Below, in pieces: positions 1 to 34,460 of a stretch of DNA of 34,460 nucleotides (within the stretch, counting starts at the first letter, position 1; each line of letters starts with the position of its first letter). The notes beneath the pieces were generated by a model that worked only from the letters and a program-made list of their open reading frames with translations, was not told where the DNA came from and made no database searches. Source of the DNA: Bryobacterales bacterium (GTDB taxonomy: Bacteria; Acidobacteriota; Terriglobia; Bryobacterales; Bryobacteraceae); assembly GCA_020851655.1 (NCBI GenBank), contig JADZCI010000059.1, positions 1 to 34,460 on the forward strand, in the 5' to 3' direction. The position numbers and the translations under genes are program-made.

Positions 1-150
1 ATCTTTGCGGCGGTCAAAGCGGGAGTGCTTTCACTGATTGTGCTGGACGCCGCGATTGCGGGCGCCCATTTGGGCGTCTTCCATGGACTGGCCGTGCTGG
101 CATTGATGGTATTTGCGGGCGCGCTCGCGCGCCTGTTTGCGGTGACGTGA
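1..150 (+). CDS. eboC: EboC-type UbiA prenyltransferase, C-terminal fragment
   Basis: The first 49 codons are open and end in TGA at 148-150; the 5' part lies outside the window. The fragment is very hydrophobic (two stretches of Ala, Val, Leu, Ile and Phe broken by a short Gly-Ala-His linker), as expected for the last two membrane helices of an integral membrane protein. By itself the fragment cannot be assigned. The assignment rests on position: it sits 21 bp before a dehydroquinate-synthase-like gene followed by TatD, EboE and EboF genes, and in ebo clusters the membrane gene at this place is EboC, a UbiA-family prenyltransferase. Another membrane protein is possible. Confidence 0.55.
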   Translation: MFAAVKAGVLSLIVLDAAIAGAHLGVFHGLAVLALMVFAGALARLFAVT

Positions 151-171
151 AAAAGACGAAGAAGAGAAGGA

Positions 172-1331
<1,160 letters not shown>

Positions 1332-1335
<4 letters not shown>

Positions 1336-1646
1336 GCGTTACCAAGGGGGTCTGCCCGCTGACCATGCGGCAGATTGTAGATGAGTACTTTATCGAGAAC
1401 CGGACCAAGCTGCTCGACATCGCGGCGTTTCTCGATCGAATCGAACGGTCCTCCGACCAGGAAGACCCGTCCAAAGACTTCCGCCTGCGCGTGTTCCGAA
1501 AGGCGCTGGATATCCTTTCCGAAGACGGGCAGTCGCGAGTCCTGCGGATGCAGATGCTGTTGAGCGACCCCACAACCGCGCCTCGCACGGTCCTCGACCA
1601 GAAGAGCGCAAAAGGGGCGTGGGACGACCAGGAGGCGGCACGCTAA
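1332..1646 (+). CDS. Small helical protein in the EboA position
   Basis: The 104-residue product is predicted mainly helical and charged, with a core resembling [18 protein letters not shown] near residues 21-38. No signal peptide, membrane segment or Cys motif is seen. It is real by context: a strong AGGAGG (1321-1326) precedes the ATG, the start overlaps the upstream stop (ATGA), and its TAA overlaps the next ATG (TAATG, 1644-1648). It occupies the slot where many ebo clusters carry EboA, but it is roughly half the usual EboA length and I do not see EboA similarity. It may be a diverged EboA, a replacement, or an unrelated coupled protein. Function unknown. Confidence 0.75.
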
Positions 1647-2485
1647 TGCGATACATCGAAATGCACGCGCACATGGTGTCGCGAACCACCGACGATTACG
1701 AGCGCATGGCGCTGACGGGCTGTGTCGCGGTGAGCGAGCCGGCGTTTTGGGCCGGATGGGACCGCTCCACTCCGGAAGGTTTTGAAGACTACTTCCGGCA
1801 ACTCACCGAGTTTGAGCCAAAGCGGGCTCAGCAGTACCACATTCAGCACTATACCTGGCTGTGCCTGAACCCCAAGGAAGGCGACGACCGCAAACTCGCC
1901 ACCGAGGTGGTCAAGCGCATCCCGAAATACCTGGACCGTCCCGGCGTCCTTGGCATCGGCGAAATCGGGGTCAACCGCATCACGTTGAACGAAATCGAGA
2001 CGTTCAAGGATCATGTCCAGCTCGCCGTCGATCACAACCAGATGATCCTCATCCATACTCCTCATCTGGAGGACAAGTACAAGGGCACGAAGATTATCGT
2101 CGATAATCTTCTCAAGTTCCAGAAGCTTGATCCGTCGCGCGTGCTGGTGGACCACGCCGAAGAGCACACGATCGACATGATCCTGAGCAACGGTTTCCAC
2201 ACCGGTCTGACGTTGTATCCCAACACGAAAGTGTCGGCGCAGCGCGCGGTCGATCTGGTGGAGATGTACGGTACGGAGAGAATCTGCGTTGCGTCGGCCT
2301 GCGATTGGGGTCCGAGCGTTCCGGTGGCGCTGCCCTACTTCATGATGGAGATGCGGCGGCGCAAGCATCCAGAGTCGTTGATCGACACGATGGTCTATCG
2401 CAATCCGGCCGCCTTCCTCGAGCAGTCGCCCAAGTTCATGCTGCCCGGCGAGGCGCAACCGGCTGCCGTGCCCGCCGCAAAGTAA
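1646..2485 (+). CDS. eboB: TatD-family metal-dependent hydrolase EboB
   Basis: The 279-residue TIM-barrel amidohydrolase carries the TatD metal set: H-A-H at residues 7-9, Glu in GEIGVNR, His in [14 protein letters not shown], His in LVDHAEEHT and Asp in ACDWGPS. The ATG at 1646 is chosen over an in-frame upstream start because GGAGG lies at 1631-1635 and the HxH motif then falls at the normal N-terminal place. The first base of the start overlaps the preceding stop. General TatD proteins are DNases or hydrolases, but EboB members are a separate branch found only in ebo clusters, with unknown substrate. The C-terminal 15 residues are Ala/Pro-rich and likely disordered. Confidence 0.88.
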
Positions 2486-2488
2486 GGC

Positions 2489-3667
2489 ATGAGGCTGAAT
2501 GACAGCCTTGAGCTGACATATTGCACCAACATTCATCCGGCTTCCGGGTGGCGCGCGGTTTCGGAGTCGCTGGCCCGGTATGGGCCGGCGCTGAAAGCGA
2601 GCTTGTCGCCCGCGGCGCCCTTCGGTCTCGGCCTGCGCCTGTCGGCGGCCGAGGCTGCCGAACTCAGCCAGCCTGCGCGGTTGAAGGAGTTCCAGGAGTT
2701 CCTGGCCGCGCAGGGCCTCTATGTGGCGCTGATCAACGGCTTCCCTTATGGGTCGTTTCACGGTAGCCCGCTCAAAGCGGATGTCTTCGCGCCGGACTGG
2801 AGAACCAGGGAGCGGCTGGACTACACCACGAACCTTGCGTCGATTCTCGCCACCCTGATGCCGGAGTGGACCGAAGGCGGCGTATCGACCGCGCCGCTTT
2901 CCTACAAAGAGTGGATGAAGGACCCCGGCGACCCTGGTTGGGAGCCGGTTCTGAGCCACGTGCTGGCTTGCGCCGAGTCGATGGCGCGCCTCCGCCAGGA
3001 GACCGGACGCTACGTTCACCTCGACATCGAACCTGAGCCCGGCGGATTGATTGAAACCACCCAGGAGTTCATTCAGTTCTTTGAGCGGCTGCTGCGATTC
3101 GCGCCCGCGGGCAAGGAACGGATCCTGCGCGGCCATGTGACCGTTTGTTTCGACATCTGCCACATGGCGGTGGAGTTTGAAGATCCCGCGCAGTCCATCG
3201 CCGCGCTCGAGAGCGCCGGAATCCGGGTGGGACGCGTGCAGGTGAGTTCGGCGTTGCGCGTTCCGGTGCCGCGGCAGCCCGCCGAGCTTAAACGGCTGCG
3301 CGCTGCCCTCGGCGGATTCGCGGACCCCGTGTATCTTCACCAGGTGATCGGGAGAACGCCGGACGGAGCCACCCAAAAGTTCGCCGACCTGCCTGTCGCT
3401 CTCGACTGCCTGGAACAAGCGTCCGGCAATGAATGGCGGGTTCACTTCCACGTCCCGCTGTTCAGCCGGGATTATGCGGCGTTCAGTTCAACGCAGGACG
3501 TCATCCTCAAGACCTTCGACCTGCTCGCCTCACGCCCCATTACGCGCCATCTCGAGATCGAGACGTATACATGGAGCGTGCTGCCGCCGCCGTTCAAGGA
3601 AGACCTGCGCGTCTCGATTGAACGCGAGTTCCGGTGGGTGCTGGAGCACCTGTGCGTAAGACGGTAG
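2489..3667 (+). CDS. eboE: Metabolite traffic protein EboE (xylose-isomerase-like TIM barrel)
   Basis: The 392-residue protein begins with LTYCTNIHPASGWRAV and has INGFPYGSFHG and an FAPDWRTRERL segment, a pattern characteristic of EboE. Acidic and His residues in HLDIEPEPGG and CFDICHMAVEFE resemble the metal-binding strands of the AP-endonuclease-2/xylose-isomerase TIM barrel. The family has been described as taking part in moving a metabolite precursor across the membrane, but no reaction has been shown. The gene starts 3 bp after the eboB stop, with a weak AAGTAAGG ribosome site, and its last 16 bp overlap eboF. Confidence 0.88.
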   Translation: MRLNDSLELTYCTNIHPASGWRAVSESLARYGPALKASLSPAAPFGLGLRLSAAEAAELSQPARLKEFQEFLAAQGLYVALINGFPYGSFHGSPLKADVFAPDWRTRERLDYTTNLASILATLMPEWTEGGVSTAPLSYKEWMKDPGDPGWEPVLSHVLACAESMARLRQETGRYVHLDIEPEPGGLIETTQEFIQFFERLLRFAPAGKERILRGHVTVCFDICHMAVEFEDPAQSIAALESAGIRVGRVQVSSALRVPVPRQPAELKRLRAALGGFADPVYLHQVIGRTPDGATQKFADLPVALDCLEQASGNEWRVHFHVPLFSRDYAAFSSTQDVILKTFDLLASRPITRHLEIETYTWSVLPPPFKEDLRVSIEREFRWVLEHLCVRR

Positions 3668-5025
3668 CCCTCAACGTCGTCGGCTTGACCCCCGAGTTGG
3701 CCGATAAACGCATGCCCGAGGTCAGCCGGTGGCTGTCGGAAGCTCAAGTCGCGCGAATACAGGAGGTCACTCCCGCGGTCACCTGCGCCGCGCAGGCGAC
3801 CTTCTTTACTGGCGAGCATCCCAGCGAGCACGGAATTGTCGCCAACGGCTGGTACTTTCGCGACGAGTGCGAGGTGAAGTTCTGGCGGCAGTCCAACAAG
3901 CTGGTTCAGGCGCCCAAGATTTGGGACATGGCGCGCGCTGAAGACCCCCGCTGCACCACCGCGAATCTTTTCGGCTGGTACAACATGTATTCCTCGGCGG
4001 ATTACTCGGTGACGCCGCGCCCGATGTATCCGGCCGATGGGCGCAAACTTCCCGACATTTATTCGCATCCGTCCGTGGCGCGCGATGAGTTACAGCGGGA
4101 ATTAGGCGCCTTCCCGCTATTTGATTTTTGGGGTCCCAAGACCAGCATCAAATCAAGCCAGTGGATTGCCGATGCCGCCATCTGGGTGGACCGGAAATAC
4201 CATCCAACTCTGACACTGGTCTACTTGCCGCATCTCGACTACTGCCTTCAACGGCTCGGACCGCGCGACAGCTCGCTGGCCCAAGACCTGGGTGAGATCG
4301 ACTCCGTCTGCGCCAAGCTGATTCGCTACTTTGAGGGTGAGGGCGCGCAGGTGGTGCTGTTTTCCGAGTACGGAATCACCAGCGTGACTACGCCCATCCA
4401 CATCAATCGCGCCTTGCGGGAAAGAGGTCTGGTTGCCGTGCGCGAAGAGTTGGGGCGCGAACTACTGGACGCCGGCGCCAGCGCCGCATTCGCTGTGGCG
4501 GATCATCAGATCGCTCATATCTACGTCAATGACTTGTCCCGGTTGAACGAAGTGCGCGGCATTGTCGAGTCGCTGGACGGGGTCGAGCGGGTGCTGGACG
4601 CGGCAGGGAAGGCCGAGTATCATCTCGATCATCCCCGCTCGGGCGAAATCGTAGCGCTGGCGAAGGCCAACGCCTGGTTCACCTACTACTACTGGCTCGA
4701 CGATGCCCGCGCGCCGGATTTTGCTCGGACGGTGGACATCCACCGGAAACCGGGTTATGATCCTGCCGAGCTGTTTATCGATCCGGCGCTGGCGGCGCCA
4801 ATGGTCAAAGCCGGGGTCGCGTTGCTCAAAAAGAAACTCGGATTCCGTTATCTGATGGAACTCATCCCGCTCGATGCGACGCTGGTGAAGGGGTCGCACG
4901 GGCGTCCCGTGGATGATCCGGCGCAAGCCCCGCTTCTGGCGGCAAAACAATCCGGATTGTGGGAGGGTTCCACCATCCCGGCTGCCGGCGTCTGCCGGAT
5001 TCTCCTCGCGCACTTGAGAGGGTAA
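3652..5025 (+). CDS. eboF: Alkaline phosphatase/nucleotide pyrophosphatase superfamily protein EboF
   Basis: The 457-residue protein has the phosphodiesterase fold of nucleotide pyrophosphatases. The N-terminal LNVVGLTPEL strand would carry the first metal ligand in the superfamily, but has no Asp there. TPAVTCAAQATFFTG holds the candidate nucleophile Thr, YLPHLDYCLQRLG and FSEYGITSV occupy the later metal-ligand positions, and a His follows in GSHGRP. The start is taken as GTG 3652 (GGAG at 3643-3646), giving an N-terminus that opens on the first strand; a GTG at 3634 would add six unlikely residues. It is the last ebo gene here and overlaps eboE. Substrate unknown. Confidence 0.85.
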   Translation: MRKTVALNVVGLTPELADKRMPEVSRWLSEAQVARIQEVTPAVTCAAQATFFTGEHPSEHGIVANGWYFRDECEVKFWRQSNKLVQAPKIWDMARAEDPRCTTANLFGWYNMYSSADYSVTPRPMYPADGRKLPDIYSHPSVARDELQRELGAFPLFDFWGPKTSIKSSQWIADAAIWVDRKYHPTLTLVYLPHLDYCLQRLGPRDSSLAQDLGEIDSVCAKLIRYFEGEGAQVVLFSEYGITSVTTPIHINRALRERGLVAVREELGRELLDAGASAAFAVADHQIAHIYVNDLSRLNEVRGIVESLDGVERVLDAAGKAEYHLDHPRSGEIVALAKANAWFTYYYWLDDARAPDFARTVDIHRKPGYDPAELFIDPALAAPMVKAGVALLKKKLGFRYLMELIPLDATLVKGSHGRPVDDPAQAPLLAAKQSGLWEGSTIPAAGVCRILLAHLRG

Positions 5026-5055
5026 GCCGCATCCGGCGCCTGGAGAAGTTTCCGC

Positions 5056-5988
5056 TCAGGCGGGGTTCGAAGCAGTCAATTGCGCCAGGGTTCGGGACGC
5101 GGACTTCCACCAGGATTCAAACCACTCCGTGAACCGGTCAGCTTGAGCCTGCCGCGCGGGAGACAAGGGCAGGGACAGACATGGGTCACCAAACCCGCGT
5201 GAGGCTGCAATCAGCTTCAAACCCCACGTGGCGGGAAATTGATCGACCTGTGGAAGCAGTTCATCGAGCAGCGCCGCGGCTTGCGCAAACGCCTGCTTGT
5301 CTCCCGACAAGCCAGCATCGACGAGCGAGACGGTCAGTTCAGGTACGACTCCGGCGATGCCCGAAATCGCACCACCGCAGATTCCACGTTCCAGCGCCTG
5401 CGCCAGGTGGCTGTCATTTCCCACCAGGCGGACACTGGGGCGCAGGTCCGGCGCCGAGAGCAGTTCAAGCGACTCAATACCGCCGCTGTCCTTGATCCCG
5501 ATGATATTATCGACGCTCTGGATTAACCGCACCGCGGTCAGCGGCTCCACCGCTCCGGTGAATGCCGGGAGATTGTAAATTAGGACTGGAAGTGGGATTT
5601 CCGCGGCCGCGCATCGATAGAGGTGCTCGACATCTTCCTGTGAATAACGAAAGAAGAACGGAACCGGTAACAGAACCAGGTCGGCGCCGGCGGCATGCGC
5701 ATGGCGCGCGAGCCGTACCGAATCCGCCAGTGCCGCGGCGCCCACAGCCACAGCCAGAAGCTTGTCTTTGGGAACCCATTGCCGCGCCGCCTGAACAACC
5801 GTGTGGCGTTCTTCCAGGCTGGCGCGAGGGTATTCCCCGGTGGCGCCCATCAGGCAAACGCCCGTGGCGCCCTGGTCCAGGACAAGCCGGAGGTTGGCTT
5901 CAAACTGATCAAGATCGAGGGAGCCCGATTGCGTGCGCGGGCTCAGTAATGCGGCGATTGCGCCTCGTACACCATTGCGGTCAGTCAT
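5056..5988 (-). CDS. DHDPS/N-acetylneuraminate lyase family aldolase
   Basis: The 310-residue class I aldolase or dehydratase of the DapA superfamily shows GATGEYP (substrate carboxylate loop, about residues 46-52), IYNLPAFTG with the catalytic Tyr, and IGIKDSGG with the Schiff-base Lys. The substrate could be an N-acetylneuraminate-like sugar acid, a 2-keto-3-deoxy sugar acid or 4-hydroxyproline-derived compound; the motifs do not decide. It is probably not the lysine-biosynthetic DapA, because it stands alone opposite an IclR regulator and a sialidase-fold gene. The ATG at 5988 gives the family's normal length; a longer reading frame upstream would run into the IclR gene. The promoter is visible between the two starts. 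Confidence 0.85.
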   Translation of the reverse strand: MTDRNGVRGAIAALLSPRTQSGSLDLDQFEANLRLVLDQGATGVCLMGATGEYPRASLEERHTVVQAARQWVPKDKLLAVAVGAAALADSVRLARHAHAAGADLVLLPVPFFFRYSQEDVEHLYRCAAAEIPLPVLIYNLPAFTGAVEPLTAVRLIQSVDNIIGIKDSGGIESLELLSAPDLRPSVRLVGNDSHLAQALERGICGGAISGIAGVVPELTVSLVDAGLSGDKQAFAQAAALLDELLPQVDQFPATWGLKLIAASRGFGDPCLSLPLSPARQAQADRFTEWFESWWKSASRTLAQLTASNPA

Positions 5989-6029
5989 TTGATCCAAAGA
6001 ATGCCGGAACGAGCTGAGTACCGGCTGTC

Positions 6030-6040
6030 TGTATAATACA
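6030..6040. promoter_or_regulatory. Palindromic candidate operator, also -10 for iclR
   Basis: TGTATAATACA is a perfect 11-bp inverted repeat in the short divergent intergenic region. It covers the -10 of the minus-strand promoter and contains TATAAT (6032-6037) in the right place for a plus-strand promoter of the IclR gene, though no clear -35 is seen there. A site so placed could let the IclR protein control both directions. Its use as an IclR operator is inference. Confidence 0.45.
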
Positions 6041-6061
6041 AAACTGAGGCATGAAATGCAA
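6033..6061 (-). promoter_or_regulatory. Candidate sigma-70 promoter of the DapA-family gene
   Basis: Read on the minus strand, TTGCAT (6061-6056) is followed after 17 bp by TATTAT (6038-6033), a good match to sigma-70 -35 and -10 boxes. Transcription would start near 6026 and leave a leader of about 40 nt before the ATG at 5988. The -35 box overlaps the IclR start codon. Confidence 0.5.
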
Positions 6062-6868
6062 AAAATGAAACGGCGTTCCACTACGAGAGCGGGTGGAAGT
6101 GTCCGCCAGTTTCCTTCCCGGTCGCTCGCCAAGGGACTGGAAATTCTCGACCTGCTGGCAGCTCGGCAGCAGCCGGCGGCGCTGCGCGAAATTTCTTCGC
6201 ACGTCGCCCTGGGCAAGGCCTCCACGCTGCGCCTTCTTCATACGCTGGAGGAAAAGGGATACCTCAAGCGCGACGAAGCGGACAGCTATGCTCTGAACCG
6301 CCCCTGGTCGGAGTCATCCGAGCATGACCGGCAAGCGCACGTGCGCGAAGCCGCGCTTCCGGTCCTGACGAAGCTCAATGTGCGGTTCGGCGAGACGGTT
6401 GCGCTGGCGTATCTGTTTGAAGACGTCATCCGGGTGATTGAGGTGCTGGAAAGCACTCATCACATTCGCATGTCGAACTACCGCGGCGGGATCTTGCAGC
6501 CCTACGCTTCCTCTTTGGGCAAGGCTATCTCCGCCTTTCAGACGCCGGACCTGATGCAGCGAATTCTGTACACCTACGGCATTTTCAAGTTCACGTCCAA
6601 TACACTGACGGATTTTCGCGCGATCCACGACGAGTTCGAGAGCGTTCGCGAGCGAGGCTACGCCACCGACCGCGAGGAGACCGTGCCGGGAGGGTCCTGT
6701 GTCGGCGTGCCCATCTTCGGACCGGACCGTGAAGTGCGGGCCTCCTTCTCGATTTCCATGCCCAAGGCCCGAATGACCGCGGAACTGGAACAGACACTGC
6801 CTCAACTCATGATGGAACGGGGCGCGGAGATCTCTGCCACTCTCAAGCGTCTGGCGGGGCGCGGATGA
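6056..6868 (+). CDS. IclR-family transcriptional regulator
   Basis: The 270-residue protein has an N-terminal winged helix-turn-helix (about residues 20-85, with SLAKGLEILDLL, LREISSHVALGKASTLRLL and LEEKGYLKRDE) followed by the IclR effector domain (GETVALAYLFEDVIRVIE, LGKAISAF and RERGYATDREETVPGG, GVPIFG). The domain usually binds a small organic acid or sugar acid. ATG 6056 is used; ATG 6065 is an alternative and would put the start just outside the overlapping promoter box. Its stop overlaps the next start as ATGA (6865-6868), so it is co-transcribed with the sialidase-fold gene and divergent from the DapA-family gene, probably its targets. Confidence 0.9.
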   Translation: MQKMKRRSTTRAGGSVRQFPSRSLAKGLEILDLLAARQQPAALREISSHVALGKASTLRLLHTLEEKGYLKRDEADSYALNRPWSESSEHDRQAHVREAALPVLTKLNVRFGETVALAYLFEDVIRVIEVLESTHHIRMSNYRGGILQPYASSLGKAISAFQTPDLMQRILYTYGIFKFTSNTLTDFRAIHDEFESVRERGYATDREETVPGGSCVGVPIFGPDREVRASFSISMPKARMTAELEQTLPQLMMERGAEISATLKRLAGRG

Positions 6869-7917
6869 AGGCTGCTCTCGTATCCGGGCTGCTGATGCTG
6901 GCGGCTTCGGCCGCCGAACCCGTGACGGAACGGGTGTTTGGTCCCGAAATCAAAACCGGTCCCTATAAGCACCCGGCATGCCTGACGGAACTCTCCAACG
7001 GCGACCTGTACCTGGTCTATTACGGCGGCGCCGGCGAATACGCCGTCGACACCGGTGTCTTTGGTACACGCAGGAAGCGCGGCGAGAAGGCCTGGAGCGC
7101 GCCGGTGCGCATTGCGGCGGATCCCTTCCGATCGGTCGGAAATGGCGTGATCTGGCAGGCGCCAGACGGCCTTGTGTGGCTTTTCTACGTGGTCCGTTAC
7201 GGCGGCACGTGGTCTTCATCGCGGATTCAGGGCAAGGTGTCGCGGGACAACGCCGTGACTTGGTCCGACAGTTTTGTCGTCTCACAGGAGGAAGGCATGA
7301 TGGTTCGCAACCGCCCCATCGTCCTTGCCTCGGGTGAGTACCTGCTGCCCGCCTACCTGGAACGCGGTGAGGATCGGGAGTCGGTTGGCGCGGACAGCAC
7401 CTCGCGATTTCTCCGTTTCGACGCCAAAGCCAAGGCATGGGTTCCGAGCGGCGTGATACGGTCCGCGAAAGGCAACATACAGCCGGCGGTGGCTGAAGTT
7501 GCGCCGGGACACTTGATTGCTTTCTGCCGCCGTGGAGGCGGATACGGGCCGGGCTCTGACGGCTTTCTCGTTTACAGTGAGTCCAACGATAACGGAAAGA
7601 CCTGGGCGGAAGGGCGCGATTCTCAATTTCCGAACCCGAATTCCGCGATTGATCTCATCAAACTCCGGGACGGCGCGCTGCTGCTCGTCTACAATCACAG
7701 CGGGACCGAGAGGCATCCGCTCACGGCCGCCTTGTCGCCCGATGGCGGCAAGACCTGGCCGGTCCGGCGGAACCTGGGCGAAACAAAGGAAACCTACGCC
7801 TACCCGGCAGCCGTCCAGAGTTCAGACGGGAAAATCCACGTCGTGTACACCACCAGCGGACGCATGATTATTGAGCACATGACGGTGGATGAGTCCTGGA
7901 TTCGCGGCGAGAGATAA
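6865..7917 (+). CDS. Secreted sialidase-fold (BNR repeat) protein
   Basis: The 350-residue protein has a short signal peptide (about residues 1-17, ending at ASAAEP) and a six-bladed beta-propeller signature: Asp-boxes SNDNGKTW and SPDGGKTW, plus a degenerate one, SRDNAVTWSD. An Arg in MVRNRP and another in FCRRGGG could belong to the arginine cluster that binds the substrate carboxylate in sialidases. BNR proteins of this kind include exo-sialidases and other glycoside hydrolases, so the exact glycan is not fixed. Overlap with the IclR gene and closeness to an N-acetylneuraminate-lyase-type aldolase fit release and breakdown of an acidic sugar. Confidence 0.75.
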   Translation: MKAALVSGLLMLAASAAEPVTERVFGPEIKTGPYKHPACLTELSNGDLYLVYYGGAGEYAVDTGVFGTRRKRGEKAWSAPVRIAADPFRSVGNGVIWQAPDGLVWLFYVVRYGGTWSSSRIQGKVSRDNAVTWSDSFVVSQEEGMMVRNRPIVLASGEYLLPAYLERGEDRESVGADSTSRFLRFDAKAKAWVPSGVIRSAKGNIQPAVAEVAPGHLIAFCRRGGGYGPGSDGFLVYSESNDNGKTWAEGRDSQFPNPNSAIDLIKLRDGALLLVYNHSGTERHPLTAALSPDGGKTWPVRRNLGETKETYAYPAAVQSSDGKIHVVYTTSGRMIIEHMTVDESWIRGER

Positions 7918-7953
7918 TCGCTCCGCTTTTGACTTTACAATAGAGGTCAAAGG

Positions 7954-8484
7954 ATGCAGCCAAGCCGGTTTAGGCGATTTGCGACATGGTCGCGCGACAT
8001 TTCGGTTTCGGTCCTCATCGCCGTCTTTGTCATTCTTTTCCTCTACCAGCCGGTTCGCGTGGAGGGCACCAGCATGATGCCATCCCTCGAAGACCAGGAG
8101 CGGATCTTCATCAACAAATTTGTCTACCGCCTGGGCTTCGGCGACATTGAACGGGGTGACATGGTGGTGTTCTGGTACCCGAACGATCCCTCAAAGTCCT
8201 ACATCAAGCGTGTGATCGGCCTGCCCGGCGACCGCGTGGAAGTGCGCGCGGGCGCGGTGTGGGTGAACGGCGTTTCCATCGATGAACCGTACGTACCCGA
8301 CGAGTACCGCGACACGATGTCGGTGGCGCCCCTGGTTGTGCCGTCCGATCACTACTACGTACTCGGGGATCATCGAAGCTCCTCCAACGACAGCCGCAAC
8401 TGGGGACCAGTGCCGCGCCAGGCCATCTATGGCAAGGCTGTTTTCAGTTACTGGCCAATCGAAAAGGCTGGCGTGATCCGGTAA
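7954..8484 (+). CDS. lepB: Signal peptidase I
   Basis: The 176-residue membrane serine peptidase removes signal peptides from exported proteins. One N-terminal membrane helix (about residues 17-33) is followed by the catalytic Ser40 in EGTSMMPSL, the general-base Lys85 in SYIKRVIGLPGD, and the C-terminal GDHRSSSNDSRNWG box. Length fits a short single-anchor form. AGAGG lies 8 bp before the ATG, and TACAAT at 7936-7941 could be a -10 giving a very short leader. The last 114 bp, from 8371, are duplicated downstream at 10287. Confidence 0.95.
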   Translation: MQPSRFRRFATWSRDISVSVLIAVFVILFLYQPVRVEGTSMMPSLEDQERIFINKFVYRLGFGDIERGDMVVFWYPNDPSKSYIKRVIGLPGDRVEVRAGAVWVNGVSIDEPYVPDEYRDTMSVAPLVVPSDHYYVLGDHRSSSNDSRNWGPVPRQAIYGKAVFSYWPIEKAGVIR

Positions 8485-8543
8485 CGTTTCCCGCGCCCGG
8501 CGGGCTGGCTACAGCTTCGCGAATTCGGCGCGGGCCTGTTTGA
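8371..8543. repeat. Direct repeat copy A (lepB 3' end + regulator 3' end)
   Basis: This 173-bp segment matches 10287-10455 with, by hand alignment, 4 substitutions and 4 missing bases in the second copy. It covers the last 37 lepB codons and stop, the intergenic hairpin and the last 11 codons (stop included) of the winged-helix/TPR gene on the other strand. This copy keeps lepB intact. Confidence 0.95.
8490..8504. terminator. Candidate bidirectional hairpin between convergent genes
   Basis: CCCGC, 5-base loop, GCGGG lies in the 24-bp gap between the lepB and regulator stops. There is no U-run on either strand, so intrinsic termination is uncertain. The same hairpin recurs at 10402-10416 in repeat copy B. 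Confidence 0.3.
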
Positions 8544-9774
8544 TGCCCGGCAGGCCCATGCGCGCCAAGCATTCTTCAAAGCGCGCCTCAGATCGGAGAG
8601 AATCCCACTGCGGCGCTACGGCGAGATGTACGACACAGGGATCTCGCTCATCGAGCGCGCTGGTGAGATGCCTGAGCGCCTGATCGGTCTCCCTCGCTTC
8701 AGCGTAGAGGATCGCAAGCGGTAAGTGCGCGTTGGGTGAAGCGTGTTCAATGCCATAGCGAACGACGGCAGCGCGCCCGCCTTCTGCGTAGAGCCGCCGC
8801 AACTCATCGAGGATCTCGCCGGGCGCCCCGTGAGTCTCCGCGTGCTCGAGCGAAACCTGCATTTGGCGGTCGTAATCGCCTTTCATCCAGTACGCTCCAG
8901 CCAGATGCTCGCGCGCGAGCATGTGCCTGGGGTCTATTCGGAGAGCGCGGTTGGCCCAGTCGATTGAGTCGTCGTAACGCCGCTGATGCCAGTAGGACAT
9001 GGATATGGCCAGGAGGACTAGGGGTGAATGTGGACGGAGTTGAAGCGCCTTGTGCTTCAGTTCCAGAGCGCGTTCGAGTTCGCCGCGGGCTTCCGCCAGG
9101 CTGCCGTACTCCAGATACGCGTCAACGTGGACCGGATCGGATTCGAGCGCGCGGCGGAAACTGCGCTCGGCGGCGGCCCAGTTCCACTCTGCGACAAAGA
9201 GCACTGTGCCGAGCGCGACCTGGGCGTCGGCGGAAGCCGGGTCGAGCGCCAGGGCAGTGAGTGCGGCAGCCTTGGCCCGCTCGTATGCAAGGCCGTGCGG
9301 GACTACTCGAAGCTGCGCCTGTTGACGCCACGCCAGCGCCAGCCCGGCGTGAGCCGGAGCGTAGGCCGCGTTCAACTCGATCGCGGCCTGGAACGCCGCA
9401 ACCGCGTTCGGCGCTGCGGCCATCGACGCCGCCTGGAGGGAGGCACGCCCACGCTCGCACTGCTCCAGCACGCCGGGAGAAATGGCGGGCTTGACGAACC
9501 GGTACCCCGAGCGCGGCATCGTCTCGATCCAGGACGGGTCACCGAGGGCCTTGCGCAGCGCGGAGATGTGCACCGCCAGGATGTTCTCTTCGACAAAGCA
9601 CTCCGGCCACACTTGCCGTAACAGGTCACGCTTCGGCACGAGATGGCCGGCGTTCCGCACGAGAGTGATCAGGACATCGTATGTCTTCGGCGCTAACGCA
9701 ACCAGCTCGCCTAACCGTGAAAGCCGGCGCTCCGCAACGTCCAGGGTAAATTCCCCGAACTCGTACCGCTCCAC
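8509..9774 (-). CDS. Winged-helix (OmpR/ToxR-type) DNA-binding protein with TPR domain
   Basis: The 421-residue cytoplasmic regulator has an N-terminal OmpR-type winged helix (about residues 1-95, with LAPKTYDVLITLVRNAG, LRQVWPECFVEENILAVHIS, LRKALGD and MPRSGYRFV) joined to at least five TPR-like helical pairs (for example ALESDPVHVDAYLEYGSLAE and ALRIDPRHMLAREHLAGAY). No membrane helix is seen between them, unlike CadC. The start is a GTG at 9774. The final ten residues, KQARAEFAKL, are identical to the end of the neighbouring kinase because they lie in the direct repeat, so the C-terminus appears borrowed. A paired CTTAAG site just upstream is a candidate own operator. Confidence 0.88.
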   Translation of the reverse strand: MERYEFGEFTLDVAERRLSRLGELVALAPKTYDVLITLVRNAGHLVPKRDLLRQVWPECFVEENILAVHISALRKALGDPSWIETMPRSGYRFVKPAISPGVLEQCERGRASLQAASMAAAPNAVAAFQAAIELNAAYAPAHAGLALAWRQQAQLRVVPHGLAYERAKAAALTALALDPASADAQVALGTVLFVAEWNWAAAERSFRRALESDPVHVDAYLEYGSLAEARGELERALELKHKALQLRPHSPLVLLAISMSYWHQRRYDDSIDWANRALRIDPRHMLAREHLAGAYWMKGDYDRQMQVSLEHAETHGAPGEILDELRRLYAEGGRAAVVRYGIEHASPNAHLPLAILYAEARETDQALRHLTSALDERDPCVVHLAVAPQWDSLRSEARFEECLARMGLPGIKQARAEFAKL

Positions 9775-9783
9775 AGGTCCAAT

Positions 9784-9800
9784 CTTAAGCCAAACTTAAG
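9784..9800. promoter_or_regulatory. Candidate OmpR-type operator: CTTAAG direct repeat
   Basis: CTTAAG at 9784-9789 and again at 9795-9800 repeat with an 11-bp period, one helical turn, the usual spacing of tandem half-sites for OmpR/PhoB winged-helix proteins. It lies between the GTG of the winged-helix/TPR gene (9774) and the divergent small gene (9837). Binding by that regulator is inference. Confidence 0.45.
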
Positions 9801-9836
9801 GCGCCACATCCCCGGCCCGCCGCTATGCTCTGGATT

Positions 9837-10247
9837 ATGCCGCACTCAGACGACCCGTTCACTGGAAACTGGACTCTCAATCGCGAGAAGTCGAACTTCG
9901 ATCCGAACCACCGGCCACGTGCCGCCACGATGCGATGCGAACGTACCATCGATGGCTATCACATGCGCGCCGAGGGGCAGAAAGACGACGGACAGACCGT
10001 TATTGATCAAACGACCTTCCTCCTGGACGGGTGCGAACACCCGGTTCCGGCCGCACCCGGCTTCACAGCATCTTCCGAACAACCCGATCCGCACACGTTA
10101 CGTGCGGTTGGACGAAAGGACGGCGAAGTAGTTGGCGAGGGCATTTACACGATCTCGGCAGACGGCAGAACCATGACAGCGACGGTTCGTGGCGTCGACG
10201 TGCGGCATCGGCCATTTCAGACCGTGGTTGTTTGGGATCGTCAGTAA
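9837..10247 (+). CDS. Lipocalin-like small protein, unknown function
   Basis: The 136-residue protein has the pattern DPFTGNWTLNREKSNFDP at the start, then alternating beta strands with GYHMRAEGQKDDG, TISADGRTMTATVRG and VVVWDRQ. It resembles a family common in Acidobacteriota, related in shape to lipocalins, usually annotated as hypothetical. No signal peptide is seen, though relatives are often exported. ATG 9837 puts the conserved DPFTGNW near the start; ATG 9825 would add four residues. It diverges from the winged-helix/TPR gene across a candidate operator, so it may be that regulator's target. It lies within the repeat-bracketed insert. Confidence 0.7.
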   Translation: MPHSDDPFTGNWTLNREKSNFDPNHRPRAATMRCERTIDGYHMRAEGQKDDGQTVIDQTTFLLDGCEHPVPAAPGFTASSEQPDPHTLRAVGRKDGEVVGEGIYTISADGRTMTATVRGVDVRHRPFQTVVVWDRQ

Positions 10248-10286
10248 GACGGTTGGGGCCTCGCTAGCCGATCTTCAGCGCTAGCC

Positions 10287-10396
10287 CATCGAAGCTCCTC
10301 CAACGACAGCCGCAACTGGGGACCGGCGCCGCGCCAGGGCATCTAGGGCAAGCTGTTTTCAGTTACTGGCCAATCGAAAAGGCTGCGTGATCCGAA
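10287..10396 (+). pseudogene. Decayed 3' fragment of lepB
   Basis: This is a copy of the last 37 codons of lepB. It reads SSSNDSRNWGPAPRQGI in the lepB frame and then meets a TAG created by substitution; one-base deletions follow, and the true stop is lost by a 2-bp deletion. It has no start codon and cannot be expressed as a peptidase. Confidence 0.9.
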
Positions 10397-10455
10397 CGTT
10401 TCCCGCGCCCGGCGGGCTGGCTACAGCTTCGCGAATTCGGCGCGGGCCTGTTTGA
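10287..10455. repeat. Direct repeat copy B (lepB fragment + kinase 3' end)
   Basis: This 169-bp segment is about 98 percent identical to 8371-8543 outside its four deleted bases. It covers the decayed lepB fragment and the last 12 codons of the kinase/TPR gene on the minus strand. The differences cluster in the lepB part, while the last 59 bp (hairpin and protein C-terminus) are identical. Confidence 0.95.
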
Positions 10456-13276
10456 GGACGGGGATGTCCGGGTCGGCATCCCTCCACAGGGTCAGGAATT
10501 CCTGATAGGCGCTTTTGGCCTTGATCACCTCGCCCGAGAGAACGTAGGCTCTACCCAGTTGCAGGTGCGCCAGGGCGCTGATCGGATCGGCGGAAACGAC
10601 GCCGCCATGATTGAGGATTCTCTGAAATTCCGCCGCAGCCTCCTGGCCGCGCCCTCCGGCAAGGTATGCCTGGCCGCGCACATACGCGGGATAGCCGCCT
10701 CCGAATTTTCCAACGAATCCTGTTCCCGGCAGTGCGAAATCGTAAGGAAGCGCTCGTTGCAATCGCTGGACCGCGTCCAAAGGGGCACGGCGCGCGAGCG
10801 CTGAGAGCGCGTGCAGCACGGGAAGATATTCGAACCGCACCGGCGTGTCCTCGGGGAAGCGGCCGTCCAAGTCCGCGGCGAGCCTTTGGGATCCGGCCAA
10901 ATCGCCCGAAAGCGCCAGCGCAAACGCCGCGGCATATTCCACGTCACGGCCCTTTCCGAGCCGGAGCGCGGCCCGCGCGCGTTCCCTCGCCGCAGCCGAA
11001 TTTCCAAAATGCGCTTCACACACGGCTTCCGCGCCCTGGAAGATCGCCGCCCTTTCGAGGACGCCGGCCTGCTGCGCCAACGTGGCCGCGCTTTCCCACA
11101 TGGCTCGCGCCTGCCGCATTCTACCGGTCCGGGCGAGAACCATCGCCTGATGGTGCGCCATCTCGTCTTCCACATTCTGCCCCGCAGCCCGAGCGGCTTC
11201 CCGGTCCATGCCCGCCGTATCACCATTGAAGAACGCCAGGTAGTAGCGGATGACCGAAAATTGCGGGATCTCCAATTTGCGATCCGCAGCCCGCCGCAAG
11301 ACTTCCGCGGACGCTTCGAACCGGTCGAGGTACAGGTTGTGGATAGCCAGACCGCTATACGGGAATGACAAGTCCGGGGCGAGCCGGATGGCTTCTTGGG
11401 CCGCTCGAATCCCGCGCTCATATTGGCCCGTGCCCCGTGTCCCCCAGCCGGCGATAATGCTCCGAGCGACAGGATCGCGAGGATACATCTGCGCCCACGA
11501 TTCGAGAGTCAGCAGCTCCTTCTGCAAGTTCCCCGTTACCACCCGGTCGTAGAGCATAAGGATGTAGAACCTCTCCCGGTCGCTAACGCGATCCCGCAAT
11601 TCGTAGGCTTTGCGGATTTCCTCAGCGCCCAGATCGGTTTGGCCCATGTTCCAGGAATGAAAACCTAGACTGGCATGCGCCATTGCGAATTGAGGGTCGA
11701 AGGCGATGGCTCGCTTGAAGTGGGGAATCCCAGCCCGGTAACCATGCGCAAAAAGGGCACTCTGCCCCGCACTGTATGCTTTCAATGCGTCGAGTGACGG
11801 CGTGGTTGCCGCCGCCAGCGGCCTCGAGTGCTGTTGGATGGTGGTGAGCGATTCGCCCAGCCGGGTCCTGACTTGAATCGCAATCCGGCTAAGCGCATTC
11901 AGCACTTCTTCCTTAGTCCGCGCTTGTACCTGCTCTTGGGCGAGGGCTTCACCGGTGCGGCAACTCCGGGTGCCCAGCCACAAGACGTATTGGCTTCCCA
12001 GGCTGGCGATTGAGCCTTCCAAAACGGCGTCGCTGGTGGTTCGCTCACAGACCTCCCGGGCAACCTCCGGAGTAAGCTTGGTCTCGGGCGGCCGTTCCAT
12101 GAGGCGTAGCGCATGCCGGATGCTTTCGTCAGGGACGAGACTGAGAAACGGAGACTGTTGCAGTTGCACCGCTAACCCTTGCCGGAGCGTCAGGTCGAAC
12201 ACGGCATCGCCGGTCCGGTTCTCAAATTCCGCCAGAACAATCGTGCCCTTGACTGTGAGTCCCGGCGCCCGGTCTAGGTAGAAGTAGCCGGCTGCACACA
12301 AGACCACGGCCGCGGCGGCGCCCGCGGCCAGGTGCGTCACGCGCCTCAATGGGATCACTCGGGCCAATGCCCGCTGTACTTGCTCGGCCGCTTGCCACCT
12401 TTGTCCCGGGTCCTCTTCCAGACAACGGGTGACGATTCTTTCCAGTGTTCGCGACGGGACGCGCCTCCGCTGGGAGCCCACACGCGCGCCAGTCAACATT
12501 TCATAGAGGACACAGCCGAAGGAATAAATGTCTGAGCGGGCATCGGCTGTTTTGCCTTCGCGCTGCTCCGGAGGCATATAGGCGGGCGTGCCTATTACCA
12601 TGCCGTTCGCCGTGACCGTTTCATCCCGGCCCAATTTGGCCACGCCGAAATCCAAAACCTTGATTCCGGATTTCGCGATCATGATGTTGCCCGGCTTCAG
12701 ATCGCGGTGCACGATTCCTTTGCCGTGCGCTTCGGCCAGCGCAGCCGCGATCTGCAAGGCATAGAGGATCGCCGTCTTCACCGGAAGGGGTCCGTTCTTC
12801 AGCCGGGCAGCTATCGTCTCCCCCTCGACCAGCTCCATTACCAGATAGTTCGGACCGATGTCGTAAAGCGTGCAGATGTTGGGGTGGTTCAGCGATGAAA
12901 TTGCGCGCGCCTCGCGCTCGAAACGGTCACTGAACTGCCGGTGAGCGATCTTGATGGCGACGGCGCGACCCAGGCGTGTGTCCGCCGCGCGAAAGACTTC
13001 GCCCATGCCGCCTTCGCCGAGCTTGCCTTCGATGCGGTATGGGCCCAGGCTTGCGCCCGCGGCGAATCCGGTGAGAGTCGCATCCTCCAGCAATTGCGGA
13101 ACGTTCTGAATGGCAAGCCGATCCAGGAATTCGCCGCCAACACCGGCGAGGAGCGACTCTATGTCGCGGCGTAATTCGGGATCTGTCTGGGCCAGCAGCG
13201 CCGCGCGCTCCTCGGCGGTTCTCTCACGAACCGCGTGGTATAGCTCTTCAATTTGTTTGAAACGCTCTGGAGTCAT
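10421..13276 (-). CDS. Receptor Ser/Thr protein kinase with TPR domain
   Basis: The 951-residue protein has an N-terminal leader (1-75), a Hanks-type kinase domain (about 80-305; GEGGMGEV loop, VAIK Lys109, HRDLKPGN with Asp192, DFG 209-211, GTPAYMPPEQ), one membrane helix (about 315-334), a FlgO-like domain (about 343-490) and a long TPR region to the end. Transfer of phosphate inside the cell in response to a signal read outside is expected. The kinase C-lobe is short: only about 12 residues separate YEMLTGA from the TLERIV helix. ATG 13276 overlaps the sigma factor stop as ATGA. The C-terminus DIPVLKQARAEFAKL is typical of acidobacterial kinases of this build. Confidence 0.9.
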   Translation of the reverse strand: MTPERFKQIEELYHAVRERTAEERAALLAQTDPELRRDIESLLAGVGGEFLDRLAIQNVPQLLEDATLTGFAAGASLGPYRIEGKLGEGGMGEVFRAADTRLGRAVAIKIAHRQFSDRFEREARAISSLNHPNICTLYDIGPNYLVMELVEGETIAARLKNGPLPVKTAILYALQIAAALAEAHGKGIVHRDLKPGNIMIAKSGIKVLDFGVAKLGRDETVTANGMVIGTPAYMPPEQREGKTADARSDIYSFGCVLYEMLTGARVGSQRRRVPSRTLERIVTRCLEEDPGQRWQAAEQVQRALARVIPLRRVTHLAAGAAAAVVLCAAGYFYLDRAPGLTVKGTIVLAEFENRTGDAVFDLTLRQGLAVQLQQSPFLSLVPDESIRHALRLMERPPETKLTPEVAREVCERTTSDAVLEGSIASLGSQYVLWLGTRSCRTGEALAQEQVQARTKEEVLNALSRIAIQVRTRLGESLTTIQQHSRPLAAATTPSLDALKAYSAGQSALFAHGYRAGIPHFKRAIAFDPQFAMAHASLGFHSWNMGQTDLGAEEIRKAYELRDRVSDRERFYILMLYDRVVTGNLQKELLTLESWAQMYPRDPVARSIIAGWGTRGTGQYERGIRAAQEAIRLAPDLSFPYSGLAIHNLYLDRFEASAEVLRRAADRKLEIPQFSVIRYYLAFFNGDTAGMDREAARAAGQNVEDEMAHHQAMVLARTGRMRQARAMWESAATLAQQAGVLERAAIFQGAEAVCEAHFGNSAAARERARAALRLGKGRDVEYAAAFALALSGDLAGSQRLAADLDGRFPEDTPVRFEYLPVLHALSALARRAPLDAVQRLQRALPYDFALPGTGFVGKFGGGYPAYVRGQAYLAGGRGQEAAAEFQRILNHGGVVSADPISALAHLQLGRAYVLSGEVIKAKSAYQEFLTLWRDADPDIPVLKQARAEFAKL

Positions 13277-13872
13277 GGCCGGGCTCCCGGCGGTTCTCTT
13301 GTTGTATGCCTTAGCTCCCGCGACAGCCAGGCCTTGGCGAGGTCCCAATCGCGTCTGACGGTTCGCAGTGAGATTCCGAGGGCTGCGACGATTTCCTCCT
13401 CTGTTAATCCGCCGAAATAACGCAACTCGACCACCTTGGCCTGGCGCGGCGCCACCTGCGAGAACGCCATCAAGGCATCGTCCAGAGCCAGGATAGACCG
13501 GCCCGGCGCGGTCGACAGGAGGGCCGTTTCGTCGAGGTTCACCTTGAGAGCATCGCCGCCGCGCTTGTGTGCGCCGCGTGCGCGCGCGGCGTCCACGAGG
13601 ATGCGCCGCATCATCTGCGCCGCCATCGCAAAAAACTGCGCGCGCTGGCGCCATTCGATCTTGGTGACATCTACAAGGCGGAGGTAGACCTCATGGACTA
13701 ATGCGGTGGTCTGGAGTGTATGGCCAGTCGCTTCATTCCTCATGTGCTGGCGCGCCATGAGGCGCAATTCGGGATAGACACGCTCCGCCAGCCGGGTCAG
13801 GGCGGCGCCGTCACCGCTGCTCCAGGCTTTCAAGAGGTTCGTGATTTCGGCAGCGGATGCGCCGATGGCCAT
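13273..13872 (-). CDS. ECF-type RNA polymerase sigma factor (TIGR02999-like)
   Basis: The 199-residue sigma factor has region 2 (ITNLLKAWSSGDGAALTRL, YPELRLMARQHMR, GHTLQTTALVHEVYLRLVD, RAQFFAMAAQMMRRILVD) and a region 4 helix-turn-helix (LTEEEIVAALGISLRTVRRD). This is the Sigma70_ECF/TIGR02999 pattern that is expanded in Acidobacteriota and Planctomycetota and often paired with Ser/Thr kinases rather than membrane anti-sigma factors. The start at ATG 13872 matches family N-termini; ATG 13902 is possible. It is translationally coupled to the kinase (ATGA, 13273-13276), so phosphorylation by it is a reasonable guess. Confidence 0.93.
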   Translation of the reverse strand: MAIGASAAEITNLLKAWSSGDGAALTRLAERVYPELRLMARQHMRNEATGHTLQTTALVHEVYLRLVDVTKIEWRQRAQFFAMAAQMMRRILVDAARARGAHKRGGDALKVNLDETALLSTAPGRSILALDDALMAFSQVAPRQAKVVELRYFGGLTEEEIVAALGISLRTVRRDWDLAKAWLSRELRHTTREPPGARP

Positions 13873-13962
13873 CTTGCTATCCCCAGGGCATCCGAAAATC
13901 ATACCAGAGCGTGGCCGTTTTTGCGTTCTAGTTCCGCCTGTACCTGTGGAAGGAGAACACCC

Positions 13963-14538
13963 ATGAAACTGATTGCAACTGTGGCACTGGTGCTCAATCT
14001 CGGTGTCGCAGTATTGACCGCCCAACACAAGCCCGTGAAGATGAGGTTCTCGGGAAGCACTGTGGCCACTACGCTAAATCTTCAGCCCGGCACAGTTACG
14101 GACGAAGAACAGTTCGCCGGCAACGGTACGCTGGGACGATTCACCTATCGTCAACTGCGCGCCGACGTAAGTCCTTTTGCTGGCCAGCCGCCCAGCACTT
14201 GCTCCCTCCCAAGGCGATATGTCCCGGTTGCGCGCGGCGGAGGCGTATTTCGCTTCCAGTATGGAAGTCTCCTGAAGGTCGTGATCACAGGGGGCGGCTT
14301 GTGCATCGATCTCACGGACCCCACATCTCCGGTGGCCAACCTTACCGTTGACTATCTGATCGCAGGTGGAACCGGGCGCTTCAAGGGTGCGTCCGGCGCC
14401 CTTACGTTGAACTCGACCTTGACGCCCGTGGTGTTCGACGCCGATAACAGAGTCAAACTCTTGACGAACACGGGGACGTTTGAGGGAACGGTCTTCGGAG
14501 CAGCCATAGATGACGAACGCGACGATGAGCGGCAATAG
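13963..14538 (+). CDS. Secreted protein of unknown function
   Basis: The 191-residue product has a clear signal peptide (about residues 1-20, KLIATVALVLNLGVAVLTA) and a mature part rich in short beta strands, with LTVDYLIAGGTGRFKGASG in the second half. That GGTGRF-GASG pattern recurs in secreted beta-barrel-like proteins with no known role. Two Cys (CSL and GLCID) could form a disulphide. AGGAGAA ends about 6 bp before the ATG. It diverges from the ECF sigma gene, 90 bp away, so it may be a target of that sigma factor. I do not recognise a named family. Confidence 0.75.
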   Translation: MKLIATVALVLNLGVAVLTAQHKPVKMRFSGSTVATTLNLQPGTVTDEEQFAGNGTLGRFTYRQLRADVSPFAGQPPSTCSLPRRYVPVARGGGVFRFQYGSLLKVVITGGGLCIDLTDPTSPVANLTVDYLIAGGTGRFKGASGALTLNSTLTPVVFDADNRVKLLTNTGTFEGTVFGAAIDDERDDERQ

Positions 14539-14553
14539 GAAGCGACATCATGT

Positions 14554-14757
14554 CTATTTCCGCCGCAGCAGCCAAAGCAGCAGAGTCAACCCGAGACTCA
14601 GCAGCAGGCTTGTGGCGAGCGGGAAATAGAAGGTGGCATTCTTCCTCCGGATGACGATGTCCCCGGGCAAGCGGCCCAGGTTGGTGAACTGTAACAGGAA
14701 GCCCGCGGCGATGAGCAGGCCGCCCACCAGCATCAACGTCTTCCCGAGCGAACTCAT
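14554..14757 (-). CDS. DUF2905 small membrane protein
   Basis: The 67-residue protein has two membrane helices (about 5-25 and 45-63) around the conserved LGRLPGDIVIRRKNATFYFPLATSL loop (residues 28-52), the hallmark of DUF2905. Function unknown. Its ATG overlaps the stop of the upstream isomerase-like gene as ATGA (14754-14757), so the two are co-translated. Confidence 0.9.
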   Translation of the reverse strand: MSSLGKTLMLVGGLLIAAGFLLQFTNLGRLPGDIVIRRKNATFYFPLATSLLLSLGLTLLLWLLRRK

Positions 14758-15992
14758 ACCGAATAAGTACGGCCTCGATGCTGCCCGATCAGAATTTGGA
14801 ACAAGCGGTGCGAAATCAGTTCGTGCAGCGTCAGCAATTCTTTCTGGGACTCGAACACCGACGCCGCGTCGTCCGGGTCGGAGGGAGTCCCTCCGGTTTT
14901 CAGGGCTTCGGTGGCCTCGTAAAGAACGGGATCCGTCATCACCTCACCCGCCATCTCCCAGAGCGTGATGAAGCGGTCGACCGCGGTGGGGAAACTCACC
15001 TCGAACACTCCGTGGTTGGACGTCGTGCGAGGCGGCTTGTAGTCCAGGTTGAACGGACCTTTGTAGTCGTGACTGCGGAGCAGGACGAGGACGTTCAGCC
15101 AGTCCAGAGGATTCACCAGGCCAACCGCGAGATCCACGTCGTGTTTCAGACGGTACCCGTCATTGATGTCGAAGTGGAACAATTTTCCGCACAGCAGCGC
15201 GCGAGCCAGAGCGGCGCGCGGCGCGGCGCCCCACATGAGCTCATGCAGGTATTCCGGATTCAAGCCCACCATGCCTGGATGGCGGAGAAGACCGGACGAA
15301 ATAAAGGCCAGCATGGCGTCCGAAGTCGGCAGCAGGATTTCGGCCGCCGGCTCGAAGGGCTTGGCTTCCAGGCAGTGTTTCAGGGTGGGGCGCCCGTGTC
15401 TCTTCGCCAACGCGATATCGGCTTCGCAGGCGGCATTGAGCCCTTCGGCATACCATTTCAGGGTCTGGGTTTCCTCGATGGCGCCCTGCACCTGGTAGCC
15501 GAGTGAGCCCGGCCAATAGACCGCGAACTCGGCGCCCAGCTTGTGGCCGATTTCCACGGTGTTCTCCAAGCGTTTGGATGCATAAGCGCGGACCGCGGAA
15601 GCCTCGGCGGCGGGTCCGGCGGCAAACACCGCGTGATGGAACGTCTCGGTCGTCACCATCGAGCACTTCAGTCCGTTCTCATCCAGGGATTTCTTGATCC
15701 GGCCGACGATTTCCCACTGCTGATCTTTGAGAATCGCGGAGTAGGGAATGACGTCGGTATCGTGCGTCGCCCAGCAGGGAATTCCGATTTCGGCGTACCG
15801 GCGGATCACCTCTTCAAATCCGGTGGGAGTCCGCGTGGGTGCGTGAAACAGGGCCTGTCCTTCGTAAGCGGCTGCCCATTGGGGGCCGGAAATCCAATAT
15901 TTTCTTCGTTGCGCAGGGCTGTATGAACCGCCGCAAGCTCGGCTAAGGCGGCTCACGAGGGCGCTTTGCTCGGGTACGGTAAGGGTTTTCAT
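14754..15992 (-). CDS. Xylose isomerase-like sugar isomerase (TIM barrel)
   Basis: The 412-residue protein matches the actinobacterial-type (class I) xylose isomerase along its length. It has CWATHDTDVIP (catalytic His and Asp), CLEAKPFEPAAEILLPT (metal Glu and catalytic Lys, where classical enzymes have EPKP), VGLNPEYLHELMWG, CGKLFHFDINDG (metal ligands) and GPFNLDYKPPRT. These ligands being kept suggests an active aldose-ketose isomerase, but it is diverged and its sugar is not certain. ATG 15992 gives the family's length. It lies upstream of DUF2905 and follows a 0.8-kb gene-free stretch. Confidence 0.75.
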   Translation of the reverse strand: MKTLTVPEQSALVSRLSRACGGSYSPAQRRKYWISGPQWAAAYEGQALFHAPTRTPTGFEEVIRRYAEIGIPCWATHDTDVIPYSAILKDQQWEIVGRIKKSLDENGLKCSMVTTETFHHAVFAAGPAAEASAVRAYASKRLENTVEIGHKLGAEFAVYWPGSLGYQVQGAIEETQTLKWYAEGLNAACEADIALAKRHGRPTLKHCLEAKPFEPAAEILLPTSDAMLAFISSGLLRHPGMVGLNPEYLHELMWGAAPRAALARALLCGKLFHFDINDGYRLKHDVDLAVGLVNPLDWLNVLVLLRSHDYKGPFNLDYKPPRTTSNHGVFEVSFPTAVDRFITLWEMAGEVMTDPVLYEATEALKTGGTPSDPDDAASVFESQKELLTLHELISHRLFQILIGQHRGRTYSV

Positions 15993-16114
15993 GGCGTTGC
16001 CAGCCCCATGATATCGAACTCCTTGCGCGGGGCGGCGGCCCACACAAAACATTTCCGCGCGTCTCCGTTTTATTAACAGCCTTTTCACAACGCCGTCTTT
16101 GTAAGTGATTGATA

Positions 16115-16665
16115 CCAGGCCAGATATAGTTTGTGGATTAGGGCCTGGAAAGCGCAGTTTTCTATTGACCTGGAGGGGTATTCCGCCGCATACTGCAGAT
16201 GGTTCCAAGAGGTTCTCGGAACAGTGAGCCGGAAGCAGCGTAGCGGACCCGGAACGATGATCCGGTGGCGAAGCGATTAAAAGTAGCGCCATTGGGGAGC
16301 GAAGGGAAATCGGGCGCGGCAGTTCGGTAAGCCTTCTGATTACTAGCCGAGCCGGGTGCTTTGATCCCGATGGGGTAAAACCCAGGAGGGGAGCGACGGT
16401 GAAGATAAGGTGATCAGAAGCGGCAGTTTTTGACCGCGAAACGGGTGTTGGTCATTGATCTCCCCGGCTAACTCGAGCAGGGCCGAGGAAGGAGACCAGG
16501 ATCGAACGGGCGCGGAATGGATTGCTGTGGCGCCGAAAGCGTAGGCCAGGAGCGGCGACCCTGTCGCGGTCTTATGGAAACGTAAGATCGATGCAGGCGA
16601 GTGAAAGGCTGCGTTGAGGTGCCGGCTTCTAACAGCGAGTGACGCTGGGTCGCTCTGGAGCGTTG
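16115..16665 (+). ncRNA. Candidate large structured RNA, unassigned
   Basis: The 793 bp between 15993 and 16785 hold no convincing gene. Read as plus-strand RNA, they form several helices: CCAGGCC/GGCCTGG (16115-16121 with 16142-16148), GUUCC/GGAAC (16202-16206 with 16218-16222), GUGGCG/CGCCAU (16265-16270 with 16287-16292), an 11-bp helix 16333-16343 with 16410-16420, GCGAC/GUCGC (16555-16559 with 16563-16567), a 7-bp stem capped by a GAAA tetraloop (16570-16587), AUGCAG/CUGCGU (16591-16596 with 16609-16614) and UGACGCU/AGCGUUG (16640-16646 with 16659-16665). Five use G-U pairs that become A-C mismatches on the other strand, so the RNA would be plus-strand. Ends are approximate. It is not an RNase P, tmRNA or riboswitch I recognise. 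Confidence 0.4.
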
Positions 16666-16785
16666 AAGTCGGAAGACGAGCAAAAAAGCGTTTTTCGATG
16701 GAGCAAAGGAGAGGAAGGCCCCGAACTCGGTGTATGCGACGCTCAAGTCTGGCATGCAGACCGGAGAGCAAGCTGCGACGACGGG

Positions 16786-17151
16786 TCACTTGGAACCATT
16801 TTCTTTTTTCCTCCGGCCCCGGTATTCTTCCTTCCTCACCCGAAAACTGACAAAGTTTGTGCGGCATGCCTCGCACCTCCACGGCCGGCCTCCCATCATC
16901 AGCTTGATACGCATAGACAGCGGCGCGTGATACCGGTGTGGCGACCACTTGCCCAGGTCCATTCGGAAGCAACGCGGACATCTGGCCCAGAACCACGCGA
17001 TGGGTGAAAACGGTCTCCAGAAGAATGTGTGTGCGCAGTCCCGGCAGCGCACCCGGTGGATGTCGAGAAAACTGAGCAACAGTCGCCCGGGCGAATTCTG
17101 GCGCGACAGGCGTGTGCGGTGCGAGCCGCAGGCCGGACACTCGACGATCAT
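16786..17151 (-). CDS. Zinc-ribbon protein with four CxxC pairs
   Basis: The 121-residue protein has CPAC (residues 5-8), CRDC (36-39), CPRC (58-61) and CEAC (92-95), enough for two zinc ribbons. A hydrophobic FFWRPFSPIAWFW stretch sits between the second and third pair, and the C-terminus is Arg/Lys-rich. The ATG has AGGGG upstream at 17155-17159. It lies 46 bp downstream of the aminotransferase on the same strand. The pattern resembles small acidobacterial zinc-ribbon proteins of unknown function. A longer overlapping reading frame in another phase has no such pattern. Confidence 0.7.
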   Translation of the reverse strand: MIVECPACGSHRTRLSRQNSPGRLLLSFLDIHRVRCRDCAHTFFWRPFSPIAWFWARCPRCFRMDLGKWSPHRYHAPLSMRIKLMMGGRPWRCEACRTNFVSFRVRKEEYRGRRKKENGSK

Positions 17152-17197
17152 CGCCCCTGATTCCGTTGCCGCGCGGGGTCAGAAGGCTTGCGAAGCC

Positions 17198-18070
17198 TCA
17201 CCGTGCGCCGACAAGGGACTTGGCGCGGCGCACATAGGCGGTTTCGTATTCGTGGAAGGCCTGGTTCAGCCGCTTCCGGACCGCATCGGCGCGCCGGATG
17301 GAGAGCCCCTCGATCTCCCGGACGCCCAGTAGGTCCCGGGTGGACGAAGTAATGAACACCTCGTCCGCCGCTTCGAGGTCGTCGAGGTGCAGTTTCCGCT
17401 CCTCGATCCGGATGCCGTCAACGTGGACTTCTTCGAGCAGCAGCTCGCGCGTGACGCCCGGCAGGCAGCCTGAGGACAGCGGCGGAGTCACCACAGTCTC
17501 ACCAAATGCCGCGAAGAGATTGGCGGACGTGCACTCGCTCACCTCACCACGCTCATTGAGCAACACAACCTCGTCTTGTCCCCGCAAGTGGGCTTCCTCG
17601 TACCAGGCCAGGTTTATTGCCCAGGCCAGAATCTTCGTCCCCGCAAAGGGCGAGGCGGCGTGCCGGGCGTTCGGGATGACACCGAGCCGCACGTCGTTGC
17701 CCCACTCGTTCCGGTCAACGGTAAAGGCCAGGAGCTCGAAGTCGCGATCGACCCCCGGCGCTTCGAAGACCGTGCCGCGATTTCGCACCACCGAAACCCG
17801 CAGTGTCGCGGTGTGGGCCTGGTTCGCTTCCACCAGCTTCAATAGCTGGGTCTCCAACTCCGCAATGCTCCACGGGAAGGGAACACGCAGCAACTCAGCG
17901 TCCCGCCGCATGCGCCCCCAATGGCGCGGGAAAGCGAACAACACTCCGTCAACAACCTTGATGGTGCTGAATACGCCCCACCCGTTCAGAAATCCGACTT
18001 GTCCAGGACTGAGAAAACGCTCGTTGGATGGGCGAATGGTCTCGTTGTGAAGCAACAGCGAGTGAATCAC
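17198..18070 (-). CDS. Class IV PLP-dependent aminotransferase (IlvE/PabC/DAAT fold)
   Basis: The 290-residue fold-type IV PLP enzyme has FLNGWGVFSTIKVVDG near the N-terminus, Lys146 in GTKILAWAINLAW as the Schiff-base lysine, and NERGEVSECTSANLFA plus PLSSGCLPGVTRELLLE, which bind the PLP phosphate and carry the family signature. It could be a branched-chain amino acid aminotransferase, D-amino acid aminotransferase or aminodeoxychorismate lyase; these are hard to tell apart by motif. It sits between a HipA-like kinase gene and a zinc-ribbon gene on the same strand with gaps under 50 bp, a probable operon without an obvious shared pathway. Confidence 0.85.
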   Translation of the reverse strand: MIHSLLLHNETIRPSNERFLSPGQVGFLNGWGVFSTIKVVDGVLFAFPRHWGRMRRDAELLRVPFPWSIAELETQLLKLVEANQAHTATLRVSVVRNRGTVFEAPGVDRDFELLAFTVDRNEWGNDVRLGVIPNARHAASPFAGTKILAWAINLAWYEEAHLRGQDEVVLLNERGEVSECTSANLFAAFGETVVTPPLSSGCLPGVTRELLLEEVHVDGIRIEERKLHLDDLEAADEVFITSSTRDLLGVREIEGLSIRRADAVRKRLNQAFHEYETAYVRRAKSLVGAR

Positions 18071-18117
18071 CCTTCCATATTAACGAGTCCTCCTTGCCGC
18101 CTATGCGGCGGGTTGGC

Positions 18118-18975
18118 TCAGGCTTTCCAGTTCGGAAACGGAGACTGCCGGCAGGTGGCGCACTCCTCAACCAGCCGCCGGACGTCCTTCCTGCGCTGGA
18201 AAAGGCGCAACAGGAGGCGCTCCAATTCGGGTTCATCATCACCCAGCCAGCTTCGCGGAACCTGGCGAAATGCGTCGTCCAGCACCAGTTCCGGCAGTGT
18301 TTCGATCCGCTCCAGCCACGGTTCAAAGTCCTTCCATCCCGTGACCTGACGGTAAATCCGGTGCCGGTAGTAAAGCCCTTGCAGCGGGGCATCGGTAAAG
18401 GTCCATTGCGGACCGCCGAAGGCGTATCCATGATCCACCATTTGCGCGACGAAACCCTTCTGAAGAGGCGCGGCTTGGGGGTCGTCCAGCCAATCGCGAA
18501 TCCGCGAGCGAAAGAAGATGGCCTGGCGTGCGTCGGCGTTTCCGGTCCACTTATCGAACAACAGGACGCCCAGAAAATCCCTCACGTTGAATACCTGGTC
18601 CAGCAGTGAGTCGGGTAAGTAGTCGTAAACGGCCAGCCTGGCCGGATTCCCGGGAAACCGCGACCCGAAATGCCAGCCCGCGCTCACTTCCTGCCGGCGC
18701 GACCCAAGCTGAAGATAGACGTTGGCGGACTCCGCCAGCATGAATTCGGAAGTAAGCTGGACCACGGCAACCTTGGGACAACTGATCTGCAGGTACGACA
18801 GCAGCGAGGTGGCTACCCATTCATTCACCAGAATGCGCCGGTGCTGGGGATTTTCGACGAACTTGGTAACGTAAAAGACCGGTTCTCCGCTGGGTGCGGT
18901 CTCGTCGGCGCGCAGGAGGTGCGCCTGCGCGCCTCCGCGCATCTTCTTGTCGAAAGCGACGGCGTTGACGGGCAT
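18118..18975 (-). CDS. HipA-like kinase-fold protein (HipA_2 type)
   Basis: The 285-residue protein resembles the short stand-alone HipA family (HipA_2). It has MRGGAQAHLLRA near the start, FYVTKFVENPQHRR with the ATP-binding Lys, LLFDKWTGNADARQAIF with the catalytic Asp and Asn, and AQMVDHGYAFGG as the metal-binding segment. True HipA toxins phosphorylate glutamyl-tRNA synthetase, but no HipB-like antitoxin is next to it here, so it need not be a toxin. ATG 18975 is chosen because the family opens shortly before the RGG motif; a GTG at 19053 would add 26 unlike residues. The C-terminal tail has a CxxC. Confidence 0.8.
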   Translation of the reverse strand: MPVNAVAFDKKMRGGAQAHLLRADETAPSGEPVFYVTKFVENPQHRRILVNEWVATSLLSYLQISCPKVAVVQLTSEFMLAESANVYLQLGSRRQEVSAGWHFGSRFPGNPARLAVYDYLPDSLLDQVFNVRDFLGVLLFDKWTGNADARQAIFFRSRIRDWLDDPQAAPLQKGFVAQMVDHGYAFGGPQWTFTDAPLQGLYYRHRIYRQVTGWKDFEPWLERIETLPELVLDDAFRQVPRSWLGDDEPELERLLLRLFQRRKDVRRLVEECATCRQSPFPNWKA

Positions 18976-19137
18976 CAGGCTGCGCCAATTCCGAGGGTGT
19001 GACGTTGCGCCGTCACCGCCGCCGAGCCCATCCCTGAAGTATATGAGAGGCACAGGGTGGGCGCACGGCGATCCCTTAGGATAAAGAGAAGAGACTCAAT
19101 TCTCTGTGATGGATGCGGAAAGGAAATCGGCCGTTCG

Positions 19138-19344
19138 ATGGAAGACAAGAAAGACAAAGCTACGGAGCGAAATGCGGACGAGGTGGCGCTCGAACTCATG
19201 AAGTTCATCGCGACAACGACGGGCTACGGCAAGGGGTCGGCGCAGCAGGTCGGGTTTGGGGGAAAGGGCTCCCGAACCCCTGAGGAGTACGCGGACGCAC
19301 TCCTTCAGTTGTTCCGGCGTTGCCGCGAGGAAGTAAAGCCGTAG
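19138..19344 (+). CDS. Small conserved-type protein, unknown function
   Basis: The 68-residue product is charged and helical, with ADEVALELMKFIATTTGYG and SRTPEEYADALLQLFRRC as two likely helices around a Gly-rich loop. I do not recognise it. The ATG at 19138 is the cautious choice. The frame stays open upstream to a GTG at 19057 and encodes a CDGCGKEI motif at 19102-19125, which looks like half a zinc ribbon, so the real protein may start earlier. It diverges from the HipA-like gene and converges with the Lys/Ala-rich gene. Confidence 0.5.
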   Translation: MEDKKDKATERNADEVALELMKFIATTTGYGKGSAQQVGFGGKGSRTPEEYADALLQLFRRCREEVKP

Positions 19345-19357
19345 GCGCGCTAGCGCC
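19344..19357. terminator. Candidate hairpin between convergent genes
   Basis: GGCGC-GCTA-GCGCC forms a 5-bp stem exactly between the stop codons of the small plus-strand gene (19342-19344) and the Lys/Ala-rich minus-strand gene (19350-19352). No U-run follows, so this is a weak terminator call. Confidence 0.3.
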
Positions 19358-19850
19358 GCCGGGCCATTGCCTTCCTGGCAGCCGCCTTTTTCGCCGGCGC
19401 CTTTTTGGCCGCTGCCTTCTTGACAGCTTTCTTTGGAGCTTTCTTAACAGCGGCCTTCTTGACGGGCTTCTTCACCGCGGCTTTCTTGACGGCTTTCTTA
19501 GCCGCCTTCTGAACCACCTTCTTCACGGCGGCTTTCTTGACCGCTTTTTTCACGGCCCGCTTTACGGCGGCTTTCTTGACCGCCTTCGCCGCGGCCTTCT
19601 TGACAGCGGCCTTCTTGACCGCTGCCTTCTTCACGGCGGGTTTGGCCGGTGGCGCGGCGGCAGGTACGCTTTCCGGGACCGGCGCCGGTGCGGGCGGTGG
19701 TGGAGGAGCTACGGTTTCGGCCGCTTCTAATTCTTCTTCCTCATCGGCGACGCCGTATTCAACGACTTCATTCCCCGTATCAAACTGGGGATCGAAGTCG
19801 ACGTCGTCCAAGTCGTCGTGATCAGGAGGAAGGGAGTTCCATTGGAACAT
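19350..19850 (-). CDS. Histone H1-like Lys/Ala-rich protein with acidic N-terminus
   Basis: The 166-residue protein has two opposite halves. Residues 1-50 are acidic (DHDDLDDVDFDPQFD and EEEELEAAE), 51-75 are Pro/Ala-rich, and 76-166 consist of imperfect KKAAVKKA-type repeats with almost no other residue types. The basic part matches bacterial histone H1-like proteins that bind DNA or RNA nonspecifically and compact the nucleoid. The acidic head could shield the basic tail or bind a partner. The repeat is also visible at DNA level as tandem GCGGCTTTCTTGAC-like units (about 19400-19640), prone to slippage. No membrane helix or signal peptide. Confidence 0.8.
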   Translation of the reverse strand: MFQWNSLPPDHDDLDDVDFDPQFDTGNEVVEYGVADEEEELEAAETVAPPPPPAPAPVPESVPAAAPPAKPAVKKAAVKKAAVKKAAAKAVKKAAVKRAVKKAVKKAAVKKVVQKAAKKAVKKAAVKKPVKKAAVKKAPKKAVKKAAAKKAPAKKAAARKAMARRR

Positions 19851-19950
19851 TCGAGATGTCTCCTAGTCAGGGTGATCTGAAAACCAACACTAGAATACAT
19901 CGAAAGCGCCAAGGTTAGAAGAAGATTTCGCGAGTAAGGCCGTCCTTGAA

Positions 19951-21552
19951 TTAACGGCTGACCGTTCGAGAGTGAGTTCCGGCGCTGGCGATCTTCACGG
20001 CCGCCCGCTTGGTACGGGAATTGGTCCGTACCGTTTGCACTTTGGCCCGTGAGCCCGGGCGTGACGTCAGTCGCGGCGACGCCTCCGGCCGCAAGGAAGC
20101 GGGGATCAGGATCATCTCACCGGCCACCGGGGCGGCAAAAAAGTCCGCGTTCAACTGGCCGTTCGCCGCCATGATCGAGTTTGCCGCCGTCGAGTAGCGC
20201 TTGGCGATGGTTGCCAGGGTATCGCCGCGCTCGATGCGGTGCAGCCGCCAGGCAAGCCGCTTCTCCGCCGGAATTCCATCGAGCGCCGCCAGCACTCGCG
20301 AACCTGAGCCCTTTGGGACCTTGATTTCCGACCCGCCCGGGGCGACGCCTCGCAGCAGAAACGGGTTCAAATCGCGGATGTCGGCCGCCGGATGGTCCGC
20401 CGCGTCAGCGACCAAGGCAAGATTCGTATCAGCCGCGATCGTCACGACATCGTACTCCAACTCAGGATCCGGATCCGGTTCGGCGATTCCATAGGCCGAC
20501 AGGTCCTTGCAGACAATCGCCATGGCGAGAATCGCGGGAACGTAATTGGCCGTTTCCCGGGGCAGCGCCCCGCGGTTTCGCAGTTGCCAGAAATCAGCGT
20601 AGCCGGTACGTTGCACGGCCCTGTCCACACAGCCGGGACCGCAATTGTAGGCCGCCATCGCCAGGTACCAATCGCCAAACTGGTCGAACAAATCCCGCAG
20701 GTGGCGGGCGGCGGCCCGGGTCGCTTTCTCCGGTTCAAGCCGGTAGTCAAAATACTTCGATTGAGTCAAACCGTACTGATTACCTCGCCACTGGACGAAC
20801 TGCCACATTCCGGTAGCCGACTTACGCGAAACCGCCGTCGGCATAAATGCAGATTCAGCCTGGGCCAGGTGAATCAGCTCCTGGGGGACACCCTCTTCAT
20901 CGAGCACCCGCTGAATCATCGGGCGATAGCGTCCGGCGCGCTTCAAACCGTACAGCAGGACCCGCTGGCCCTTGGTGCTGGTGAAATAGTTGATGTAAGT
21001 GAGGACAGCATCATTCACCGTCAGGGGCAATTGCGACTTTGACCCGCGGATCTGTTCCAGCGTGCGGGTCTTGAGACCCGGATTGACGGGAAAGCTGAGG
21101 CCGAGGATCTGCGGCAGAGGCGATTCGACATAGATGGGAGAATTGACCGGCTGCCCGGAACCGAGATTCTCCACGTCATAGCGGTGGATCAAACGGATCA
21201 ACTCTTCAAAACGGCGCTCGGCGGCGCCGCGGTCGGGGACTCCTTCTGGCACATTGAAGAGCGCACTGAGCGCCGAGTCGAACTCGCCGCGGGCACGGTC
21301 GGCGCGGCCTTCAATGGCGAACGCCTTGCCCGTCTGGAAGTGCCGCTCGGCGTCGGCTAAGGCCCGAGCCACTTCAGGCGACACCGGAGGCGCCTTGGGC
21401 GAGGCTTCCGCAGCCGGCTCCGGCGCTGCAATGTCGTTCGCCACCGCGGCCAGAAAGAGTTGCGGGGTCTGCGCTGGTGATGGGAGAGTGGCAGCGAGTA
21501 GAATTGCTGTTATCGCCGCGGACCTTGGTAGGGGTCGTAAGGAAAAATGCAT
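19951..21552 (-). CDS. mltD: MltD-like lytic murein transglycosylase with LysM
   Basis: The 533-residue exported peptidoglycan enzyme has a signal peptide (about 1-27, ending near SPAQT), a helical leader, and an SLT domain with catalytic Glu233 in AQAESAFMPTAVSRKSATG, MWQFVQWRG and the AYNCGPG signature near 301-307. One LysM domain follows (about 437-484; HRIERGDTLATIAKRY, ANGQ), then a basic Arg/Thr/Ser tail. It cleaves glycan strands to 1,6-anhydromuramoyl ends. E. coli MltD has two LysM domains; only one is clear here. It diverges from the PIG-L gene across 29 bp, where both promoters must overlap coding DNA. Confidence 0.9.
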   Translation of the reverse strand: MHFSLRPLPRSAAITAILLAATLPSPAQTPQLFLAAVANDIAAPEPAAEASPKAPPVSPEVARALADAERHFQTGKAFAIEGRADRARGEFDSALSALFNVPEGVPDRGAAERRFEELIRLIHRYDVENLGSGQPVNSPIYVESPLPQILGLSFPVNPGLKTRTLEQIRGSKSQLPLTVNDAVLTYINYFTSTKGQRVLLYGLKRAGRYRPMIQRVLDEEGVPQELIHLAQAESAFMPTAVSRKSATGMWQFVQWRGNQYGLTQSKYFDYRLEPEKATRAAARHLRDLFDQFGDWYLAMAAYNCGPGCVDRAVQRTGYADFWQLRNRGALPRETANYVPAILAMAIVCKDLSAYGIAEPDPDPELEYDVVTIAADTNLALVADAADHPAADIRDLNPFLLRGVAPGGSEIKVPKGSGSRVLAALDGIPAEKRLAWRLHRIERGDTLATIAKRYSTAANSIMAANGQLNADFFAAPVAGEMILIPASLRPEASPRLTSRPGSRAKVQTVRTNSRTKRAAVKIASAGTHSRTVSR

Positions 21553-21581
21553 TATGACTTTAGCTGCGAGAATACGTTTAC

Positions 21582-24080
21582 ATGACGGCTGAAAACACGA
21601 GAGTATCCCAGGTTGGCGTACCGGGTCAAGTCAAAATCCAATTTTTGGAAAATCTCCCCATCCTATTGATCTGGCTATCGTTAGGTGTGTTTTGGGCCGG
21701 ACCGGCGCCGGAGGACCGGGGCGCTGCCGGGCTTTGGACTGCCCTAAAACGGGCAAACTGCGGCGTCAGGGTGCTCTACCTCGTAGCCCACCCGGACGAC
21801 GAAGATGCGGCCACTCTGACGTGGCTGGCCCGCCGCGAGGGCGCCGACGTCACCCTGCTCTCCCTGACTCGGGGGGAGGCCGGCGCAAATCTGATCACCG
21901 GCGACTTCTTTGATGAGTTGGGGGCGCTGCGTACCCTCGAACACCGGAAAGCCGCGGAACTCTACGGCGTACGTGTCCGCTATACGAGCTTTGCCGACTT
22001 TGGATACTCGAAAAACGTCGAGGAAACCTGGCGAAACTGGGACCGGAAACTGCTCTTCAAAGAGGTTCAGGACATAGTCAACGAAGTTCGGCCGCATGTC
22101 CTCATGGCTCGCTTCACCGGCACGCCCCGAGACGGGCACGGCCAGCATCAGGCTTCCGGCCTGATGGCGATCGATGCGTTTGAAAAACCAGGCAAATGGT
22201 CGCCGCTCAAACTCTACCTCGGCGGCGATTCAAACCAGCCGGCCACCCGCATACAGATCAATACAGGCGAGTACGACCCGGTGAGCGGCCGTAGTTATGC
22301 CGAAATCGGACGCGAAGGCTACCGGTGGCATCGCTCACAAGCCATGGGAGCCGTGCTCGCTCGTCCTGGAAAGTCGGCTGCCACTTATACCCGCGCCGGT
22401 TCCCGGACGGGCGGCCAAGGGGAGGCGTCGGTCTTCGACGGGCTCCGCATCGCAAATCCTGCCTCAGCAGAGGCCAAGCGCGCATTGGACAGCTTTTCCG
22501 CGCAGAACCCCGCCGCTTCAGCGCCTTACCTTGCCGAAGGGCTCCGGAATATCCAGCGGTTGCGGCTGACCCGGTCTGATGATCCCGATCTGCGGGAGTG
22601 GGAGGAACGTTTCTCGCACGCCTTGGAGCTGTCGTTGGGGCTCGAGGCGGAGGTGTTGGTGGAAAGCGATAACCCGGTGACCGGCATGTCGGCCATGTTT
22701 CGTCCAGCGGTGACCTTCCGGGTGGCGGCTCCGGGCCAGAGTTTCCAGGTGGCGACATCGTTCTACGTCCGGGGCGGGGTACGGGTGGAGGAGCGTTCGC
22801 GAAGGATCGCCGCCCCGGAAAAGTGGGAGGTGAGCCGGCTGGATGGGGAGCGCTTCAAGGTGCGGGCGCCTGATTCCGCCGCATGGTCGGCCGCGCCCTG
22901 GTCCCGGCCATCGATCCGGTTGGCCCGGTATTCGGAAACGGGTGCTGCCGAGCCTCCGCTGGCGGCCGAGATCGAGTACGAGTACCTGGGAGCGCGGGGC
23001 CTCATTCGCCGTGCCGTCGAGGTGAGTTACCTCGATTCCATCGGGCTGCAACATCGTGAACCGGTGGCTGTGGGACCCGCGATTTCCGTACGCTTTGCCT
23101 CAGCGGCGGGGTTTTCGCCTTTGAGCGCGTCCGAGTATCCCGTCGACGTCATCGTGCGCAACGCCGCTTCGGGACCCCGGCAGGGCACGGTCCGGCTCGA
23201 ACTGCCGGCGGGATGGACTTCCAGTTCGGCCAACGCCGGTTTCCGTTTCGAGCGGGAGGGCGAGGAAGCGCGCTTCACGTTCCCCATTACACCGGCCGCT
23301 CAGGCCGGGATAGGTGTCATTCAAGCCGTCGCCGAGTCGGGTGGCCACGAATATCGCCGTTCCTTTGAACGGACCACCTACTCCGGACTGGACAGCATTT
23401 ACCTCAGCCACCCGGCCGAACACCAGGTACAACGAATCGACGTCAAGGTAGCCCCGGGACTCCGCGCCGGGTACGTGATGGGCACCGGAGACGAGGTACC
23501 GGCGGCGTTGCGCCATTTGGGCGTGCCTGTCACCCTGCTGGATTCCAGCGCGCTGGCGTCGGGTGACCTCGGCCAATACTCCGTTATTCTCCTCGGCATC
23601 CGCGCCTATGCCGCCAGGGAGGATCTCCGGGTTCACAACGCGCGGCTCCTGGAGTATGTGCGCAACGGCGGGACGCTCATCGTGCAGTACAACACGCAGG
23701 AGTTCGACCCGAACTTCGGACCGTACCCTTACACGATGACTTCGCGTGCCGAGGAAGTTAGCGAGGAGGACTCCCCGGTGACGATTCTCGATCCGGACCA
23801 CGTGCTATTTCGCACCCCCAACGTGATCGATGCGCGGGACTTCGAGGGATGGTTCGAGCAGCGCGGGTCCAAGTTCTGGATGACTTGGGATGAGCGCTAC
23901 AAGCCACTCATCGAGACGCACGATACGGGGCAGGCCCCGCAGAAGGGCATCTGGCTGGTGGCCGATTACGGAAAAGGGAAATACGTCTATTGCGCGCTGG
24001 CCTGGTACCGCCAACTGCCGGTGGCGGCGCCAGGCGCGGTGCGCTTGTTTGCCAATCTGGTTTCGCTCGGCTCGAAGTGA
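21582..24080 (+). CDS. Exported PIG-L family deacetylase with C-terminal GATase-like domain
   Basis: The 832-residue protein has an N-terminal hydrophobic segment (about 25-40), a PIG-L/LmbE domain with the zinc motif AHPDDE (69-74), GEAGANL and DGHGQHQ, a middle of Ig-like beta-rich domains (about 350-600, with an NEW3-like strand set near ASEYPVDVIVRN), and a C-terminal ThuA/glutamine-amidotransferase-like fold (VTLLDSSALASGDLGQYSVI, LGIRAYAARED, NGGTLIVQYN). PIG-L domains remove N-acetyl groups from sugars. Large exported versions like this are seen in Acidobacteriota and Bacteroidota, with unknown substrate. ATG 21582 gives a long n-region; a TTG at 21645 would make a more usual signal peptide. 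The end is 3 bp from the EF-G gene stop. Confidence 0.85.
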   Translation: MTAENTRVSQVGVPGQVKIQFLENLPILLIWLSLGVFWAGPAPEDRGAAGLWTALKRANCGVRVLYLVAHPDDEDAATLTWLARREGADVTLLSLTRGEAGANLITGDFFDELGALRTLEHRKAAELYGVRVRYTSFADFGYSKNVEETWRNWDRKLLFKEVQDIVNEVRPHVLMARFTGTPRDGHGQHQASGLMAIDAFEKPGKWSPLKLYLGGDSNQPATRIQINTGEYDPVSGRSYAEIGREGYRWHRSQAMGAVLARPGKSAATYTRAGSRTGGQGEASVFDGLRIANPASAEAKRALDSFSAQNPAASAPYLAEGLRNIQRLRLTRSDDPDLREWEERFSHALELSLGLEAEVLVESDNPVTGMSAMFRPAVTFRVAAPGQSFQVATSFYVRGGVRVEERSRRIAAPEKWEVSRLDGERFKVRAPDSAAWSAAPWSRPSIRLARYSETGAAEPPLAAEIEYEYLGARGLIRRAVEVSYLDSIGLQHREPVAVGPAISVRFASAAGFSPLSASEYPVDVIVRNAASGPRQGTVRLELPAGWTSSSANAGFRFEREGEEARFTFPITPAAQAGIGVIQAVAESGGHEYRRSFERTTYSGLDSIYLSHPAEHQVQRIDVKVAPGLRAGYVMGTGDEVPAALRHLGVPVTLLDSSALASGDLGQYSVILLGIRAYAAREDLRVHNARLLEYVRNGGTLIVQYNTQEFDPNFGPYPYTMTSRAEEVSEEDSPVTILDPDHVLFRTPNVIDARDFEGWFEQRGSKFWMTWDERYKPLIETHDTGQAPQKGIWLVADYGKGKYVYCALAWYRQLPVAAPGAVRLFANLVSLGSK

Positions 24081-24083
24081 GCC

Positions 24084-26180
24084 TTATTCCTCTTCTTCCA
24101 CTTCTCCGGCGCGCGCCGCCGCCGCTGCGGAAATGATCTTGTCCGCTTGCTGTTGCGGCACAAAGTCGTAGTGGCTGAATTCCATGGCGAACGAGGCTCG
24201 CCCCTGAGTCATGGAGGTCAGGTCGTTCTGGTAGGTCAGCATTTCCGACATCGGCACCAGGGCTTTGATCATTTGAGTTCCGCCCTTGGTATCCATGCCG
24301 CTGATGCGGCCGCGGCGCCCGTTCATGTCGCCCATCAAGTCGCCGGCGTACTCAACCGGGGCGATCACCTCGACCTTGACGATGGGTTCCAACAGCGCCG
24401 GCTTGGCCTGTTGCATGGCGAGTTTGAAGGCCTTGCGTCCCGCCAGCTTGAACGCCATTTCCGAGGAGTCCACGTCGTGGTAGCTCCCGTCGTAGAGCAC
24501 GACTTTGAAGTCGACGACGGGGTAGCCGGCCAGGTAGCCTTTTTCGGCGGCCTCCAGGATGCCCTTCTCGACGGCCGGCACGAACTGCCGGGGAATCGCA
24601 CCGCCGAAGATTTCGTTGACGAACTCGAACTTGCCGCCCCGTTCGAGGGGCATCATCTTGATCTTGCAATCGCCAAACTGGCCGTGCCCGCCCGTCTGCT
24701 TCTTGTGGCGGCCATGAACGTCGGCATGTCCGCGGATGGTCTCGCGGTAAGGGATCTTCGGCGCGCGCAGTTCGACTTCGACGTTGTAACGCTTTTTCAG
24801 GCGGCTGACGATGATCTCGACATGCTGGCCGCCGCTGCCTGCCAGGAGGAATTCCTTGGTCTGCGGGTCGCGGTAGAAGCGCAGCCCCGCGTCTTCTTCC
24901 AGGATGCGGGCGACGGCGTTGCCCATACGGTCTTCGTCGTTGCGCGACTTGGCCGCAATGGCGTACGCGATGGAGGGTTCCGGAATTTCGACTTTGGGAA
25001 AGGCGATGGAATCCCCTTTCTCGCAGAGCGTATCACCGGTCAGAACATCCTTCAGCTTGGCGACAACGCCAATATCGCCGGCATGGAGTTCGGTGACGGG
25101 TTGAGGCGTCTTGCCAAAGGGGACGCTGATGTGGGCCAGACGTTCGGTGCTGCGCGAACGGATACAAACCAGGTTCGCATCGTTCTTGAGAACTCCGGAA
25201 CACACCTTGAAGAACGAGAGCCGGCCGGCAAAGGGGTCGGCAACGGTCTTGAAGACATAGGCGGTGACATGATCGTTGTCGGTGATGGCTCGCTCTTCTT
25301 CGTGGTCGCCGACCATGGCTTTGAGCGCGGGATGTTCAGTGGGGTTGGGAGTGAATTCGAAGAGGAAGTCGAGCAGCAGATCGGCGCCGATGTTGAGCAA
25401 GGCGGAACCGCACAGGACCGGGAACAGGCGGTCGTCTTTGACGGCATCGTGCAGACCGCTGGAGATATGTTCGGCGGGCAGGGTGCCGTTGGTGAAGAAC
25501 TCCTCCATCAGATCGTCCCGGCCTTCGGCGATCATCTCGATCAACGCTTCGTGCGCGGTCTTGGCGGCTTCGGCGATATCGGCCGGAATCGGGATCTCAG
25601 TGCCCCTGCCGTTCCCTTCCGGCGTGTACGCCCACGCTTTCATCGTGACCAGGTCGACAATTCCCTTAAAGTCGCGTTCGCTGCCGATCGGAAGCTGAAC
25701 CGGCACGCAGTTGCGGCCAAAGACTTCCTGAACATTCTCGAGTGTGCGCTGAAAGCTGGCCCGCTCGCGGTCGAGCCGGTTGATAAGGATCGCGCGCGGC
25801 AATTTATAGCTGTTGGCAAATTCCCAGACTTTTTCGGTTTGGACTTCGATGCCGGAGACGCCGTCCACCACGACGAGCGCGGCGTCGGCGGCGGCCATGG
25901 CCACCTTGGTGTCGTACATGAACAGGTTGAAGCCCGGCGTATCGAAGACGTTCAATTTCTTCTTCTTCCACTCGAGGGCGGCAAGCGACGTGGAAATCGT
26001 GATCTTCCGGGCGATTTCTTCGTCGTCGTAATCGGTGATGGTGTTGCCCTCGTCGACCCGGGTCAAGCGGTTGGTCGCGCCGGCCGCAAACAGCATTCCG
26101 GCGGCCAGCGTAGTCTTACCGCTATTCCCGTGGCCGACGAGGGCCACGTTTCGGACATCGGTACTTTCGTAAGCCTTCAC
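24084..26180 (-). CDS. EF-G paralogue (elongation factor G-like GTPase)
   Basis: The 698-residue translational GTPase has G1 GHGNSGKT, switch I near DYDDEEIARKITISTS, G3 DTPG, G4 NRLD (most family members have NKMD or NKLD) and domains II-V, including the GHADVHGRHKKQTGGHGQFGD segment of domain IV. Sequence features such as YDDEEIARKITIS and INRLDRERASF place it with the EF-G-like/EF-G-2 group rather than the main fusA product; no rpsL-rpsG neighbours support that. The role may be in ribosome recycling, stress translation or an unknown step. It starts with GTG 26180, preceded by AGGAG at 26191-26195. The tail ends EVEEEE. Confidence 0.88.
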   Translation of the reverse strand: MKAYESTDVRNVALVGHGNSGKTTLAAGMLFAAGATNRLTRVDEGNTITDYDDEEIARKITISTSLAALEWKKKKLNVFDTPGFNLFMYDTKVAMAAADAALVVVDGVSGIEVQTEKVWEFANSYKLPRAILINRLDRERASFQRTLENVQEVFGRNCVPVQLPIGSERDFKGIVDLVTMKAWAYTPEGNGRGTEIPIPADIAEAAKTAHEALIEMIAEGRDDLMEEFFTNGTLPAEHISSGLHDAVKDDRLFPVLCGSALLNIGADLLLDFLFEFTPNPTEHPALKAMVGDHEEERAITDNDHVTAYVFKTVADPFAGRLSFFKVCSGVLKNDANLVCIRSRSTERLAHISVPFGKTPQPVTELHAGDIGVVAKLKDVLTGDTLCEKGDSIAFPKVEIPEPSIAYAIAAKSRNDEDRMGNAVARILEEDAGLRFYRDPQTKEFLLAGSGGQHVEIIVSRLKKRYNVEVELRAPKIPYRETIRGHADVHGRHKKQTGGHGQFGDCKIKMMPLERGGKFEFVNEIFGGAIPRQFVPAVEKGILEAAEKGYLAGYPVVDFKVVLYDGSYHDVDSSEMAFKLAGRKAFKLAMQQAKPALLEPIVKVEVIAPVEYAGDLMGDMNGRRGRISGMDTKGGTQMIKALVPMSEMLTYQNDLTSMTQGRASFAMEFSHYDFVPQQQADKIISAAAAARAGEVEEEE

Positions 26181-26399
26181 GGTTTTGGAGCTCCTGGAGC
26201 GAATGGTTTCCGGGCAATTTTGGCCGGGAAGCCGTCAAGCCGGATCGTATCACAGTACAACAGTGTTGATCTTCGCGGCACGTGCCGGTCTACTGGCCGG
26301 GTGCGAACTGTTTTCTGCGTATTGGAACGGAACGAGTGGCAGCAAGTCCTGAAGCCGATTCGAGCGAGCGCGGACACGGCATGCGGCCGCTTCTCCCCA

Positions 26400-26960
26400 T
26401 CAATACCGGCGCAGCGGAGGCCGCGGTGGGACCGAATAGAGGTACAACGTCCTGCCGGCAACCTCGATCTTTTCGCCGCCACGCCACCCCTTGATCGGAA
26501 AACTGTGCGAGACCACTCGGGTTCCAGGGGCCAAGTCGCTTTCCAGGCGCGGCGTTATCCGTTCGACGACAGTCGGGATCATGAACATCGTCAGCACCGT
26601 GGCGCGGCTGATGCCGGCTTTGAAAAAGTCGGCCTGAACAAACGATGCCAATGCCGCGACGCCTGCGCGGGAGGCCTGTTCCCTGGCTTCGGCAATGCGC
26701 TCGGGGTCCAGGTCGTAGCCGATGGACCGGGCGCCACGCCGGGCGGCGGCGATGACGATCCTGCCATCGCCACAGCCCAGGTCGATGAGCGTGTCCGCGG
26801 GAGTCACCCGGGCGATCTCCATCATCTTGTCAACCACCTCGGCCGGAGTTTGCACGTACGGCACATCCAGCCCCCGGTTGAAGTCGAGTTTGGGACTTTG
26901 GTCGCAGGCGCACAAGACGAGCGCCGGGACCACCACGCGGATCAAAACGGAGCGTGCCAT
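26400..26960 (-). CDS. Class I SAM methyltransferase-fold protein with lipoprotein signal
   Basis: The 186-residue protein has a hydrophobic N-terminus ending VLCACDQ (about residues 15-21), which fits a lipobox with the Cys at 19. It is followed by a complete Rossmann methyltransferase core: TLIDLGCGDGRIVIAAAR (motif I), GYDLDPERI (motif II), FVQADFF and PGTRVVSHSF. Similar acidobacterial proteins open with DVPYVQTP-like sequence and are annotated as methyltransferases; lysine methyltransferase-like relatives exist. Being lipid-anchored outside the cytoplasm would be odd for a SAM-dependent enzyme, as SAM is cytoplasmic. ATG 26960 is the natural start; longer upstream reading overlaps the VOC gene. 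It lies 14 bp downstream of that gene. Confidence 0.8.
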   Translation of the reverse strand: MARSVLIRVVVPALVLCACDQSPKLDFNRGLDVPYVQTPAEVVDKMMEIARVTPADTLIDLGCGDGRIVIAAARRGARSIGYDLDPERIAEAREQASRAGVAALASFVQADFFKAGISRATVLTMFMIPTVVERITPRLESDLAPGTRVVSHSFPIKGWRGGEKIEVAGRTLYLYSVPPRPPLRRY

Positions 26961-26974
26961 GGGGGCGGGCGGCG

Positions 26975-27406
26975 CTATGTCCCGCTTCCGTAGCGCTGCG
27001 GGCTTTCCTCGCTTGCAGGCCATTGGAAGCAGAGGTTGTAGCCGTCCGGATCCAACAGGTACAACTGTTTCATGCCATACGGCGCCACGCTGGGCTTGTC
27101 CGGACGCAGTCCTTTGCTCAGCAGATACTCGTACGCCGCTTCGACATCGGGGCACCCGAAAAACAGCGCGGTGTCGCGGTGAGCCGACACGCGCGATGGA
27201 TCGGGCGCCGCCGGCCGCTGCCCTTCGTCATACGCCGTGTTGAGCATTAACTCCACGCCGCCACGACGGAGAAGAACCCAGCCTGCGCGGTCTCCCGGGC
27301 CTGAACTGGCTACCACCTGAAAACCGAGCACATCCCGGTAGAAGCCGAGCGAGGTGGGCATGTCAAACACCTCGACCAGCGGCGCCATGCCCCGGATATC
27401 GCCCAT
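26975..27406 (-). CDS. VOC superfamily (glyoxalase-like) protein
   Basis: The 143-residue protein has two babab modules of the vicinal oxygen chelate fold: MAPLVEVFDMPTSLGFYRDV with GVELMLN, then TALFFGCPDVEAAYEYL with LYLLDPDGYNLCFQ. The final Gly-Tyr-Asn-Leu strand is where VOC enzymes place a metal or substrate ligand, but the usual His/Glu set is incomplete, so it may be a dioxygenase-like, resistance-type or binding protein. The ATG at 27406 has a strong GGAGG five bases upstream; a GTG two codons earlier lies inside that ribosome site. It probably shares a transcript with the methyltransferase-fold gene. Confidence 0.82.
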   Translation of the reverse strand: MGDIRGMAPLVEVFDMPTSLGFYRDVLGFQVVASSGPGDRAGWVLLRRGGVELMLNTAYDEGQRPAAPDPSRVSAHRDTALFFGCPDVEAAYEYLLSKGLRPDKPSVAPYGMKQLYLLDPDGYNLCFQWPASEESPQRYGSGT

Positions 27407-27453
27407 CGCCACCTCCTCAACAAAGGTGATTGTACCCGGATTGATGTGGGTGG

Positions 27454-28959
27454 TCAGACCCCGATCAACTCACCCCACTCCACCCCGCGCATGTCGCCTT
27501 CGCGGACAAACTTCTGGTGCATGGCGAAGGCCAGGCGCAGCGAGAGAAGTTCGTGTCCCGCCTTCAACTGCTTCAGATAGTCGCGAAGCTGCTCGCGAAA
27601 CTCGGGATGAGCGCAGTTCTCGATGATCAGCCTGGCGCGTTCGTGCGGGTCTTTGCCGCGCAGGTCCGCCACGCCGTTCTCGGTGACGACGACCTGTACG
27701 GAGTGCTCACTGTGGTCAATATGGCTGCACAGCGGCACGATGGTGGAGATCTTGCCGCCTTTCTGAGTCGAGGGGCAACTGAAAATCGAAATGTAGGCGT
27801 TGCGGGTAAAGTCGCCTGAGCCGCCGATGCCATTCATCATTTGCCGGCCCATGACGTGGGTCGAGTTGACGTTGCCGCCCAGATCGATCTCGATCGCGGT
27901 GTTCATAGAGACGATCCCGAGGCGGCGCACGATCTCCGGATGGTTGGAGATCTCCTGCGGACGCATCACGATGCGGCGGCGGAAGAAATCGAGGCCGGAG
28001 TACACGCGCCGCGCCATCTCAGGGCTCAGCGTCAAAGCGCACGTGGAAGCGAACTTCACGCGCCCCGCTTCCAGCAGGGGCACGACCGAATCCTGCAGCA
28101 CCTCGGTGTACATGTCCCAATCAGGCACGTCCGGGTCGCTGCCGAGTGCGCAGAGAACCGAGTTGGCGATGTCGCCGACACCCGACTGAAGCGGTAGAAA
28201 CGACTTCGGAACGCGGCCGGCGCGCATCTCCGCAACCAGGAAATTGGCGACATTCTGGCCGATCCGCTCCGTGGTTTCCGTACCCGGGGAAAAAGGCGCG
28301 GTTTCGTCCGGCTCGTCGGTGAAGACGATGCCCGCAATCTTCTTGGGGTCAATGACGCAAACCGGCGAACCCACACGGTCACGGACCTGGTACACCGGCA
28401 GTTCCTGGCGCGTGGGCGGATCCTGGGGCTCAAAGATATCGTGCATGCCGAGGAGCGCCGCCGGGTGCGCCGCGTTGATCTCAATCAGCACTCGCTCCGC
28501 TTCGTTCAAGTATGTGTTCGACACGCCGACCGACGAAGTCAGGACGATTCCGCCTCCTGAACTGACGTCGCAGGCTTCGATGATGGCCCAATGGACCTTT
28601 CCGAGAAACCCATAGCGCACAAACTGCGGCAACAGCGACAAATGCATGTCCACGAACCGGACCTTGCCGCTGTTGATCTGCGAACGGAGGAGCGGGTCAG
28701 CCTGGTAGGGCGTACGGAAGCTGATGGCCTCCGCTTTGGCGAGGGCGCCATCCAGTGACGGTCCGGTCGAGGCGCCGGTCAGCACGCCGATTTGGAAAGG
28801 ACGGCCGGAGGCGTGTTCCGCCTCAGCTTTCCGGGCAATGGCGCGCGGGATCGCCTTGGCGGCGCCGGCCGGCGTGAAGCCGCTGAATCCAACTGTTTGC
28901 CCATCCTGAATGAGCGAGGCCGCCTCTTCGGCGGTAAGAACCGGGAACGGAAGACTCAT
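27454..28959 (-). CDS. Acetyl-CoA hydrolase/succinate CoA-transferase family (AarC/ScpC-like)
   Basis: The 501-residue class I CoA-transferase has SGFTPAGAAKAIP near the N-terminus, a GVLTGAS glycine loop, the catalytic Glu in YTEVLQDSVVPLL (about residue 284) and GGSGDFTRNAY as the second CoA-binding signature. Family members move CoA between succinate and acetate or propionate (AarC, ScpC). The operon with methylmalonyl-CoA mutase and MeaB mirrors the E. coli scp set and favours propionyl-CoA:succinate transfer. The start overlaps the meaB stop as ATGA (28956-28959). It is the last gene of the methylmalonyl-CoA operon. Confidence 0.9.
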   Translation of the reverse strand: MSLPFPVLTAEEAASLIQDGQTVGFSGFTPAGAAKAIPRAIARKAEAEHASGRPFQIGVLTGASTGPSLDGALAKAEAISFRTPYQADPLLRSQINSGKVRFVDMHLSLLPQFVRYGFLGKVHWAIIEACDVSSGGGIVLTSSVGVSNTYLNEAERVLIEINAAHPAALLGMHDIFEPQDPPTRQELPVYQVRDRVGSPVCVIDPKKIAGIVFTDEPDETAPFSPGTETTERIGQNVANFLVAEMRAGRVPKSFLPLQSGVGDIANSVLCALGSDPDVPDWDMYTEVLQDSVVPLLEAGRVKFASTCALTLSPEMARRVYSGLDFFRRRIVMRPQEISNHPEIVRRLGIVSMNTAIEIDLGGNVNSTHVMGRQMMNGIGGSGDFTRNAYISIFSCPSTQKGGKISTIVPLCSHIDHSEHSVQVVVTENGVADLRGKDPHERARLIIENCAHPEFREQLRDYLKQLKAGHELLSLRLAFAMHQKFVREGDMRGVEWGELIGV

Positions 28960-29969
28960 AACGTGTATGACTCCTTTTGACGAAATAAAGCGAGTAACTG
29001 CCTGGCGGCTCGGAATGAACTGGTCCTGCCCGCAAGAACTTCGTCACGGACGCTGTCTAACCGGTTCCGCACGGCGGGGTCGCGTAGAAACTCTTCCTCG
29101 AGTCCGGCCAGGAGGGCCTCCTGCAACCACTGCAGAGCCTGCTCGCCACGCCGGCGTTCGAACCATCCGTTCGATTGCATCAGGGCGCGGTGGTCCAGAA
29201 TCGCCTGCCAGATGCCGGCGATGTTCTCACGCTTGATCGCCGAGCAGGTTACGACCGGCGGATTCCAGCCGTCGGCGGCGGACGGAAACAGGTGCAGCGC
29301 GCTTTCGTATTCGCGCTTGGCGCGTTCGGCGGGCTTTCGATTGCCGCCATCGGCTTTGTTAATGGCGATCAGGTCGGTCATCTCCAGGATGCCGCGCTTC
29401 ATGCCTTGTAATTCGTCACCGGCGCCGGCGAGCATCAGGAGCAGAAAGAAGTCGACCATGGAACGGACCGCGGTCTCCGACTGCCCGACTCCCACCGTTT
29501 CGACAAAGACGTTGCGGTAGCCCGCCGCCTCACACAGCAGCATGGTTTCGCGCGTCCGGCGGGCGACTCCGCCCAAGTGTCCACCCGATGGCGACGGGCG
29601 GATGAAGGCGCGCTCGTCGGTGGCGAGTTTCTCCATCCTCGTCTTGTCGCCCAGAATGCTGCCGCCGGAAACGGGGCTCGACGGATCAATACTCAAGACC
29701 GCGACGGTCTCGCCGCGTTCCCGCGTCAGGTGCGTTCCCAAGGCTTCGATAAAGGTGCTTTTCCCGGCGCCCGGAACCCCAGTGATGCCAGCACGGATCG
29801 AAGCGCCCGCATGCGGGAGGCAGCGCTCCAGAACCGCTTCGGCTAACTCCGAGTCCCGGGGCAGGGAACTTTCAATGAGCGTGATCGCCCGGGCGAGCGC
29901 AGTCCGGTTTCCGTTCAGGATTCCGTCTACGTACTGGTCAACAGTCAATCGCCTCGGGCGTGCGGTCAT
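28956..29969 (-). CDS. meaB: Methylmalonyl-CoA mutase-associated GTPase MeaB/ArgK
   Basis: The 337-residue G3E-family GTPase guards and reloads methylmalonyl-CoA mutase with its B12 cofactor. It has Walker [12 protein letters not shown] (about 61-71), [44 protein letters not shown] (switch region), INKADGGN (base recognition) and the C-terminal dimerisation helices. It overlaps the mutase large-subunit gene upstream and the CoA-transferase gene downstream by 4 bp each (ATGA), so equal dosage with its client enzyme is expected. The older name ArgK reflects a mistaken arginine-transport kinase role. Confidence 0.95.
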
Positions 29970-32098
29970 GCGGGCTGCGCCATGAGCTTATCGAGAATCT
30001 TCTGCGCGGCGACCGGGATCACCGTGCCAGGGCCGAAGCAGGCGGCGGCGCCCGCGGTGTAAAGGTAGTCGTAGTCCTGCGGTGGGATGACGCCGCCCAC
30101 GACGACGAGTATGTCCTCGCGGCCCAGCTTCTTCAATTCCGAGATCACTTCCGGCACCAGGGTCTTATGGCCGCCCGCCAGCGTCGAAACGCCCAGCACG
30201 TGAACGTCATTCTCGACCGCGTGGCGAGCCACTTCAGCCGGGGTCTGGAACAACGGCCCGACATCAACATCGAACCCCTCGTCGGCGAACGCGGTGGCGA
30301 TGACTTTGGCGCCGCGGTCGTGTCCGTCCTGACCCATCTTGGCCACCAGGATGCGCGGGCGGCGCCCCTCGGCCCGTGCGAACTCGTCAGCCATCTTGCG
30401 CGCTTTCTGGAACTCCTTGTCGCTCTCGCTCTCCGACGAGTAGACGCCGCTGATGGTGCGGCTGACCGCCTGATAGCGTCCGAAGACCTTCTCGAGCGCC
30501 GTGGAGATTTCGCCCAAAGTGGCCCGCTTGCGCGCAGCATCCACCGATAAGGCCAGCAGGTTTCCCTGGCCGGTCTGCGCGCAGACCGTGAGCGCTTGAA
30601 GCGCCGCTTCCACCGCCTTGGCGTCGCGCGACTGCTTCAACCCGGCCAGGCGTGCAAGCTGTTTCCGCCGCACCTCCTGGTTGTCGACCTCCAGTACGTC
30701 AATGGGTTTTTCGCGCTGCGGACGGTACTTGTTGACGCCGACAATGGTTTCCTTGCCCGAATCGATGCGCGCCTGCCTCCGTGCCGCGGCTTCCTCGATC
30801 CGCATCTTCGGCAAGCCGCTTTCGATGGCCTTGGTCATACCGCCCAGTTCTTCGACTTCCTGAATCAGGTTCCAGGCGCGCTCGATCAACTGCCGGGTAA
30901 GGTACTCGACGTAGTAAGAACCGGCCCAGGGATCGACCACGCGGGTGATCCCCGTTTCGGCTTGCAGGTAGATCTGCGTGTTTCGCGCGATGCGCGCCGA
31001 GAAATCGGTCGGTAGCGCGATCGCTTCGTCCAGAGCATTGGTGTGCAGCGATTGTGTGTGACCCATGGCGGCGGCCATGGCTTCAACGCACGTCCGGGCA
31101 ACATTATTGAACGGGTCCTGCGCCGCCAGGCTCCAACCCGAAGTCTGCGAGTGCGTGCGCAGCGCCATGGACTTGGGGTTCTTCGGGTTGAACTGCTTGA
31201 CGATCTTCGCCCACAGCACGCGCGCGGCGCGCATCTTGGCAATCTCCATGAAATGGTTCATGCCGATGGCCCAGAAGAAGCTGAGCCGCGGGGCGAAGGT
31301 GTCGATGTCCAGCCCGGCTGCGATTCCCGTCCGCAAGTACTCCAGGCCGTCGGCCAGCGTGTAAGCCAGTTCCAAATCGGCTGTCGCGCCGGCTTCCTGC
31401 ATGTGATAGCCGCTGATGGAGATGCAGTTGAACTTGGGCATCTGTTCCGAACAGAACCGGAAGATATCACCGATAATCCGCATCGACGGCGCCGGAGGGT
31501 AGATGTACGTGTTGCGGACCATGAACTCCTTGAGGATGTCGTTCTGGATGGTTCCGCTCAGCTTGGCGGGCGGGACTCCCTGTTCTTCGGCGGCGACGAT
31601 GTAGAACGCCATGACAGGCAGCACGGCGCCGTTCATGGTCATCGACACCGACATCTGATCGAGCGGTATCTCGTCGAACAGAATCTTCATGTCGAGAACC
31701 GAGTCGACGGCGACACCGGCTTTGCCGACGTCACCGACTACACGGTCGTTGTCGGAGTCGTATCCGCGGTGGGTAGCGAGGTCGAAGGCGACCGAGAGCC
31801 CCTTCTGGCCGGCGGCAATATTGCGGCGGTAAAAGGCGTTCGATTCCTCGGCCGTGGAGAACCCGGCGTACTGCCGGATTGTCCAGGGTTGCATGACATA
31901 CATGGTTGAGTACGGTCCGCGGAGGAACGGCGGAATTCCCGCCGCGTATTGCAGGTGCTCCATACCCGCCAGGTCTTCCGCCGTGTAGTGGGGCTTGACC
32001 TCGATGTGCTCCGCCGTCAGCCATCCGGCCGAACCGGCTGGCGCGGCAGCGCCCCTGGCGGACTGAAATTCGATCTTCGAGAAATCCGGCCGCGTCAT
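29966..32098 (-). CDS. mcmA: Methylmalonyl-CoA mutase large (catalytic) subunit
   Basis: The 710-residue catalytic subunit interconverts methylmalonyl-CoA and succinyl-CoA using adenosylcobalamin. The N-terminal TIM barrel is complete ([67 protein letters not shown]), and the C-terminal B12-binding domain has MGQDGHDRG with the lower-ligand His, then [12 protein letters not shown] and [12 protein letters not shown] 32098 overlaps the small-subunit stop as ATGA; an upstream in-frame start would only add nine residues inside that gene. Followed by meaB with the same 4-bp overlap. Confidence 0.96.
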
Positions 32099-33432
32099 GA
32101 GCGCACCCCCAACCGGTCCTGCCATTGCGTCAACGTATCCACCGCGTTGGACTGGACATGGACGAAATCGGCGACTCCGGCGTTTTTCAGCGCATCGATT
32201 TGCCCGGCTGGATTACCGGCCACCACAACCGGCGCCTTGGTCTTGGGGCAAACCGCCTGGGCGAGTTCCAGATATTCCGGGTCCGAGCTGCACAGAACCA
32301 CCAGATCGGCGTCCTGCAACTCATCCGAAGTCAGGATGTCGAATCCAGCGCAGCCGAAAAAGTTCTGGCAGAACGTGGACCGGGCCTTTCTCATTTTGAG
32401 ATCGCCGCTTTCAAGAAGCAGCACCTTGGGAGTCTTGCCGGTCGCTTGCGCGTGCCTTTCCGTCCGCAGGCGAATGTTCTCGAATGCCGCCGCCAGGCGC
32501 CATGAGGCGGGTGCGGTGGCCGCTTCCGCCAAAGCGCGGTCTTGTGGATTCGGAAAGTTGTTCGTGCCCACGATGGTGCTACGGCGGGACGCTACGGCCT
32601 TCTCCTTCGCTTCGCGAGACTTCCGCAGTTCGTCTGCGACAGGATACTTGTCCAGCCCGCCGGCCGCTTCCACTTGTTGGAAGAGTTTCCACGCCGCCCG
32701 CGCCAGGGCATCGGTCAGCGCCTCGATGTAATAGGAGCCGGCGCCGGGGTCGGCCACCCGGTCCAGGCTGCTTTCCTCGCGCAGGATGTGCTGAACGTTT
32801 TCCGCCAGGTGCGCATCGAAATGGGCGGGTTCAATACACAGCGAATCGCAACCACCGAGAACTGCCGACAACGCTTCCGTCGTCACCCGGAGCAGGTTGA
32901 CGTAAGGGTCGTAGAGGGTCTTGTTGGCGGTTGCGGTGCGGCAGTGAATCTTCATCTCCGCCCGCGGAAGTCCAAAGGCCGGAACCACTTGAGCCCAGCA
33001 CATCCGCAGCGCGCGCAGCTTGGCGATCTCCATGAAGTAGTTGGAGCCCACGCGCACGCCAAACCAGGTGGGTGTCTTGCCATCGGCCACTCTCGCTGCG
33101 CCGGCGGCTAAGGCAAAGGCGATCTCCTGAACGGCGGTTCCGCCCTGTTCGTGAAACGGCGCCGCGTCGATGTCCAACTCCGGCGCGCGTTCGGGCGTTA
33201 CGGCCGACCAGGGTTGGCCCGTCCCGCGCACGATTGGCGCCGGAGCCGTCACCGGCAGATCTTCAGCCCGGTAATAGGGCTTCACCACGATGCCTTCATC
33301 GGTTCGCCATTTCAGGCGCTTGTCGTAATCGGCGCCCTTCAGGTCCTTCTGAATCGCGGCTTCCCAAGCGGCGGTGCCGACAGGCGGGAATTCAGCCGCC
33401 AGCTTGAGTTCGTTGAGGGTTTCGGCGGTCAT
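32095..33432 (-). CDS. mcmB: Methylmalonyl-CoA mutase small subunit, shortened
   Basis: The 445-residue paralogue of the mutase pairs structurally with the large subunit. It keeps PYYRAEDLP, the [17 protein letters not shown] helix, [12 protein letters not shown] and a B12-domain-like tail, but the tail has [12 protein letters not shown] where the active enzyme has DxHxxG, so it cannot bind cobalamin in the normal way. Compared with the large subunit, the section between PYYRAEDLP (about 53-61) and [14 protein letters not shown] lacks roughly 150 residues, the first half of the TIM barrel; classical small subunits are about 620-640 residues. Short forms are known in some bacteria. It overlaps the epimerase gene by ATGA (33429-33432). 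Confidence 0.88.
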
Positions 33433-33884
33433 GCGTGTTCGCCCTCCTCGACGACCTCCAGCAGGTAGCCGAACGGCGCATCTTCCCGCGACTTCGGATG
33501 AACGAAGAACACGGTTGTGCCCCGCGAGCCCTTGCGCGGCGCCGCGTCCAATATTTTGAAGCCCTTCGCTTTCAGGTCGTCAAACGCGGCTTGAATGTTT
33601 GAGACACGGAAGGCGACATGGGCAAACCCGCCTCGTCCGCCGTTCTTTTCGATCTGTTTTTGAACCGGGGATGCGTCCGTGAGAGGTTCCAACAACTGAA
33701 TGAGGTTCGGACCATCGCCGATCCGGAGCAGGACTTCCCGAACCTGGTCGCCGCCCAGCACGTCTTCACGATGGACCTCGGTGAACCCCAGCAGTTTGTA
33801 TGCGTTGACTTGTGCCTCCAAGCCGCCGCGCGGAACCGACAACGCGACATGATCGACGCAGGTAAACCCCGCGACTTGCGTCAT
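33429..33884 (-). CDS. mce: Methylmalonyl-CoA epimerase
   Basis: The 151-residue VOC-fold enzyme converts the S and R forms of methylmalonyl-CoA. The metal and base residues lie in CVDHVALSVP, PNLIQLLEPL, GFAHVAFRV and FGYLLEVVEE, and HPKSREDAPFG is a typical family loop. A slightly longer form starting at TTG 33905 is possible, but ATG 33884 places the first strand at the usual distance and leaves a 4-bp gap to the biotin carrier stop. The neighbours (mutase subunits downstream, biotin carrier upstream) fix the role better than the sequence alone. Confidence 0.9.
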   Translation of the reverse strand: MTQVAGFTCVDHVALSVPRGGLEAQVNAYKLLGFTEVHREDVLGGDQVREVLLRIGDGPNLIQLLEPLTDASPVQKQIEKNGGRGGFAHVAFRVSNIQAAFDDLKAKGFKILDAAPRKGSRGTTVFFVHPKSREDAPFGYLLEVVEEGEHA

Positions 33885-33888
33885 TGCA

Positions 33889-34275
33889 CTATTCGAATTC
33901 GACAAGAACCTGCCCTCCTTGCACGCTGTCTCCCGCCGCCACGTTGACTTTGGAAATCCGGGCGGCGATGGGAGCCGTGATGTTGGTCTCCATCTTCATC
34001 GCCTCCAGCACTACCAGCGGGTCGCCGACCTGAATCTGCTGCCCGCTCTGAGCACTGACGCGAACTACGATGCCGGAGATCGGGCTGCGGCACACCTTAT
34101 CTTCGTTCTCCACCGGCGCTCCAGCCGCGACTGGAGCAGCCGGCGGTGGCGCCGGGATGCGAACCGGACTCGGCATGGGCATATATCCGCCCACGCCAAG
34201 CAGCGGAGTTTCCTGCTCTACTACTTCAATATCTACCTCGTAACTCTTTCCATCGACAGCAACTTTTAGCTTCAC
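33889..34275 (-). CDS. Biotin carboxyl carrier protein of an acyl-CoA carboxylase/decarboxylase
   Basis: The 129-residue protein has a short N-terminal KLKVAVDGKSYEVDIEV beta unit, a Pro/Ala-rich linker (about 45-60) and a C-terminal biotinyl domain with EAMKMETNI, the middle Lys being the biotin site, and GDSVQGGQVLVEFE. Such small carriers serve propionyl-CoA carboxylase or Na+-pumping methylmalonyl-CoA decarboxylase. GTG 34275 is chosen as start because the family opens with KLKV and GGAG lies a few bases upstream; a longer frame would overlap the next gene. It is 20 bp from the OadG-like gene. Confidence 0.9.
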   Translation of the reverse strand: MKLKVAVDGKSYEVDIEVVEQETPLLGVGGYMPMPSPVRIPAPPPAAPVAAGAPVENEDKVCRSPISGIVVRVSAQSGQQIQVGDPLVVLEAMKMETNITAPIAARISKVNVAAGDSVQGGQVLVEFE

Positions 34276-34295
34276 GATTGTGGCTCCGTTTTCTT

Positions 34296-34460
34296 CTACT
34301 GTCTGTGCATCGCCCAGCGATGCGAGGCCATGATCGACACGCGGCCTTGTTGAGCCCACGCTTCTCTGCCAACCAGCCGGATTTGCCGGATCTTGGCCTT
34401 GACGCCCAGGAAAGAGGCAATGGCGGCGGAAATGACGGCCAGCGTTTCCTCGGAAATTTC
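34296..34460 (-). CDS. OadG-like small subunit, C-terminal part
   Basis: The minus strand is open from the window edge to TAG at 34298-34296, giving 54 residues that read EISEETLAVISAAIASFLG, then KIRQIRLVG, AWAQQGRVSIMASH. This ETLAVI-AAIA-FLG ... W-QQGR--IMASH pattern is the cytoplasmic tail of OadG-type gamma subunits of biotin-dependent decarboxylases and of small proteins next to acyl-CoA carboxylases. The N-terminus, with the membrane helix if there is one, is outside the window. A carboxyltransferase subunit gene should follow beyond the edge. Confidence 0.7.
   Translation of the reverse strand, partial: EISEETLAVISAAIASFLGVKAKIRQIRLVGREAWAQQGRVSIMASHRWAMHRQ

Follow-up and report, generated by a model that had tools for sequence, protein, structure and literature searches.

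We found that the plus strand of window positions 16201 to 16797 encodes a large structured RNA of ~597 nt (the window is the whole 34,460-nt stretch of the Bryobacterales contig that was analyzed). A preliminary description had sketched a large structured plus-strand RNA of unassigned class here. The 119 candidate homologues now collected support this, as do covariation and the conservation of a promoter; that the RNA is real and structured is virtually certain. The explanation that we consider likely as a whole is a stand-alone large non-coding RNA gene, whose product would have ion-folded kink-turn arms, would be joined through its loops into a homodimer and would serve as a scaffold.

RNA gene, promoter and ends

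The plus strand of 15993 to 16785 holds no gene. The mature RNA, 16201 to 16797 (+), was predicted from 119 unique candidate full-length homologues and covariation. Scanning the window, we found a -35 element, TTGACC (16165 to 16170, +), and a -10 element, CATACT (16189 to 16194, +; consensus CATANT), lying 6 nt upstream of the predicted start. TTGAC is present in 111/114 homologues and begins exactly 35 nt ahead of the RNA (GGUUCC) in 97/114, and CATANT spans -12 to -7, with A at -11 in 98% and T at -7 in 97% of homologues. Judged by sequence, these motifs are a textbook sigma-70 promoter that ends 6 nt upstream of the RNA. Since the TTGAC/CATANT spacing fits such a promoter, the start was placed at G16201.

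At the 3' end, homologues finish in CUUGGAACC and continue into a U-rich tract (113/115); in the window this tract is AUUUUCUUUUUU (16798 to 16809, +), with at least five T of 10 in 113/115 homologues. The window scan found no local terminator hairpin at the RNA 3' end, so pairing of the RNA's own two ends (helix P1) may serve as the terminator stem, P1 and the U-tract together being the predicted terminator.

The extent first proposed, 15993 to 16785, covered most of the RNA on the correct strand, and its bounds are here redrawn to 16201 to 16797 plus the U-tract to 16809; 15993 to 16200 is ordinary intergenic DNA that includes the promoter. The preference for one strand held, as folding of 16201 to 16797 relative to shuffled sequence gave z scores of -4.69 on the plus strand and -2.34 on the minus strand. 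With its own predicted promoter and end, the RNA is very probably a stand-alone, trans-acting RNA.

Homologues and known families

The preliminary description had proposed an Rfam scan and a blastn search for homologues followed by covariation analysis; the scan matched no known family, and the search gave homologues with two-sided changes in 106 of 148 pairs. A blastn search with the region was positive in 121 of the 200 genomes that were sampled from the family, and ten more were recovered with two covariance models built on the first arm, so that at least 131/200 family genomes have the RNA. Three of the extracted sequences with mis-called 3' ends (L045, L097 and L141) were excluded from structural counts. 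RNA length is steady, mostly 580 to 610 nt. The named genomes with true matches and usable titles are Bryobacterales (Acidobacteriota), including Bryobacter, Paludibaculum, Ca. Solibacter, Ca. Sulfopaludibacter and many MAGs; a few matched records are titled 'Arcobacter' or 'Acidimicrobiia', and these titles look mislabelled. Outside the family, 299 genomes of the class and 297 of the phylum gave no match, in a search of limited sensitivity that a very diverged form could escape. Plasmid, phage and IMG/VR collections held no true copy; in one IMG/VR pattern match and a handful from unrelated bacteria, similarity stops at the pattern itself.

No Rfam 15 family matched the window at the gathering score. 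A permissive scan of the window gave weak sub-threshold matches only (E up to 5; best 'drum', E 0.079), which were not repeated in 12 diverse homologues, where nothing appeared at E ≤ 1. Acido-1 (RF01686), Acido-Lenti-1 (RF01687) and a group II intron, all suggested earlier, were consequently dropped, having no match at the gathering score in the window or at E ≤ 1 in the 12 homologues; for the group II intron, this lack of an Rfam intron match also stands for domains V/VI. The same comparisons gave no covariance-model match to OLE at the gathering score in the window and none at E ≤ 1 in the 12 homologues, and no Rfam covariance match to GOLLD, ROOL, HEARO or raiA. Riboswitch identity was rejected. 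Bacterial RNase P RNA (RF00010) was not matched, and the RNase P of this genome is on another contig. In Table 1 of Weinberg 2010 (PMC2864571), the candidate motif Solibacter-1 is listed for one organism, Solibacter usitatus, is marked '?' as an RNA and has no Rfam accession; this organism belongs to the same order as the hosts of our RNA, and by its description the motif possibly overlaps the RNA. By the comparisons with Rfam 15, the RNA is a new class that belongs to no known family.

Six-arm fold and covariation

Applying RNAalifold to 30 homologues, we obtained 148 consensus pairs, 106 of them with two-sided compensatory changes. With this structure imposed, paired cells make up 92.5%, compared with 77.3 ± 0.4% after shuffling, which does not keep relatedness, and at most 47% after sliding the partner 1 to 3 columns, a control somewhat biased toward the structure since this was derived from the same sequences. 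No shuffle in 500 was as high on any measure. Despite the limits of these controls, two-sided changes of this size and spread are very unlikely to have arisen by chance. With 110 homologues, the covariation term contributes 166 of 355 kcal/mol, and the RNA folds into a closed structure with six arms, comprising P1, P2, arm I, a junction with arms II to IV, arm V and arm VI.

The closing helix P1 joins the 5' and 3' ends of the RNA (GGUUCCAAG/CUUGGAACC). Its 5' strand (16201 to 16217, +) carries the near-invariant GGUUCCAAG, which is invariant in 30/30, and its 3' strand, UCACUUGGAACC (16781 to 16797, +), was placed by conservation and covariation. Both P1 ends are identical in 110/119 homologues, and one homologue (L102) has the compensatory combination GGCTCC/GGAGCC. 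GGUUCC (within 16201 to 16222) has alternative partners, the RNA 3' end or a local GGAAC (16218 to 16222); since both are strongly conserved, a co-transcriptional switch between them is conceivable.

Arm I (16228 to 16328, +) extends from helix 16228-16231/16325-16328 to helix 16261-16270/16287-16296 and contains kink-turn A. The helix closing the central junction of arms II to IV (16329-16333/16624-16628, +) is 98% paired, with two-sided changes in 5/5 pairs. Consensus helices define arm II (16334 to 16419, +; kink-turn B), arm III (16421 to 16527, +; kink-turn C) and arm V (16629 to 16736, +; kink-turn D). Arm IV (16529 to 16623, +) contains kink-turn E and a GNRA loop (16577 to 16580), and arm VI (16741 to 16769, +) is a hairpin of the consensus fold with a palindromic loop. 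In one clade (L024, L009, L013 and L028), an insertion extends arm II just before kink-turn B, and the RNA is 606 to 628 nt.

Two helices drawn by eye beforehand recur in this fold: the 11-bp helix closing ~66 nt (about 16333-16343/16410-16420) has compensatory changes in 10/10 consensus pairs, and the GAAA-capped stem (16570 to 16587) has a GNRA loop in 106 to 110 of 110 homologues. The ATCGGG/CCCGAT pseudoknot proposed with them fails, as its terminal pair forms in 3% and an inner pair in 45% of homologues, and its 5' strand is occupied by another helix; ATCGGG is in fact at 16309 to 16314, the proposed partner being 16366 to 16371. Scanning all column pairs for covariation beyond the nested structure gave no extra helix or pseudoknot: of the 150 best pairs, 97 lie in the structure, and the remainder form no helix.

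Five kink-turns

Arms I to V each contain, once, an internal loop of the form C / NNN / GA ... GA / G, with the tandem G-A in 89 to 99% of sequences. On the plus strand, these are kink-turn A (16255 to 16299: C16255, bulge 16256-16258, G16259 A16260 / G16297 A16298 G16299; tandem GA on both strands in 115/116), kink-turn B (C16359, bulge 16360-16362, G16363 A16364 / G16391 A16392 G16393; 114/116), kink-turn C (C16453, bulge 16454-16456, G16457 A16458 / G16492 A16493 G16494; 105/114), kink-turn D (C16661, bulge 16662-16664, G16665 A16666 / G16701 A16702 G16703; 102/114) and kink-turn E (C16553, bulge 16554-16556, G16557 A16558 / G16599 A16600 G16601; 102/115). All five sites have the 3-nt bulge, the tandem G-A/A-G and the flanking stems of a kink-turn, and the flanking helices covary; the C-helix of kink-turn A has an A-C mismatch at -2b:-2n. 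Going by these sequence features, it is highly probable that the five kink-turns form.

L7Ae-family proteins are the usual kink-turn binders. We found no PF01248 (L7Ae family) match in 26 family genomes, while the same search was positive in 8/14 control genomes; L7Ae was rejected as the kink-turn partner. The -1b:-1n pair is C:G in 87 to 114 of 114 to 116 sequences, and C:G at this position was reported by the Lilley group as the most important feature for kink-turn folding with metal ions only (PMC5689011). Since C:G is in the majority and no L7Ae was found in the 26 genomes, we infer that the kink-turns would fold with ions only. They share with the standard kink-turn (Kt-7 type) the C-G pair, the 3-nt bulge, the tandem G-A/A-G and the stem, with -1b:-1n C:G as in the ion-folding type (PMC5689011), but here there are five per RNA, one per arm, in genomes without a detected L7Ae.

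Palindromic loop of arm VI

The arm VI loop is mostly 7 nt and holds a self-complementary hexamer, GCAUGC at 16752 to 16757 (+) in the window, which is the predicted kissing site of a homodimer. Seven perfect palindromes occur at this loop among the homologues: GCATGC, GCTAGC, TCTAGA, GCGCGC, TCATGA, GTATAC and GTTAAC; the variants GCTAGA and GCATGA are incompletely self-complementary. A palindromic hexamer is present in 103/115 RNAs (shuffled mean 66, maximum 76), a count for which hexamers were chosen from a list of candidate words. The less biased count, by alignment column and with no choice of words, is 100/116, and the next best site reaches 28/116 (mean 1.3%). The loop shuffles ignore relatedness, for which counts on the RNA tree, made by a quick method with many weak forks, compensate only partly: the minimum is 11 changes for the center pair of the hexamer and 8 for its outer pair.

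Pairing of the loop within the same RNA was rejected, as 110/115 RNAs have no other site complementary to it. Adjacent bases cannot pair within one chain. Hence, the symmetric changes of the hexamer argue for pairing between two molecules, and a homodimer formed through kissing loops is predicted as quite likely. The same argument from symmetric changes was used for OLE L9.3 and GOLLD L21a, where cryo-EM matched it (PMC12286853). Alternatively, the palindrome could be the site of a dimeric protein or reflect a constraint at the DNA level; protein sites are commonly palindromic, and one word, GCATGC, is common to 84/115 loops. We consider this unlikely, as GCATGC is replaced by six other palindromes through symmetric substitutions, whereas recognition by a protein would preserve the word itself and not just its symmetry, and the palindrome is located in a hairpin loop.

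Genomic neighborhood and history

To the left of the RNA is a sugar-isomerase-like gene (14754 to 15992, -). To the right, tail to tail with the RNA and not part of it, is a zinc-ribbon gene (16786 to 17151, -) whose stop codon lies within the last 12 nt of the RNA, followed in the window by an aminotransferase IV gene and a weakly HipA-like kinase gene. The zinc-ribbon product is a two-zinc-ribbon protein, unnamed but widespread in the family. Its gene is downstream of the RNA in 37/116 loci and also occurs in genomes without the RNA, and it was rejected as the RNA's partner for this reason. The common order, at 45/116 loci, is GAF protein (40), YCF48-like propeller (46), RNA, zinc-ribbon protein (37) and aminotransferase.

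In genomes in which the RNA was undetected, the YCF48 and zinc-ribbon genes are tail to tail, with ~30 to 50 bp between the matched parts. Three such empty syntenic sites (L291 3177 to 3235, L300 3136 to 3172 and L303 3109 to 3140) suggest clean loss of the RNA. On an rpoB tree of 29 genomes with weakly supported forks, the early branches carry the RNA and RNA-less lineages are interspersed among them (9 changes). Hence, the common ancestor of the family probably already had the RNA, which then disappeared repeatedly. Since it is undetected in many members, it is nonessential for the family.

Proposed role and alternatives

Structured RNAs of very large size are rare in bacteria, and to our knowledge OLE, GOLLD and ROOL are still without settled biochemical functions. 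In a cell without L7Ae-type proteins, the kink-turns would need only Mg2+ to fold and, by bending the arms, would give a compact body. The self-complementary arm VI loops would then connect two molecules into a symmetric homodimer, and the particle might act as an RNA or ribonucleoprotein scaffold, as OLE does. We found no partner protein for the RNA, and the scaffold-type function, which draws on the analogy to OLE, is tentative, at somewhat less than even odds.

With the OLE RNA (ornate large extremophilic, Bacillota), ours shares a size of ~600 nt, an ornate fold, kink-turn structure and, as predicted here, a homodimer with a covarying symmetric palindromic kissing loop (PMC12286853, PMC9723947); the last trait is seen here in sequence and makes for analogy, not homology. 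However, five kink-turns are present here and one is described for OLE, where it is bound by OapC/YbxF (L7Ae family), whereas no L7Ae/YbxF homologue was found here (PF01248, 0/26 genomes). The hosts are also Acidobacteriota instead of Bacillota, and our RNA has its own conserved promoter. GOLLD and ROOL are likewise large ornate bacterial RNAs and form homo-oligomers by symmetric kissing loops (PMC12286853), which here are predicted; unlike with them, there is no Rfam match and no phage, plasmid or IMG/VR match here. By analogy, our RNA may be a self-assembling particle like these three. A bolder reading, possible but rather less likely than not, is a new ornate-RNA class in which five protein-free, ion-folded kink-turns build a self-assembling dimer or larger particle, in genomes apparently without L7Ae, with a role unlike that of any known RNA.

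Large ribozymes typically have such a size, long near-invariant stretches (here P1, arm I and the strand ends) and a compact fold, and the fold of our RNA could serve an active site for self-cleavage or for action on other RNAs. We consider a ribozyme or processing RNA improbable, if the least so of the alternatives, as there is no likeness to any Rfam ribozyme, RNase P is encoded elsewhere in the genome, and sequence invariance peaks in the terminal helix and the kink-turns, not in an obvious core. The 12-nt overlap with the stop codon of the adjoining zinc-ribbon gene could point to a cis-regulatory leader, or to a long antisense or 3' element of a neighboring gene. Such a role is very improbable for an RNA with its own promoter and U-tract, no single gene downstream on the same strand and neighbors that vary while it stays; the zinc-ribbon and YCF48 genes also occur without it. 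Least probable is that the RNA is a mobile element or the relic of a group II intron, with the 10-bp inverted terminal repeat as transposon ends; the copy number of one or two per genome, with some copies nearly identical, would fit this. Against it are the syntenic position common to many loci, the rpoB tree, which points to an ancestral RNA that was later lost in places, and the lack of a match to plasmid, phage or IMG/VR collections or to an Rfam intron.

The RNA is a separate class, probably ancestral to a major soil-bacterial family. It offers a strong natural test of RNA-only architecture, with five kink-turns of the ion-folding type without detected L7Ae and a predicted kissing loop whose self-complementarity shows in seven palindromes. 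Isolates of the order (e.g. Bryobacter and Paludibaculum) could open transcription, dimerization and knock-out to direct testing.

Duplicated and diverged copies

Genomes carry one or two copies of the RNA, and several two-copy cases are nearly identical. In six loci (L111, L112, L123, L142, L155 and L156), contig pairs of the same genome end at the same point inside the two RNA copies, as expected where near-identical duplicates break assembly; these cases suggest recent duplication or gene conversion of the RNA in those genomes. In genus g41, scattered weak similarity to the RNA lies beside the zinc-ribbon gene at two loci (L295 2748 to 2987 and L299 2391 to 2441; nhmmer E 2e-11 and 1e-3), the remnants of a very diverged or decaying copy, and in three other genomes of this genus the RNA was detected by covariance model.
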